Of a stretch of 64,000 bases of DNA, positions 1 to 64,000 are shown in pieces. How positions within the stretch are numbered: position 1 is the first letter of the stretch; every line of letters begins with the position of its first letter. The notes below the pieces were generated by a model. The model made no database searches. It saw nothing but the letters and a program-made list of their open reading frames with translations, and was not told the DNA's origin. Made by a program: the position numbers and the translations under genes. Origin of the DNA: Stutzerimonas stutzeri (GTDB taxonomy: Bacteria > Pseudomonadota > Gammaproteobacteria > Pseudomonadales > Pseudomonadaceae); assembly GCF_000952685.1 (NCBI RefSeq), contig NZ_JYHV01000007.1, positions 1-64,000 on the forward strand, read 5' to 3'.

Positions 1-59
1 CTTCGGTAATAGAGCGGATGACGCTCTTTTCATCCACCGTGCTCCGCCTCGGTGGCCGT

Positions 60-103
60 CACCGGGTGGACCGCCACCCGGTGGATCGCCACCCGGTGAA
101 TCG
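60..103. repeat. Nested inverted and direct repeat
   Basis: Positions 60-69 and 74-83 are perfect 10-base inverted arms (CACCGGGTGG / CCACCCGGTG) around the 4-base spacer ACCG. The second arm is then repeated directly: 74-88 and 89-103 differ at one base. The left arm can therefore pair with either right arm, giving two alternative hairpins. It lies downstream of rep (which runs away from it), so it may act at a transcript end, but there is no T-run and the function is unknown. Confidence 0.7.
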
Positions 104-162
104 GTGAAGCGTGGTCCACCCTACAACTGCTCGGATTTCGTCCCTGGCAGTCCTTCGGCCTG

Positions 163-191
163 CATTCGCCGCGGGGTCGCGGCTCCTACGA
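163..191. repeat. REP-like extragenic palindrome
   Basis: A GC-rich hairpin (GCCGCG at 168-173, loop GGGT, CGCGGC at 178-183) is followed by GGCTCCTACGAAG. This resembles the repetitive extragenic palindromes of Pseudomonas, which often end in a CGGCTCCTAC-type tail. Only one copy was noticed in the window, so the call rests on resemblance. It sits just downstream of the rep stop codon. Confidence 0.4.
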
Positions 192-211
192 AGCATTGCG
201 GGCTGGCCTAG

Positions 212-2221
212 TTACTTCTTCAACATCGCCCGCATCGCCGCCAATGCATCATTGCCGCGGGCCGCTTTCACTTCTACCGGCGCGTCTTCCTGGCCTTCCC
301 ACTCCAGGTCCTCCTGCGGCAGTTCGTCGAGGAAACGGCTGGGCATGCATTCGATGATTTCGCCGTACTGCTTTCGCTTGGCGGCAAAGGTCATGGCCAA
401 GTTCTGCCGCGCGCGGGTGATGCCGACATAGGCCAGACGGCGTTCCTCTTCGATGGTATCGGCCTCGATGCTGGAGCGGTGCGGGAGGATTTCCTCCTCC
501 ATGCCGAGGATGAACACGTAAGGAAACTCCAGCCCCTTGGAGGCGTGCAACGTCATCATCTGCACGCCATCGGCGCCTTCTTCCTCGTCCTGCTGGCGTT
601 CGAGCATGTCGCGCAGGACCAGCTTGGCGATGGCCTCCTCGATGGTCATTTCGCCTTCTTCGTCTTTCTCCAGCGTGTTCTTCAACGCATCGATCAGAAA
701 CCAGACGTTGCCCATGCGGAAGTCGGCGGCCTTGTCACTGGAGGTCTGCCCGCGCACCCAGGTCTCGTAGTCGATGTCCATGACCATGCTGCGCAGCGCG
801 GCGATCGGGTCGTTCTGCGCGCATTGCTGGCGCAGGTTGTCCATGTAACGCTTGAAGCGCGACAAGCGATCGGTGAAACGGCTGTCGAGATGTTCGGCCA
901 GACCCATCTCGTCGCAGGCCTGATACATCGAGATTTTGCGCGTGGTCGCGTAGTTGCCGAGCTTCTCCAGTGTGGTCGAGCCGATTTCCCGGCGCGGCAC
1001 GTTGATCACGCGTAGAAAGGCGTTGTCGTCGTCCGGATTGACCAGCAGGCGGAAGTAGCTCATCAGGTCCTTCACTTCCTGACGGGCGAAGAAGCTGGTG
1101 CCGCCGGACAGCCGATAGGGAATCTGGTGGTGCTGCAGCTTCAGCTCGATCAGCTTGGCCTGGTAGTTGCCGCGATAGAGGATGGCGAAATCGCTGTAGG
1201 GCCGTTGGGTCTTCAGGTGCAGGGTGAGGATTTCCATCGCCACCCGCTCGGCCTCGGCTTCCTCGTTGCGGCAGCGGATCACGCGGATCGGATCGCCATG
1301 GCCCATTTCCGACCACAGCTGTTTCTCGAAGGCGTGCGGGTTATTGGCGATCAGGATGTTCGCGCACTTGAGGATACGGCTGGTGGAGCGGTAGTTCTGC
1401 TCGAGCATCACCACCTTGAGCGAGGGGAAGTCCTCCTTCAGCTGCATCAGATTTTCCGGCCGCGCGCCGCGCCAGGCGTAGATCGACTGGTCATCGTCGC
1501 CCACCACGGTGAAGTGCGCGCGCTCCTGCACCAGCAGTTTGACCAGCAAATACTGGCTGGCGTTGGTGTCCTGGTACTCGTCCACCAGCATGTAGCGCAC
1601 CTTGTTGCGCCACTTCTCCAGCACCTCGGGGTGGTTCTGGAACAGCTTGACCGGCTGCATGATGAGGTCGTCGAAATCCACCGCGTTGTACGCCTTGAGC
1701 GTGCGCTGGTAGTGGGTGTAGACGATAGCGGCGGTCTGCTCCTTGGGGTTGCGTGCGTTTTCGAGCGCCTCTTCAGGCAGGATCAGGTCGTTCTTCCAGT
1801 TGCCGATGTAGCCCTTGATCTCGTCCACGCCGTCGTCACCGGCGTATTCCTTCTGCATGATGTCGGTCAGCAGCGCCTTGATGTCGCCCTCATCGAAGAT
1901 CGAGAAGCCGGGCTTGTAACCCAACTTGGCGTATTCCTTGCGAATGATGTTCAGACCGAGGTTGTGAAAGGTCGAGACCGTCAGGCCGCGGCCTTCCCCG
2001 CCGCGCAGCAGGCTGCTGACGCGCTCCTTCATTTCACGGGCGGCCTTGTTGGTGAAGGTCACGGCGACGATGTACTGGGCGCGGATGCCGCACTGCTGGA
2101 TCAGGTAGGCGATCTTGCGGGTGATCACGCTGGTCTTGCCGGAGCCGGCGCCGGCGAGCACCAGCATGGGGCCGCCGACGTAGTTCACGGCTTCCTGCTG
2201 CCGGGGGTTGAGTCGGGACAT
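212..2221 (-). CDS. rep: ATP-dependent DNA helicase Rep
   Basis: Superfamily 1A 3'-to-5' DNA helicase that helps forks pass protein roadblocks and restart. The 669-residue product matches the length of E. coli Rep (about 670). Visible motifs: Walker A GAGSGKT at residues 24-30, VTFTNKAA near 54-61, the DEYQDTN Walker B motif, GDDDQSIYAWRGA (motif III), QNYRS (motif IV) and the late motif VGITRAR. The N-terminal opening MSRLNPRQQEAV is Rep-like and shorter than in UvrD. The start at 2221 has only a weak upstream ACGAGA. The gene is divergent from the GGDEF/EAL gene, with 242 bases between the two chosen starts. Confidence 0.95.
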   Translation of the reverse strand: MSRLNPRQQEAVNYVGGPMLVLAGAGSGKTSVITRKIAYLIQQCGIRAQYIVAVTFTNKAAREMKERVSSLLRGGEGRGLTVSTFHNLGLNIIRKEYAKLGYKPGFSIFDEGDIKALLTDIMQKEYAGDDGVDEIKGYIGNWKNDLILPEEALENARNPKEQTAAIVYTHYQRTLKAYNAVDFDDLIMQPVKLFQNHPEVLEKWRNKVRYMLVDEYQDTNASQYLLVKLLVQERAHFTVVGDDDQSIYAWRGARPENLMQLKEDFPSLKVVMLEQNYRSTSRILKCANILIANNPHAFEKQLWSEMGHGDPIRVIRCRNEEAEAERVAMEILTLHLKTQRPYSDFAILYRGNYQAKLIELKLQHHQIPYRLSGGTSFFARQEVKDLMSYFRLLVNPDDDNAFLRVINVPRREIGSTTLEKLGNYATTRKISMYQACDEMGLAEHLDSRFTDRLSRFKRYMDNLRQQCAQNDPIAALRSMVMDIDYETWVRGQTSSDKAADFRMGNVWFLIDALKNTLEKDEEGEMTIEEAIAKLVLRDMLERQQDEEEGADGVQMMTLHASKGLEFPYVFILGMEEEILPHRSSIEADTIEEERRLAYVGITRARQNLAMTFAAKRKQYGEIIECMPSRFLDELPQEDLEWEGQEDAPVEVKAARGNDALAAMRAMLKK

Positions 2222-2258
2222 TCTCGTTCGGTCTGTTGAAGCGGGGGGCGAGAGTTTA

Positions 2259-2274
2259 GCAGGGCAAGCCCTGC
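2259..2274. promoter_or_regulatory. Short perfect palindrome in divergent promoter region
   Basis: GCAGGGC and GCCCTGC are perfect inverted arms separated by AA, 38 bases upstream of the rep start codon and between rep and the divergent GGDEF/EAL gene. The two-base loop makes an RNA hairpin unlikely and fits a dimeric protein-binding site better. No regulator can be named. Confidence 0.35.
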
Positions 2275-2463
2275 CAGATGACGTTGACCAGGCTTCGTGC
2301 CTACCAGTCGTCGCCCGCCGTACTCAGTTTTGGACAGGAATGCTCTAGTCTATGCGCGCCGTGACCGCCTTAGGCTGTTCAGTCACCGCTCCGCTTCGCA
2401 CAAGGAGGTGTGCCGTCGAGGTGGCCAACCATCCTCTTGCTCCGCACGAACCGGGGACACACC

Positions 2464-4122
2464 GTGACAGCGCCCATCCAACCCATGCGTCTGGTTCTGC
2501 TGGCAGACGAGCCCGAGTGGGGCGAACGTTTGCACGCCGCGCTGGTCGCGTTGCGTAGCCAACACCTGCTGCTGATCGCCGATGACTGGCCCTCCGCCGC
2601 TGCGCATCTGGCTGAAGCGGGTCACGTCTTGCTGCTCACCACGCCGCGCCGCCGTCCGGCTTCGGGCCGTTTTCCCATTCCTACCATGCTCCTGCTCGAC
2701 GAAGAGCCGGACGAGGCGCCCGATGGCGTTGTCGACTGGCTGGTCGGTTCGCAGTTCAGCGCCGATGTGTTGCGCCGCAGCCTGCGTTATGCACGAGAAC
2801 GGTGCGCTCTGCATGCGGCACTGCAGCGCCTGTCCGAGCAGGACCCGCTGACAGGAGTCGTGAACCGCCAGGGATTCCAGGCGTTGCTTGCGGGAGAGCT
2901 GGCGGAGCACGACGGCGGGGGGTTGGCCCTGGGACTGCTGGACCTGGACAATTTTCGCCGGGTCAACGAGGCGCTGGGGCACCAGGCCGGTGACGGGCTG
3001 ATCCTGCAAGTGGTGGCGCGCTTGAAGGCGCAGCTGGAGGTTGGCGACCGGATCGCGCGGCTGGGTGGCGACGAATTCGGCCTGCTACTGGATACCGGGC
3101 GCCGCTCCGGGCGCGCCGAGCAGGTAGCCGATCGGGTGGTGGAAGCCTTGGCCGAGCCTTACTGGCTCGACGGCGAAAGCCTGATGCTCGGCTGCAGCCT
3201 CGGGCTGGCCCACGCCAAGGCCGATACCGATGCCGATCAGCTGCTATGGCTGGCGCAGGTTGCCATGCGGCAGGCCAAGGCCAAGCAAGGGTGTACCTGG
3301 TATCTCTACAACGAGCGGGTCAATCGCAGCGCCAGCAGCCTGGCGGACCTGGAAGGTGAGCTGCGCCGTGCGCTGCGCCGCGATGATCTGGAATTGCACT
3401 ATCAGCCGCGGCTGTGCATGGAGACCGGCCGCATCGTCGGGCTGGAAGCGCTGGTGCGCTGGCCGCATGCCTCGCGCGGTCTGCTGGCGCCGGACGAGTT
3501 CATCCCCATGGCCGAGGAAAGCGGGCTGATCGTTCCGCTGGGCTATTGGGTCATTTCACGGGCGCTGCGCGACATGCAGAGCCTGCGTGAAAAGGGCTCC
3601 GGCGAGCTGCATATGGCGGTGAATCTGTCGTTTCGGCAATTTCAGGACAGCCAATTGCTGGTCACCCTGCAGCGACTGATCGAGGAGCGCGGTGTGGACC
3701 CGCGCTGGCTTGAATTCGAGCTCACCGAGACCGCGGTGATGCGCCGCAGCGATCAGGTCAGCGGGACCATGAGCGCGCTGGCGGAGCTGGGTGTGCGCTT
3801 CTCGCTGGACGATTTCGGCACCGGATTTTCGTCGTTCGTGCACCTGAGCCGGCTTCCTATCAGCCTGCTGAAAATCGACAAGAGCTTCGTCGATGGGGTC
3901 AGCGCCAAGGCGGACAACAGCCTGGTCCAGGCCATGATCGGTCTGGCTCATGACCTGGGGCTAGAGGTGGTGGCCGAAGGCGTGGAACGGGCCGGTCAGT
4001 TGAAACTGCTGGAGCGCTACGGCGCCAATCAGGTGCAGGGCTACCTGATCAGCAAGCCGCTGCCACTGGCGGAGCTGGAGCGCTTCCTGGATCAGGAGCA
4101 TCAGGCCCAGCTCAGCGGCTGA
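2464..4122 (+). CDS. GGDEF/EAL cyclic-di-GMP turnover protein
   Basis: Probably a c-di-GMP phosphodiesterase. Roughly 110 N-terminal residues look like a receiver-type fold, but a Thr stands where a phospho-acceptor Asp would be. Next comes a GGDEF domain with an intact LGGDEF motif and DLDNF, but with EVGD where the RxxD inhibitory site would be. The C-terminal EAL domain has GLEALVRW, ELTETAVM, DDFGTGFSS and AEGVE, so the catalytic residues look intact. The frame is open back to a GTG at 2410, but AAGGAGG there ends one base before that GTG, too close for normal use. GTG 2464 follows GGGGACACACC and is preferred; ATG 2485 is possible. Beside rep it is in the position of P. aeruginosa PA5295 (ProE), recalled from memory. 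Confidence 0.88.
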   Translation: MTAPIQPMRLVLLADEPEWGERLHAALVALRSQHLLLIADDWPSAAAHLAEAGHVLLLTTPRRRPASGRFPIPTMLLLDEEPDEAPDGVVDWLVGSQFSADVLRRSLRYARERCALHAALQRLSEQDPLTGVVNRQGFQALLAGELAEHDGGGLALGLLDLDNFRRVNEALGHQAGDGLILQVVARLKAQLEVGDRIARLGGDEFGLLLDTGRRSGRAEQVADRVVEALAEPYWLDGESLMLGCSLGLAHAKADTDADQLLWLAQVAMRQAKAKQGCTWYLYNERVNRSASSLADLEGELRRALRRDDLELHYQPRLCMETGRIVGLEALVRWPHASRGLLAPDEFIPMAEESGLIVPLGYWVISRALRDMQSLREKGSGELHMAVNLSFRQFQDSQLLVTLQRLIEERGVDPRWLEFELTETAVMRRSDQVSGTMSALAELGVRFSLDDFGTGFSSFVHLSRLPISLLKIDKSFVDGVSAKADNSLVQAMIGLAHDLGLEVVAEGVERAGQLKLLERYGANQVQGYLISKPLPLAELERFLDQEHQAQLSG

Positions 4123-4128
4123 GGCGAA

Positions 4129-4149
4129 CGCCGGGTGCGGCACCCGGCG
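4129..4149. terminator. Hairpin at convergent gene junction
   Basis: CGCCGGGTGC and GCACCCGGCG form a near-perfect dyad with a one-base centre, six bases after the GGDEF/EAL stop and ten bases before the end of betT on the other strand. Its place suggests a shared bidirectional terminator, but neither side has a T-run, so it may be only a stabilising 3'-end hairpin. Confidence 0.45.
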
Positions 4150-4158
4150 CCCAGCCGG

Positions 4159-6126
4159 CTAGCGCACCATGTGCAGGAAGTGCATGTGTTTCTCGTACTG
4201 GTCGAGGATGTCGCCGATGACGCCCTCGCGGCTCCAGCCCATCACATCGTAGTTCTGTCCGCCTTCCTTGAGGTGCACCTCGGCGCGGTAGTAGTTGCGC
4301 TCGTCCTCGTCACCTTCTTCGGAGACGACGAAGCTCGGCATCGGATAGCCGCGCGGACGGATCTGGTAGATGAAGTCGGGAGCGCCCTCGTGGGTGATCG
4401 CCAACCCGGTACGGTTGTCCTCACCGCTGGTCAGTTCTACGCTGTAGCCCTGCTGGCGCAGCTCCTCGGCCACTGCAGTACAGGCCGGGGCCGCAACTTC
4501 CCTGATGAAGCGCTCCACATCGCGGCGGCGCGGGTACTTGGTCAGGTTCTGCACGCGTCGCCGCCAACCGCCTTCCTGCGGCGCGGTGGGCGTGGTGCTG
4601 AGTGACTGATAGCGCAGGCCTTGCTTGGTGGCATCGACGCGCAACGCCTTGAGCAGCCCCCACATGGCGCAGAGCAGTACCAGGGTGAAGGGCAGCGCGC
4701 TGGCGATCGTGGCGGTCTGCAAGGCCGTCAGGCCATCGGCGAGCAGCAGCGCGATGGCCACCGCGCCCATGGAACCGGCCCAGAACACGCGCTGCCAGAC
4801 GGGCGTCTGGCCTTGGCCACCGGAAGCGAGCATGTCCACCACCAGCGCACCGGAGTCCGCCGAGGTAACGAAGAACACCACGACCATGATGATCGCGATC
4901 AGCGATAGCAGCGAGGCAAAGGGGAAGTGCTCGAGAAAGGCGAACAGTGCCAATGAGCTGTCGCGCTCGATGGCTTCACCCAGACTGGTTACGTGGTCCC
5001 AGAGAATCATGTGAATCGCGGTATCGCCGAACACCGTCATCCAAAGCAACGTGAAGGCAGTCGGCACCAACAGGACGCCGGTGACGAACTCGCGAATGGT
5101 GCGGCCACGTGAGATCCGCGCGATGAACAGCCCGACAAAGGGCGACCAGGCCAGCCACCAGCCCCAGTAGAACAGCGTCCAGCCGCCTATCCAGTCGTTC
5201 GGCTCGTAGGCGTAGAGATTGAAGGTAGCGGTGACGATCTGGGAGAAGTAGTTACCGGTGTTCTGCACGAAGGTCTGCAGGATGAACACGGTGGGGCCGG
5301 CGATCAGTACCAAAAGCAGCAACAGGACCGCCAACGTCAGGTTCAACTCGGACAGCCGGCGTACGCCCTTGTCCAGCCCGGTGACCACGGAAATGGTCGC
5401 CAGCAACGTGGTGCCTGCGATCAGTGCGATCTGTACCGGTATCGATACCGGCAGCCCATAAAGATGGTTCAAGCCGGTGTTGATCTGGGTGACCCCAAGA
5501 CCCAGAGAGGTGGCGACGCCGAGTACGGTGCCAATGATGGCGAAGATATCCACCGCGTGGCCGATCGGGCCATGAATACGTTCACCGATCAGCGGGTACA
5601 GGGCCGAGCGCAGGGTCAGCGGCAACCCTTGCCGATAGCTGAAATAGGCCAGGATCATCGCGACGATGGCGTAGATAGCCCAGGCGTGCAGTCCCCAGTG
5701 GAAGAAGGTGATTTTCATCGCTTCGCGTGCGGCGTCTACGGTGCCGCCTTCGCCGACCGGGGGGGATAGAAAGTGCATCACCGGCTCGGCGACGCCGAAG
5801 AACATCAGACCGATACCCATGCCCGCCGAGAACAGCATCGAGAACCAGGTGAGGTAGCTATAGTCCGGCTCGCTGTGATCGGGGCCGAGCTTGATCTCTC
5901 CGTACCGGCTGAGGGCCAGCAACACGACCATCAGCAGAATGATCGCCACGGCAAGAATGTACAGCCAACTGACATTGGCGATGATCCAGGCCTGGACATC
6001 GCTGAAGACGCGCTGAGCATGCTCCGGGGCGGCGACGCTGTAGATCACCAGCATCAGGATCAGAACGGCAGAGCCGTAGAAAACGGGGGGGTTGAGGGTA
6101 GGGGAAGAAGACTTGTTGGCCTCCAT
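4159..6126 (-). CDS. betT: BCCT-family choline transporter, BetT type
   Basis: Inner-membrane secondary transporter of the betaine/choline/carnitine family, expected to import choline for conversion to the osmoprotectant glycine betaine. The 655-residue protein has a short N-terminal tail, about twelve hydrophobic segments and BCCT motifs (GMGIGLMFFGVAEP; FYWGWWLAWSPFVGLFIARISRG split over two helices). A soluble C-terminal domain of about 150 residues is typical of BetT and linked to osmotic control in E. coli. The frame is open to 6369, but ATG 6126 has AAAGGAG six bases upstream and begins a natural N-terminus. No betA, betB or betI gene is nearby. Substrate is inferred from length and C-terminal domain. 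Confidence 0.85.
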   Translation of the reverse strand: MEANKSSSPTLNPPVFYGSAVLILMLVIYSVAAPEHAQRVFSDVQAWIIANVSWLYILAVAIILLMVVLLALSRYGEIKLGPDHSEPDYSYLTWFSMLFSAGMGIGLMFFGVAEPVMHFLSPPVGEGGTVDAAREAMKITFFHWGLHAWAIYAIVAMILAYFSYRQGLPLTLRSALYPLIGERIHGPIGHAVDIFAIIGTVLGVATSLGLGVTQINTGLNHLYGLPVSIPVQIALIAGTTLLATISVVTGLDKGVRRLSELNLTLAVLLLLLVLIAGPTVFILQTFVQNTGNYFSQIVTATFNLYAYEPNDWIGGWTLFYWGWWLAWSPFVGLFIARISRGRTIREFVTGVLLVPTAFTLLWMTVFGDTAIHMILWDHVTSLGEAIERDSSLALFAFLEHFPFASLLSLIAIIMVVVFFVTSADSGALVVDMLASGGQGQTPVWQRVFWAGSMGAVAIALLLADGLTALQTATIASALPFTLVLLCAMWGLLKALRVDATKQGLRYQSLSTTPTAPQEGGWRRRVQNLTKYPRRRDVERFIREVAAPACTAVAEELRQQGYSVELTSGEDNRTGLAITHEGAPDFIYQIRPRGYPMPSFVVSEEGDEDERNYYRAEVHLKEGGQNYDVMGWSREGVIGDILDQYEKHMHFLHMVR

Positions 6127-6271
6127 GCTGCGCTCCTTTGATAACCGATTAGGGAGTGGCCGCCTGTGGCGAAGAGGACGCAATCTAACATATCGGTCAG
6201 CTTTCGACCGGACACGCAGGTCGTCCACTGCCTCGCTTCGCTGGTTGGGCCGCCTGGAAATCCGGTTTGCA

Positions 6272-6291
6272 ATTGAATTACCGATTCCAAT
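6272..6291. promoter_or_regulatory. Candidate operator dyad upstream of betT
   Basis: On the minus strand the sequence reads ATTGGAAT-CGGT-AATTCAAT, a dyad with outer ATTG...CAAT arms. It lies about 145 bases upstream of the betT start and just after the comM stop. TetR-type regulators such as BetI bind AT-rich dyads, but I cannot match a known site with certainty. Confidence 0.25.
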
Positions 6292-6316
6292 CGATCGCCG
6301 TTGGAGGGGGCGTAAC

Positions 6317-7816
6317 TCAGCCGCCCTGGCTGCCGGGTCTGTACTGCAGGGCTTCGGCCAGGTGCGCACGGCCGATGGCCGTGTGCTGCTGCAGGTCTGC
6401 CAGGGTCCGCGCGACTTTCAGGATCCGGTGCGCGGCGCGCAGCGAAAGTCCGAGTCGCTCGCAGGCGCGTTCCAGCCATTGCTGGTCCTCGGCTTGCAAT
6501 TGGCAATGGCTGCGCAGACCGCTGAGGTCGAGAAATGCATTGGCGCAGCCTTGGCGCTGCAACTGGATGCGTCGCGCTTCGGCGACCTGGGCCGCGACCT
6601 GTGCAGTGGTTTCGCTGCCGGCCAGTGGCGCGTTCAGTGCCGTGGCTTCGCGTGCCACGGTGAGGTGCAGGTCGATACGATCGAGCAACGGCCCGGACAG
6701 CTTGCCGCGGTAGCGCTGAATCTGATCGGGTGAACAGCGGCAGCGCCCGCTCGGGTCTCCCAGGTAGCCGCAGGGGCAGGGATTCATCGCCGCGACCAGT
6801 TGAAAGCGAGCCGGGAATCGCACCTTGTCCCGTGCCCGGGCAATAACGATGCAGCCTGATTCCAGTGGCTCGCGGAGCACCTCCAGGACTTTGCGATCGA
6901 ATTCCGGCAGCTCATCGAGAAACAACACGCCCTGGTGCGCCAAGGTGATTTCGCCCGGCCGCGGTCGGCTACCACCGCCAACCAGAGCCGGTCCCGATGC
7001 ACTGTGATGGGGCTGACGGAAAGGCCGCTGCGGCCAATGCTCGAGCGGTGACTGGCTGGCGACCGAATGAATCGCCGCGACTTCCAACGCCTCCTGCTCT
7101 TCCAGAGGCGGTAGCAGGCCCGGAAGACGGCTGGCGAGGAGCGTCTTGCCGGTGCCCGGCGGCCCGGAAAACAAAAGGTTGTGCGCGCCCGCCGCAGCGA
7201 CCAGCAGGCCGCGCTTGGCAGCAACTTGGCCTTGCACCTCGGCCAGGTCGGGATAGGGCAACAGTTGACGCAGCAAACCTTGGGCTTCGAACGGCGCAAG
7301 AGGCGCGACGCCATTGAAATGCGCTGCGACCTCGAGCAAATGATCGGCGGCGTAGACCACCAGGCCAGAGGCCAGGCTGGCTTCCTCGGCATTGGCGCGT
7401 GGTACCAGCAGAGCACGTCCGGCTTTGCGTGCGGCCAGTGCGGCGGGCAGAACGCCCTGAACCGGGCGTAGCGCTCCAGACAGTGCCAGCTCGCCCAGGC
7501 ATTCGAGGCTATCGAGGCGGTCCGGGGGAATCTGACCGCTCGCCGCGAGAATACCCAGGGCGATGGCCAGATCGAAGCGGCCACCGTCTTTCGGCAAGTC
7601 CGCCGGGGCGAGATTGAGGGTTATACGGCGGGCAGGAAAGTCAAAGTCGGAGGTCAGAATCGCGCTGCGCACACGATCCTTGCTTTCCTTGACGGCGGTC
7701 TCCGGCAGCCCGACCAGCGCCAGCGAGGGCAAGCCGTTGGCCAGGTGGGCTTCCACGGTGACGCTGGGCGCCTCGACGCCCACCTGGGCGCGGCTATGAA
7801 CAATGGCAAGGGACAT
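6317..7816 (-). CDS. comM: YifB/ComM Mg-chelatase-like AAA+ ATPase
   Basis: The 499-residue protein has the YifB layout: an N-terminal LonC/ChlI-like domain (residues about 1-180), an AAA+ ATPase core with Walker A GPPGTGKT and Walker B LFLDELPEF, then the Mg_chelatase_C region ending in LRAAHRILKVARTLADL. ComM proteins are hexameric branch-migration helicases that help integrate incoming DNA during natural transformation, a trait known for P. stutzeri. ATG 7816 is preceded by AAAGGAG at good spacing. The gene follows ubiK on the same strand with 33 bases between. Confidence 0.92.
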   Translation of the reverse strand: MSLAIVHSRAQVGVEAPSVTVEAHLANGLPSLALVGLPETAVKESKDRVRSAILTSDFDFPARRITLNLAPADLPKDGGRFDLAIALGILAASGQIPPDRLDSLECLGELALSGALRPVQGVLPAALAARKAGRALLVPRANAEEASLASGLVVYAADHLLEVAAHFNGVAPLAPFEAQGLLRQLLPYPDLAEVQGQVAAKRGLLVAAAGAHNLLFSGPPGTGKTLLASRLPGLLPPLEEQEALEVAAIHSVASQSPLEHWPQRPFRQPHHSASGPALVGGGSRPRPGEITLAHQGVLFLDELPEFDRKVLEVLREPLESGCIVIARARDKVRFPARFQLVAAMNPCPCGYLGDPSGRCRCSPDQIQRYRGKLSGPLLDRIDLHLTVAREATALNAPLAGSETTAQVAAQVAEARRIQLQRQGCANAFLDLSGLRSHCQLQAEDQQWLERACERLGLSLRAAHRILKVARTLADLQQHTAIGRAHLAEALQYRPGSQGG

Positions 7817-7849
7817 TCGATCACTCCTTTGATCGTGTCGCCACCGGGT

Positions 7850-8113
7850 TTATTCGGAGGCGGGGGGCACCAGTCTTTCTTCCAGCTCGGCGACCTTGGC
7901 CTCGAGCGCTTCGAGCCGCGCCCGTGTGCGGGCCAGGACGACCATCTGGCTGTCGAACTCGTCACGACTGACGACATCCAGCTTACTCAGCGCGCCCTGC
8001 ACGATCCCTTTCAGCTGGGCTTCGATTTCCGGGCGGGGTAGTGGCGTTTCGCCGTTGAACAGGCGCGAAGCCTGGGAGCCGATGGCGTCGAGAAAAGCTT
8101 TGGGTGGAAACAT
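7850..8113 (-). CDS. ubiK: Ubiquinone biosynthesis accessory factor UbiK (YqiC/BMFP)
   Basis: A small 87-residue protein of the BMFP family. The N-terminal half (FPPKAFLDAIGSQASRLF) is amphipathic, and the C-terminal half, from about residue 50, is a charged coiled coil (ARTRARLEALEAKVAELEERL). UbiK assists the Ubi complex of aerobic ubiquinone synthesis in E. coli. In-frame ATGs lie at 8119 and 8113; I chose 8113 because AGGTG sits six bases upstream and the product then begins MFPPK as in relatives. Divergent from glnK. Confidence 0.87.
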   Translation of the reverse strand: MFPPKAFLDAIGSQASRLFNGETPLPRPEIEAQLKGIVQGALSKLDVVSRDEFDSQMVVLARTRARLEALEAKVAELEERLVPPASE

Positions 8114-8180
8114 GAGCATCACCTGTTTCTGAGCGGCGGGCAGTGTAACACGGGCCGTCCGCGGTCATTTTTTACCAGCA

Positions 8181-8229
8181 TGCACGATTATGGGCAGACG
8201 CCTGCGTCGTTGTGCGCGGTATTGGTGCG
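8181..8229 (+). promoter_or_regulatory. Two NtrC-like enhancer sites upstream of glnK
   Basis: Two stretches resemble the NtrC dyad TGCACY-N5-GGTGCA. The first, at 8181-8197, reads TGCACGATTATGGGCAG, with a perfect left half. The second, at 8213-8229, is TGCGCG-GTATT-GGTGCG, with both half-sites recognisable. They lie 76-125 bases upstream of the sigma-54 core promoter, a normal distance for an enhancer pair. Nitrogen control of glnK-amtB by NtrC is established in many proteobacteria; binding here is inferred. Confidence 0.55.
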
Positions 8230-8305
8230 CGGTTGCGCTGGTTCGCTACAGGCACCACGGCATCCCGGCGTCGCGGAACGCACCAGACCGCGCTTTCCAG
8301 CAAAC

Positions 8306-8321
8306 TGGCACCGATTCTGCT
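8306..8321 (+). promoter_or_regulatory. Sigma-54 (RpoN) promoter of glnK-amtB
   Basis: TGGCACCGATTCTGCT matches the -24/-12 consensus TGGCACG-N4-TTGCW, with GG and GC exactly 12 bases apart start to start. Transcription should begin about 8333, leaving a leader of about 170 bases before glnK. The leader carries another half-site pair (TGCACC at 8338, GGTGCG at 8354) with 10-base spacing, which is too wide for a standard NtrC dyad. The 382 bases between ubiK and glnK hold no supportable gene. Confidence 0.75.
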
Positions 8322-8492
8322 TGGAGGGCCATGACGATGCACCAGAGCGTTGCGGTGCGCAGGCGATTCGGGACGTTTCGTCGGATCGGTTGATGGTGTC
8401 GGGAGTCGCTCGGCCACGCCGGCGCGTTACAAGAGCCAGACACTGAGCTTAGACTTGAGCCGGGTTCGTACTTCTGGGGCAAGTCCACCTAA

Positions 8493-8843
<351 letters not shown>

Positions 8844-9007
8844 TCGGCTTCGTCGCGTAGGGAGCGATTGACCGGGCGGAGACGCCCGAGTTCGCCGAAA
8901 TCAGCCAAGCCAACCGAGTCTGATTTCTCGCTGCCACGCACGATCTCGATCGTTTTGCGATTGCCTGCCTAGCAGGCCTACGAACCCCACGCCCCAGGAG
9001 TAAAACC

Positions 9008-10324
9008 ATGACTCTGCGAAAATTCGCAGGGCTAGGAGCCCTTTTGTCTCTGATCAGCCCCGGCATCGCCATGGCGCAGGAGGCAACGCTTGATTCAGGT
9101 GACACGGCATGGATGCTCACAGCCACTGCGCTGGTGCTGTTCATGACGATTCCAGGCCTGGCACTGTTCTACGGCGGCATGGTCCGTTCCAAGAACATTC
9201 TGTCGGTCATGATGCAGTGCTTCGCCATCACTGGCCTGATGAGCATCCTCTGGATGGTCTACGGTTACAGCCTGGCCTTCGACACGGCTGGCATGGAAGC
9301 GGGGGTCACCAATCTCAATTCCTTCGTTGGCGGTCTGGGGCGTGTCTTCCTCAGCGGGCTGACGCCGGACAGCCTCACCGGTACCGTGCCGGAGAGCGTG
9401 TTCATCACCTTCCAGATGACCTTCGCCATCATCACTCCGGCGCTTATCGTCGGTGCCTTCGCCGAACGTATGAAGTTCTCCGCGATGCTGGTGTTCATGG
9501 GTGTCTGGTTCACCCTGGTCTATGCGCCCATCGCGCATATGGTTTGGGGTGGCGACGGCGGCCTGATGTGGGATTGGGGGGTGCTCGACTTCGCCGGCGG
9601 CACCGTGGTGCACATCAATGCCGGTATCGCAGGCTTGGTGGCGTGCATCGTGCTCGGCAAGCGCAAGGGCTTCCCCACCACGCCGATGGCGCCGCATAAC
9701 CTGGGCCTGACCCTTGTTGGTGCAGCGATGCTGTGGGTCGGTTGGTTCGGCTTCAACGCCGGGTCCTCACTGGCCTCCAACGGCACCGCCGGCATGGCCA
9801 TGCTGGTTACCCAGATCGCGACGGCTGCCGCGGCACTGGCCTGGATGTTCGCCGAGTGGCTGACTCACGGCAAACCCAGCGCGCTGGGCATCGCTTCGGG
9901 CGTGGTTGCCGGTCTGGTTGCCGTTACCCCGGCTGCCGGCACCGTGGGCCCGATGGGTGCGCTGATCATCGGTCTGGCCTCTGGCGCCATCTGCTTCTTC
10001 TGTGCCACCAGTCTGAAACGCAAGCTCGGTTACGACGACTCCCTGGACGCCTTTGGCGTGCATGGCGTCGGCGGCATCGTCGGTGCGTTGTTGACGGGTG
10101 TGTTCGCGGCTCCGGCGCTGGGCGGCTTCGGTGAAGTGGACAACATCGCGCTGCAGCTGTGGATCCAGTTCAAGGGTGTGCTGTTCACCGTCGTGTACAC
10201 CGCCATCGTCACCTTCGTGATTCTCAAGGTGATCGATGTGGTGATGGGGCTGCGGGTCAGCGAAGAAGAGGAAACCATCGGCCTCGACCTCAGCCTGCAC
10301 AACGAGCGTGGCTACAACCTGTAA
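9008..10324 (+). CDS. amtB: Ammonium channel/transporter AmtB1
   Basis: Inner-membrane trimeric ammonium channel of 438 residues. A cleavable signal peptide is visible (positively charged start, hydrophobic core, SPGIAMA-QEA at about residue 24), then eleven membrane segments. The twin pore histidines are His202 (VVHINAG) and His352 (GVHGVGG). The cytoplasmic C-terminus ([15 protein letters not shown]) matches the GlnK-responsive tail of AmtB. It starts 164 bases after glnK, following CCCAGGAG. No terminator was seen between them, so co-transcription with glnK is likely. Confidence 0.95.
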   Translation: MTLRKFAGLGALLSLISPGIAMAQEATLDSGDTAWMLTATALVLFMTIPGLALFYGGMVRSKNILSVMMQCFAITGLMSILWMVYGYSLAFDTAGMEAGVTNLNSFVGGLGRVFLSGLTPDSLTGTVPESVFITFQMTFAIITPALIVGAFAERMKFSAMLVFMGVWFTLVYAPIAHMVWGGDGGLMWDWGVLDFAGGTVVHINAGIAGLVACIVLGKRKGFPTTPMAPHNLGLTLVGAAMLWVGWFGFNAGSSLASNGTAGMAMLVTQIATAAAALAWMFAEWLTHGKPSALGIASGVVAGLVAVTPAAGTVGPMGALIIGLASGAICFFCATSLKRKLGYDDSLDAFGVHGVGGIVGALLTGVFAAPALGGFGEVDNIALQLWIQFKGVLFTVVYTAIVTFVILKVIDVVMGLRVSEEEETIGLDLSLHNERGYNL

Positions 10325-10335
10325 GCACACGGAGT

Positions 10336-10358
10336 GCGCCCGGAGCCAACCCGGGCGC
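10336..10358 (+). other. Intercistronic hairpin between amtB1 and amtB2
   Basis: GCGCCCGG and CCGGGCGC are perfect 8-base arms around a seven-base loop, 11 bases after the amtB1 stop and followed by CTTTAA. The short T-run makes it at best a weak terminator. It could reduce read-through or protect the upstream glnK-amtB1 message, so the two amtB genes need not be expressed equally. Confidence 0.55.
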
Positions 10359-10405
10359 CTTTAACCGAACAGCGTCGTGAGGCGCTCGGCAAAAGGTGAT
10401 AACAA

Positions 10406-11659
10406 ATGGATAGCACAGCACTGATACCCGTTCAGTACGGACTCGATACCTTCTACTTCCTTATCTGCGGCGCGCTGGTGATGTGGATGGCGGCCGGTTT
10501 TTCCATGCTCGAAGCCGGTCTGGTCCGGGCCAAGAACACCGCCGAGATACTCACCAAGAACATCGTGCTCTACGCCGTGGCGTCGATCATGTATCTGCTG
10601 ATCGGTTACTACATCATGTATTCCAGTCCGGACGGCGGCATTCTGCCGAGCCTGGGCTTTCTGATCGGCGATGAGAACGCGGTAGACGTGGTCGCCGCCG
10701 GCGGCGAAGACGCGCCTTACTACTCGACGCGCGCGGACTTCTTCTTCCAGGTGGTATTCGCTGCGACCTGCATGTCGGTCGTTTCTGGTGCGGTGGCCGA
10801 GCGGATGAAGCTCTGGGCTTTCATCGCCTTTGCAGTGGTGATGACCGGCATCATCTACCCGGTGCAGGGTTTCTGGAAATGGGGCGGTGGTTTCCTCGAC
10901 GCGGCTGGTTTCCTCGATTTCGCCGGTTCCGGTCTGGTGCACATGGCCGGCGCTTCCGCTGCTCTGGCTGGCGTGCTGCTGTTGGGGCCGCGCAAGGGCA
11001 AATACGGCCCGAACGGTCAGATCAACGCGATCCCCGGCGCCAACCTGCCGCTGGCGACCCTCGGTGCGTTCATCCTGTGGATGGGGTGGTTCGGCTTCAA
11101 CGGCGGTTCGCAACTGAAGATGAGCACCATCGAAGACGCCAACGCGGTCGCTCAGGTGTTCACCAATACCAATATGGCGGCTGCCGGTGGCCTAGTTGCG
11201 GCACTGATCACAGCGCGCCTGCTGTTCGGCAAGTCCGATCTGACCATGATCCTCAACGGTGCACTGGCCGGTCTGGTCGCCATCACCGCCGAGCCGCTGA
11301 CCCCGAGCGCGCTGCAGTCCGTGTTGATCGGTGGTGTGGGCGGCGTACTGGTAGTGTTCAGCATCCTTGGCCTGGACAAGCTCAAGCTTGATGACCCTGT
11401 CGGTGCTATATCGGTGCATGGTGTTGTCGGCATGTGGGGCTTGCTGGCCGTACCGCTGACCAATGCGGACGCCTCGTTCGGAGCGCAGCTGCTGGGTCTG
11501 GTGTCGATCTTTGCCTGGGTGTTCATCGCCAGCCTGATCGTCTGGGGCATCATCAAGGCCGTGTTCGGCCTGCGTGTCAGCGAAGAGGAGGAATACGAGG
11601 GTGTTGATGTGGTCGAGTGCGGCCTCGAAGCCTACCCGGAGTTCACCAGTAAACGTTGA
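10406..11659 (+). CDS. Second ammonium transporter AmtB2
   Basis: An Amt/Mep/Rh-family channel of 417 residues, paralogous to but clearly different from the upstream copy. It starts directly with a short periplasmic tail ([12 protein letters not shown]) and shows no signal peptide. A long acidic extracellular loop after the second helix (about residues 75-105) is absent in AmtB1. The pore histidines are kept at His179 (LVHMAG) and His338 (SVHGVVG). The tail begins with the same GLRVSEEEE but ends [26 protein letters not shown] precedes the start. A tandem glnK-amtB1-amtB2 order is known from P. stutzeri A1501; division of labour between the two is not settled by sequence. Confidence 0.92.
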
Positions 11660-11677
11660 CCTGCAATCTAATGACGA

Positions 11678-11705
11678 GGGCGCCTATGGCGCCCTTTGTT
11701 TTTTC
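11678..11705 (+). terminator. Intrinsic terminator after amtB2
   Basis: GGGCGCC-TAT-GGCGCCC is followed by TTTGTTTTTTCT, starting 18 bases after the amtB2 stop. This is a normal rho-independent terminator and should end the glnK-amtB transcript before yjbQ. Confidence 0.85.
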
Positions 11706-11754
11706 TGGCGCCGCGCTAGAATGCGCCCGTTCAGGTGATCGCAGAGGCTCCGGC

Positions 11755-12180
11755 ATGTGGCAACAGACGATGATCACGCTGCGCCCGAAATCGCGCGGTT
11801 TTCACCTGGTTACCGACGAGCTGCTTGCACAACTGCCGGAACTGCAACAATGCCCGGTCGGTCTGTTACACCTGTGGCTGCGTCATACATCGGCCTCGCT
11901 GACCATCAACGAGAACGCCGACGGCGCGGTGCGGCGCGACTTCGAGCGGTTCTTCAACCGCCTGGTGCCGCAGGGTCAGGATGGTTACGAACATGATTAC
12001 GAGGGGCCGGACGATCTGCCGGCACACTTCAAGGCGAGCCTGCTCGGTTGCCAGGTGAGTTTGCCGGTCAGTGAGGGGCGATTGGCATTGGGGACTTGGC
12101 AGGGTATCTATCTGGGCGAGCACCGTGATCAGGGCGGCTCCAGGCAGATCCTTGCAACGCTGTACGGAATGGCAAGTTGA
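11755..12180 (+). CDS. YjbQ family protein (UPF0047)
   Basis: A 141-residue member of the YjbQ/UPF0047 family, recognised by [19 protein letters not shown], a [12 protein letters not shown] segment and the C-terminal [12 protein letters not shown]. The conserved His and acidic residues are present. Relatives have weak thiamine-phosphate synthase activity in vitro, and the true role is unclear. The frame is open further upstream (to 11656, inside the terminator), but ATG 11755 has AGAGG six bases upstream and gives the family-length protein. Confidence 0.87.
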
Positions 12181-12254
12181 ATTTTTTTTGGCGATGGCGA
12201 ACAAATCACATCGCTGGGCTATAACTTCCGCTTTGGCAAGGTACGAGGTTGAAC

Positions 12255-12584
12255 ATGAGCGACGAAGAATTAGAACAAGACCTGGACGTTAACGACGAGG
12301 AAGATGACGAGGAGCTGGCTGCTGCCGACGACGGCGACGATCTCGCTGATGAAGAGGGGACCGACAGCGAGCGCGCCACTCCAACGACCAAGAAGGCCAA
12401 GGCCAAGGCTGTCGTCGTCGACGAGCTGCCAAGTCTGGAGGCCAAGCAGCGCGAACGCGATGAGCTGGCGCGCGCCATGGAGGAATTTTTGGCGCGGGGA
12501 GGACGTGTGCAGGAAGTCGAGCCCAATGTAGTCGCCGATCCGCCGAAAAAGCCGGACAGCAAATACGGCAGTCGGCCTATTTGA
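12255..12584 (+). CDS. sutA: RNA polymerase-binding regulator SutA
   Basis: A 109-residue, strongly acidic protein. About 40 N-terminal residues are nearly all Asp/Glu/Ala (EEDDEELAAADDGDD), then comes a short Lys-rich stretch, a helix (LEAKQRERDELARAMEEFL) and the conserved end NVVADPPKKPDSKYGSRPI. This matches SutA of P. aeruginosa, a protein that binds RNA polymerase and supports transcription of growth genes in slow-growing cells. ATG 12255 has AGG upstream; a TTG at 12249 is less likely. Its place after yjbQ and the amt genes agrees with P. aeruginosa gene order as I recall it. Confidence 0.9.
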   Translation: MSDEELEQDLDVNDEEDDEELAAADDGDDLADEEGTDSERATPTTKKAKAKAVVVDELPSLEAKQRERDELARAMEEFLARGGRVQEVEPNVVADPPKKPDSKYGSRPI

Positions 12585-12596
12585 ATCGCCGCCCAT

Positions 12597-12627
12597 GAAA
12601 AAGCCCGCGCTATTGCGGGCTTTTTTG
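12597..12627. terminator. Bidirectional intrinsic terminator
   Basis: GAAAAAGCCCGC-GCTATT-GCGGGCTTTTTTG has an A-run before and a T-run after a six-to-seven-pair GC stem, so it can work on both strands. It lies 13 bases after sutA and 35 bases beyond the end of the convergent yigB gene. Confidence 0.9.
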
Positions 12628-12661
12628 TGAATCAGGATGTCGCGTTTTGATCGCGCTGCGC

Positions 12662-13357
12662 TCAGTGCCAGCGGTCGAGCAATGGCGGCAATTCGGACAG
12701 GCTGCCGATTTCAGCGTCGGGTCTGCCGGCGTGTTGCCACTCAACTCCGCCGGGGTTGAACCAGATCGCACGCATGCCGGCGCGCTGGGCGCCGCCGATA
12801 TCGTCGCTGGGATGGTCGCCGATATGCACCGCGTGGGTGGCCTCCACGCCGCCCCGCTTGAGCGCTTCGCGGAACGGATGTGGGTCGGGCTTGCCGACCC
12901 CGAGCTCCTCGGCGCAGAGGGCGAAGCGGAAGTAGTCGGCCAGCCCCAGCCGGCTGACGTCGGCGTTACCGTTGGTCAGCACGCCGAGCATGTAGCGATT
13001 GGCGAGCAGCTCCAGTGTGGGGTGCACCTCGGGAAATAACTCGACAGCGTGTCTCGCCTCGAGAAAGACCCGGAAACCCGCTTCGGCCAGCTCTTTGGCT
13101 TCGCCCGGCGGGTAGCCGGCCTGCTCCAGTGCGTTGAACAGTATCTGCCGGCGCAGCTCGCTGAGGCGATGCTTGAGCATAGGGTCGGCTTGCAGCAGCC
13201 GCTCACGGATGGCCCACAGCGCTTCAGTGGTGAAGTCGCCCAGGCGTGGCGCATTGCGTCCTAGCCAATCGCGCAGGGTCGCTTCGGCGCCGCGCATGAC
13301 GGGCGCGACATCCCAAAGCGTGTCGTCGAGGTCGAAGGTGATCAGCTGAATACTCAT
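12662..13357 (-). CDS. yigB: HAD-family phosphatase YigB
   Basis: A 231-residue haloacid dehalogenase-type hydrolase. The DxDxT nucleophile motif is Asp9-Asp11 (FDLDDTLWD). Motif II is LTNGN, the conserved Lys lies in [10 protein letters not shown], and motif IV is [14 protein letters not shown]. coli YigB dephosphorylates 5-amino-6-(5-phosphoribitylamino)uracil in riboflavin synthesis, and the gene follows xerC there too. The start overlaps the xerC stop (ATGA), so translation is probably coupled. Exact substrate is inferred from context. Confidence 0.85.
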
Positions 13358-14253
13358 GGCTCGCTGTCCTGTTTGCGGCGCGCTCGCGGGTGCGCCTGAT
13401 CATAGACCTTGGCCAGATGCTGAAAGTCCAGGTGGGTATAGATTTGCGTGGTGCCGATGTCGGCATGACCGAGCAACTCCTGCACCGAGCGCAAGTCTTG
13501 GGAGGATTCCAGCATGTGGCTGGCGAAGCTGTGCCTGAGCATGTGCGGGTGAAGATGCTGGCCGAGCTCTCGCACGCCGGCTTGGCGTACCCGCAGCTGT
13601 ACCGCGCGAGCCCCGAGGCGCCGACCATGCTGGCTGACGAAGACCGCGCCATCGGCTGGATTGCTCAGCGTCCTCAGTGGTAACCAGGCCTGCAGCGCTT
13701 CACGGGCCTTGCGACCGATGGGTAGCACACGCTCCTTGTTGCCTTTGCCATGAACCTGAACCAGACCGGCCGGCAGATCGAGCTGATCGAGGTTGAGACC
13801 GACCAGCTCGGCCAGACGCAGACCGGACGAATAGAACAGTTCGAGCATGGCCTGATCGCGATGGCCGATGAAATCGTCCTCAATCCCGCCGTCGAGCAGC
13901 TGCATCGCTCTATCGGTATCGAGCAGGCGCGGCAGACGCTTCTCGCCCTTGGGCGCGGAGATACCGGCCGCCGGATCATGGGCGCAGCGCTTTTCCTCGT
14001 TGAGATAGCGATAAAGGCCCCGCAACGACGACAGCAGACGTGCCAGGCTGCGGCCGGATTGACCTTGGCGATGCTGTTCGGCGATCAGCTGGCGAACCTG
14101 AGGACTTTTCAGTTCGGCCCATCGCTCGAGGTGCTGCTTGTGGCAGAAGTTCATCACCTTGATTAGATCGCGCCGATAACCATCGAGGGTGTGAGGCGAC
14201 ATCTGCCGCTCGCTGCGCAGGTGTTCGAAATAGGCGTCGAGATCGTTCTGCAT
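13354..14253 (-). CDS. xerC: Site-specific tyrosine recombinase XerC
   Basis: With XerD, XerC resolves chromosome dimers at dif before division. The 299-residue protein has an N-terminal SAM-like DNA-binding domain (about residues 1-90) and a catalytic domain with all expected residues: Arg146 (SGLRLAEL), Lys170 (HGKGNKER), His237 and Arg240 (HMLRHSF), His263 (LGHADIG) and nucleophile Tyr272 (IYTHLD). It sits between the DUF484 gene and yigB as in many gamma-proteobacteria. Confidence 0.95.
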
Positions 14254-14284
14254 CAGGGCTCACTTCGATAAGAGGCAGCCATCA

Positions 14285-14344
14285 GCTGGAAGCTGAACGT
14301 AGAAGCCGGACGAAGTGCTCGTGGTTCGTGCATTGGCTTCCAGC
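14285..14344. repeat. Inverted repeat between DUF484 and xerC genes
   Basis: GCTGGAAGC (14285-14293) and GCTTCCAGC (14336-14344) are perfect inverted arms 42 bases apart, in the only sizeable gap of the lysA-yigB chain. Related words (tandem TTCTAGC) occur upstream of hemC near 30087. This may be an old copy of a dispersed extragenic repeat or a transcript-stabilising fold; no family is assigned. Confidence 0.4.
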
Positions 14345-14356
14345 GTCCAGCGGCGT

Positions 14357-15052
14357 CTAACGTACCGAGCGCAGCGGTGCTGAGTAGTGCGGCAGGACGC
14401 GCGTCAGCACCTCGGCGATATAGCCGAGAAACAGCGTGCCCAGCGAACTCTTGTAATGCTGCGGGTCCTGGCTGCCGATCGCCAGGATGCCTTGCTGTTG
14501 GTTGAGCGCAACCACGGCGGCCGAGCCGATGCCGCTGCTTTCTTCTTCGCCAAACAAAAACGCCAGCTCATGTGGGCGCAGTACACCGCAGACGGTTTTG
14601 CCGGTGCCGAGCAGGCCGCCAATGGCCTGCTGCGCCTCGGCGGCGGTCACGCTGCGGCCAACCGGCAACGGCGAATCGCTGAACAAGATCAGGCTGACAT
14701 AGGGCACCTGGAACTCATGCCGAAGGCTTTCATCCACCGCGCCGATGATTTCTTCCAGGCTGTTGGCGTCCAGCAGGTCGAGGACCAGCCGGCGCGTTTT
14801 GTCGAACAGCCTGTCGTTGTCGCGAGCCACATCCATCAGCTGCGACAGGCGATGGCGCATTTCGATGTTGCGTTCACGTAGCAGCTTCACCTGCCGCTCG
14901 ACCAGCGACACGGCGCCGCCGGGCAGGTGGGGGATGCGCAGCTCGGGAATCAACTCGTCGTGATCGACAAAGAATTCCGGATGGGCGCGCAGATAGGCCA
15001 CGACGGTTTCGGCGTCCGGCAGGTGCGGCTTATCCTGGTTTTGCTCGGTCAT
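14357..15052 (-). CDS. DUF484 family protein
   Basis: A 231-residue protein of unknown molecular function. A short N-terminal region ([22 protein letters not shown]) and a coiled-coil stretch (residues about 50-75) lead into a GAF-like domain ending [24 protein letters not shown]484 genes stand between dapF and xerC across pseudomonads, suggesting a role in cell-envelope or chromosome processes, but this is inference. ATG 15052 overlaps the dapF stop by four bases (ATGA); the longer open frame to 15256 lies inside dapF. Confidence 0.85.
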
Positions 15053-15879
15053 AGGCGAACTTGTCCTTCGAAAACGCGAACGGCGGGACCGGTCATGATA
15101 ACCGGCTGCCCTGGTCCTGCCCATTCGATGGACAAACGGCCACCCGGTAGATCGAGTTGTACGGGTGAGTCCATCCAGCCCTGGCGAATCGCAGCGACCG
15201 CTGCGGCGCACGCGCCGGTGCCGCAGGCTTGGGTTTCGCCAGCGCCACGTTCCCAAACCCGCAGTTTCGCGTGCTGGCGGTCAACCACCTGCAGAAAACC
15301 GGCATTGACTCGCTGCGGGAAGCGCGGGTGGTGCTCGATCTTCGGCCCCAGTTCATGCACCGGCGCGGTGGTGACGTCATCCACCCGCAACACGGCGTGT
15401 GGGTTGCCCATGGACAGCGCGGCGATCTCTAACTGCTGGCCGTCGACATTCAACGGATAGCTCAGGGCTTCGCCATCAGCCAGGAACGGAATATCGGCCG
15501 GCACCAGACGTGGAGGGCCCATGTCGACACTGATCTGCCCGTCGGGGCGGATGTCCAACTCGATGATCCCGCCTTTGGTCTCGACGCGAATCTGCCGCTT
15601 CATGGTCAGACGCTTGTCGAGCACGAAGCGTGCGAAGCAGCGCGCACCGTTGCCGCATTGCTCCACTTCGGAACCGTCCGAGTTGAAGATGCGGTAGCGG
15701 AAATCAACATCGGGATCGTGCGGCGGCTCGACCAGCAACAGCTGATCGAAGCCCACGCCGGTATGCCGATCGCCCCATTGCTTGGCGTGTTTCGGCTGGA
15801 TATGCGCGTGCTGGCTGATCAGGTCGATGACCATGAAATCATTACCCAGGCCGTGCATCTTGGTAAAACGCAAAAGCAT
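15049..15879 (-). CDS. dapF: Diaminopimelate epimerase
   Basis: Converts LL-diaminopimelate to the meso form, the precursor of lysine and peptidoglycan cross-links. The 276-residue protein has the two-domain pseudo-symmetric fold with catalytic cysteines Cys75 (EQCGNGARC) and Cys219 (QACGTGAC). The N-terminus [15 protein letters not shown] is diagnostic. I place the start at 15879, ten bases after lysA, with TGAGG upstream; a longer open frame runs into lysA. The gene is part of the lptM-lysA-dapF chain. Confidence 0.96.
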
Positions 15880-15889
15880 CGTCGTGGCC

Positions 15890-17137
<1,248 letters not shown>

Positions 17138-17149
17138 GGAATGCCTCCT

Positions 17150-17290
17150 TTACAGTTCGAAACGGTCTTTGGAACGTTCGTTGGCGGTTGCTTCGTCGTC
17201 CGGATGATACAGCGGGCCTTTCTGGCCGCAGCCGCTAAGTGCGGAAGCGAGAACCGCGAGTGCAATAAGTGGAAGCAGTAGACGCTTCAT
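17150..17290 (-). CDS. lptM: LPS-transport lipoprotein LptM (YifL-like)
   Basis: A 46-residue lipoprotein. Residues 1-20 form a lipoprotein signal ([14 protein letters not shown]) with lipobox LSGC, and the mature end begins [12 protein letters not shown], the family hallmark. In E. coli LptM helps the LptDE translocon mature. The start at 17290 follows AAGGATTGCCCCCG. It is first in the lysA chain, divergent from cyaY, with a candidate promoter at 17322-17350. Confidence 0.85.
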
Positions 17291-17321
17291 CGGGGGCAAT
17301 CCTTGAAAATCGATGGGCCGG

Positions 17322-17350
17322 AGTATACCCAGCACCTACCGGATTGCCTA
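17322..17350 (-). promoter_or_regulatory. Candidate sigma-70 promoter of lptM-lysA-dapF
   Basis: On the minus strand, TATACT (17327-17322) matches the -10 box in five of six bases. TAGGCA (17350-17345) is a fair -35 box, with 17 bases between them. The start of transcription would be about 25 bases upstream of the lptM ATG. Confidence 0.45.
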
Positions 17351-17489
17351 TGTGGCCGCGCTCGTCGGCAGCCACATCGGGCGACCGCTCCGACAGCCGC
17401 TCGCTAGACGCGGCGGTGGCCTGCTAAGCTCGTCGGCATCGTCGGCGGCCCTGTCCCGCCGTACAAAACCGCACCGAGGAAAACGATTC

Positions 17490-17822
17490 ATGAGTCTGAG
17501 CGAAGCCCGCTTTCACGATCTTGTCGATGCCGCGCAGGAAGAAATCGAGGATGTGTTCGATCACAGCGGCATGGATGTCGATCTGGACAATTCCGGTGGC
17601 GTTCTCACCGTGCGTTTCGAAAACGGCACGCAGTTGATCTTCAGCCGTCAGCCGCCGTTGCGCCAACTGTGGGTGGCCGCGCGTTCGGGCGGCTTCCACT
17701 TCGATTACGACGAAGCCGCGTCGTTGTGGATCTGTGACACCAACGACGAGCGACTCGGTGAACTATTGGCCCGGGTTACGCAGGAGCAGGGGGGCGAGGC
17801 GCTCGAATTCGAAGACTTGTGA
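17490..17822 (+). CDS. cyaY: Bacterial frataxin CyaY
   Basis: An iron-binding modulator of iron-sulfur cluster assembly. The 110-residue protein shows the frataxin pattern: an acidic first helix (HDLVDAAQEEIEDVFD), then VRFENGTQLIFSRQPPLRQLWVAA split across strands, and GGFHFDYDEAASLWICD. ATG 17490 follows CGAGGAAAACGATTC. It is divergent from lptM, as in E. coli and P. aeruginosa. Confidence 0.93.
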   Translation: MSLSEARFHDLVDAAQEEIEDVFDHSGMDVDLDNSGGVLTVRFENGTQLIFSRQPPLRQLWVAARSGGFHFDYDEAASLWICDTNDERLGELLARVTQEQGGEALEFEDL

Positions 17823-17918
17823 TGCGAGACGCTGCCTGAGCCGGGTCGCCGTACCTGGGCCGTGATTTTTCCGGCACCCTTGCTTATTTAATGAGCTGTG
17901 ATAGGGTCGAGTGCAGGT

Positions 17919-17955
17919 TAAAAAACCCCGCCTTCGGGCGGGGTTTTGCTTTTTT
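17919..17955. terminator. Intrinsic terminator between cyaY and rnk
   Basis: AAAAAACCCCGCC-TTCG-GGCGGGGTTTTGC is followed by six T. The UUCG tetraloop and seven GC pairs make it very stable, and the A-run lets it work on both strands. It lies 97 bases after cyaY and about 40 bases before the rnk start, so rnk needs a promoter between them or read-through. Confidence 0.9.
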
Positions 17956-17992
17956 ACCCACCGACGTTTTTTACAGGAGCTCACCCGGAACC

Positions 17993-18400
17993 ATGGCCAG
18001 TGCACCGCCCATTATCATCACTCAACCTGATTTGCAGCGGCTCGAGCGGCTGCTCGACAGCCTGGCTGACTACGGTCCGGCCGCCGAGGCGCTCGAAGAA
18101 GAGTTGTCGCGTGCCCAGGTGGTCGAGCGTAGCGAGCTGCCTGCTGGCGTGGTGTCGATGAACTCGCGCGTCCATTGCCGCGAGGAGGGGAGCGGCAAGG
18201 ACTACCATCTTACGTTGGTCTTCCCGCAGGATGCCGGAAAGGAGGGCACCGTATCGGTATTGGCGCCGGTAGGTACCGCCCTGCTGGGCATGAGTGTCGG
18301 CCAGCACATCGATTGGCCGACCCCTGGCGGCAAGGTGCTCAAACTCACGTTGCTGGCGGTCGAGTACCAACCTGAAGCGGCCGGCGACGTTGGTCTGTAA
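17993..18400 (+). CDS. rnk: Nucleoside diphosphate kinase regulator Rnk
   Basis: A GreA/GreB-like protein of 135 residues. It has a short N-terminal coiled coil (QRLERLLDSLADYGPAAEALEEEL, read in parts) and a C-terminal FKBP-like domain (SVLAPVGTALLGMSVGQHIDWPTPGG). Rnk binds RNA polymerase and affects nucleoside diphosphate kinase and alginate levels in P. aeruginosa. ATG 17993 is supported by CAGGAG and GGAA upstream; the frame is open further back through the terminator, where a start is not credible. Confidence 0.9.
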   Translation: MASAPPIIITQPDLQRLERLLDSLADYGPAAEALEEELSRAQVVERSELPAGVVSMNSRVHCREEGSGKDYHLTLVFPQDAGKEGTVSVLAPVGTALLGMSVGQHIDWPTPGGKVLKLTLLAVEYQPEAAGDVGL

Positions 18401-18430
18401 CGAGCGTTTTAGTCCTCGCGTCGCGTCCGT

Positions 18431-21262
18431 TCAGACCGACCCCAGTGCCTGATTGAGCGCTGCTTCGAGATGCGCTTTGTAGCGCAGATGCTGCACGGTC
18501 TGGGTTCTCCCCCCACCGTGCAGACCGGACAGATCCAGGTCGGTGATGTAGCAGGGATAACGTTCGCCACCGCTCCGTTGGGCGAGGATGTAGCGAGCTA
18601 CCGCGGCGAAGAGCCCGGCGCCATATTCCAGGCTGGAAAACTCCTGATGGTTGCAATACAGCGCTACCTGCGAGCGGCCCTTTTCGCTGGGTTCGATGAT
18701 CGCTTGGATGTCGTAGAGCGGATCGCTGGCTTCCTCGCGCGGTGCCGCTCGGCGCTCGACAGCCAAGGGGCGATCCGGCGAAGCCTGTTGTAGCCGGTAG
18801 AAGAGGATGTCCATGGCCGCCAGACGGCTTTCTTCGAACGGCAGCTGAGTGGTGCGGCGGTAGCTCACCGACTGAAGGAAGCGCAGCAATGGCGTCAGCA
18901 GGGTCTGCTCGTCGCGATACGGCACCTGCTGACGCCACAGGGCATTGAATTCGTCCAACACCGTCAGCTCCGCCATCGCTCCCTGGATGCGATAGAACAC
19001 CTGTAGGCATTGCGCTCTGGCCTGGGCCAGGATCAGCGCCAGGTCCTGGCCTTCCAAGGCATGTCGATCCACGCGCAGCGGGCGAGCGCGCTGGTGTGCC
19101 TCGCCCAAATGTTCGACCACGGCCTGCAGGTCGCTCAGCTTCGTGTGATGGACGTTGCCTGCAGTCAGGTCGAGCACGTGAAAATGCTGGCGTACCTGCA
19201 GCAGGTAGCGGCCGTCGCTCGCTTCGTCGAGGCCGCTCTGAGCGTCGCTGAAGAGCGTTTCCACCCGCCGTGCGATGGCCAGGCCGGAGTGGCGACAGAA
19301 GCAGCGCACCTGCAGAGCGGGGCGAACACCGCGCGCGGGCAGTTCGTCAAGGTAATCGCGCAGGCAATCGGGCAGTGCCGAAGCGCCCTCGTAGCGACTG
19401 ACGATCAGCTCGTTCCAGCTATTCAGGGTGAGGCGATCGATGCTCAGGACAAGATTTTCCCGCGCTGCGCCATAGCCGAACGGATCGTTGCGCTCGTCGG
19501 GCGAGAGCGGGTGCTCAGGGCTGAACGGGTCGAGTCCGATATTCACCAGCAGCAGCACCTGGGTCGGTACCGCCGCCGTCAACAGTGCATCCTCGGCTAC
19601 GGCAGGTGGCGGCATGGGAAAGGCCTGACGCAGATCGGTCAGCAAGGAGAACAGCTCGGCTTCGCTCAATCCGCTATCGCCCGGGTGTAGCGCGACGTGG
19701 GTGGCGCTATCGACTATGCCGTTGCGATGACACCACCCGAGCAGCGGTATCAGATCACGCGAGCGCTTCAGCGGCGAGTGGTTCGTGACTTCCTGGGCGT
19801 TCAGATTGCCCTCATAGAGCGCCCAAGAGATATCGGAGGCCGCGTCGTAGCCCTGCACCAGCGTCAAGCTGTGCTCGGCCATGTCAGGCGAGATGCCCAG
19901 ATTGATCGCTTCGATCTTGCCCGCCTTGCGCTCGATGGCTGCATGCAGGCGCCGGCCGAGCACGCCGAAATCACGCCCGTTGATGCTGCTGGTGATCTGC
20001 AGGCGTCGGGCGAATTCGCTGAGGAAGCGATAGCCATAAGTCAGCTCGTTGACCAGCGCTCGGCGCTCCTGATCAACCTGTCGGGTTTTCCACTGGCTGC
20101 GACGATCGAGCAGGGCGAACTGTCGCTCGTCCCAGCCCCAGTCGCGGGTGAGGCGTTCAAGCAGGTGTCGCTTCCAGCTCTTGCGGCGACCGATTGGCGG
20201 ATTGCTCAGGGGCTTGTTGACCTTCAAATACAGGCAACGCCGTAACAGGGCCATGCGTTCCATGTCGCCGCGTTCGACCAGATAGGCTTCGATCCGGCGG
20301 TACGCGACGATATAGGGATCGAGGTCGTCCAGTTCCAGGCGGTTGGCGTAAACCGCCTGTTTGAAATCAAGGCTCAGGCATCGCACCTGAGGATGCTCGC
20401 TGGCGTAGACCTCGACCAGCAGCAACTTGAACAGTGACTTGTAGGGCGATTCGATGGCCTTGTACAGCTGCCAGAGGCCCGCACCTAGGTATTCGCCCGG
20501 CGGGATATTGCCGAGGCTGCCGAGATCCAGCACCTCGTCGCTGCGCACGAAGCGTTTATCTAGCAGGGTGCGGACGTAATCCTGGTAACGATGCTCTTCG
20601 TAATCCGGCACCAGCCACCAAAGCGGTGTGCGGCCACCGAGCCAGATGGCGGTGCGGTAGAACTCGTCGAGTAGCAGGTAGTGTTGGGTGGTGCCGCAGT
20701 CATCGGAGGTCAGTTTCGCTTCGCGCGCACCCTGGGTGAAACGCACCGGGTCGACCAGAAAGAAATGCGCCTCGCTACCTTGGGTCGCGGCCCAGGCCTG
20801 CAACTGCTCGCACTTTCGCTGCAGCTCATCGAGCCGAGGTGCAGGCAGCTCTGGATCATGGCAGACCCAGACATCCAGATCGCTTTGCTCGCCCTGGGCA
20901 ACGGTACCCAGGCTGCCCATAAGGAACAGGCCGAGGATCGGCTGCGGTGGTTTGCCGCGCAGGGGCTTGTAGGCGAACGAGCGGCTCAGGCGCTGAGCTT
21001 CGGCGAGGGTTTCGGCGTCCGGTTCGAAGCCGGCCAGTCCAGCTGGCGTGGTTCCCGACACATACCCCGGGAGAATCGGGTGATTGACATGAAACAGCAG
21101 CGGCAACAATTTGAGCACCGCTTGCTGACGTGGCGACATCGCCAGCCGGGTACGCTCCAGGCGTCCGGCATTCACTGACAGAAAGCGGTCGCGCAGGACG
21201 CCGAGTACCTTGCGGTCGATACCCTCTTCGAGAACGGGGCGGATTTCCTGGTGGCGGGTCAT
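18431..21262 (-). CDS. cyaA: Class I adenylate cyclase
   Basis: Makes cAMP from ATP; cAMP acts through the CRP-type regulator Vfr in pseudomonads. The 943-residue protein has the class I layout: an N-terminal catalytic domain with a nucleotidyltransferase motif (GSLGT...SDLDVWVC near residues 118-133) and a long C-terminal regulatory part. The NHPILPGYVS segment and FHVNHP are typical of the family. E. coli CyaA is 848 residues, so this one is somewhat longer, as usual in Pseudomonas. Convergent with rnk with a 30-base gap. Confidence 0.94.
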   Translation of the reverse strand: MTRHQEIRPVLEEGIDRKVLGVLRDRFLSVNAGRLERTRLAMSPRQQAVLKLLPLLFHVNHPILPGYVSGTTPAGLAGFEPDAETLAEAQRLSRSFAYKPLRGKPPQPILGLFLMGSLGTVAQGEQSDLDVWVCHDPELPAPRLDELQRKCEQLQAWAATQGSEAHFFLVDPVRFTQGAREAKLTSDDCGTTQHYLLLDEFYRTAIWLGGRTPLWWLVPDYEEHRYQDYVRTLLDKRFVRSDEVLDLGSLGNIPPGEYLGAGLWQLYKAIESPYKSLFKLLLVEVYASEHPQVRCLSLDFKQAVYANRLELDDLDPYIVAYRRIEAYLVERGDMERMALLRRCLYLKVNKPLSNPPIGRRKSWKRHLLERLTRDWGWDERQFALLDRRSQWKTRQVDQERRALVNELTYGYRFLSEFARRLQITSSINGRDFGVLGRRLHAAIERKAGKIEAINLGISPDMAEHSLTLVQGYDAASDISWALYEGNLNAQEVTNHSPLKRSRDLIPLLGWCHRNGIVDSATHVALHPGDSGLSEAELFSLLTDLRQAFPMPPPAVAEDALLTAAVPTQVLLLVNIGLDPFSPEHPLSPDERNDPFGYGAARENLVLSIDRLTLNSWNELIVSRYEGASALPDCLRDYLDELPARGVRPALQVRCFCRHSGLAIARRVETLFSDAQSGLDEASDGRYLLQVRQHFHVLDLTAGNVHHTKLSDLQAVVEHLGEAHQRARPLRVDRHALEGQDLALILAQARAQCLQVFYRIQGAMAELTVLDEFNALWRQQVPYRDEQTLLTPLLRFLQSVSYRRTTQLPFEESRLAAMDILFYRLQQASPDRPLAVERRAAPREEASDPLYDIQAIIEPSEKGRSQVALYCNHQEFSSLEYGAGLFAAVARYILAQRSGGERYPCYITDLDLSGLHGGGRTQTVQHLRYKAHLEAALNQALGSV

Positions 21263-21459
21263 TCAGATTGTTCGTGAAAGCGATTGGGATCCGCCTGTTG
21301 AGCGAGGCAGAAAGGGCGGAAAAATAACATGGCTGAAGGCCGGAGGAAAAACGCAAGGCAGGAAGAGGAAGAACAGCAACAATCGCTGCCGGCCGACAGA
21401 ACGGTTGCGCTATGGCGCAATTCAGTCGGCGCGGTGCTCTCGCGAAGAACCGAACGAAT

Positions 21460-21705
21460 TCAGGCCGGGACGGTTTCCGAAAGGATCGTCAGCAGCGCTT
21501 GCGCGTGCTCGGCTGCGTCACGGCCGAGGCTGGTCAGATAGCCGCCGTCGGGTTGAGTGGTCAGGCCTTTGGTATGCAGCCGGCGAGCAGCGGCGATCGC
21601 TGCCTGATCGGCGTCTTGATGGACTTTCAGACCTTCGAGTGTGTTGTCGAGGTTGAACAGGCTAAGGATTTCCAGCTCGGCTACCAGTTCGGGGGTATAG
21701 GACAT
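21460..21705 (-). CDS. Small conserved TIGR02647 family protein
   Basis: An 81-residue soluble protein (MSYTPELVAELEILSLFNLD start; GYLTSLGRDAAEHAQ near the end). It matches the TIGR02647 family of unknown function as I recall it. The sequence suggests an all-helical fold, possibly winged-helix-like given the GLTTQPDGGYLTSLG turn. A clear GAAGGAAC precedes the start. It lies in the same orientation as the next small gene upstream, with 80 bases between. Confidence 0.75.
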   Translation of the reverse strand: MSYTPELVAELEILSLFNLDNTLEGLKVHQDADQAAIAAARRLHTKGLTTQPDGGYLTSLGRDAAEHAQALLTILSETVPA

Positions 21706-21785
21706 GACTGTTCCTTCGGGTGGTGGGCCTTGGCCCGGTTTGCGAAGTGTAGATGCTGTGCGCCGCGACGTGCCGCACTCTTCGC

Positions 21786-22055
21786 CTATTCGGCGAGATC
21801 AGGCAGATTGCGCAGCTGCGTTTCGTAGCTCTCGACGTCGAATGCGCGGTCTTGCTCGAGCATCTGCCGAATCTCGCGGGCGAGGACGAGGGCCATCAGC
21901 TTGAGAATCTCGTCGCGTTCGTAGCCGACCAGGGTCAGTTTGTTCAGCGTAGCCTGCGCGGCGGCAGGCTCGCCGGCTTCGAGCTGGTTTTCGATCGCCT
22001 GGATCAGGGTTTCTTCGGCGAAGCTTTCATCTTCATCGGACGTGGCATCGTTCAT
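21786..22055 (-). CDS. Conserved hypothetical acidic helical protein
   Basis: An 89-residue protein I cannot assign to a named family. It starts with an acidic tail (NDATSDEDESFAEE), then reads as helical throughout, with a TPR-like segment (ETLIQAIENQLEAGEPAAAQATLNKL in two parts). No signal peptide or membrane segment is seen. A GAGAG lies ahead of the ATG. Codon use fits the neighbours and the length is sensible, so it is likely a real gene. Confidence 0.65.
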   Translation of the reverse strand: MNDATSDEDESFAEETLIQAIENQLEAGEPAAAQATLNKLTLVGYERDEILKLMALVLAREIRQMLEQDRAFDVESYETQLRNLPDLAE

Positions 22056-22196
22056 GTCGCAACTCTCGTCAGGAAAAATCTCGATAGCGGGTTTCGGCGA
22101 GTCCCGGCAAGCTGGCGCCAGCCGCGAACCTCTGAACGCTTCGCTTGGGCCGGTCTCTATTTCTACTATGGACCATCAAGGAGCACGACCGCAGCA

Positions 22197-23162
22197 ATGA
22201 TCACTCTGTACTGCCTTGAAAATGGCGCGCTGGTGCGTCGCGTTGCCGAAAGCCTGCAGACGCTGCCCGATAACGTGCTGTGGATCGACCTGTTGTCGCC
22301 TGATCAACAGGAAGAGCGCTTTGTCGAGTCGGAACTGGGGCTGGATATTCCGACCCGCGAAGAACTGGCGGAAATCGAGGATTCGTCGCGGTTCTACGAC
22401 GAGGACGGCGCCATCTTCATGACCACCACGGTGGTGATGGGGATCGCCGATCGGCGCCCGGAAAATGCCGAGGTGACCTTCGTGCTGACCAAGCGCCGCC
22501 TGGTGACGGTGCGGTACAGCGAACTCAGCGCGTTTCGCCAGTTCGAATCCAAGAGCTCACGGCAGCCGTCCAACTACGCCACCAGTCATCAGATCTTCCT
22601 CGCCTTGGCCGACGCCGTGGTCGATCGCATCGCGGACGTGCTGGAAAGCGTGCAAATCGAATTGCAGGCCTTGTCGCGGCGCATCTTCGATGAAGGAAAG
22701 GAGCACCGCAGGGACCTGCAGCAGATCATTCAACAGCTCGGGCAGCATCGCTCGCTGCTGTCGCAGCTGGGCGAAAGCCTGTTCAGTTCGAGTCGACTGA
22801 TCGCGTTCTATCGTCTGCATGCCGACGAGCCCAAACAGGGCGTCGCCAAGGGCCTATTGAAGGCGCTGGAGCGGGACGTGCGATCACTGGGCGAGCACCA
22901 GGCACGCCTGCTCGGCGATATCGCGTTCCTGCTCGATGCCACCCTGGGCCTGATCAATATCGAGCAGAACAGCATCATCAAGGTGTTTTCGATCGCCGCG
23001 GTGCTGTTCCTGCCCCCTACGCTGGTGGGGACGGTTTACGGCATGAACTTCGAGCGCATGCCCGAACTTGGCTGGTCGCTCGGCTACCCCATGGCGTTGG
23101 GCATGATGGTGGTCTCCGCGATCATTCCCTATGCCTGGTTCAAGTTCCGCGACTGGCTCTGA
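22197..23162 (+). CDS. CorA-family divalent cation transporter
   Basis: A 321-residue pentameric magnesium-channel homologue. The large cytoplasmic N-terminal domain (about residues 1-255) ends in a long helix. Two C-terminal membrane helices (FSIAAVLFLPPTLVGTVYGMN and LGMMVVSAIIPYAWF, each read in parts) flank the diagnostic YGMNF loop. AAGGAG lies upstream of ATG 22197, somewhat far away. Mg2+, Co2+ or Zn2+ cannot be told apart from sequence alone. Its stop codon abuts that of the next gene on the other strand. Confidence 0.9.
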   Translation: MITLYCLENGALVRRVAESLQTLPDNVLWIDLLSPDQQEERFVESELGLDIPTREELAEIEDSSRFYDEDGAIFMTTTVVMGIADRRPENAEVTFVLTKRRLVTVRYSELSAFRQFESKSSRQPSNYATSHQIFLALADAVVDRIADVLESVQIELQALSRRIFDEGKEHRRDLQQIIQQLGQHRSLLSQLGESLFSSSRLIAFYRLHADEPKQGVAKGLLKALERDVRSLGEHQARLLGDIAFLLDATLGLINIEQNSIIKVFSIAAVLFLPPTLVGTVYGMNFERMPELGWSLGYPMALGMMVVSAIIPYAWFKFRDWL

Positions 23163-23711
23163 TCAGCCGAAGAAATAAAGAACGATGCAGAATGCGCCCA
23201 GCAGCGCCCAAACGGCGCCAAAAATGACGGGCGTGCGCAGCGAGAACAGCAGTGTACGTTTGTAGCGCTCTCCTCCCGGCGGGCTATTTCCCTCGCCGAA
23301 CAGGGCAGAATCGTGGTTGGGTAGCAGGCCGACATTGCCTTCGGTCTGCAGCAGCTCGGCCTGCTTGCGATGCCAGCGCTCTATCACGTCGAAGCTCGCC
23401 CGGATGCCGGGTATCGCATGCAGCGAGGTGAGCAGTCCAAGCAGCGCTAGCACGCTCGGCACAACCAGCCTGAACAGGCTTCCCCAGTCGGGATTGGTAT
23501 TGGCCATGGAAGAGGCGAAGGCAATCATCAGAAACGACTGCGAAGACAGGTAGCCGCTGGTGCGGCTGGCCAGTAGCGTCGACTCGAAATGAATCTCCGA
23601 ACGATAGAAATTCAACCGTTCCTTCGGCGAGTCGAAGACTTCAGCGCCTACGGTGTCCTGATTGAGCAACAGCGTTTTGAGGTCGGTCATAAGGGGGAGC
23701 AACTCGGGCAT
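23163..23711 (-). CDS. Uncharacterised three-helix membrane protein
   Basis: A 182-residue protein without a recognised family. A cytoplasmic N-terminal part (to about residue 50) includes DSPKERLNFYRSEIHFES. Two hydrophobic segments follow (YLSSQSFLMIAFASS; LFRLVVPSVLALLGLLTSL), then a soluble stretch with FDVIERWHRKQAELL, and a C-terminal helix (PVIFGAVWALLGAFCIVLYF). The start is uncertain: neither ATG 23711 nor ATG 23690 has a good ribosome site. It meets the CorA gene tail to tail with no gap. Confidence 0.72.
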   Translation of the reverse strand: MPELLPLMTDLKTLLLNQDTVGAEVFDSPKERLNFYRSEIHFESTLLASRTSGYLSSQSFLMIAFASSMANTNPDWGSLFRLVVPSVLALLGLLTSLHAIPGIRASFDVIERWHRKQAELLQTEGNVGLLPNHDSALFGEGNSPPGGERYKRTLLFSLRTPVIFGAVWALLGAFCIVLYFFG

Positions 23712-23760
23712 TAACGCGTTTGGCGCTATCCGGTCGGTCGAGTTCCCCCTTGAGTCGATC

Positions 23761-24243
23761 TTAGACCTGCTCTGCCAGCGCCTGCAGCGCGTCGCCCGTC
23801 AGGCGATAGGTCGTCCATTCGTCCTGCGGGCGCGCACCCAGTGATTCGTAAAAACGAATCGCCGGCTCGTTCCAGTCCAATACCGACCACTCGAAGCGCC
23901 CGCAACCACGGGACACCGCAAGGCGCGCGAGATATTTGAGGAGCGCCTTGCCGGCACCGGTGCCGCGAGCCTCGGGGGTGACGTAAAGATCTTCGAGGTA
24001 CAGGCCGTTGCGGCCGAGCCAGGTCGAGTAGTTGAAGAAATACACCGCATAACCGATCGGTTGGCCATCGCTCTCGCAGATCAGCGCACTGGCGCTGGCA
24101 TTCTCTGCGAACAGGCTGGTTTCGATGCCAGCGACTTCAGTCTTGACCTCGTGCTCGGCGCGCTCGTAGATCGCCAGTTCGGTGATGAAGCGCAGGATCA
24201 ACGCTGCGTCTTCTCGGGTGGCATGACGGATATTCAAGGGCAT
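23761..24243 (-). CDS. GNAT-family N-acetyltransferase (SSAT-like)
   Basis: A 160-residue acetyl-CoA-dependent acetyltransferase. The acetyl-CoA loop is ARGTGAGKALL, preceded by YLEDLYVTPE and followed by FEWSVLDWNEPAIRFYESLGA, which closely resembles the spermidine/diamine N-acetyltransferase subgroup. Substrate is not proven. ATG 24243 gives MPLNIRHATREDA, the usual start, with GGAAG upstream; the longer open frame to 24480 has no support. Confidence 0.87.
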   Translation of the reverse strand: MPLNIRHATREDAALILRFITELAIYERAEHEVKTEVAGIETSLFAENASASALICESDGQPIGYAVYFFNYSTWLGRNGLYLEDLYVTPEARGTGAGKALLKYLARLAVSRGCGRFEWSVLDWNEPAIRFYESLGARPQDEWTTYRLTGDALQALAEQV

Positions 24244-24394
24244 GTACAGACTTCCAGCTGAACGTGTGGCTTGGACGGGCGGCGGAGCGTACTTCAGCGC
24301 CTGGCCACGATGATGGGCAATAGGCGCAGCCAGGGAATTGACCACGCTGGGACAGCCGACGAACGAAGTCGTCGACTGTTCTTCAGGTTGCGTA

Positions 24395-25789
24395 TCAACG
24401 CGAGGCGAGCAGTTCGCGGCCGCGCTGGACGGCCGCGCGAACCTGCGCCGGGGCGGTGCCGCCGATGTGGTCGCGGGCATTCACCGAGCCTTCTAGGGTC
24501 AGCACGGCGAAGACATCCTCGTCGATCTGGTCGCTGAACCGGCGCAGCTCGTCGAGGCTCATTTCGGCCAGATCCTTGCCGCTGTCGACACCGTATTTCA
24601 CTGCATGACCGACGATCTCGTGGCAATCGCGGAAGGGCAGCCCCTTGCGCACCAGGTAGTCGGCCAGATCCGTCGCGGTGGAGAAGCCGCGCAGCGCCGC
24701 TTCACGCATGATTTCGCGCTTCGGCTTGATCGCCGGGACCATGTCGGCAAAGGCGCGCAGCGAGTCGCGCAGGGTGTCGGCGGCGTCGAACAGCGGCTCT
24801 TTGTCTTCCTGGTTGTCCTTGTTGTAAGCCAGTGGCTGGCCTTTCATCAGCACCAGCAGGCCGCTCAGCGCGCCGAACACGCGTCCGGTTTTGCCGCGAA
24901 CCAGCTCCGGCACGTCCGGGTTTTTCTTTTGCGGCATGATCGAGGAGCCGGTGCAGAAGCGGTCCGGCAGGTCGATGAACTGGAACTGCGCGCTGGTCCA
25001 GAGCACCAGCTCTTCGGAGAATCGCGACAGGTGCATCATCGCCACGGAGGCGGCGGCGCAGAATTCGATGGCGAAGTCGCGATCGGAGACGCCGTCCAGC
25101 GAGTTGCCGGAGATCGCCTCGAAACCCAGCAGTTCGCAGGTGATTTCCCGCTGAATCGGGTAGGTGGTGCCGGCCAGTGCGGCCGAGCCCAGCGGCATCC
25201 GGTTGGTGCGCTTGCGGCAGTCGACCAGGCGTTCGTAGTCGCGCGAGAGCATCTCGAACCAGGCCAGCAGGTGATGCCCGAAGGTGACCGGTTGTGCCGT
25301 TTGCAGGTGGGTGAAACCGGGCATGATCGTATCGGCTTCCGCTTCCGCCAGTCCGAGCAGGCCCTGCTGCAGGCGGGTGATTTCGCCGAGGATGGTGTCG
25401 ATTTCATCCCGCAGCCACAGGCGGATGTCGGTGGCGACTTGATCGTTGCGTGAGCGTCCGGTGTGCAGCTTTTTGCCGGTCACGCCGATGCGGTCGGTCA
25501 GTCGTGCTTCGATGTTCATGTGCACGTCTTCCAAATCGACGCGCCAGTCGAAGCTGCCAGCCTCGATCTCGCCCTGGATGTCCTTCAGATTGGCGATGAT
25601 CTCGTCACGTTCGCCATCGCTCAGCACTCCGGCCTTTGCCAGCATGGTGGCGTGGGCGATGGAGCCCATGATGTCGTGGCGGTACAGGCGCTTGTCGAAC
25701 TCGACGGAGGCGGTGAATCGGGCGACGAAGGCGTCGACGGGCTCGCTGAAGCGGCCGCCCCAGGACTGGTTGGTCTTGTCGGTGCTCAT
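24395..25789 (-). CDS. argH: Argininosuccinate lyase
   Basis: Last step of arginine synthesis: argininosuccinate to arginine plus fumarate. The 464-residue protein carries the superfamily signature [15 protein letters not shown] with the catalytic serine, [13 protein letters not shown], and [11 protein letters not shown] with the catalytic histidine region. Length equals that of relatives. In P. aeruginosa argH stands directly next to the divergent algZR; here a chemotaxis gene lies between them on the argH strand. Confidence 0.96.
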
Positions 25790-25954
25790 GAATGCGCTCG
25801 CAGAATCGGAATGGGCGAAAGAAAGGCCGAATAATAACAGGGTTCAGTGGCCCCTCATGCGCTCCCCGGTCTTTGGCCAACCGGGGAGCCGCCCGGAAGC
25901 GACGTCGGCTAGGATCGCGCTCAAACCTGAGCGACTACCCGGCGCGATTTCCCG

Positions 25955-27886
25955 TCACGCCCTGAACTGACCCAGGCTGGCTTCGAGCCGGTCTGCCAGA
26001 TTGCCTAGCGCTCGGCCACTGGTGGCGGTGGCGGTAACCGCGTCGGCCGATCGTTCGGCCTCGGTCAGGATCACCTGCACCCGGGCGCGGACATCGGACG
26101 CAGTACTGGCCTGCCGTTCGGCACCCGCTGTCGCTTCCTGTACGGTGTCATGCACCTGCGCCACGGCGAGCTGGAGCGTGCGCTGCAGCTCGCGGCTGGT
26201 CGTGAGCGAAGCCAAGCCGCTGTCGGCCTGCTCGCCTGTGCTGCTGATGGTCGATACGGCAGTCCGCGCACCTTGCTGCAGGCTCTCGATATGCGCCCGG
26301 ATGTCGCCGGTGGACTGTTGGGTCTTGCTGGCCAGCGCTCGTACCTCATCGGCCACGACGGCAAAGCCGCGGCCGCTTTCGCCGGCACGAGCTGCCTCGA
26401 TGGCCGCATTCAACGCGAGCAGGTTGGTCTGTTCGGCAATGCCTTGGATCACGGTCAGCACGACGTCGATCTGTTCGCTCTGCTTGGCCAGCTTCTCGAT
26501 CACCTCGGTGCTGCTGCGTACGCCTTCGCCGAGTGCTGCGATGGTTTTTTCGACCTGGTCCGAGATGGCCTCGTTGTCGCGAGCCGCCTTGCGGATCGAA
26601 ATCACCTGCTCCAGCGCAGCTTGCATTGCCTGGCTTTCTTCCTGGGCGCGGTGCGTCATGTCCGCAAGCGCCTGTAGGCTGCCGGCCACCTCATCGCGCT
26701 GGCGCTCGGCAGCGGTCGCTGCGGCAGTGCTGCGGCTGCTCAGCGCAGCGATTTCAGTACCGGTCTGCACGGCGATCGCGCGCGCTTCCTGGACGATGGG
26801 CTGAAGTTTGGCCAGGAAGAGGTTGACGGCATCGGCCATGTCGCCCACTTCGTCCGCGCTGTGAATCTTCACGCGTTGGGTGAGGTCGCCGTGGCCGGCC
26901 GACAAGTCGCGCAGCGCCGTCACCAACAGACCCAGGCGCCGCAAGACCCGACGGCCCAGCACCAGCGTCACGGCAATCAGCAGGAGCGCGCCAGTTATCG
27001 CGAGGCCGAGGCTGATTTTCCACAGCAGGCTGGTCGCCGACTGTTTCACGGCCTTCTGGCTGTTCGCATCGAGGGCTTGCGCCACTTCCGCAGCAGCCGT
27101 CAGGCGCGCAGCCAATACCTTTGCGCTGTCGCTGGCGGTGGCGGCAAGGCCGGTTTCGACCAGTTTCACGGTGCCCTCGATCAGCGTCTGGAACCGGCTG
27201 TCGAAGGCGGCGAGCTCGGCGTCTACCGCCGATGTGGACAAGCCGAGAACAACCTGGCCAATGACGGCGCCCTTGGGGTTGATGGCGGCCTTAGCGAGGT
27301 ACAGCGCCGGGTCGTTCGCGGCTGCGGACAGAACCTTGTCGAAAGCGGATCGACCGTTGCCCTTGTCGATCAGTGCCTTGATTCTCGGGTCCTTGCGATT
27401 CAGATGACGGGTGAGTTGATTGCCGCCGGCATCGAAATAAACGACGAAGACGACCGCCGGGTTTCGGTGCGCCATCCTGACGAACTCGGTCAGCGCGGGA
27501 ATGTCGTTGTCCCAGATCGCCGAAGGCGCGACGCCAGCCAGCAAAATGGCCAAGTCATCGCCGGATTGCTTGAGGTGGCGTTCGAGCACGTCCTGCAGCT
27601 GTGCCTGTTCGCCGGTAAGGCGCTGCGTCAGGCCTTGGGCGAGATCGCCTCGCATGCGCTCGGACAGACTGGAAAGACCGCTTCGCACTTCCACATCAGC
27701 GGATTGAAGTTCGCCCAGCAGGCGCGCGGCATCCTGGTCCAGGCTTTTCCGAATTTCCTGCTCCAGCGCGCCGATAGTGCCCCTCGTCAGTGCGAGAGCG
27801 ACCACAACCTGCACCACCACCGCCGCACACAATGTGAGAAATACCGGACGCAGCAAACGGCTACGCAAAGAGGAAAACAGCAGCAC
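25955..27886 (-). CDS. Methyl-accepting chemotaxis protein
   Basis: A transmembrane chemoreceptor of 643 residues. An N-terminal membrane helix (about 12-35) is followed by a periplasmic sensor domain of some 250 residues and a second helix ([20 protein letters not shown], about 288-307). A HAMP linker comes next ([21 protein letters not shown] onward), then a long cytoplasmic coiled coil with the hairpin tip [19 protein letters not shown] that contacts CheA/CheW. GTG 27886 follows AGGAG at eight bases; the nearby ATG is out of frame. There is no CheR-binding pentapeptide at the C-terminus. The ligand is unknown; the sensor region has a [14 protein letters not shown] strand, as in CACHE-like folds. 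Confidence 0.93.
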
Positions 27887-28156
27887 GGCTCATACTCCTG
27901 CCGCCCCGGGCGGCCAATGGTCGGTAGGCGCAATGCAATCATTAGGCCACTATTTCCGTATCGGCCAGGCTGTTCGTGTCTTTAACCGCCCCGATGAACC
28001 GTCGCCGATTCGATTCCGCGCGCAAGTTGCGAAGGCTTAGTACTTCCGGTTCTTGAGGCGTCGATAGACTAAGGCGTTTACAGATGCGGTGGCAGCCATT
28101 CGACCTTCCCCGGTCTGCTCATTGCTTTGTGTCCTAGCCGCGCGGAAACTCACTCC

Positions 28157-29239
28157 ATGCAAATAAAAACCTCCAGCCGGTCACGCCCAGCTGCCCAGAC
28201 CGATGACTTCTTCGTGCCCGAATTGTGCGAGCCAGAAGCGCTTCTCGGACTGGTTTTGCTCGCCGAACTACTGGTGCTGGTATTGGTGCTGGCCGAGCCG
28301 ATGCAGCCCAGCTTCAACTGGATGCGTCTGGCGCTGACATCGCTGTTCGTGCAGTGGGTGATGCTGCTATCGGCCGGCCTGACCTGCCAGTTGAGGCCGT
28401 TATTGGCGCGATTGTCGCCCTGGCTGGCGGGCCTGGCCTGCTGCGCTTTGGTGGTTGGGCTGACGCTGGCTTGCACGGCGGTGGCCGATATCTACCAGTT
28501 GGGCGGGCCGCTGACTCGTGTCGGTGAGGTCAATTTGTACCTGCGACATGCATTGATCAGTCTGATCATGTCGGGGCTGCTGTTGCGCTACTTCTACCTC
28601 CAGAGCCAGTGGCGGCGACAGGAGCAGGCCGAGCTCAAGGCGCGCATCGAGTCGCTGCAAGCGCGCATTCGTCCGCATTTTCTGTTCAACAGCCTGAACA
28701 GTATCGCCAGTCTGGTCGCGACGGATCCAAGCAAGGCCGAGCAGGCGGTGCTGGACCTGTCCGATCTGTTTCGCGCCAGCCTGGCGCGTCCCGGAACGCT
28801 GGTGCCCTGGAGCGAGGAGCTGGAGCTGTCGCGTCGCTACCTGTCGATCGAGCATTACCGTCTTGGCGAGCGGCTGCAGATCGAATGGCAGGTGGAGGGC
28901 GTTCCGGATGATCTGCCGATTCCTCAGCTGACTTTGCAACCGCTACTGGAAAACGCGCTGATTCATGGTATTCAGCCTCGGATCGAGGGAGGAATGGTCA
29001 GCGTGGCGGCGCATTATGCCGATGGCGTGTTTCATTTGGAGGTCAGCAATCCCTTTGATGAGGCCGCCCAAACGCCGCCATCCCGGGGCACGCAGCAGGC
29101 CCTGCACAATATAGACGCACGACTAACGGCACTTTTCGGTCCCGCAGCGAGTCTCAGCGTGAAGCGGCATAACGCCCGTCACTACACCTGTCTACGCTAT
29201 CCGTGTGCGACACAAAAGCAGGAAGCCAGATCCATATGA
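28157..29239 (+). CDS. algZ: Sensor histidine kinase AlgZ (FimS)
   Basis: LytS/YehU-type membrane histidine kinase of 360 residues, partner of AlgR. Four hydrophobic segments (about 30-46, 57-75, 88-110, 130-147) lead to a His_kinase domain with RPHFLFNSLNS; His174 is the likely phosphorylation site. The N-box LENALIHG is present, while the glycine-rich ATP lid is unlike that of classical kinases. ATG 28157 is chosen; an upstream GTG at 28127 has no ribosome site. The stop overlaps the algR start by four bases. Confidence 0.93.
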   Translation: MQIKTSSRSRPAAQTDDFFVPELCEPEALLGLVLLAELLVLVLVLAEPMQPSFNWMRLALTSLFVQWVMLLSAGLTCQLRPLLARLSPWLAGLACCALVVGLTLACTAVADIYQLGGPLTRVGEVNLYLRHALISLIMSGLLLRYFYLQSQWRRQEQAELKARIESLQARIRPHFLFNSLNSIASLVATDPSKAEQAVLDLSDLFRASLARPGTLVPWSEELELSRRYLSIEHYRLGERLQIEWQVEGVPDDLPIPQLTLQPLLENALIHGIQPRIEGGMVSVAAHYADGVFHLEVSNPFDEAAQTPPSRGTQQALHNIDARLTALFGPAASLSVKRHNARHYTCLRYPCATQKQEARSI

Positions 29240-29982
29240 ATGTGCTGATTGTCGATGACGAACCTCTAGCCCGCGAGCGCCTTAGCCGACTGGTAGGTGA
29301 TCTTGACGGCTATCGTGTCCTGGAACCTTCCGCCGCCAACGGCGAGGAGGCGCTGTCCCTGATCGAGGAACTGCGCCCCGATGTCGTGTTGCTGGATATC
29401 CGTATGCCAGGCCTCGATGGTCTTCAGGTCGCTGCCAAGCTTTGCGAGCGCGATGCCCCTCCGGCCGTGATTTTCTGTACGGCCCATGACGAATTCGCGC
29501 TGGATGCGTTCCAGGTCAGTGCGGTCGGCTATCTGGTCAAGCCAGTGCGCCCGGAGCATCTGGCCGAGGCGCTGAAGAAGGCTGAGCGCCCGAACCGGGT
29601 CCAGCTTGCCGCACTCACACGTCCTGCGGCGGTTTCAGGGACCGGACCTCGCAGCCATATCAGCGCCCGGACTCGCAAGGGCATCGAGCTGATTCCGCTG
29701 CCCAAGGTGATTTATTTCATCGCCGATCATAAATACGTGACCCTGCGTCACGAGGGCGGCGAGGTGCTGTTGGACGAGCCGCTCAAGGCGCTCGAGGACG
29801 AGTTCGGCGACCGCTTCGTACGCATTCATCGCAACGCCCTGGTGTACCGGGACCGCATCGAACGCCTACAGCGCACGCCGCTTGGTCATTTTCAATTGTT
29901 TCTCAAGGGCCTAGAAGGTGAGCCGCTGACGGTCAGCCGGAGACATGTCGCCGGTGTGCGTAAGCTGATGCAGAACCTTTGA
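29236..29982 (+). CDS. algR: Response regulator AlgR
   Basis: Transcription regulator of alginate, type IV pilus and virulence genes in P. aeruginosa. The 248-residue protein has exactly the P. aeruginosa length: an N-terminal receiver with phospho-acceptor Asp54 (VVLLDIRMPGLDG) and a C-terminal LytTR DNA-binding domain (about residues 145-245; VIYFIADHKYVTLRHEGG, RIHRNALVYRDRIE). It is translationally coupled to algZ. The 205 bases between it and hemC hold tandem TTCTAGC words near 30087 but no supportable gene. Confidence 0.96.
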   Translation: MNVLIVDDEPLARERLSRLVGDLDGYRVLEPSAANGEEALSLIEELRPDVVLLDIRMPGLDGLQVAAKLCERDAPPAVIFCTAHDEFALDAFQVSAVGYLVKPVRPEHLAEALKKAERPNRVQLAALTRPAAVSGTGPRSHISARTRKGIELIPLPKVIYFIADHKYVTLRHEGGEVLLDEPLKALEDEFGDRFVRIHRNALVYRDRIERLQRTPLGHFQLFLKGLEGEPLTVSRRHVAGVRKLMQNL

Positions 29983-30187
29983 GGCGCAGCTGTGAGTCAG
30001 AAGCTGATTGGTGGCCGCAGGGCCGTGAGCGAGTGCTGCGGCGGTGGGGGCTGGGTTGATGCAGGGACGCACCATGCTGCGCCGTTTCTAGCTTCTAGCT
30101 CCACGCTACTTTCCTTGATTCCTGCCAATCCAGCCGGGTTGCCCGGCCTGTTATCATCGGCGGCAGTTCATTTGCCAGGAATTGCCC

Positions 30188-31126
30188 ATGTCCCGCGAAA
30201 TTCGCATCGCCACCCGAAAAAGTGCCCTGGCCCTGTGGCAGGCCGAATATGTCAAGGCGCGCCTTGAGGCTGCTCATCCCGACGTGTCCGTCAGCCTGGT
30301 GCCGATGGTCAGTCGCGGTGACAAGCTGCTCGATGCTCCGCTGGCGAAGATCGGTGGCAAGGGGCTGTTCGTCAAGGAGCTGGAAACGGCGCTGATGGAG
30401 AACCAGGCAGATATTGCCGTGCACTCTATGAAAGACGTGCCGATGGAGTTCCCCGAAGGGCTCGGCCTGTACTGCGTTTGCGAACGTGAAGATCCCCGCG
30501 ACGCCTTTGTTTCCAATCGCTTCGAGAATCTCGATGCATTGCCGCCGGGAGCGATCGTCGGTACTTCCAGCCTGCGGCGTCAGGCGCAATTGCTGGCGCG
30601 CCGCCCGGATCTGAAGATTCAGTTCCTGCGCGGCAACGTCAACACCCGTCTGGCCAAGCTCGATGCCGGCGAGTACGACGCCATCATCCTCGCCGCGGCC
30701 GGTCTCATCCGCCTTGGTTTCGGTGAACGCATCCGCTCCAGCATCGGCGTCGAAGACAGTCTGCCAGCAGGAGGCCAGGGTGCAGTCGGTATCGAATGCC
30801 GGACTGGCGATACGGAGCTACATCAACTACTGCAGTGCATGAACGATCCGCAGACGGCGTTGCGTGTCAGTGCTGAGCGTGCACTGAATCGTCATCTGAA
30901 TGGCGGTTGCCAAGTACCGATTGCCTGTTATGCAGTGCTTGAAGGCGATCAGTTGTGGTTGCGGGGCCTGGTCGGACAGCCGGATGGCACCTTGCTGTTG
31001 CGCGCCGAAGACCGTGCTCCGGCCACCGATGCGCAAACGCTCGGCGTGCGCGTTGCCGAAGCGCTGCTGGCACAAGGCGCGGCCAAGATCCTGCAGGACG
31101 TTTACGGTGAGGCCGGCAAGGCGTGA
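30188..31126 (+). CDS. hemC: Porphobilinogen deaminase (hydroxymethylbilane synthase)
   Basis: Joins four porphobilinogens into hydroxymethylbilane in haem synthesis. The 312-residue protein has the N-terminal [13 protein letters not shown], the substrate-binding [21 protein letters not shown] and the dipyrromethane cofactor cysteine Cys241 ([10 protein letters not shown]). GCCAGGAATTGCCC precedes the start. The stop overlaps the hemD GTG (GTGA). Confidence 0.97.
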
Positions 31127-31893
31127 GCGGCTGGCGTCTGCTGCTGACGCGTCCGGCTGAAGAATGCGTCGCCTTGGCTGCAGCGCTGTCTGAGGCGGGT
31201 ATCCACAGCGCGAGCCTGCCACTGCTCGAGATCGAAGCATTGGACGAGACCGTGGGGCAGCGCACCACGATACGCGAGCTGGATCGTTATGGCGCGGTGG
31301 TGGTAGTGAGCAAGCCAGCGGCGAGGCTGGGTCTGGCATTGCTCGATCGCTATGGGCTGCAGCCATCGCCTGGCCAAGCTTGGTTCAGCGTTGGTGCTGC
31401 TACAGGGGCCATCCTGAAAGACCATGGCGTGAATGCCTGTTGGCCTGATCGTGGCGACGACAGCGAGGCTCTCCTGGCGCTGCCGCGTCTGACTGCGGCG
31501 CTCGACATAGCGGACCCGAAAGTCTTGATCCTGCGCGGTGAAGGCGGTCGCGAACATATTGCCGAAACGCTTCGCCACCGCGGTGCCCAGGTCGACAGCC
31601 TTGAGTTGTACCGGCGCTGCCTACCCGACTATCACCCAGGCGCACTGATCGAGATCCTTCGTTCGGAACGGCTGAATGCCGTGGTGGTCAGCAGTGGGCA
31701 GGGTTTAGAGTCCCTGCACGAACTGGCAGGGGACGACTGGCCCATGCTGCGTGAGCTACCCTTGTTCGTACCTAGCCCTCGGGTGGCCGGAATGGCTGCG
31801 TCTTTGGGCGCCAAGAGAATAGTGGACTGCCGTGGTGCCGGAACCGCGGCTTTGCTGGCGGCGCTACGGGGCAATCCCGAGCCCGCCTCCTGA
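31123..31893 (+). CDS. hemD: Uroporphyrinogen-III synthase
   Basis: Closes hydroxymethylbilane to uroporphyrinogen III. The 256-residue sequence is divergent, as usual for this family, but has the expected two-lobed pattern: [17 protein letters not shown] at the start, [39 protein letters not shown], then [12 protein letters not shown]. It starts at GTG 31123 inside the hemC stop, so translational coupling is clear. Identity rests on both pattern and context. Confidence 0.93.
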
Positions 31894-31909
31894 TGCAAAG
31901 GATGGAAAC

Positions 31910-33139
31910 GTGAGCGAAGCAGATTCCGATAAGACAGCGAAACAACCCACGGGCAGCGATCCCGTCACCCCACCGAAGCCCGTCGAAAAAGAGAACAAAA
32001 AAGATTCGAAAGAGCCACCCAAGGCTCCGCCACCCAAAGCCACCCCTGTTGCGACCGATTCCCGCGGCGGTAAAGCACTGGCCGGCCTGGCTCTGCTGGT
32101 CGGCCTGGCCGGTCTGGCTGCTGGAGGCTACAGCGTCTGGCAGACCCAGCAATTGGCTGAGCGGGAGCGCCAGCAGCTCGATGCGGTACAGGCGACCCGT
32201 GAGCAGGCGAGTCAGTTGGACACGCGCAATCAACAGCTGGCCAGTCGTCTCGGACGGTTGGAGCAGCTGCCTTCGGCGGAACAGCTGGAAGACCGGCGTC
32301 GCCTGCTTTCCGAGTTGCAGAGTGATCAGCAGCGGCTCGCGGGGCGGGTGGAGCAGGTGCTGGGGGCGAGCCGAGAACAGTGGCGGTTGGCTGAGGCCGA
32401 ACATTTGTTGCGTATGGCGATGTTGCGTCTGTCGGCCATGCAAGACGTGAACAGTGCGCAATCCTTGATTGCCGAGGCGGATCTGATTTTGCGCAAGCAG
32501 GACGATCCGGGCGCGTATGGTGCACGTCAGAAACTGCTGGAGGGGCTCGAGGCCTTGCGCAGCCTGCCGGATCTGGATCGGACCGGCCTGTTCATGCAAC
32601 TGGGCGCGCTGCGTGGACAGGCCAATCAACTCAGCGGCCTGGCCCCTGAGTTCGAAAACGGCCCCGGCACGCCAGATATGCAGAACGAAAGCCGCTGGCG
32701 GCAATGGCTGGACGAGCTGACGCGCTACGTGCGGATCGATTTCAATGCCGGGACCGATGTCAAACCACTGCTGGCTGGCCAGAGCCTGGCGCAAGTGCGG
32801 CTCGCCCTATCGTTGGCCATCGAGCAGGCGCAGTGGGCGGTGCTCAATGGCAACGAACAAGTCTATCGGCAATCGCTGGATCAGGCCGCCCGGCTGATCG
32901 AAGACCACTTCAGCGAGGAAAACGGCCAGAGCCGAGGTTTGCGTGATCGCATCGAGCAGCTGGCGAAGCGGCAGGTGTCGGTCACCCTGCCGGATCTAGC
33001 GCCGGCGCTACAGGCCATGCAGGCCTATGTGCAAAAGCGTGAATCGTCCCAAAACAGCGAACCTGCTGCCGCTCCTGCCGAGCGCGGTGAGCCGGCCGGC
33101 GAGGCCGACCAAGCGGCCGAAGGGGATCTGCGCACATGA
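31910..33139 (+). CDS. hemX: HemX-family membrane protein
   Basis: A 409-residue inner-membrane protein in the haem gene cluster. A Lys/Pro-rich cytoplasmic tail (residues 1-50) precedes one membrane helix (ALAGLALLVGLAGLAAGGYS, about 54-73), a coiled coil (about 80-155), and the HemX domain (ASREQWRLAEAEHLLRMAMLRL onward). It has been annotated as uroporphyrinogen-III methyltransferase, but no SAM-binding motif is seen, so the role is probably structural. GTG 31910 has AAGGATGG upstream. The last bases overlap hemY (ATGA). Confidence 0.9.
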   Translation: MSEADSDKTAKQPTGSDPVTPPKPVEKENKKDSKEPPKAPPPKATPVATDSRGGKALAGLALLVGLAGLAAGGYSVWQTQQLAERERQQLDAVQATREQASQLDTRNQQLASRLGRLEQLPSAEQLEDRRRLLSELQSDQQRLAGRVEQVLGASREQWRLAEAEHLLRMAMLRLSAMQDVNSAQSLIAEADLILRKQDDPGAYGARQKLLEGLEALRSLPDLDRTGLFMQLGALRGQANQLSGLAPEFENGPGTPDMQNESRWRQWLDELTRYVRIDFNAGTDVKPLLAGQSLAQVRLALSLAIEQAQWAVLNGNEQVYRQSLDQAARLIEDHFSEENGQSRGLRDRIEQLAKRQVSVTLPDLAPALQAMQAYVQKRESSQNSEPAAAPAERGEPAGEADQAAEGDLRT

Positions 33140-34374
33140 AGCGACTGGCCTTTGTTGTTCTTATCCTGCTGGTGGTGGTCGGCTTTTTCGGCTGGGCCAT
33201 TTACCAGGACCCCGGCTACGTTCTGATCAGCTATGACCGCTTTCGCTATGAATCGAGCTTCTGGATATTTCTGGGCCTGATCGCCTGTCTCTGGCTGTTG
33301 GCGATGGTGGTTCACTGGGTTATCGGATTGCTTCATGCGTCCGGCGCACTGGTCAATCCCTGGTCCCGGCGCCATCGCGCGCGCCGTGTAGCCAAGGCCT
33401 CGCGCGCGGGATTGCGGGAGCTGGCCGAAGGGCAGTGGGGGCTTGCGCTCGGGCACCTGCGTATCGCCGCCGAGCATGATCGCCAACCGCTGGTGCACTA
33501 TCTCGGTGCCGCCCGTGCCGCGAGCGAGCTGGGCGAGTATGAGCAAAGTGATGAGTTGCTGCGCAAAGCCCGCGAACGCGAACCCGAAGCCGGCCTGGCT
33601 GTAGGACTGACACAGGCCCAGTTGCAAATCGCTCGCGGCCAGTACGATGCGGCGCGTGAGTCCCTGAATGCATTGCACAGCGATCACCCGCGCCATCCCT
33701 ATGTGCTGACCTTGCTTCAGCAGCTTTACGTGCAACTGCAGGACTGGCCTGCCCTGTGCCGGCTGCTACCAGAGCTGCGCAAGCACCGCGTGCTGCCTCC
33801 CGCTCGGCTAGATGAGCTGGAACGGCTGGCCTGGACCGCCGCTCTGGAGCAGGTGGGGCAGGTGCAAGCCGCGACCTCGGAGGACGCGCAGCAGGCGCTG
33901 AATCAACGCTGGCAAACCGTACCGAGTAAATTGCGTAACGAACCGCTGCTGGTACGTGCCTATACGGATGGCTTGAGCCGGCTGGGCGCGGAGGAAAAGG
34001 CGGAGGAAATCCTGTATGCCGCGCTCAAGCGCCAGTTCGACGACCTCCTAATCGAGCGCTACGGTCGCGTTCGTGGGCGCGAGCCTTCACGCCAATTGGC
34101 CCATGCGGAGGCCTGGCTCAAGGCGCATCCGGACAACCCCGAATTGCTGCTCGCGCTCGGCCGCCTGAGCCTCCGCAACGAGTTCTGGGGCAAGGCGCGG
34201 GACTATCTGGAAGCGAGCCTGCGGCTCGAGCATCGTCCGCAAACCTGCGCCGAGCTGGCGCGCTTGCTGGCCCAGCTGGGTGACAAAGAGCGTAGCAATC
34301 GCCTATTTCAGGAAGGGCTCGGGCTTCTCGATCAGTCCAGCAACAACCGGTTGCAAGTGGTCAACGGCAGCTAG
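33136..34374 (+). CDS. hemY: HemY-family TPR membrane protein
   Basis: A 412-residue inner-membrane protein with two N-terminal membrane helices (about 3-22 and 42-62), then a tetratricopeptide-like helical region to the end (LAEGQWGLALGHLRIAAEH; ELGEYEQSDELLRKARERE). Despite the name this is not the Bacillus protoporphyrinogen oxidase HemY. The function in haem synthesis is unclear. It overlaps hemX by four bases. Confidence 0.9.
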   Translation: MKRLAFVVLILLVVVGFFGWAIYQDPGYVLISYDRFRYESSFWIFLGLIACLWLLAMVVHWVIGLLHASGALVNPWSRRHRARRVAKASRAGLRELAEGQWGLALGHLRIAAEHDRQPLVHYLGAARAASELGEYEQSDELLRKAREREPEAGLAVGLTQAQLQIARGQYDAARESLNALHSDHPRHPYVLTLLQQLYVQLQDWPALCRLLPELRKHRVLPPARLDELERLAWTAALEQVGQVQAATSEDAQQALNQRWQTVPSKLRNEPLLVRAYTDGLSRLGAEEKAEEILYAALKRQFDDLLIERYGRVRGREPSRQLAHAEAWLKAHPDNPELLLALGRLSLRNEFWGKARDYLEASLRLEHRPQTCAELARLLAQLGDKERSNRLFQEGLGLLDQSSNNRLQVVNGS

Positions 34375-34492
34375 CAACCAGTGGGCGCGTGGCGTGACGG
34401 CCATCCCGTGCCGTTGCGCCGATTTCCGTATGGCTTGCAGCTCGCCGCGCGCAGCACTACCGTAGCGAACTTTTCCTGTCTGCGGAGTCACC

Positions 34493-34984
34493 ATGAACCT
34501 GGCCAGCCCACGTTCGCTGTTTCTTCTGGCATTCATCGGCTGCGTGCTGATGATGATCGCTGCACTGTATCTCGAGCATGTGGTCGGGCTCGCGCCATGC
34601 CCCCTGTGCATCGTTCAGCGTATTTGCGTTATCGGCTTCGGCCTGGTCTGCCTGATTGCCGCGCTTCACGGGCCGCACAAAACCGGTCGCCGCGTATATT
34701 CGGCGGTGGCGCTGCTGTTCGCGGTGGCAGGCGGTGCCACGGCCATTCGTCAGATTTGGCTGCAGAACATGCCTGCCGACCAACTGCCGAGCTGCTTGCC
34801 CAGTCTCGAGTACATGATGGATGCGTTACCGTTCCAGGAAATTGCCCGTCTGGTGCTCCATGGTACGGCCGAATGCGCCGAAGTCAGCTGGACATTGCTG
34901 GGGATGAGCATCCCGGAATGGACCTTGTTGGCGTTCATCGGGATGGTGGTTTTCTGTCTCTGGCAGCTGTTGCGACGCGATTGA
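34493..34984 (+). CDS. dsbB: Disulfide bond formation protein B (DsbB/DsbH)
   Basis: A four-helix inner-membrane protein of 163 residues that reoxidises DsbA and passes electrons to quinone. The first periplasmic loop has the redox pair in APCPLCIVQR, and the second loop carries the other pair (LPSCLPSLEY ... GTAECAEVSW). GCGGAG precedes the ATG. Pseudomonads have more than one DsbB; the copy beside algQ is called DsbH in P. aeruginosa. It lies 118 bases after hemY. Confidence 0.93.
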   Translation: MNLASPRSLFLLAFIGCVLMMIAALYLEHVVGLAPCPLCIVQRICVIGFGLVCLIAALHGPHKTGRRVYSAVALLFAVAGGATAIRQIWLQNMPADQLPSCLPSLEYMMDALPFQEIARLVLHGTAECAEVSWTLLGMSIPEWTLLAFIGMVVFCLWQLLRRD

Positions 34985-35232
34985 GGCTTTTCGTCAGGGT
35001 GAGCGAATGATCGCTGCGCTTGGTGGTCAATGATCCAGAGCGAAGCGATGGACATTTGATTGCTCGGAGTAATTTGGTCTGTGCTGCTTGATGCATCGAT
35101 CGCCTCAGCTTAGTCTGCTCTGGCAGCGTCGGTTTCCGTCCGTCGCTGTCACTCACCCAAGGCCGATATCCCAAGACAATAACCGTCTCGGAAGGCGCAA
35201 CAGGCATCATCGATTAGGGAAGTGAGGTCATC

Positions 35233-35697
35233 ATGCTCGAGAGCTGTCGGAACGCCCAGGAACGCTGGGGAGGTGTGCACTTGCTGATCGACCGCTGGCT
35301 GCAAGAACGCCATGCATTGATCAACGCATTCGATGGATTGCATGTCGGTGAGGCTGTTGCCAGCCGTTCCGCCTTGCAGAAATTCTGCGAAATTCTGCTC
35401 GACTACGTGTCGGCCGGTCATTTCGAAATCTACGAGCAACTGCTCAATGAGGCCGAAGCGTTCGGCGATGAGCGCGGCCTCGAACTCGCCCGTCAGATCT
35501 ATCCGCGAATCGAAGCCATTACCGAGGTAGCGGTGGCCTTCAATGACCGTTGCGATAAAGGCGATTGCTTGAGCAGCCCGGATTTGCCCGATGAGCTGAA
35601 GCGACTGGGGCCGTTATTGCATGAGCGCTTCGAGTTGGAAGATTGTCTGATCGAAGTCCTCCACACCGCGCATAAACAGACCGCCGCTACCGCTTGA
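35233..35697 (+). CDS. algQ: Anti-sigma-70 regulator AlgQ (Rsd)
   Basis: A 154-residue Rsd/AlgQ-family helical protein that binds sigma-70 and so favours other sigma factors; in P. aeruginosa it promotes alginate and siderophore expression. Diagnostic stretches are [38 protein letters not shown] and [29 protein letters not shown] lies before the ATG. The 248 bases between dsbB and algQ show no supportable gene and presumably hold its promoter. Confidence 0.95.
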
Positions 35698-35799
35698 AGC
35701 TGGTCCTGTATAGAGTGGCTGCGGTTTTAGCCGCGGCCTATGGCGATTGCCTGGGAACCTTATTTGGTGGCTGCATCCATTTCGTCAGGAGACGTCTTC

Positions 35800-36555
35800 A
35801 TGGCTGCAAAGAAAAACCCCGTCAGCACTCCGCTGCATCTGTTGCAGCAGCTTTCGCACAGTTTGGTGGTGCATCTGCAGAAGGCCTGTAGCGAGGCGCA
35901 GAGGGACGCTGAAGTTCTGTTGGCGCAGCTCGAAAAACAGCGTGGCAAGACGCAGGAGAAAATCGTCAAGGCGCGCGCCAAGCTTGATGACGCCGGTAAT
36001 GCTGGCAAATCGAAGGCGCAGACCAAGGCTCGCGCCAAACTGGCCGAGCTGGACGATGTGCTCGCCGTGTTGCAGGCGCGGCAGAGTGAAACGCTGAGTT
36101 ACCTGGCTGAACTGAAACGCGACGCGGAACAGAGCCTGAAACTGGCTCAGGGCGTTACCCAGGTCGAAAAAGCCGCCGCCCAAGCGCTGGTGTCGCGCGA
36201 CAAGCCCGCCGCCCCTCGTGTTGCGAGCCGAACCAAAGCTACTTCCAATGTAGCCAAACCGGCCGCCGACGTCTCAGCAGATAGCAAGGCAGCGTCAGGC
36301 AAGGTGCCTGCACGTGCGGCGCGAGCCAGACCGGCCAGCGCCAAAAGCAGCGCCACGGATAAGCCCTCCGAAGCCAAGGCGCCCGTAGCGAAAGCGGCGA
36401 ATGCTGCGCGCCGGCCCGCGAGCACAGCTGCCAAGTCTGGCCCTGCCAAACCGGCTTCGGCAGCCAAGCCGACGGCTGCGAAGAAACCGGCAGCACGCAA
36501 ACCGACCGCGGCCAAACGCGAAACAAGCGGTCAGTCTTCGCCCGCTGCGAGTTGA
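35800..36555 (+). CDS. algP: Histone H1-like regulator AlgP
   Basis: A 251-residue basic protein in two parts. Residues 1-130 are helical with a coiled coil (EAQRDAEVLLAQLEKQ; LAELDDVLAVLQARQSETLSYLAELKRDAEQ in two parts). From about 140 the rest is a low-complexity Lys/Ala/Pro/Ser tail with AKPA/KPAA-type units like eukaryotic histone H1. P. aeruginosa AlgP is about 100 residues longer, mainly in this tail, which is prone to repeat-number change. ATG 35800 (MAAKKNPVS) has TCAGGAGA upstream. The 3' end overlaps the next gene on the opposite strand by 25 bases. Confidence 0.93.
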   Translation: MAAKKNPVSTPLHLLQQLSHSLVVHLQKACSEAQRDAEVLLAQLEKQRGKTQEKIVKARAKLDDAGNAGKSKAQTKARAKLAELDDVLAVLQARQSETLSYLAELKRDAEQSLKLAQGVTQVEKAAAQALVSRDKPAAPRVASRTKATSNVAKPAADVSADSKAASGKVPARAARARPASAKSSATDKPSEAKAPVAKAANAARRPASTAAKSGPAKPASAAKPTAAKKPAARKPTAAKRETSGQSSPAAS

Positions 36556-37010
36556 GCCGCTGCTGCACGTCGCAGGATGGCTATCGGCATGCGTGTCTCG
36601 CCGCGCAAGTCGATGGAGAGTCGTTCCAGCCAGTCGGCTGGCCTGCAGCTTGTCGGCCAATGTCGCGCTGCATCCTGCAAACGCTGGAGCTGGACTTGTT
36701 CGGCGTCCAGTTCCAGCCTCTTCACGCGTGCGCGCAAACCCGCCAGATCGTCGTCCGAAATGGCCTGTTGGCGCCAGCCCTGGCGCAGGTTGCGTAGCGG
36801 GGCGACCACACTGGTCCGCCAGTCGTCGCTGATATTTTTCAACTGAGCAAGCCGCGCGTCATCACAGCCGACGCTGCGGCATTCCAGCCAGGCGCCGGTC
36901 AATAGCAGGCAAACATCAGCACCTGCAGCTTGCAGTTCAAGACAGGTTGCCTCCACACCGGGCTGTGCATAGCAGCTGAGGGCGAAGGTCCAGAGATCGT
37001 CATGGATCAT
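36531..37010 (-). CDS. TIGR02444 family protein
   Basis: A 159-residue protein of unknown function. The start MIHDDLWTFALSCYAQPGVEATCLELQ (two parts) and GADVCLLLTGAWLE identify the TIGR02444 family. It appears soluble and mainly helical. The family is usually next to algP or an ABC-F gene in pseudomonads, as here. No clear Shine-Dalgarno precedes the ATG. The last 25 bases run antisense to the end of algP. Confidence 0.82.
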   Translation of the reverse strand: MIHDDLWTFALSCYAQPGVEATCLELQAAGADVCLLLTGAWLECRSVGCDDARLAQLKNISDDWRTSVVAPLRNLRQGWRQQAISDDDLAGLRARVKRLELDAEQVQLQRLQDAARHWPTSCRPADWLERLSIDLRGETRMPIAILRRAAAAQLAAGED

Positions 37011-37076
37011 GAGTGTCGGTTTTTTTCGTAAGAGCCGGATGGATTTCCGGGCGACCTGATAAACTCCGCCGCCATT

Positions 37077-38987
37077 ATGATCCGACTTCAGAACCTGACT
37101 CTACAGCGCGGGCCTCAGCGACTGCTGGAAGGCGCCGAGCTGACCCTTCATCCTGGCCAGAAGGTGGGGCTGGTAGGTGCCAATGGCGCCGGCAAATCCA
37201 GCCTGTTCGCGCTACTGCGTGGCGAATTCACTGCAGACGGCGGCGATTGCCAGCTGCCGCCGGATTGGCGTATCGCCCACATGCGCCAGGAGGTCGACAC
37301 GCTCGATCGCCTAGCCGTCGATTATGTCCTCGATGGCGACACCGAGTTGCGCCGTGTCCAGGTCGAGCTGGCCATCGCCGAGTCCGCTCATGACGGCACC
37401 GCCTTGGCGCGTTTGCATACCGAGCTGGACAACGCCGATGGCTATTCCGCCGATGCCCGAGCGCGCAAGCTGCTCGCCGGCCTGGGGTTCGCCAACGAAC
37501 AGATGGATCTACCGGTCAGCAGCTTTTCCGGCGGTTGGCGGATGCGCCTGAATCTGGCGCAGGCCTTGATGTGTCCTTCGGATCTGCTGTTGCTCGACGA
37601 ACCCACCAACCACCTCGATCTGGATGCCATTCTCTGGCTGGAGGCCTGGCTCAAAAGCTACCCGGGCACCCTGATGCTGATTTCCCACGACCGCGACTTC
37701 CTCGACGAGGTGGTCGGCCACGTGGTGCATGTCGAACAGCGCAAGCTGACCCTCTATCGCGGGGGTTACTCGGCATTCGAGCGTGCCCGTGCCGAACGCC
37801 TGGCACAGCAGCAGCAAGCGTTCGAAAAGCAGCAGGCGCAGCGCGAGCACATGGAGGACTTCATTCGGCGTTTCAAGGCGAAGGCGAGCAAGGCGCGCCA
37901 GGCGCAGAGTCGAATCAAGGCGCTTGAGAGACTGGAAGAACTGGCCCCGGCGCATATCGATTCGCCGTTCGACTTCATGTTCCGTGAAGCGGACAAGGTT
38001 TCCAGTCCGTTGCTGGATCTGGCCGAAGGGCGTCTCGGCTATGGCGACAGGCTGATACTGGACAAGGTCAAGTTGCAACTGGTGCCTGGCGCACGGATCG
38101 GCCTGCTCGGTCCCAATGGTGCGGGCAAGTCGACGCTGATCAAGACGCTGGCCAACGAGTTGCAACCCCTGGGCGGTCGTCTGCAGCGCGGTGAGAATTT
38201 GGTGATCGGCTATTTCGCCCAGCATCAACTCGACGCATTGGACGCCAAGGCCAGCCCGCTGTTGCATTTGCAGCGCGTCGCGTCGGGTGAGCGCGAACAG
38301 GTGCTGCGCGATTTTCTCGGTGGTTTCGATTTTCGCGGCAATCGTTGTGACGAGCCAGTCCTGAATTTTTCCGGCGGAGAAAAGGCGCGACTCGCGCTGG
38401 CGTTGATCGCCTGGGGCAAGCCCAACCTGTTGCTGCTCGACGAGCCGACCAACCATCTGGATCTGGAGATGCGTCTGGCTCTGACGCTGGCGTTGCAGGA
38501 CTTCGAGGGGGCTGTGTTGGTGGTGTCGCACGATCGCCATCTGCTCAAGAGCACGACCGATGAGTTTCTCTTGGTGGCCGATGGGCGAGTCGTCACCTTC
38601 GACGGAGATCTGGAAGATTACGCTCGATGGTTGGTGGACTACCGCGCCCGTCAGCAACCGTCCAGCGCAGCCGAGCCCGCCGGTGATAAGACCGACAAGC
38701 GTGCCTTGCGTCAGGCGGCGGCTGCGTTGCGCCAGCAGCTGGCGCCGCTCAAGCGCCAGGCCGACAAGCTTGAAAACGAGCTGGCCGGAGTTCAGGAAAA
38801 GCTGGCCGTGCTGGAACAGCGCATAGGTGATGCCGCACTTTACGAGGCTGCGCGCAAAGATGAGTTGCGCGAGCTGCTGGCCAAGCAGGCGGAGCTGAAA
38901 GTGCGCGAGGGTGAGCTGGAGGAGGCCTGGCTGGTCGCACTGGAAGCGCTGGAAACCTTGCAAGTGCAGCTCGAGGGCAGCGTATGA
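37077..38987 (+). CDS. yheS: ABC-F ATPase, YheS type
   Basis: A soluble duplicated ATP-binding protein of 636 residues without membrane parts, of the ribosome-associated ABC-F group. Walker A motifs are GANGAGKSS and GPNGAGKST; the signatures are FSGGWRMRL and FSGGEKARL. Both Walker B/D-loop segments read LLLDEPTNHLDL. A linker of about 60 charged residues lies between the domains (ARAERLAQQQQAFEKQQ onward), and there is a C-terminal coiled coil (about 540-636). Start and length match E. coli YheS (637) better than Uup. The ATG has no strong Shine-Dalgarno. It overlaps the MscS gene by four bases. Confidence 0.92.
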   Translation: MIRLQNLTLQRGPQRLLEGAELTLHPGQKVGLVGANGAGKSSLFALLRGEFTADGGDCQLPPDWRIAHMRQEVDTLDRLAVDYVLDGDTELRRVQVELAIAESAHDGTALARLHTELDNADGYSADARARKLLAGLGFANEQMDLPVSSFSGGWRMRLNLAQALMCPSDLLLLDEPTNHLDLDAILWLEAWLKSYPGTLMLISHDRDFLDEVVGHVVHVEQRKLTLYRGGYSAFERARAERLAQQQQAFEKQQAQREHMEDFIRRFKAKASKARQAQSRIKALERLEELAPAHIDSPFDFMFREADKVSSPLLDLAEGRLGYGDRLILDKVKLQLVPGARIGLLGPNGAGKSTLIKTLANELQPLGGRLQRGENLVIGYFAQHQLDALDAKASPLLHLQRVASGEREQVLRDFLGGFDFRGNRCDEPVLNFSGGEKARLALALIAWGKPNLLLLDEPTNHLDLEMRLALTLALQDFEGAVLVVSHDRHLLKSTTDEFLLVADGRVVTFDGDLEDYARWLVDYRARQQPSSAAEPAGDKTDKRALRQAAAALRQQLAPLKRQADKLENELAGVQEKLAVLEQRIGDAALYEAARKDELRELLAKQAELKVREGELEEAWLVALEALETLQVQLEGSV

Positions 38988-39565
38988 GCGAGCAATTGTT
39001 ACTGCTTTCCCAGCAATGGCGCGACCCGTTGCTGCTCGGGCTGCAGGTCTTGCTGATCCTGTTCATCGCTTACCTGTTGCAACGTCTGGTGACGCGTGGG
39101 CTAGGTCGACTTGGCAGCCGTTATCCATTGCCGCCTGAATTGCTGCTGCCGCTGCGCGGTGGCGTTCGCTGGCTCATCATCGGCGGCGCGCTGATCATGG
39201 TGCTCGAGCGCTTCGGGGTGTCGGCGACGGTGCTCTGGACAGCGTTCTCCGGTTTCGTTGCGGTGGCGGCAGTCGCCTTTTTCGCTATCTGGAGTGTTTT
39301 GTCCAATCTGCTCTGCGCCGTGCTGATCATGACTGTGGGGCCCTTTCGGCTGGGCGATCTGGTGGAGTTGGTCGAGAGCTTCGACAAGCCGATCGTCAAA
39401 GGCCGTGTCATCGACATCAACATGCTCTACACCACGTTGGAGGAAGTCTCCGAGAGTGGAACCGGTGCGATCGTTCAGGTGCCAAACAGCTTGTTCTTCC
39501 AGAAAGTCTTGCGCCGCTGGCGTGGGACCGATATCCAAACCTCCAATCACAGCACACACGAGTAA
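38984..39565 (+). CDS. Small MscS-type mechanosensitive channel protein
   Basis: A 193-residue MscS-family protein. Three membrane segments are visible (about 16-33, 56-75, 80-105), and the pore-lining helix lies in FSGFVAVAAVAFFAIWSVLSN (two parts). The MscS beta domain follows (GPFRLGDLVELV ... GRVIDINMLYTTLEE ... IVQVPNSLFFQKV). It stops soon after, lacking the large C-terminal cage of E. coli MscS (286 residues). Translation is coupled to yheS. Confidence 0.9.
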   Translation: MSEQLLLLSQQWRDPLLLGLQVLLILFIAYLLQRLVTRGLGRLGSRYPLPPELLLPLRGGVRWLIIGGALIMVLERFGVSATVLWTAFSGFVAVAAVAFFAIWSVLSNLLCAVLIMTVGPFRLGDLVELVESFDKPIVKGRVIDINMLYTTLEEVSESGTGAIVQVPNSLFFQKVLRRWRGTDIQTSNHSTHE

Positions 39566-39570
39566 CACTC

Positions 39571-40332
39571 ATGGAATGGCTTAGCAGCCCAGAAATCTGG
39601 GTCGCGTTTCTGACCCTGACCGCCCTGGAAATCGTCCTCGGCATCGACAACATCATCTTCATTTCCATTTTGGTGGGGCGCCTGCCGAAGGAGCAGCAGC
39701 CCAAGGCACGCTTCTTTGGGTTGGCCCTTGCGATGGGCACGCGGATTCTCTTGCTGCTATCCATCGCTTGGGTGATGCGTCTGACCAACGAGCTGTTCAC
39801 CGTGTTCGACCACGGCGTGTCCGGGCGGGATTTGATTCTGTTCTTCGGCGGCTTGTTCCTGCTGTTCAAGAGCACCATGGAAATCTGGCACAGCGTCGAA
39901 GGGGAAGAGGCGCAGGACGGCACCACCGCAGGCGCGGCCAAGGCCGGTTTCGTTGGGATCATCCTGCAGATCGCGGTGATCGATATCGTCTTCTCGCTGG
40001 ACTCGGTGATTACCGCGGTGGGGCTGGTGGACAACGTGCAAGTTATGATCGCCGCGATCGTCATCGCCGTCGGGGTGATGATGCTGGCGGCCGGCACCAT
40101 CAGCGATTTCATCGACAAGCATCCGACACTGAAGATCCTCGCGCTGTCGTTCCTGATCGTAGTGGGCACGCTGCTCGTCGCAGAAGCGTTCGGTGCACAC
40201 GTACCCAAGGGTTACGTGTACTTCGCCATGGCATTCTCGTTGACGGTCGAAGCCCTCAACATTCGCATGCGCAAGGCAATGAATCGCAAGTTGAAAGAGC
40301 CGGTGAAGCTCGGCAAAGACATACCGGACTGA
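39571..40332 (+). CDS. TerC-family membrane protein
   Basis: A 253-residue integral membrane protein with about seven helices. Two family motifs with intramembrane Asp are clear: LEIVLGIDNIIFISIL near the start and AVIDIVFSLDSVITAVG in the middle. TerC proteins are linked to metal (manganese) export and to tellurite resistance loci, but no ter genes are nearby, so a metal-homeostasis role is more likely than tellurite resistance. It begins five bases after the MscS gene. Confidence 0.92.
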   Translation: MEWLSSPEIWVAFLTLTALEIVLGIDNIIFISILVGRLPKEQQPKARFFGLALAMGTRILLLLSIAWVMRLTNELFTVFDHGVSGRDLILFFGGLFLLFKSTMEIWHSVEGEEAQDGTTAGAAKAGFVGIILQIAVIDIVFSLDSVITAVGLVDNVQVMIAAIVIAVGVMMLAAGTISDFIDKHPTLKILALSFLIVVGTLLVAEAFGAHVPKGYVYFAMAFSLTVEALNIRMRKAMNRKLKEPVKLGKDIPD

Positions 40333-40385
40333 GGCCTATCGCCGGCTGCGCCTGCTCGGTGCAGCCGGTGGTGTGAGGATTCAAC

Positions 40386-41018
40386 ATGACGTTCGAAACT
40401 TGGCTTGCCTTCTTTGTTGCCTGTTGGGTCATCAGCCTGTCGCCGGGCGCGGGGGCCATCGCCTCTATGTCCTGTGGGTTGCGGTACGGCTTCTGGCGCG
40501 GCTACTGGAACGCCATTGGCCTGCAAATCGCGCTGGCGTTGCAGATCGCAGTCGTGGCGGCGGGGGTGGGCGCCGTCCTGGCGACCTCCTCACTGGCCTT
40601 CAGCCTGATCAAATGGTTTGGTGTCGCCTACCTGCTATGGCTCGCGCTGAAGCAGTGGCAAGCGGTGCCCTCGGTGCTTGACGATAGCGCTGGGCCACGG
40701 CCAATCGGGCAGCCGCTTGCCCTGATTTTCCGCGGGTTTCTGGTCAATGCCAGCAACCCGAAGGCCATCGTGTTCATTCTTGCCGTGTTGCCGCAGTTTC
40801 TTGATCCGCATCGGGACCTGGTGGTGCAGTACCTGCATATGGGGACCACCATGGTAGTGGTCGACCTGATCGTCATGGCTGGCTATACCGGGCTGGCGGC
40901 CAAGGTATTGAGGCTGCTGCGCACGCCCCGCCAGCAGCGCTTGGTCAATCGCAGCTTTGCCGCCATGTTCGCCGGCACGGCGGCCTTGCTGGCGACGGTG
41001 CGGCGGGCTGCGGTATGA
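40386..41018 (+). CDS. LysE/RhtB-family amino-acid exporter
   Basis: A 210-residue inner-membrane protein with five to six helices. The LysE hallmark is ISLSPGAGAIASMSCGLRYG near residue 17, with NPKAIVFILAVLPQF in the middle. The exported substrate (amino acid or derivative) cannot be read from sequence. GAGGATTCAAC lies before the ATG. The stop overlaps the next start by four bases. Confidence 0.92.
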   Translation: MTFETWLAFFVACWVISLSPGAGAIASMSCGLRYGFWRGYWNAIGLQIALALQIAVVAAGVGAVLATSSLAFSLIKWFGVAYLLWLALKQWQAVPSVLDDSAGPRPIGQPLALIFRGFLVNASNPKAIVFILAVLPQFLDPHRDLVVQYLHMGTTMVVVDLIVMAGYTGLAAKVLRLLRTPRQQRLVNRSFAAMFAGTAALLATVRRAAV

Positions 41019-41494
41019 CGGCGATCGAACCGTTGCGGGTGTGGGTCGACGCCGATGCCTGTCCAAAGGCGGCGAAAGAGCAGCTGATCAAGTTCGCCCT
41101 CAAGCGCAAATTCGACGTGTTGCTGGTGGCGGGGCAGAGTCAGATCAAACCAGCCTTCGCCTGTGTTCGCCTGATCGTAGTACCCAGTGGTCCGGACGCT
41201 GCGGACGATTATCTGGTCGAGCACGCCCAGCCCGGCGAGCTGGTGATTTGCAGCGATGTTCCGTTGGCTGATCGTCTGGTCAAAAAGGGGGTAGCTGCGC
41301 TCGACCCGCGCGGTCGCGAGTTCGATGAGCGCAACATGGGCGAGCGTCTGGCGGTGCGCAATCTATTCACCGACCTGCGTGAACAGGGCCAGGCCAGCGG
41401 TGGTCAGGCGGCCTATGGCGAAAGGGATCGCCAGGCCTTCGCCAATGCCTTGGATCGCCTGCTGACCCAGCTGATGCGAGCCAGAGCCCGCTAG
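41015..41494 (+). CDS. YaiI/YqxD family protein (DUF188)
   Basis: A 159-residue protein of the UPF0178 group. Family marks are VWVDADACPKAAKEQL at the start, VVPSGPDAADDYLVE, and CSDVPLADRLVKKG. The Asp-rich pattern suggests a PIN-like metal-dependent nuclease fold, but activity is not established. It is coupled to the LysE gene upstream. Confidence 0.9.
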   Translation: MTAIEPLRVWVDADACPKAAKEQLIKFALKRKFDVLLVAGQSQIKPAFACVRLIVVPSGPDAADDYLVEHAQPGELVICSDVPLADRLVKKGVAALDPRGREFDERNMGERLAVRNLFTDLREQGQASGGQAAYGERDRQAFANALDRLLTQLMRARAR

Positions 41495-41546
41495 GCGAAA
41501 CAATTAGCGGCCGACCGTTCCCCTTCGGGTGTGCCGCGCGCATGGC

Positions 41547-42017
41547 TCAGCCGCAGAGATAGGTGCCTGTACCCACTGCCACCAGTACGCCTTCCTCGTT
41601 GTGCAATTCAGAGCGAACCACCGCAACCTTATTGCCTGAGCGCAACAGCGTTCCGCTGGCGCTGAAGCGCTTGCCTCGTCCCGGGCGCAGATAGTCGATG
41701 CGCAGATCAATGGTGCCGAGACGCGAGAGACGCAGAGCGCGTTCTTCAATGGTTAGGTGCTGATGCTTTTCGAACGCGCCGATCATTGCCATGGCGCCAC
41801 CAACGACGTCGAGCAGCGAGGCGATCACGCCACCATGCAGAATGCCATGAAAGAAATTGCCGACCAGTTCCTGTTTCATCGGCAGATGCATCACGACGCG
41901 CTCGCGAGACACTTCGTCAAGCTCGATGCCCAGATACTCGTTGAACGGAATGCGCTCGAAAAGCTGGCGTACGGCCTGCTGTTGCTCTTCGATTGTGTCG
42001 ATTTTGTAGGGGGGCAT
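41547..42017 (-). CDS. Hotdog-fold thioesterase family protein
   Basis: A 156-residue PaaI-like thioesterase. The hotdog core has HGILHGGVIASLLDVVGG (active-site helix region), LSRLGTIDLRIDYLRPG and the final strand VLVAVGTGTYLCG. It resembles E. coli YigI, a medium/long-chain acyl-CoA thioesterase. Substrate is unproven. GGAAG is about 12 bases ahead of the ATG. Confidence 0.86.
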   Translation of the reverse strand: MPPYKIDTIEEQQQAVRQLFERIPFNEYLGIELDEVSRERVVMHLPMKQELVGNFFHGILHGGVIASLLDVVGGAMAMIGAFEKHQHLTIEERALRLSRLGTIDLRIDYLRPGRGKRFSASGTLLRSGNKVAVVRSELHNEEGVLVAVGTGTYLCG

Positions 42018-42130
42018 GAGCAGCGGCTTCCTGGCAGATCAGCCAAAGCTGCCGGAGCGAGGCAAGATTGACCAGTGGCGCGGCGGGAGCACCGGTACGA
42101 TTGGCCGTATAGCCACAGGCTTAACGAAAA

Positions 42131-42150
42131 TCCCGAGCCGGGGCTCGGGA
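42131..42150 (-). terminator. Intrinsic terminator of elbB
   Basis: TCCCGAGCC and GGCTCGGGA are perfect nine-base arms with a two-base centre; on the minus strand the hairpin is followed by TTTTCGTT. It lies 22 bases past the elbB stop codon. The T-run is short. Confidence 0.7.
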
Positions 42151-42171
42151 TTGGGGCGTCGCGAGGGATGC

Positions 42172-42834
42172 TTATTTATTGGTCAGCTCCAGAACCCGAT
42201 CGACCAGCTTGTAGATGCCCGACGCCGCCTCGCTGATCGATTGCGCGAGCATATATGCAGGTGTTGTCACCAGCTTGTGCTTGGAATCTTCGACGATCTC
42301 CGTGACTTCGCATGCCTGGTGTTCGGCGCCCATTTCCCGTGATGCGGCTGCGGCTGGGTCGTCATCATTGCCCAGCGTGCAGACCACGCCGGGACCGAAG
42401 ATTTGTGCGGCCATCGTGGGGGCGATACACATCATGCCGACCGGCTTGCGGGCCTTGGCGAAGGCCTGTGCGATCGATATCACGTCCGAAAGAATCGTGC
42501 AGTCTGCTCCTTGGGTGGCGAAGTCGGAGAGGTTCTTCGCCGCACCAAACCCGCCTGGCATGATCAGCGCATCGAAGTCTTCGACGTTCGCGTCCTTCAG
42601 ATCCTTGATCTGGCCGCGAGCCAGCCGCGCGGATTCGATCAGCACGTTGCGGGTCTCCGGCATCTCGTCGCCGGTCAGGTGATTGATCACGTGCATCTGT
42701 TCAATGTTCGGCGCGAAACATTGAACCGTGGCGCCCCTCTGATCCAGGCGCAGCAGAGTAATCACGCTCTCATAGATTTCCGAGCCGTCGTAGACGCCAC
42801 AGCCGGAAAGAATCACGGCGACTTTTTTGTTCAT
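42172..42834 (-). CDS. elbB: Glyoxalase ElbB (DJ-1/PfpI superfamily)
   Basis: A 220-residue class I glutamine amidotransferase-like protein. Seen are VAVILSGCGVYDGSEIYE at the N-terminus, LIMPGGFGAAKNLSDFA, and the nucleophile region GMMCIAPTMAA with the elbow cysteine. E. coli ElbB has weak glyoxalase activity and has been linked to isoprenoid metabolism. AGGAG precedes the ATG by six bases. Divergent from hemB. Confidence 0.92.
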   Translation of the reverse strand: MNKKVAVILSGCGVYDGSEIYESVITLLRLDQRGATVQCFAPNIEQMHVINHLTGDEMPETRNVLIESARLARGQIKDLKDANVEDFDALIMPGGFGAAKNLSDFATQGADCTILSDVISIAQAFAKARKPVGMMCIAPTMAAQIFGPGVVCTLGNDDDPAAAASREMGAEHQACEVTEIVEDSKHKLVTTPAYMLAQSISEAASGIYKLVDRVLELTNK

Positions 42835-44164
<1,330 letters not shown>

Positions 44165-44183
44165 GCCCTTCCGAGGCAGATTG

Positions 44184-46385
44184 ATGACTACTCAGGGACT
44201 CAGCGAGAGCGAATTGCAGCTGGCCTCCGCCGATGAGGCGCCATTGCCACTGGAGCTTCCGCAGGAAGCGGAGAAAGTGGAGGAGGTGCCCGCGCCGCCG
44301 GTACAACCAGTGCCGAATCTGGACGACAACAGCCTCTATATCCATCGTGAGCTGTCGCAGCTGCAATTCAATATCCGAGTGCTGGAGCAGGCGCTGGATG
44401 AGTCCAATCCATTGCTGGAACGGTTGAAGTTCCTGCTGATCTTCTCCAGCAACCTTGATGAGTTCTTCGAAATCCGTGTCGCCGGGCTGAAGAAACAGGT
44501 CACCTTCGCTCGCGAACAGGCAGGTGCCGATGGTCTGCAGCCGCACCAGGCGCTGGCGCGGATTTCCGATCTGGTGCATGAACAGGTCAATCGACAGTAT
44601 TCGATTCTCAATGAGGTGCTTCTGCCGGAATTGGCCAAGCATCAGGTGCGCTTCATTCGTCGGCGGCACTGGACGACGAAGCTCAAGACCTGGGTGCGTC
44701 GATATTTCCGAGACGAGATCGCGCCGATTATCACCCCGATCGGCCTGGATCCGACCCATCCGTTTCCCTTGCTGGTGAACAAGAGCCTGAATTTCATCGT
44801 TGAGCTGGAAGGTATCGATGCCTTTGGCCGCGACTCGGGGTTGGCGATCATTCCGGCACCCAGGCTGCTGCCGCGGGTGATACGCGTCCCCGAAGAGGTG
44901 GGCGGTCCCGGCGCCAATTATGTGTTTCTGTCCTCCATGATCCATGCGCATGCGGACGACCTGTTCCACGGCATGAAGGTCAAGGGCTGCTATCAGTTCC
45001 GCTTGACGCGAAATGCTGATCTTTCGGTGGACACCGAGGATGTTGAGGATCTGGCACGAGCGCTGCGTGGTGAATTGATTTCCCGCCGCTATGGCGATGC
45101 GGTGCGGCTGGAGGTGGTGGACACCTGTCCGCCGCACCTGGCGGATTTCCTGCTCAAGCAGTTCAGCCTGAGCGAAAGCGAGCTCTATCGGGTCAATGGT
45201 CCGGTCAACCTGACCCGGCTGTTCGGCATCACCGGTCTGGATAGCCACCCGGAGTTGCAGTACACGCCATTCACACCGGCAATCCCTAAGCTGTTGCAGA
45301 ACAGCGAGAATATTTTCAGCGTCGTCGGCAAGCAGGACATTCTACTGCTGCATCCTTATGAGTCGTTCACGCCCGTGGTCGACCTTCTGCGCGAGGCTGC
45401 CAAGGATCCGTGCGTGCTGGCAGTCAAACAGACGCTGTATCGCTCCGGCGCCAATTCGGAAATCGTCGACGCGTTGGTGGAAGCGGCGCGTAACGGTAAG
45501 GAAGTCACTGCGGTGATCGAGCTGCGGGCGCGCTTCGACGAGGAGTCCAATCTGCAGCTGGCGAGCCGACTGCAACAGGCCGGTGCTGTGGTGATCTACG
45601 GTGTGGTTGGCTACAAGACCCACGCCAAGATGATGCTGATCCTGCGCCGCGAAAATGGCGAATTGCGGCGCTACGCGCATCTCGGGACCGGCAACTACCA
45701 CGCCGGCAATGCCCGGCTGTACACCGACTACAGCCTACTGACTTCTGACGATGCGCTATGCGAAGACGTGTCGAAGCTGTTCAGCCAGTTGATCGGCATG
45801 GGCAAGACCATGCGCATGAAGAAGCTGCTGCATGCGCCGTTCACCCTGAAGAAGGCGCTGCTCGACATGATCGCCCAGGAAACCCAGCACGCCAGCGAGG
45901 GGAAGCCGGCGCATATCATTCTCAAGATAAACTCGCTGACCGATGCGAAGATGATTCGCGCCCTGTACAAGGCCAGCCAGACCGGCGTGCGGATCGATCT
46001 GATCGTGCGCGGTATGTGCTGCCTGCGCCCGGGGGTCGTTGGTGTTTCGCACAACATTCAAGTGCGTTCGATCATTGGCCGCTTCCTTGAACACAGCCGG
46101 GTCTTCTACTTCCTCAATGGCGGCGACGAGAAACTTTATCTGTCCAGTGCGGACTGGATGGAGCGCAATCTGGACCGTCGGGTCGAAACCTGTTTTCCAG
46201 TGGAAGGCAAGAAGCTGATCACACGGGTAAAAAAGGAGCTGGAAGGCTTCCTCACCGACAATACGCAGAGCTGGGTGCTGCAGCCCGACGGTGGTTACCT
46301 GCGCAACAGCCCGAGTGGCAACCAGAACCCGCGTAACGTTCAGAATACGCTGTTAGAGCGTCTAGGTAGCCCGACGGCACGCTGA
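44184..46385 (+). CDS. ppk: Polyphosphate kinase 1
   Basis: Makes inorganic polyphosphate from ATP. The 733-residue protein begins with a non-conserved acidic/Pro tail of about 45 residues, then [44 protein letters not shown], the phospho-histidine region [11 protein letters not shown] (His480) and [18 protein letters not shown]. The late [14 protein letters not shown] is also typical. ATG 44184 follows GAGG at seven bases; the preceding TTG is unlikely. Convergent with ppx. Confidence 0.96.
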
Positions 46386-46441
46386 GCAGTCCGCCGCGTG
46401 CCTTGGCCTTGCCGGCCGCTATACGGTCCGGCACGGCGCGA

Positions 46442-47944
46442 TCAGCGTACCGTCAGGGTGAAGTCGATCCGATTAAGCCACTCTGCCTCCAGGGCGAAAT
46501 CGGCTTGGGTCAGCGGATTGTTCTCCAGCCAGCCCTCGGGAAAGGCCACATCGAGACTGTTGTCGCCTGCCTTGAGCGTGAACGCTGGCGCCTGCTGCGG
46601 TCCGCGGATGTGGTGGAACAGGATGGCGAAGCGCAACAGCACGCAGAGCCGGGTGAGCTTTACGCCGTCTTCGCTCAGTTCTTCGAACTTCTGGCTCGGT
46701 ATGTTGCGGCGATGGCCGCGCACGAGCAGTGCGAGCATTTGCTGGTCCTGACGAGAAAATCCGGGAAGATCGGAGTGCTCAATCAGGTAGGCGCCGTGCT
46801 TGTGATAATGATAGTGCGCGATATCCAGACCTACTTCGTGAATCCGCGCGGCCCAGCTAAGCAGCTCACGGTGCCAATCCTCGTCCAGCCCCCAGTCGGT
46901 CGACACTTGATCGAGCGCTTCCAGTGCCTTGCTTTCGACCCGCGTCGCCTGCTCGAGATCGACGTGATAACGCTCCATGAGAAAGCTCAGCGTGCGATCG
47001 CGGATATCCTCATGATGATGGCGGCCGATGAGGTCGTAGAGCACGCCTTCACGCAGGGCGCCCTCGGAATGAGCCATGCTGGTGAGCTCCAGCGCATCGA
47101 AGATCGCTTCGAGGATGGCCAGACCTGCCGGGAAGATGGCCCGACGATCCGGCTTGATGCCGTCCATGTCGAGCTTGTCCACGTCGCCCAGCTTGAATAG
47201 CTTGCGCTTGAGCCAGCCAAGCCCTTCGCTGGTGACCTGACCGTTGCTCAACCCGGCACCCTTGATGGCGAGACCAATGGCGCGGATGGTGCCGGACGCA
47301 CCCACCGCATCCTGCCAGCCGAGCCGACGCAAACCGTGCTCGATGCTCATCAGCTCCAGCCGCGCCGCCGTATAAGCCTGGGCATAGCGCGCAGCGGTAA
47401 TCTTGCCGTCACGGAAGAAGCGTTGGGTGAAACTCACGCAGCCCATCTGCAAACTTTCGCGTAGCAGCGAATCGAAACCCTGGCCGACGATGTACTCGGT
47501 GCTACCGCCGCCGATGTCTACGACCAACCGCTTTCCGGCGGCCGCCGGAAAGGTGTGCGATACGCCGAGATAGATCAGTCGTGCTTCCTCGCGGCCGGAG
47601 ATCACCTCGACCTGATGATCGATAATCGCCTCGGCCTGACGGATGAACTGCGCACGGTTACGGGCTTCGCGCAGGGCATTGGTGCCGACCACCCGTACAG
47701 CGCCCTGAGGCAGATGATTGACCAGTTGCGCGAAGCGGCGCAGACAGTCGAGGCCGCGCTGCATGGCGTCATCATCGAGCATCCGATTTTCGTCGATACC
47801 GGCGGCCAGCTGGACCTTCTCACCCAGCCGCTCGATGATGCGCATTTCGCCGTTGCTGGTGCGGGCCAGGACCATGTGGAAGCTGTTCGATCCGAGATCC
47901 AGGGCGGCGATCATCGGAGAAGGTTCGGCGACTAGTGGGCGCAT
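46442..47944 (-). CDS. ppx: Exopolyphosphatase
   Basis: Removes terminal phosphates from polyphosphate, opposing Ppk. The 500-residue product belongs to the Ppx/GppA actin-like ATPase superfamily: [16 protein letters not shown] near the start, [14 protein letters not shown] in the middle, then an HD-like C-terminal domain ([21 protein letters not shown] in parts). I start at ATG 47944; an in-frame TTG at 47962 would add six residues. It runs towards ppk, with 56 bases between stops. Confidence 0.94.
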
Positions 47945-48089
47945 GGGACAGTCTCTGTGCAAAACCCCGACATCCTGACATGATCATCGACATCCGCCAA
48001 CGCGCAACGCCCATACGAAGCGTCTGGATATCGCGCCCATAGCTTGCACCCGTTGCCATTTGGCGATTGTCCAGGTGACAGGCTGCGGC

Positions 48090-48118
48090 TTTCGGTCCGC
48101 ACCAAGCCGGGCTATGAT
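48090..48118 (+). promoter_or_regulatory. Candidate sigma-70 promoter of trxA
   Basis: TATGAT at 48113-48118 is a near-consensus -10 box. TTTCGG or TTCGGT about 16-17 bases upstream is a weak -35 box. It lies 36 bases before the trxA start, between divergent ppx and trxA. Confidence 0.45.
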
Positions 48119-48153
48119 GGCGTCACTTTCTGTTTTGACCCTGGAGAAAATCC

Positions 48154-48480
48154 ATGAGCGAATACATCAATAATGTCAGCGACAGCAGTTTCGAGCAGGA
48201 CGTGCTCCAGGCTGACGGCCCTGTGCTGGTCGATTACTGGGCCGAGTGGTGTGGCCCCTGCAAGATGATCGCTCCTGTGCTCGATGAGATTGCCAAGGAA
48301 TACGAGGGTAAGCTCAAAGTCTGCAAGCTGAACATCGACGAGAACCAGGAAACCCCACCGAAGTATGGTGTGCGCGGCATCCCGACGCTGATGCTGTTCA
48401 AGAACGGTAATGTCGAAGCCACCAAGGTTGGCGCTCTGTCGAAGTCGCAGCTGGCTGCGTTTCTCGACAGCAACATCTGA
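48154..48480 (+). CDS. trxA: Thioredoxin 1
   Basis: Cytoplasmic dithiol-disulfide reductant of 108 residues. The active site is Trp32-Cys33-Gly34-Pro35-Cys36-Lys37, with the structural cis-Pro in [19 protein letters not shown] lies before the ATG. It is followed by its own terminator, then rho, the order seen in E. coli and P. aeruginosa. Confidence 0.98.
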
Positions 48481-48502
48481 ATCGAAGCTCCGTCTTTAAA
48501 AG

Positions 48503-48529
48503 GCCCTCGCGAATGCGGGGGCTTTTTTT
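48503..48529 (+). terminator. Intrinsic terminator after trxA
   Basis: GCCCTCGC-GAAT-GCGGGGGC followed by seven T, 22 bases after the trxA stop. One GU pair in an eight-pair stem. It separates trxA from the rho leader. Confidence 0.88.
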
Positions 48530-48530
48530 A

Positions 48531-48710
48531 ACTGCAGAGTGGACGCTTCGTCTGCGCAGTGCTAAATTCGGACTCGCGACGCTTCTCCCGTCGCCCTCTG
48601 CATGCCGTCGCCGACGCACTTCCGCCTCATAAAGCACAACGAACTCCGTTCGTCTCTTGCTGCGCGGCTTCTCAAGCTAATCGCTTTCTTCATCCTTCCT
48701 GACTCTTTCT
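48531..48710 (+). promoter_or_regulatory. rho leader region, pyrimidine-rich and without Shine-Dalgarno
   Basis: The 180 bases before rho are rich in C and T and poor in G runs, for example CGCTTCTCCCGTCGCCCTC and CTTTCTTCATCCTTCC. There is no purine-rich ribosome site: the start codon follows CCTGACTCTTTCT directly. In E. coli the rho leader is a target for Rho autoregulation. The base composition fits a Rho-utilisation region, but this is inference. Confidence 0.5.
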
Positions 48711-49970
48711 ATGAATCTGACCGAACTTAAGCAAAAGCCCATCACCGAACTGCTGGAAATGGCCGAACAGATGGGCATCGACAACATGGCCCGTTCGCGC
48801 AAGCAGGACGTGATTTTCTCGCTGCTGAAAAAGCACGCCAAAAGCGGTGAGGAAATCTCCGGTGATGGCGTGCTGGAGATTCTCCAGGACGGCTTCGGCT
48901 TCCTGCGCTCCGCGGATTCTTCCTATCTCGCCGGGCCTGACGACATTTACGTCTCGCCGAGCCAGATTCGCCGCTTCAACTTGCGTACCGGTGACACCAT
49001 CGTCGGCAAGATCCGCCCGCCGAAAGAAGGCGAGCGCTATTTCGCGCTGCTCAAAGTCGACACGATCAACTTCGATCGGCCGGAAAATGCCAAGAACAAG
49101 ATCCTGTTCGAGAACCTGACACCGCTATTCGCCAACAAGCGGCTGACGATGGAGGCCGGCAACGGTTCCACCGAAGACCTGACCGGCCGGGTGATCGACC
49201 TTTGCGCGCCGATCGGCAAGGGGCAACGTGGTCTGATCGTCGCACCGCCGAAGGCGGGCAAGACCATCATGTTGCAAAACATCGCCAGCAATATCACCCG
49301 CAATAACCCCGAGTGCCATCTGATCGTTCTGCTGATCGATGAACGCCCGGAAGAGGTGACCGAGATGCAGCGCACCGTGCGCGGTGAGGTGGTCGCTTCC
49401 ACCTTCGATGAGCCGCCGACCCGTCATGTGCAGGTGGCTGAAATGGTGATCGAAAAGGCCAAGCGCTTGGTCGAGCACAAGAAGGACGTGGTCATCCTGC
49501 TGGACTCCATCACCCGTCTGGCCCGTGCCTACAACACTGTGATCCCAAGTTCCGGCAAGGTGCTGACCGGTGGTGTCGATGCCCATGCGCTGGAGAAGCC
49601 CAAGCGGTTCTTCGGTGCGGCGCGCAACATCGAGGAGGGGGGTAGCTTGACCATTCTCGCCACCGCGCTGGTCGAAACCGGTTCGAAAATGGACGAGGTA
49701 ATCTACGAGGAGTTCAAGGGTACCGGTAACCTGGAGCTGCAACTGGATCGCCGCATCGCTGAGAAACGTGTGTTCCCGGCCATCAACATCAATCGCTCGG
49801 GCACCCGTCGCGAAGAGTTGCTGACCAGTGAGGAAGAGCTTCAGCGCATCTGGATTCTGCGCAAGCTGCTACACCCGATGGATGAAAGTGCCGCCATCGA
49901 GTTCCTGCTGGACAAGCTCAAGGACACCAAGACCAACGAAGAATTCTTCATGTCGATGAAGCGCAAGTAA
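48711..49970 (+). CDS. rho: Transcription termination factor Rho
   Basis: Hexameric RNA helicase that ends transcription. The 419-residue protein equals E. coli Rho in length. It has the N-terminal [18 protein letters not shown] helix bundle, an OSB-type RNA-binding domain ([17 protein letters not shown]), Walker A APPKAGKT, Walker [17 protein letters not shown], and the Q/R-loop segment [13 protein letters not shown]. No acidic or Asn-rich insertion is present. The start codon is fixed by the conserved MNLTELKQ despite the missing Shine-Dalgarno. Confidence 0.98.
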
Positions 49971-50094
49971 GCGACTGGTTGTACCGTCGAGGCCGGGGAA
50001 ACCCGGCCTTTGGCTGTCTGCAGGTTTCGGAATCGGCGGCGCCAAGGCTAAACTCTGCGCCCTCGACACTTGCCGGCCCATGCGAGGCTCAAGC

Positions 50095-51561
50095 ATGCAG
50101 TACCGCGATTTGCGCGAATTTATCAGTGGTTTGGAACAGCGCGGTGAGCTCAAGCGCGTTTCGACCGCTGTTTCTCCCGTTCTGGAAATGACCGAAATAT
50201 GCGATCGCACCCTGCGCAAGCAGGGACCGGCGTTGCTCTTCGAGAATCCAACCGGCTTCGACATGCCCGTGCTCGGCAACCTGTTCGGTACGCCCAAACG
50301 TGTCGCGCTGGGGATGGGCGCCGAGGAGGTGTCGGAGTTGCGCGAGATCGGTAAGCTGCTGGCCTTCCTCAAGGAGCCAGAGCCACCGAAGGGGCTCAAG
50401 GACGCTTGGAGCAAGCTGCCGATCTACAAGAAAGTTATCAGCATGGCGCCAAAGGTGCTCAAGGACGCGCCCTGTCAGGAGGTCATCGTCGAGGGTGACG
50501 ACGTCGATCTGTCAGCGCTGCCGATACAGACTTGCTGGCCGGGTGATGCTGGACCGTTGATCACCTGGGGACTGACTGTCACAAAGGGGCCGAACAAAGA
50601 GCGTCAGAACCTGGGTATTTACCGTCAGCAGGTGATCGGCCGCAATAAGGTGATCATGCGTTGGCTTAGTCATCGAGGCGGCGCGCTGGATTTCCGTGAG
50701 TGGTGCGAGAAATACCCGGACAGACCCTATCCGGTCGCGGTGGCGCTTGGCGCCGATCCGGCCACCATCCTCGGCGCGGTCACGCCGGTACCCGATTCGC
50801 TGTCAGAGTATGCCTTTGCCGGTCTGTTGCGCGGAAGCCGCACCGAACTGGTCAAGTGCCGCGGCAACGATCTGCAGGTGCCGGCTGGTGCCGAGATCGT
50901 GCTCGAGGGTTATATCCAGCCCGGCGAAATGGCGGACGAGGGCCCCTACGGCGACCATACCGGCTACTACAACGAAGTCGATCGCTTTCCGGTATTCACT
51001 GTCGAGCGCATCACCAAGCGCCGCGACGCCATTTATCACAGCACTTACACCGGTCGTCCGCCGGATGAGCCGGCAATCCTCGGCGTGGCGCTCAATGAGG
51101 TCTTCGTGCCGATTCTGCAGAAGCAGTTTCCGGAGATCACCGATTTCTACCTGCCACCGGAAGGCTGCTCCTACCGTATGGCGGTGGTTACCATGAAGAA
51201 GCAGTACCCCGGCCACGCCAAGCGCGTGATGTTGGGCGTATGGAGCTTCCTGCGGCAATTCATGTACACCAAGTTCGTCATCGTCACCGATGACGACATC
51301 AACGCACGGGATTGGAACGACGTCATCTGGGCGATCACCACGCGTATGGATCCCAAGCGCGATACGGTGCTGATCGAAAACACCCCCATCGACTACCTCG
51401 ATTTCGCCTCCCCGGTTTCCGGTCTGGGCAGCAAAATGGGCCTCGATGCCACGCACAAGTGGCCGGGCGAGACCAGTCGCGAATGGGGGCGTGCCATCGT
51501 TCAGGACGAGGCGGTCAAGCGGCGTATCGACGAACTCTGGGCCGGGCTGGGTATCGACTGA
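50095..51561 (+). CDS. ubiD: 3-octaprenyl-4-hydroxybenzoate decarboxylase UbiD
   Basis: Prenylated-FMN-dependent decarboxylase of ubiquinone synthesis, 488 residues. Seen are the N-terminal [20 protein letters not shown], the cofactor-binding [24 protein letters not shown] with its catalytic Glu context, and [21 protein letters not shown] 50095 has GAGG seven bases upstream. UbiX, which makes the cofactor, is not in this window. The next gene starts 34 bases later. Confidence 0.96.
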
Positions 51562-51595
51562 TGACTGGCCGTCGTTATTTCAGGTTTTTGAATAA

Positions 51596-52567
51596 ATGAA
51601 AGTTACGCTGCAACCCTCCGGCGCGGTGCTTGAAGTTCAACCTGGCGAGCTGATTCTCGATGCGGCTCGGCGCCTAGGCTTCGACTGTCCGCAGGCCTGT
51701 CGCAACGGCAGTTGTCTGATCTGCGCCGCCTTGCTGGTAAACGGTCGAGTGCGCCAGCGTGGCGAAAGTCGCGACCATGGGGAGGTCTTCGCCTGTCTGG
51801 CTGAGCCCGAGGAAGATTGTGTTTTGCTGTGGGATGGTGTGCTGGCCCCGGGCGAACTGCCGGTGCGGACCCTCAGTTGTCAGTTGATCAGCTGCGAAGC
51901 GGTGGGTGGCGACGTGTTCCGGCTGCGGCTCCGCGCGCCCGCCGGCAAACCACCGCGCTATCACGCTGGCCAATATCTGCTACTAGAGCGCGAAGATGGC
52001 GAGTTCAGCGCCTTTTCCCTGGCGTCCGCGCCTGGGCGGGGGCGTGAGCTAGAGCTGCATGTGCTGGCGCGCGAGCCGTCCGCGATCGGGCTGCTTGATT
52101 TCATCAGACGCAATGGCATGGTCAAAGTGCAGATGCCGTTCGGCGACACCCATCTGGCCGAGCTGCCGGATGGTCCGCTGGTACTGATCGCGGCGGGAAC
52201 CGGCATGGCGCAAATGCACAGTCTAATTGAGCACTGTCGAGCCGAAGGCTTCGCTCATCCCGTGCACCTGTATTGGGGCGTAAGGCGTCCGGAGGACTTC
52301 TATCAGCTACCGCATTGGGATGAGTGGCAGCACATGCCGAACCTTTCGCTCCATCAGGTCGTCAGTGACGTCTGCGGCTGGCAGGGACGTTGCGGCATGT
52401 TGCATGAAGCGGTCTGCGAGGACTTCGCTGACCTCAAGCCGGTTCATGTCTATGCCAGCGGTTCGCCAGCGATGATCTATGGCACGCTGGATGCGTTGGT
52501 CGAGGCGGGAATGGATGCGACTCAGATGCGCGCAGACGTGTTCGCCTACGCGCCGCGCGAGCGATAG
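51596..52567 (+). CDS. Ferredoxin-type NAD(P)H oxidoreductase (Fre-like with 2Fe-2S domain)
   Basis: A 323-residue electron-transfer protein in three modules. Residues 1-90 are a plant-type 2Fe-2S ferredoxin (CPQACRNGSCLIC plus a fourth cysteine in VFACLAEP). About 95-195 is an FAD domain (the RYHAGQYLLLE and FSLASAP motifs), and about 195-323 an NAD domain (GPLVLIAAGTGMAQM, VHVYASGSPAMI). Such proteins are often annotated as CDP-6-deoxy-glucoseen reductase. In E. coli the flavin reductase gene fre also follows ubiD. The real acceptor is unknown. No ribosome site is evident. Confidence 0.88.
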   Translation: MKVTLQPSGAVLEVQPGELILDAARRLGFDCPQACRNGSCLICAALLVNGRVRQRGESRDHGEVFACLAEPEEDCVLLWDGVLAPGELPVRTLSCQLISCEAVGGDVFRLRLRAPAGKPPRYHAGQYLLLEREDGEFSAFSLASAPGRGRELELHVLAREPSAIGLLDFIRRNGMVKVQMPFGDTHLAELPDGPLVLIAAGTGMAQMHSLIEHCRAEGFAHPVHLYWGVRRPEDFYQLPHWDEWQHMPNLSLHQVVSDVCGWQGRCGMLHEAVCEDFADLKPVHVYASGSPAMIYGTLDALVEAGMDATQMRADVFAYAPRER

Positions 52568-52652
52568 CGGGCAGCAACTTCGTAGGGTAAGGCCTGAGCC
52601 CGGGGTTGGAGCACCGCAGGCGTTTATGGCGCGCTGCGGTAGGGGCATCGGC

Positions 52653-53312
52653 TCAGCGAGTCTGCCGCTGCTGCAGCAACAGGTTGTTATAGCCGCTTGA
52701 CGAAAGCGTCTTCTGAGCCTGGCCAAGCTGCTCCCGGTTGGCGTAGGGGCCGACCAACACCCGATACCAATCCTCGTCGCGGACGGTGACGTTCTCGACC
52801 CGCACATCCTGACCCAGCAGGATGATTTGAGCCCTGACTCTTTCTGCTTCGGCTTGCTTGCGGAACGAGCCTGCCTGCAGGAAAAACTGGGTAACCGGTG
52901 CTTTGGCCACCATCGGCGGAGGTGGCGGTACCTGGCCATTCAAAGCGGCTTCGGCACGCGCCGCATCGATTTTGGCTGCCTCTTCTGCGGTGACCGGTTT
53001 CGGAGGCTCCGGTTTCGGTGCTTCAGGCGGCAGGATCACTTCGGATTCGGGCAGCAGCGTATAGAAGTCGTATTTCGGCTTCACCGGTTGGCCTGTAGTC
53101 GGCGGATGGCGCTTCGGCTGCTCCTTGGGCTTGGGCGTGTCCTTGGCACGCTTGATCTCGTCCCCGCCGGGTTCGAGGTTCATCAGAAACATGATGAAGC
53201 CGCCGATGACCAAGCCGCAAACCAGCCAGATCCATCCGGGCACGGGTTTCTTAGCGGGCGCTTGGTAGCGGCTCGCGCCACGCTTCGGTGCAGGTTTCTT
53301 CCTGGCTGCCAC
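52653..53312 (-). CDS. SPOR-domain (FtsN-like) membrane protein
   Basis: A 219-residue bitopic inner-membrane protein: a basic cytoplasmic tail (AARKKPAPKRGASRYQ), a helix (WIWLVCGLVIGGFIMFLM, about 28-45), a Pro/Lys-rich periplasmic linker and a C-terminal SPOR domain (FFLQAGSFRKQAEAERVRAQ; VLVGPYANREQL) that binds denuded glycan at division sites. This architecture equals FtsN, and the place next to argS fits the Pseudomonas FtsN-like gene. GTG 53312 follows the argS stop directly, and GGAG inside the end of argS serves as ribosome site. Confidence 0.88.
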   Translation of the reverse strand: MAARKKPAPKRGASRYQAPAKKPVPGWIWLVCGLVIGGFIMFLMNLEPGGDEIKRAKDTPKPKEQPKRHPPTTGQPVKPKYDFYTLLPESEVILPPEAPKPEPPKPVTAEEAAKIDAARAEAALNGQVPPPPPMVAKAPVTQFFLQAGSFRKQAEAERVRAQIILLGQDVRVENVTVRDEDWYRVLVGPYANREQLGQAQKTLSSSGYNNLLLQQRQTR

Positions 53313-55052
53313 TTACATTCGCTCCAGCGTTTCCAGGCCAAGCAACTCCAGACCCTGCTTGAGGGTCTTGCCGGTCAGGGCAGCTAGACGCAGGCGGCTC
53401 TGTTTCACGGTTTCGCTTTCGGCGGTGAGTATTGGACAGTGCTCGTAGAAGCTGGAGAAAAGCCCGGCCAGCTCGTACAGGTAGCTGCACAGTAAATGCG
53501 GGACGCCCTTTTCGCCGACGCCGTTCAGCACCTCGGTGAACTGAGCGAGTTTTGCGCCCAGCTCTTGTTCCTGTTCGGCTTCCAGCCGTATCTCGCCTAC
53601 AAGCCCGTCCATGCCGGTGCCCAGTCTGCGAAATACGCTGGCCACGCGAGTGTAGGCATAAAGCAGGTAGGGCGCGGTGTTGCCTTCAAAACTGAGCATC
53701 TGCTCGAAGTTGAAACTGTAGTCGCTGGTGCGGTGCTTGGAGAGGTCCGCGTATTTAACGGCGCCGATGCCTACAGCGCGAGCGATCTGCCGCAGTTCGG
53801 CTTCGCTCAGGTCCGGATTCTTACCCTTGACCAGGCTGTAGGCGCGCTGCTCGGCCTCGTCGAGTAGGTCGACCAGCTTCACCGTGCCGCCATCGCGAGT
53901 CTTGAACGGGCGGCCATCGGCACCGTTCATGGTGCCAAAGCCCATATGTTCGAGTTGCATTCCCTCATGCACGAAGCCGGCGCGGCGCGCGACCTCGAAG
54001 GCCATCTGGAAATGCAGCGCTTGACGCTGATCGACAAAATACAGGGCGCGATCGGCGTTGAGTTGCTGGCTGCGGTAACGCATGGACGCCAGGTCGGTGG
54101 TGGCGTACAGGTAGCCGCCACCAGCCTTCTGGACGATCACCGGTAAGGGGTTGCCTTCGGCATTCTTGAACTCATCGAGAAAGACGCACTGGGCACCGTT
54201 GCTTTCGCTCAGCAGGCCTTTGGCCTTGAGCGACTCGACGATGTCGCCTAGCTCGGCGTTGTAGGCGCTCTCGCCCTTGACGTCGGCCGGTGTCAGCTTG
54301 ACGTTGAGGCGGTCGTAGACCTTCTGGCAGTGCGACAGGGATATCTCGTTGAAGCGGGTCCACAGGCGCAGGCAGTCGGCATCGCCTGCTTGCAGTTTCA
54401 CCACCAATTCACGGGCCCGATCGGCGAAGTCGGTGGATTCGTCGAAGCGCCGCTTGGCCGCGCGATAGAACTGCTCGAGATCGGACAGCTCGCTTTCGGC
54501 CGCGGCGGGGTTCTCCTCCAGATAGGCGAGCAGCATGCCGAACTGAGTGCCCCAGTCGCCGACGTGATTCTGCCGGATCACCTCGTCGCCAAGGTACTCA
54601 AGCACCCGCGCCACGGCATCGCCAATGATGGTGGAGCGCAGGTGGCCTACGTGCATTTCCTTGGCGAGATTCGGCGAGGAAAGGTCGACCACGACCCGCT
54701 GGGGTGGGCTTGCCTTGCTGACGCCCAGGTGCGGGTCGGCAAGCGCAGTGTCAAGGCGCTGGGCCAGCGCGGCGCTGTTCTGGAAGAAGTTGAGAAAGCC
54801 TGGGCCGGCGATTTCCACCTTGCTGACGCCGGGATCGGCCGGCAGCGCCTCGATGAGTTTCTGTGCGAGGTCACGAGGCTTCATCCCGGCAGGCTTGGCG
54901 AGCATCATGGCAATGTTGCTTGCGAAATCGCCGTGAGCCTTGTCGCGGGTGTTCTCCACCTGAATGGTCGGGCTCAACCCTTCGGGCAGCACGCCTTCAG
55001 CGGTGAGACGGGTCAGGGCTTGCTGGATCAGGTGGCGGATGCTGTCTTTCAT
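53313..55052 (-). CDS. argS: Arginyl-tRNA synthetase
   Basis: Class I aminoacyl-tRNA synthetase of 579 residues. The HIGH-like motif is in [14 protein letters not shown], the N-terminal Add-1 domain binds the tRNA D-loop, and the C-terminal DALR anticodon domain contains [15 protein letters not shown]. As in most ArgRS the KMSKS loop is degenerate ([11 protein letters not shown]). The frame stays open upstream, but ATG 55052 ([13 protein letters not shown]) gives the family start. It is followed without gap by the SPOR gene. Confidence 0.96.
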
Positions 55053-55169
55053 CGTGAGCTCGGTCGGCCCGAAGGCTTTGGTCGAAAACTGGGCATTATC
55101 GACGTCCGAGGGGCGAACCTTCAAGGCTTAAGGTGCTTGGTTGCCGGTTAAGGCCGGATTCATCCAGCG

Positions 55170-57392
55170 TCAGAACAGGTCGATCGGATCGACATCCAGC
55201 GACCAACGTACCGTACGGCTGCCCGGGAGCGCTTCCACCTGGGGCAGCCATGCACTCATCAGCTTGTGCAGCGGGGCTCGGGCATTGGCCTGGAGCAGCA
55301 GCTGGGCGCGGAAGCGCCCGGCGCGTCGCTCCATCGGTGCGGGCACCGGGCCGAGCAATTCAACCCCGCTTAAGCCGAGTTGCGTCGTCAGGTGTTCGGC
55401 TTGGCTGCAGGCCTGGTCGAGGAAGTCTTCAGCCTGGCCGGGCTTTGCCGCTTCGGCGCGTAGTAAAGCAAGATGGCTGAACGGTGGCAGGCCCGCGGCG
55501 CGGCGCTCGCTCAATGCCTGGTCGGCGAAGGCGAAATAGCCTTGCTCGGTCAATTGAACCAGCAGCGGATGGTCGGCCAGATGGGTCTGGATGATGACCT
55601 TGCCAGGCTCTTCGGCACGGCCTGCGCGCCCCGCCACCTGTACGATCAATTGGGCCATTCGCTCGCTGGCGCGAAAGTCTGCCGAGAATAGGCCGCCGTC
55701 CGCATCGAGGATCGCGACCAGGGTGACCCGAGGGAAATGATGTCCCTTGGCGAGCATCTGGGTGCCCACCAGCAGGCAGGGTTCGCCACGGTTGATGGTA
55801 GCCAGCAATTGCTCCATGGATCCCTTGCGTGACGTGCTGTCGCGGTCGATGCGCAGCACCGGATAGTCCGGAAAGAGAATGCTCAGACGTTCTTCCGCGC
55901 GCTCGGTGCCAGCACCTACAGGACGCAGGTCGAGTTTGTTGCACTCCGGACAATTGCGGGGTGGACGCTCGGAATGCCCGCAGTGGTGACAGCGCAGCTC
56001 ATTGTGGCGTTGATGCAGAGTCATTCGGGCGTCGCAGCGTGGGCATTGACTGAGCCAGCCGCAATCATGGCACAGCAGCGAAGGGGCGAAGCCGCGGCGG
56101 TTCAGGAACACCAGCACCTGCTGCCCGGCGGCGAGTGTCTGTGCCATGGCTTGTTGCAGCGGGCCGGAGATGCCTGAATCCAGCGGGCGGCTTTTCACGT
56201 CGAGGCGCAGAAACCGGGGCGCTTGGGCACCACCGGCACGCTGGGTCAGCTTCAGCAGCGCGTAGCGACCGATGTGCGCATTGTGCAGGCTTTCCAATGA
56301 CGGCGTTGCCGATCCCAGCAGAATCGGGAGGTTCTCTTGGTGGGCCCTGACCACAGCTAAGTCGCGAGCGTGATAGCGCAGGCCTTCTTGCTGCTTATAG
56401 GAGGCGTCGTGCTCCTCATCGAGAATGATCAGCCCCGGGTTCTTCATTGGGGTGAACAGCGCCGAACGGGTGCCAATGATGATGTCCGCCTCGCCATCGC
56501 GCGCCGCCAGCCAGGCGTCCAGGCGTTCGCGGTCGTTGACATTGGAGTGCAGCAGGGCGATACGCGCATTGAAGCGTTTTTCGAAGCGCGCCAGGGTTTG
56601 CGGGCCGAGGTTGATTTCAGGAATCAGTACCAGCGCCTGCTTGCCGGCTTCGAGCACCTGATGGATTAGCTGAAGATAGACCTCGGTCTTGCCGCTGCCT
56701 GTGACGCCGGCCAGCAGGAACGGCTGGAAGCCATCGAGGCCGGCACGGATGGCTTCGAAGGCTGCGCGTTGTTGCTGGTTCAGCGGAAGCTCCGGCTGCA
56801 GTAGCCAGCTACCCTGGTGCCGCTGAGTCCGATGACTGCGGCGTGTCTCGATGCGCAACAGGCCCTTCTGTAGCAGCAGATCGAGACTGTCCTTGCTCAA
56901 TTGCAGTTGGGTCAACAATGAATGCGCCACGCCGTGCGGATGCTGGCCGATGGTCTTCAGTGCCTCGCGTTGACGTGGCGCCCGGCTAAGGCGTGGATCC
57001 TCCGGTCGTGCTCCATTGACAACATGCCAGAAGCGCTCCTGCCTGGCCTCGGCAGGCTCGCCCTGGCGTAGTAGGACCGGAAGCGCCCAACTGAGCGTGT
57101 CGCCGAGGCTGTGCTGGTAATACTGGGCGGTCCACAGGCACAGCTTGAACAGCGGCGACGGTAGCGGAGGGCGCGCATCCAGCAGCTCCAGGGCCGGTTT
57201 GAGCTTCGCCTCGGGGATCTCGCTGTGGTTGGCCACTTCCACCAGAACTCCAACGATCTCGCGTCGCCCGAAGGGCACCCGCAACCGCATACCCGGCTGC
57301 AGCGATGCGTATGGAATGCCGGTTGGGGGGAGGTAATCGAAGAGTCTGCGCAACGGGGAGGGTAGCGCGAGGCGAAGTATGGGTTGGGGCAC
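55170..57392 (-). CDS. priA: Primosomal replication restart protein PriA
   Basis: DEXH helicase that restarts collapsed replication forks, 740 residues. It has the N-terminal 3'-end-binding domain (RLALPSPLRRLFDYLPP), Walker A GVTGSGKTE, the DEEHDASYK box, and eight zinc-binding cysteines (CHDCG, CPRCD, CHHCG, CPECN). GTG 57392 (VPQPILRL) has AAGGAC six bases upstream and matches family length; the open frame to 57530 extends into the rpmE promoter region. Confidence 0.95.
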   Translation of the reverse strand: MPQPILRLALPSPLRRLFDYLPPTGIPYASLQPGMRLRVPFGRREIVGVLVEVANHSEIPEAKLKPALELLDARPPLPSPLFKLCLWTAQYYQHSLGDTLSWALPVLLRQGEPAEARQERFWHVVNGARPEDPRLSRAPRQREALKTIGQHPHGVAHSLLTQLQLSKDSLDLLLQKGLLRIETRRSHRTQRHQGSWLLQPELPLNQQQRAAFEAIRAGLDGFQPFLLAGVTGSGKTEVYLQLIHQVLEAGKQALVLIPEINLGPQTLARFEKRFNARIALLHSNVNDRERLDAWLAARDGEADIIIGTRSALFTPMKNPGLIILDEEHDASYKQQEGLRYHARDLAVVRAHQENLPILLGSATPSLESLHNAHIGRYALLKLTQRAGGAQAPRFLRLDVKSRPLDSGISGPLQQAMAQTLAAGQQVLVFLNRRGFAPSLLCHDCGWLSQCPRCDARMTLHQRHNELRCHHCGHSERPPRNCPECNKLDLRPVGAGTERAEERLSILFPDYPVLRIDRDSTSRKGSMEQLLATINRGEPCLLVGTQMLAKGHHFPRVTLVAILDADGGLFSADFRASERMAQLIVQVAGRAGRAEEPGKVIIQTHLADHPLLVQLTEQGYFAFADQALSERRAAGLPPFSHLALLRAEAAKPGQAEDFLDQACSQAEHLTTQLGLSGVELLGPVPAPMERRAGRFRAQLLLQANARAPLHKLMSAWLPQVEALPGSRTVRWSLDVDPIDLF

Positions 57393-57521
57393 ACGAAAGT
57401 CCTTGGAGGCGAACGCCGATGTTAAACGATCCAGCGCTGCAACAGACCGGCATGCGTTCAAGAGTCGGTTCGATAGCCAGATGCCTGTGATCGGGGGCTG
57501 TCGCCGATCGATCAGCTGCCC

Positions 57522-57549
57522 TTGCATCACTAACGGTCTCTGGTATCAT
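57522..57549 (+). promoter_or_regulatory. Candidate sigma-70 promoter of rpmE
   Basis: TTGCAT (57522-57527), 16 bases, TATCAT (57544-57549): four of six and five of six matches to the -35 and -10 boxes. Transcription would start about 60 bases before rpmE. It is divergent from priA. Confidence 0.6.
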
Positions 57550-57615
57550 TCGCGCCCTTCCGTGCGGTACTCGACATAGGGTCGGGTGGCGGCACAAGTC
57601 CTAGAGGATTTTTCC

Positions 57616-57828
57616 ATGAAAGCCGATATCCATCCTAACTACGTTGAAATCGAAGCCACTTGCAGCTGCGGCAACGTCATCAAGACTCGCTCCACGCTGG
57701 CCAAGAACCTGAACATCGACGTGTGCTCTGAGTGCCATCCGTTCTACACCGGCAAGCAGAAAGTGCTGGACACCGGCGGCCGTATCGACCGCTTCAAGCA
57801 GCGTTTCGGTGTGTTCGGCGCGAAGTAA
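57616..57828 (+). CDS. rpmE: 50S ribosomal protein L31, zinc-binding form
   Basis: A 70-residue ribosomal protein. Zinc ligands Cys16, Cys18, Cys37 and Cys40 are all present (CSCGN and [11 protein letters not shown]), so this is the zinc-containing paralogue rather than the zinc-free rpmE2 form used under zinc limitation. AGAGGATTTTTCC lies upstream. Its likely terminator lies inside the following gene. Confidence 0.97.
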
Positions 57829-57851
57829 GCTGTCGCCGCGACGGGAATCCC

Positions 57852-58646
57852 ATGAGGTTTTCCGAGCATCTTAAAAAGGCGTCCCTGGTGGGCGCCTTTT
57901 TCGTTTCCGTCTTCTTCAGTCTGCAGGCGCAGGCGCTTTGTCCTGTTAGCGGCCCGCTGCCGTCAGCGAAGGTCGCAACAGTCATCGACGGAGATACTCT
58001 GCGCCTGGTCGATGGGCGTCGCGTACGCCTCATCGGCGTGAATGCCCCTGAAGTCGGCCGCAAGGGGCGCAGTGCCGAACCGTTCGCGGAGGCGGCCAAG
58101 CGTCGGCTGCAAGCACTTGTAAACGCCAGCGGCGGACGCGTGGGGCTGCGGCTCGGTCAGGAGGCCAGTGATCATTACGGCCGACTGCTGGCCCATGCCT
58201 TCGACTCGCACGGTGAAAATCTCGAAGCTGTTCTGCTTGCCGAAGGGCTGGGCTTTTTTGTCGCCATCGCACCGAACACGCTGCTGGCTGACTGTCATCT
58301 CGCCGTGGAACAGCAGGCTCGGCTTGCCGGCAAAGGTGTCTGGCATCAGCCCCCGATCACCTCGGCTGAGCGCCTGCGCCGCGGTGGTTTTGCACTGGTC
58401 AGGGCGCGGGTCGATCGACTGGAGACCAATCGTGGTGGCGTCTGGTTGGAGCTGGATGGCCCTCTGGTGATTCAGGTTCCCCGTGAAGCCGTTGCGTCAT
58501 TCGCCGATTCGCTGAAAGACCTGCCAGGCAAGCAGGTCGAAGCAAGGGGTTGGGTGATCGATCGCAAGGGGCGTGCGGATTTGTCGCGTCAGGCTCGCTG
58601 GCTACTGAGAGCAAGCCACCCGTCAATGCTTGTTCCGCTGCCGTAA
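57852..58646 (+). CDS. Secreted thermonuclease-family (SNase-like) protein
   Basis: A 264-residue protein with an N-terminal signal peptide (SLVGAFFVSVFFSLQAQA, cleavage near residue 28) and a staphylococcal-nuclease-like OB-fold domain (VATVIDGDTLRLVDGRRVRL, IGVNAPEVGRKG, ASDHYGRLLAHAF). The catalytic Arg/Glu/Arg pattern (RLIGVNAPE and YGRLL) appears intact. A further C-terminal part (about 180-264) resembles an OB-type accessory domain (VRARVDRLETNRGGVWLELDG in parts). It starts 23 bases after rpmE with GGGAATCCC upstream. A strong hairpin overlaps its signal-peptide codons. Confidence 0.85.
   Translation: MRFSEHLKKASLVGAFFVSVFFSLQAQALCPVSGPLPSAKVATVIDGDTLRLVDGRRVRLIGVNAPEVGRKGRSAEPFAEAAKRRLQALVNASGGRVGLRLGQEASDHYGRLLAHAFDSHGENLEAVLLAEGLGFFVAIAPNTLLADCHLAVEQQARLAGKGVWHQPPITSAERLRRGGFALVRARVDRLETNRGGVWLELDGPLVIQVPREAVASFADSLKDLPGKQVEARGWVIDRKGRADLSRQARWLLRASHPSMLVPLP
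57873..57901 (+). terminator. Terminator hairpin inside the nuclease coding start
   Basis: AAAAAGGCG (57873-57881) pairs perfectly with CGCCTTTTT (57893-57901), with further inner pairing TCC/GGG around a five-base loop. It has the form of a rho-independent terminator: an A-run before, a T-run after. It lies 45 bases past rpmE, where its terminator is expected, but falls at codons 8-17 of the nuclease gene. Confidence 0.75.
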
Positions 58647-58737
58647 CTCGTCGTTAGCTGGCGGGGCGGGAAAATTTTTGGCTCGGCTTAACTGAAAGTC
58701 GTAGGGCCAGGTCTTGACAGTCACCTTTCCCGTTGGC

Positions 58738-58767
58738 TTGTGACGGCGCTCGGTCTTGGCGTATGCT
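58738..58767 (+). promoter_or_regulatory. Candidate promoter of the malic enzyme gene
   Basis: TTGTGA (58738-58743), 18 bases, TATGCT (58762-58767). Both boxes are fair matches to the sigma-70 consensus. A TTGACA at 58714-58719 has no good -10 partner. The start would be about 35 bases before the ATG. Confidence 0.45.
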
Positions 58768-58807
58768 CGGCCCCCTGTCTGTCCCAGTAAAATAAGCGGA
58801 ATGCCTC

Positions 58808-60076
58808 ATGACTGACCTGAAAACTGCCGCTCTCGACTATCATTCCCAGCCTCGTCCGGGAAAGCTGAGTGTCGAGCTGACCAAGCCCACTTCCACCGCT
58901 CGTGATCTGTCACTGGCCTACAGCCCTGGCGTGGCGGAACCGGTTCGAGAAATCGCCCGTGATCCGGAGCTGGCTTACCGATACACCGGTAAAGGCAATC
59001 TGGTCGCGGTGATCTCCGACGGCACCGCGATTCTTGGTCTGGGCAATCTGGGGCCGCTGGCATCCAAGCCGGTTATGGAAGGCAAGGGCGTTCTGTTCAA
59101 GCGATTCGCTGGTGTCGACGTGTTCGATATCGAAGTCGATGCGGAAAGTCCTCAGGCTTTCATCGATACGGTCAAGCGCATTTCCATCACCTTCGGTGGC
59201 ATCAACCTGGAAGATATCAAGGCGCCTGAATGCTTCGAGATCGAGCGGGCGCTGATCGAGCAATGCGACATTCCGGTATTCCATGACGACCAGCACGGCA
59301 CCGCTATCGTTACTGCGGCGGGCATGCTCAATGCATTGGAAATCGCTGGCAAGACGCTGGAGCAGGCCAAGATCGTCTGCCTCGGCGCCGGCGCTGCGGC
59401 GACCTCTTGCATGAAGCTGCTTGTCAGTATGGGGGCGAAGGTCGAGAACATTTTCATGATCGATCGCAAGGGTGTAGTCCATGCTGGTCGTGACGATCTG
59501 AATCAGTACAAGGCGGTGTTTGCCCATGAGACAGACAAGCGCACGCTGGATGATGCCCTCGATGGCGCTGACGTCTTTGTAGGCCTGTCCGGCCCCAATC
59601 TGTTGAGCGCCGAAGGCCTCAAGCTGATGGCAGCGAACCCGGTAGTGTTCGCCTGCTCGAACCCCGATCCGGAGATCAACCCAGAGCTCGCTCACGCGAC
59701 CCGTCCCGATGTGATCATGGCTACTGGCCGCTCGGATTATCCGAACCAGGTCAACAACGTGCTGGGCTTCCCGTTCATTTTCCGTGGGGCGCTGGATGTT
59801 CGTGCGACGCGCATCAATGAGGAGATGAAAATCGCTGCTGCGGTGGCTCTGCGTGAGCTGGCCAAGCTGCCGGTTCCGGCTGAGGTGGCTGCTGCTTATG
59901 GCGTTGAGCAGCTTCAGTTCGGGCGTGAATACATCATTCCGAAACCGATGGATCCTCGCCTGATCACCCTCGTCTCCGACGCGGTGGCCAAAGCAGCGAT
60001 CGAAAGCGGCGTGGCGACACTGCCGTATCCGTCGAATTACCCGCTCAAGTCGGTTCACGACGTGTTCAATGGCTGA
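58808..60076 (+). CDS. maeB: Malic enzyme (oxaloacetate-decarboxylating), short form
   Basis: Oxidative decarboxylation of malate to pyruvate, probably NADP-linked. The 422-residue protein has the malic N-terminal domain ([34 protein letters not shown] in parts), the metal/substrate region [11 protein letters not shown], and the Rossmann motif [10 protein letters not shown]. coli MaeB is about 760 residues because of a C-terminal phosphotransacetylase-like domain; that domain is absent here, and the stop is followed by a terminator, so the short form is natural for this lineage. Cofactor is inferred. Confidence 0.92.
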
Positions 60077-60121
60077 TTAGCTCGGCCATAGCCCCGCTTC
60101 GGCGGGTGCGCGGCACTCGGA

Positions 60122-60150
60122 AAAACCCCAGCCCCGGCTGGGGTTTTCTA
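60122..60150. terminator. Bidirectional intrinsic terminator
   Basis: AAAACCCCAGCC and GGCTGGGGTTTT are perfect 12-base arms with a two-base centre, followed by CTATTTCG. It lies 45 bases past the malic enzyme stop and about 105 bases beyond the end of convergent ponA, and is symmetric enough to serve both. Confidence 0.9.
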
Positions 60151-60254
60151 TTTCGGGCTATGGTAAGAAGCTTGGCGCACTGGAGCGCGCTTGCGGCCTG
60201 TGATCCCCCCGAGTCCGCTGCGATCAGGAGCGGGCGTCGGGGGATGCAGAGGAT

Positions 60255-62693
60255 CTAGAACAGATCGATCGGTGCGGCTTCGGATGCTGGTAGCGGGCTG
60301 TCGGGCAACATTGAGCCTGGAATCATCTCGTCATTCATGTCAGGCGGCGAGTCTTCGCTTCGAAAGATCTCAAAGTAAGCGTCAGGTGTGCCTGGGGCTG
60401 CCGCTCGGCCGCTTTTGGGATCGATTCGCAATGTCAAAATGCCTTCCGGTTCGGCGGGCGCATGCTCGGGGGCGCCGTCCAGCACGGCGCTCATGTACTT
60501 CATCCAAATCGGCAGCGCTACCGTTCCGCCATATTCCCGCCGACCGAGCGTTTGGGGTTGATCGAAGCCTGTCCAGACCGTGGTCACGATGTCAGCGTTG
60601 TAGCCGGAGAACCAGCTGTCCTTGGACTCGTTGGTCGTGCCGGTCTTTCCTGCAAGATCCCCGCGCCCCATCGCCAAAGCCCGTCTGCCTGTGCCGCGCT
60701 TGATGACGTCCTGCAGCATGCTGGTCATGATGTAGGCGGTGCGCTCGTCGATGATCTGCTCCGCATACGCGGGCGCCGGCCTGGCTGGCTGCGAGTCGCT
60801 CGCCAGTGGCGTGTCGATCTGTGCGTAGGCGGTGGCCGCCGCTTCATCCTTCGCTGCTGTGTCGCCTTGCTCCGGTACGCGCACCGGGTTCGCCTCGAAG
60901 ATGATTTTTCCGTCTCGATCCTCGATGCGCTCGATCAGATAGGGTTCGATCTTGTAGCCCCCGTTCGCGAATGCTGTCCAGCCGGTAGCGATTTCCATTG
61001 GCGTCAGGGTTGCCGTACCAAGCGCCAGCGACAGGTTGGCAGGCAGGTCTTCGGATTTGAATCCAAAGCGTTTGATGTAGTCGAGGGTGTACGGAAGGCC
61101 AAGCGTCTGCAGCAGGCGAATCGAGACCAGGTTGCGTGATTTGTAAAGCGCCTCGCGCAGCCGGATCGGGCCTAGAAAGGTATTGTTGTCATTCTTGGGG
61201 CGCCAAACGCGGTCCAGGCCTTCCTCGACGAAGACGATAGGGGAGTCGTTGACCAGAGTCGCAGGGGTGAATCCGGCATCCAATGCGGCGCTATAGATAA
61301 AAGGTTTGAAGCTTGAGCCGGGCTGACGCTTGGCCTGGATAGCGCGGTTGTAGTTGCTTTGCCCAAAGGAAAAACCACCGGTCAACGCTTCGATGGAGCC
61401 GTCAAGCGGATCAAGGGATACCAGTGCGCCTTGAGCCTGGGGTATCTGGCTGAACAGCACTTCGTCATCCCGGATCTGAACGCGGATGACATCTCCTGGC
61501 TTGACGATTTCCGATGGTGACCTGGGTTGGGGCCCCAGGCTGTTGGTATTAATGAACGGGCGAGCCCATTTCATGCTTTCCCAGCTGATGCTGCGCTCGC
61601 TGCCGTCACGAAGGAGGACCTTGATCCCATCTTTGGAGACGGCACTTACGGCAGCAGGGAGCACGCCGGCCTGGCTGCGATAGTTGCCCAATTCCTTCAG
61701 CCAGCTCTCCCGGTCGGTGCCGGTCAGCCGAGCTTCCGGGCCGCGATAGCCGTGACGCTGGTCGTACTCGATCAATCCCTGGATAAGCGCCTGGTTGGCA
61801 GCGAGCTGACGCTCACTGGTGGCGGTGGTGTAAACGCGGAATCCATCGGTGTAAGCAGCACTACCGAAACGACCGACCATTTCGGCACGTGCCATCTCCG
61901 CTATATAAGGTGCGTCAAGTTCCGGCGATGACCCGTGATAGGACGCATCGACAACCTCTGTCAGCGCTTGCTGATAGCGGGTCTCGTCTATTTTTCCGAG
62001 CCGGTACATTCGTCCAAGAATCCAGTCACGCCGCTCCTTGGCACGCTCTGGGTTGGCCAGTGGGTTGAATGCAGACGGTGCTTTCGGTAAGCCTGCGATC
62101 ATGGCCATCTGCGCGAGGCTCAGATCGCCGATGGGTTTGCCGTAGTAGACCTGCGATGCCGCTTCGATACCGTAAGCTCGGTTGCCCAGATAAATTTTAT
62201 TGACGTACAGCTCAAGGATCTCATCCTTGCGCATTTCCCTTTCGATCTGAAGGGCTAAAAGGATCTCGTTGATCTTCCGCGAAAAGCTTCGCTCGCTGGT
62301 GAGGAAGTAATTCTTCGCCACCTGCATAGTGATGGTGCTGCCGCCGGTCTGAATATGGCCGGTTTTCAATAATTGCGTGGCAGCGCGCATCAGACTGGAA
62401 ACATCGACGCCATAATGATTCGCGAAGTTGTCGTCTTCGGCCGCCAGCAATGCGGCGATGAAATCCTTGGGTATCTCGTCGAAGCCGATGGGGGAACGAC
62501 GCATTTCGCCATACTCGGCGATCAGCTTGTCGTCATCGCTGTAGACGCGCAGCGGAATCTGGAGCTGTATGCTGCGTAGCGAGTCGACCGATGGCAGGTT
62601 GGGGCTGAGGTAAAGAAACGCGCCACTGAGACTGAGTAAAAGTCCACAGAAAACAGCCAAGCACGACCATAGGAAAAACTTCAGAAAACGCAT
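60255..62693 (-). CDS. ponA: Penicillin-binding protein 1A
   Basis: Bifunctional class A penicillin-binding protein of 812 residues that polymerises and cross-links peptidoglycan. It has an N-terminal membrane anchor (about 7-30) and a GT51 glycosyltransferase domain with catalytic Glu in LLAAEDDNFANHYG and GGSTITMQVAKN. An OB-like insert follows, then the transpeptidase domain with SxxK in QPGSSFKPF, SRN in YKSRNLVSIR, and KTGT in LAGKTGTTNES. Divergent from pilM, the order known in P. aeruginosa. Confidence 0.96.
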   Translation of the reverse strand: MRFLKFFLWSCLAVFCGLLLSLSGAFLYLSPNLPSVDSLRSIQLQIPLRVYSDDDKLIAEYGEMRRSPIGFDEIPKDFIAALLAAEDDNFANHYGVDVSSLMRAATQLLKTGHIQTGGSTITMQVAKNYFLTSERSFSRKINEILLALQIEREMRKDEILELYVNKIYLGNRAYGIEAASQVYYGKPIGDLSLAQMAMIAGLPKAPSAFNPLANPERAKERRDWILGRMYRLGKIDETRYQQALTEVVDASYHGSSPELDAPYIAEMARAEMVGRFGSAAYTDGFRVYTTATSERQLAANQALIQGLIEYDQRHGYRGPEARLTGTDRESWLKELGNYRSQAGVLPAAVSAVSKDGIKVLLRDGSERSISWESMKWARPFINTNSLGPQPRSPSEIVKPGDVIRVQIRDDEVLFSQIPQAQGALVSLDPLDGSIEALTGGFSFGQSNYNRAIQAKRQPGSSFKPFIYSAALDAGFTPATLVNDSPIVFVEEGLDRVWRPKNDNNTFLGPIRLREALYKSRNLVSIRLLQTLGLPYTLDYIKRFGFKSEDLPANLSLALGTATLTPMEIATGWTAFANGGYKIEPYLIERIEDRDGKIIFEANPVRVPEQGDTAAKDEAAATAYAQIDTPLASDSQPARPAPAYAEQIIDERTAYIMTSMLQDVIKRGTGRRALAMGRGDLAGKTGTTNESKDSWFSGYNADIVTTVWTGFDQPQTLGRREYGGTVALPIWMKYMSAVLDGAPEHAPAEPEGILTLRIDPKSGRAAAPGTPDAYFEIFRSEDSPPDMNDEMIPGSMLPDSPLPASEAAPIDLF

Positions 62694-62752
62694 CGGGGTT
62701 TATTGAATCCAGGGTGGGAAATGAGGTGTAAGCCGCAGACAGTGCTGAAAAG

Positions 62753-62781
62753 AAAAACCGTTCACATTATAAGCGGTTTTT
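62753..62781. other. Hairpin between divergent ponA and pilM
   Basis: AAAAACCG (62753-62760) and CGGTTTTT (62774-62781) form an inverted repeat with a 13-base AT-rich loop. It resembles a weak terminator, odd between two divergent genes. The loop contains ACATTATAAG, which could be part of a promoter. The rest of the 184-base gap shows nothing clear. Confidence 0.4.
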
Positions 62782-62850
62782 TTGCTGGGGAGCCATTTGC
62801 GCTTCTGTCAAGGCTGTTATTTAATGCGGACAAACATAATTAATCCGTAA

Positions 62851-63941
<1,091 letters not shown>

Positions 63942-63942
<1 letters not shown>

Positions 63943-64000
63943 TGGCCCGGATCAACCTATTGCCCTGGCGCGAGCAGCTTCGTGAAGAGCGTAAGCAGCG
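63942..64000 (+). CDS. pilN: Pilus assembly protein PilN (5' end only)
   Basis: Partial gene cut by the window edge. The 19 complete codons give MARINLLPWREQLREERKQ, including the INLLPWR motif that docks into PilM. Codon spacing and the TGATG overlap with pilM show coupled translation. Confidence 0.93.

Follow-up and report, generated by a model that had tools for sequence, protein, structure and literature searches.

A hairpin within the signal-peptide codons of a Stutzerimonas nuclease gene that is most likely the terminator of rpmE

The rpmE-nuclease locus and its hairpin

The window, that is, the whole 64,000-nt stretch of DNA that was analysed, comes from Stutzerimonas, and its closest named relatives mostly carry that label. 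Around the site, priA (minus strand) is followed by rpmE and an SNase-family nuclease gene (both plus), then by a malic-enzyme-like gene at 58808-60076 (plus) and, on the minus strand, a gene for a penicillin-binding protein; priA, malic enzyme and penicillin-binding protein are names judged from the sequences of these neighbours. The rpmE gene (57616..57828, plus; stop codon 57826-57828, plus) encodes the 70-aa 50S ribosomal protein L31 (PF01197, E 1.3e-32; PRK00019 and TIGR00105). A possible rpmE promoter was seen by eye at 57522..57549 (plus), with TTGCAT, 16 nt and TATCAT with an extended -10 (TGGTATCAT from 57541); this putative promoter is absent from the output of a consensus scan.

The nuclease gene (57852..58646, plus) opens with the ATG at 57852, ahead of which a weak candidate Shine-Dalgarno-like GGGAA can be seen by eye (57843..57847, plus). 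Its product of 264 aa, predicted to be secreted, was assigned to the SNase family from the ORF and from a PF00565 match at residues 57-166 in a profile search (E 3.4e-14; 53.6 bits against a cut-off of 21). The predicted signal-peptide codons (MRFSEHLKKASLVGAFFVSVFFSLQAQA; 57852..57935, plus; from the translation) end in a putative cleavage site after AQA, the AQA-L motif being recognised by eye only.

Codons 8-17 of the nuclease gene contain the hairpin that a sequence-only reading of this DNA had placed there (57873..57901, plus). It starts 44 nt past the rpmE stop codon, and its fold, covariation and frozen synonymous sites suggest an intrinsic terminator of rpmE consisting of A-tract, stem and U-tract. 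The 5' arm comprises an A-run (57873-57877), GGCG (57878-57881), a bulged T (57882) and CCC (57883-57885); the loop is TGGT (57886-57889); and the 3' arm comprises GGG (57890-57892), CGCC (57893-57896) and a T-run (57897-57901). The U-rich tract immediately 3' of the stem is UUUUUCGUUU, and the rest of the U-rich tail is CGTTT (57902..57906, plus). The nine pairs of the core described by the sequence-only reading are present, but the A- and T-runs, which it had taken as flanks, are themselves part of those pairs; the G+C core consists of 4 + 3 pairs around the bulged U.

Folded alone, the hairpin has a stability of -17.5 kcal/mol (z -4.05; none of 200 dinucleotide shuffles equally stable), and its core has -11.8 kcal/mol. 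The 105-nt stretch around it is ordinary overall (z -0.88; 40 of 200 shuffles equally stable), and its best fold retains the hairpin. This simple consensus scan likewise does not list the hairpin at 57873-57901 in its output. A separate terminator between rpmE and the nuclease gene was rejected, the intervening space being only 23 nt.

The Rfam 15 covariance models gave no match at the hairpin site, which rules out a known Rfam element there. The matches in the window above the gathering threshold both lie elsewhere: the Pseudomon-Rho RNA (RF01720; 48567-48668, plus; 78.1 bits), a known cis-regulatory family, and the asponA RNA (RF02812; 62424-62716, plus; 128.4 bits), which runs antisense to the beginning of the penicillin-binding-protein gene on the minus strand. 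A terminator-like hairpin at 60126-60143, scored on both strands, lies between converging ORFs that end at 60076 (plus) and 60255 (minus).

Recurrence of the hairpin and constraint on its two readings

The comparison drew on nested samples. For the genus, 56 genomes were searched and one (G025, a weak partial match) was left out; the family set holds 33 loci out of 214 matching family genomes outside the genus, the order set the best-scoring 62 loci out of 83 matching genomes outside the family, and the class set the best-scoring 68 loci out of 122 matching genomes outside the order. A set of named loci, mostly Pseudomonas, overlaps with all of these. At rpmE-linked loci, a terminator preceded by a start codon was scored within the nuclease ORF in 54/55 cases in the genus, 31/31 in the family, 55/60 in the order and 62/67 in the class, and at 48 of the 49 named loci. 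With the strict definition, the counts over all linked loci become 54/55, 27/31, 47/60 and 54/67 from genus to class; all 54 genus loci with a loose terminator call have the strict T-tract. Five order and five class loci have no scored embedded terminator with a start upstream, while the genus exception (L107) and the named exception (L080) are the same broken nuclease, with the hairpin still present. In distant families, the stems are of wholly different sequence. The embedded arrangement is thus wider than the earlier reading could see: order and class loci show it too, on stems that differ in sequence. One nuclease of the family, in genus g3 (L131), is 48% identical, has a signal peptide of ordinary appearance and lacks the hairpin; no rpmE was found near it.

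The hairpin goes with rpmE and not with the nuclease, since it is kept where the nuclease is missing and was not seen where no rpmE was found upstream. In genomes without an intact nuclease match, 25 of 27 rpmE loci have a terminator within 130 nt past the rpmE stop codon (thirty were picked by hand, one of them without an L31 match; L190-L192, with distant or partial L31, were excluded, and 27 were counted). An earlier scanner scored a terminator in L178 too. Single species whose nuclease has been broken, deleted or lost (L080/L107, L163, L165, L177) also retain the hairpin. Conversely, none of eight nuclease homologues without an rpmE found upstream has an embedded terminator in its ORF; three of these are remote (L079, L081, L082), one is weak (L137) and one lies near a contig edge (L299), and five of the eight, including one weak and one near a contig edge, come from the same class. 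The suggestion that the hairpin behaves as the rpmE terminator agrees with these counts and with apparent selection on the stem. The hairpin is most likely an rpmE terminator that is shared with the signal peptide of the nuclease.

Were the hairpin purely a coding feature, synonymous sites in its stem would be expected to drift, and they do not vary. Across 53 Stutzerimonas genomes (48-53 sequences each), the five four-fold sites in stem codons (block codons 3, 4, 6, 7 and 8, third position) have zero entropy. The four-fold site in the loop (third position of block codon 5) takes all four bases in these genomes, with 1.26 bits, and 81 other four-fold sites across the nuclease gene have a mean of 1.39 bits and a minimum of 0.156. 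This analysis used 53 of the 54 genus loci, one being too short, and skipped two codon columns just past the hairpin. Were the hairpin purely a terminator, on the other hand, its length would be expected to drift freely, and the length of the 10-codon motif is fixed. Of 135 linked loci in the genus, family and named sets, 132 match a 10-codon protein motif of fixed length, the exceptions being the two broken nuclease copies (L080, L107) and one locus with differing residues (L125). At rpmE loci of genomes without the nuclease, hairpin cores of 17, 18 and 20 nt are found beside 19.

The earlier reading had called for an alignment of orthologues, and there pairing is indeed kept through compensating changes. 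The genus, family and named sets together give 53 distinct hairpins, almost all from Pseudomonadaceae (two named loci, L056 and L072, are labelled Pantoea); in these, 99.8% of cells are paired and 5 of 12 pairs show two-sided changes. Sliding the partner by 1-3 columns lowers pairing to 44-78%, and none of 500 shuffles reaches the observed covariation on any of five measures, a count that overstates significance because related sequences are not independent. Covariation thus supports selection on the stem rather than proving it, since relatedness inflates the counts and the structure was derived from the same sequences. At one locus of P. cichorii (L075), the compensation (GGCA/TGCC) is synonymous on both sides; other compensating changes alter residues, from Ser/Pro-Gly to Leu-Ser. 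When 96 distinct 30-mers were picked by the protein motif alone, 73 had 12 of 12 pairs and 13 had at most 8, the latter, we think, mostly because they are out of register. The loop gives a more mixed picture: among the 53 hairpins, the Leu third position is its most variable at 1.92 bits, two further positions reach 1.21 and 1.33 bits, and every loop position varies in the 96-sequence set. As these further positions vary too, the evidence for coding constraint in the loop is partial. Taken together, the alignments indicate that selection acts on both readings, the pairing of the stem and the coding frame.

The frame through the hairpin looks like a real signal peptide, as had been proposed from the window alone. 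At every locus with the motif, whether in the genus (54/54), the family (30/30) or the named set (48/48), the 10-residue window of highest hydrophobicity overlaps the FF codons, and all 54 in the genus combine this with at least two K/R. Such a window lies over the U-tract codons in 51 of 56 order and 37 of 63 class loci, counts that use a cruder anchor (the U-tract, sometimes a later T-run, possibly off by about two codons), whereas the genus, family and named counts for hydrophobicity and start codons are anchored on the protein motif. The case for a signal peptide is thus solid up to roughly the order and less so further out; with overlap in only 37 of 63 class loci, some distant members may start after the hairpin.

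Alternative explanations and expression of the nuclease

A signal peptide of the form Lys-Lys...Phe-Phe yields complementary A- and T-runs whether or not anything terminates there, so that the hairpin might be a product of chance. Such peptides do raise the odds of a hairpin. When codons were shuffled with the amino acids kept, 33-48% of shuffles triggered the looser threshold, which is therefore weak alone, and 2.5-6.4% matched the stability of the real hairpin. A strict terminator appeared in 112 of 2700 shuffles of the 54 genus loci (4.2%) against 54/54 real loci, and in 2 of 50 shuffles of the window's own locus; the strict rate for shuffles of loosely called loci was 4.2% in the genus, 8.2% in the family, 10.0% in the order and 10.0% in the class. 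Frozen stem sites, covariation, turnover of the stem between families and retention of the hairpin without the nuclease all speak against chance. We have rejected it on these grounds and regard it as extremely improbable. A further alternative is that the nuclease really starts past the hairpin, which would then be merely the rpmE terminator in the nuclease mRNA leader, crossed by an incidental frame. In its favour, 42 of the 48 named loci have an ATG or GTG within 13 codons past the hairpin block, often right after the U-tract; at one named locus (L060) no start codon intervenes between the rpmE stop and the block, the other 47 having one ahead of the hairpin; the most hydrophobic window lies elsewhere in 26 of 63 class loci; and one nuclease (L234) clearly begins downstream. 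Against it, an in-frame start precedes the hairpin at each of the 54 genus loci that have it (50 ATG, 3 GTG, 1 TTG), and 46 of the 54 have no ATG or GTG in the 13 codons past it, although 9 of those 46 have TTG there. A start past the U-tract would also lose the lysines of the n-region, and the fixed-length motif of the linked loci contrasts with the varied cores found where the nuclease is absent. A start codon past the hairpin is thus unlikely in Stutzerimonas, where we reject it as a rule, and the matter is less clear in the named, mostly Pseudomonas, loci, where we reject it less firmly. As an account of the arrangement as a whole we find it quite improbable.

We consider it likely that the hairpin is the intrinsic terminator of rpmE, that the same bases serve as signal-peptide codons of the nuclease, and that the nuclease is made from transcripts that leak through. 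The same bases would supply the n-region together with the first part of the hydrophobic core, the A-tract reading as Lys-Lys and the U-tract as Phe-Phe. Such an arrangement would be easily tolerated, since AAA and TTT supply Lys and Phe, which fit a signal peptide, in every frame. Most transcripts from the rpmE promoter would end at about 57901. Since the nuclease start codon precedes the terminator, a transcript initiated upstream of that codon has to get past the terminator. The nuclease would be made from the fraction that leaks through, at a level set by the leakiness of the terminator, and can probably be made only when the terminator leaks. Comparison among relatives shows that stem pairs, frame and gene order have been kept together, in line with the earlier proposal that coding and termination share the same bases.

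That proposal left the nuclease dependent either on read-through or on ribosomes disrupting the hairpin, and of the two we favour read-through. In the ribosome alternative, which we consider unlikely, a ribosome beginning translation at the nuclease start codon, or resuming it past the rpmE stop, would cover the 5' arm and block the hairpin so that polymerase passes, and nuclease output would report translation initiation or ribosome stalling. In favour of such attenuation, the window has its start codon 21 nt ahead of the A-tract, and in some Pseudomonas loci an ATG directly precedes it. The study of early-ORF terminators by Li et al. in 2015 was reportedly carried out in E. coli. According to a review that cites Li et al. 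2015 (PMC7858274), coupled ribosomes can antiterminate intrinsic terminators, but termination is close to 100% efficient where the terminator falls within the first 100 nt of an ORF, and less so further in. In the window, as in 43 of the 54 genus loci, 51 nt separate the ATG from the end of the Phe codons, which would leave little time for ribosome loading; together with the near-complete early termination described in that review, this favours leakage over antitermination by ribosomes. The spacing from start to hairpin varies among relatives, and the hairpin's persistence in the best fold of the 105-nt stretch also counts against attenuation.

Terminators as a possible source of signal peptides, and known systems

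How common such an overlap might be was gauged in a sister genome (G046), where our own scripts found 1065 ORFs and 591 strict terminator-like sites in 1.2 Mb. Among these sites, 148 lie within 150 nt past the end of an upstream gene and 130 deep inside genes. A loose criterion for embedding is satisfied by 28 site-gene pairs, some of them duplicates, and two look canonical by eye, one of them the rpmE hairpin and the other lying in a PF00144 gene. The latter (L315 at about 2219; G046 C1:282219, minus) is a perfect 9-bp hairpin with a T-run inside a signal peptide. None of 26 relatives (L362-L387) has a four-T run directly after it, and 10 of the 26 have a weaker hairpin at the loose threshold. 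As no relative keeps the T-run, we take this hairpin to be unconserved and do not count it as a second instance.

Intergenic terminators in the same 1.2 Mb often read as signal-peptide-like: by a crude peptide measure at one threshold in one genome, 46 of 106 (43%) have some frame in which K/R precedes a hydrophobic stretch. The corresponding figures are 307 of 2120 (14%) for shuffles and 97 of 742 (13%) for intergenic controls. This roughly threefold excess over controls agrees with the notion that, whichever frame is read, a terminator already goes half the way to a signal peptide. We put forward, tentatively and as a possibility that we hold with some doubt, that terminators are a standing source of signal peptides, their A-tracts giving lysines and their U-tracts phenylalanines whatever the frame. 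The rpmE-nuclease pair would be an instance fixed across much of the Gammaproteobacteria, in which a neighbour's terminator was captured as an export signal, leaving an obligate read-through gene whose output reports termination in the cell.

If the reading given here is right, two codes, for RNA termination and for protein export, occupy the same 30 bases and have been kept across much of the class sample. The case makes testable the ideas that terminators in early codons act as permanent throttles on expression and that terminators seed signal peptides. An annotation restricted to intergenic terminators would overlook this hairpin. No paper on a conserved terminator inside a signal peptide was found among the matches listed in the open-licence literature, outside which most subscription journals lie, and the main text of a P. 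aeruginosa 3'-end study does not contain 'rpmE' (PMC8297930).

The hairpin shares with intrinsic (Rho-independent) terminators an A-tract, a G+C stem and a U-tract shortly past a stop codon. It is unlike them in sitting within the early codons of the next gene, with whose signal peptide it appears to be co-selected. In the pyrBI attenuator of E. coli, the leader ORF pyrL runs into the terminator and encodes a disposable leader peptide. An open frame thus crosses the terminator region upstream of the expressed genes there too; unlike pyrL, however, the frame at rpmE is the predicted export signal of the enzyme itself. The rpsU-dnaG terminator of E. coli is an internal operon terminator that sets a gene ratio. 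In Ruminiclostridium ABC importers, too, intergenic terminators within operons set gene ratios (PMC9045158). On the reading given here, the rpmE hairpin would resemble both in lying between a highly and a weakly expressed gene, with read-through supplying the second. It differs from the terminators of PMC9045158, which are described as intergenic, in that the downstream start codon precedes the terminator. In Sinorhizobium meliloti metA, according to PMC9373788, a terminator lies between AUG1 and AUG2 together with a SAM-II riboswitch, and translation proceeds from AUG2. The likeness lies in a terminator placed past a potential start codon; translation of metA starts after its terminator, whereas the rpmE-nuclease frame runs through the hairpin, where no Rfam riboswitch was matched. 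Ratio-setting terminators between genes (PMC9045158) and a terminator between two starts (PMC9373788) are known already.
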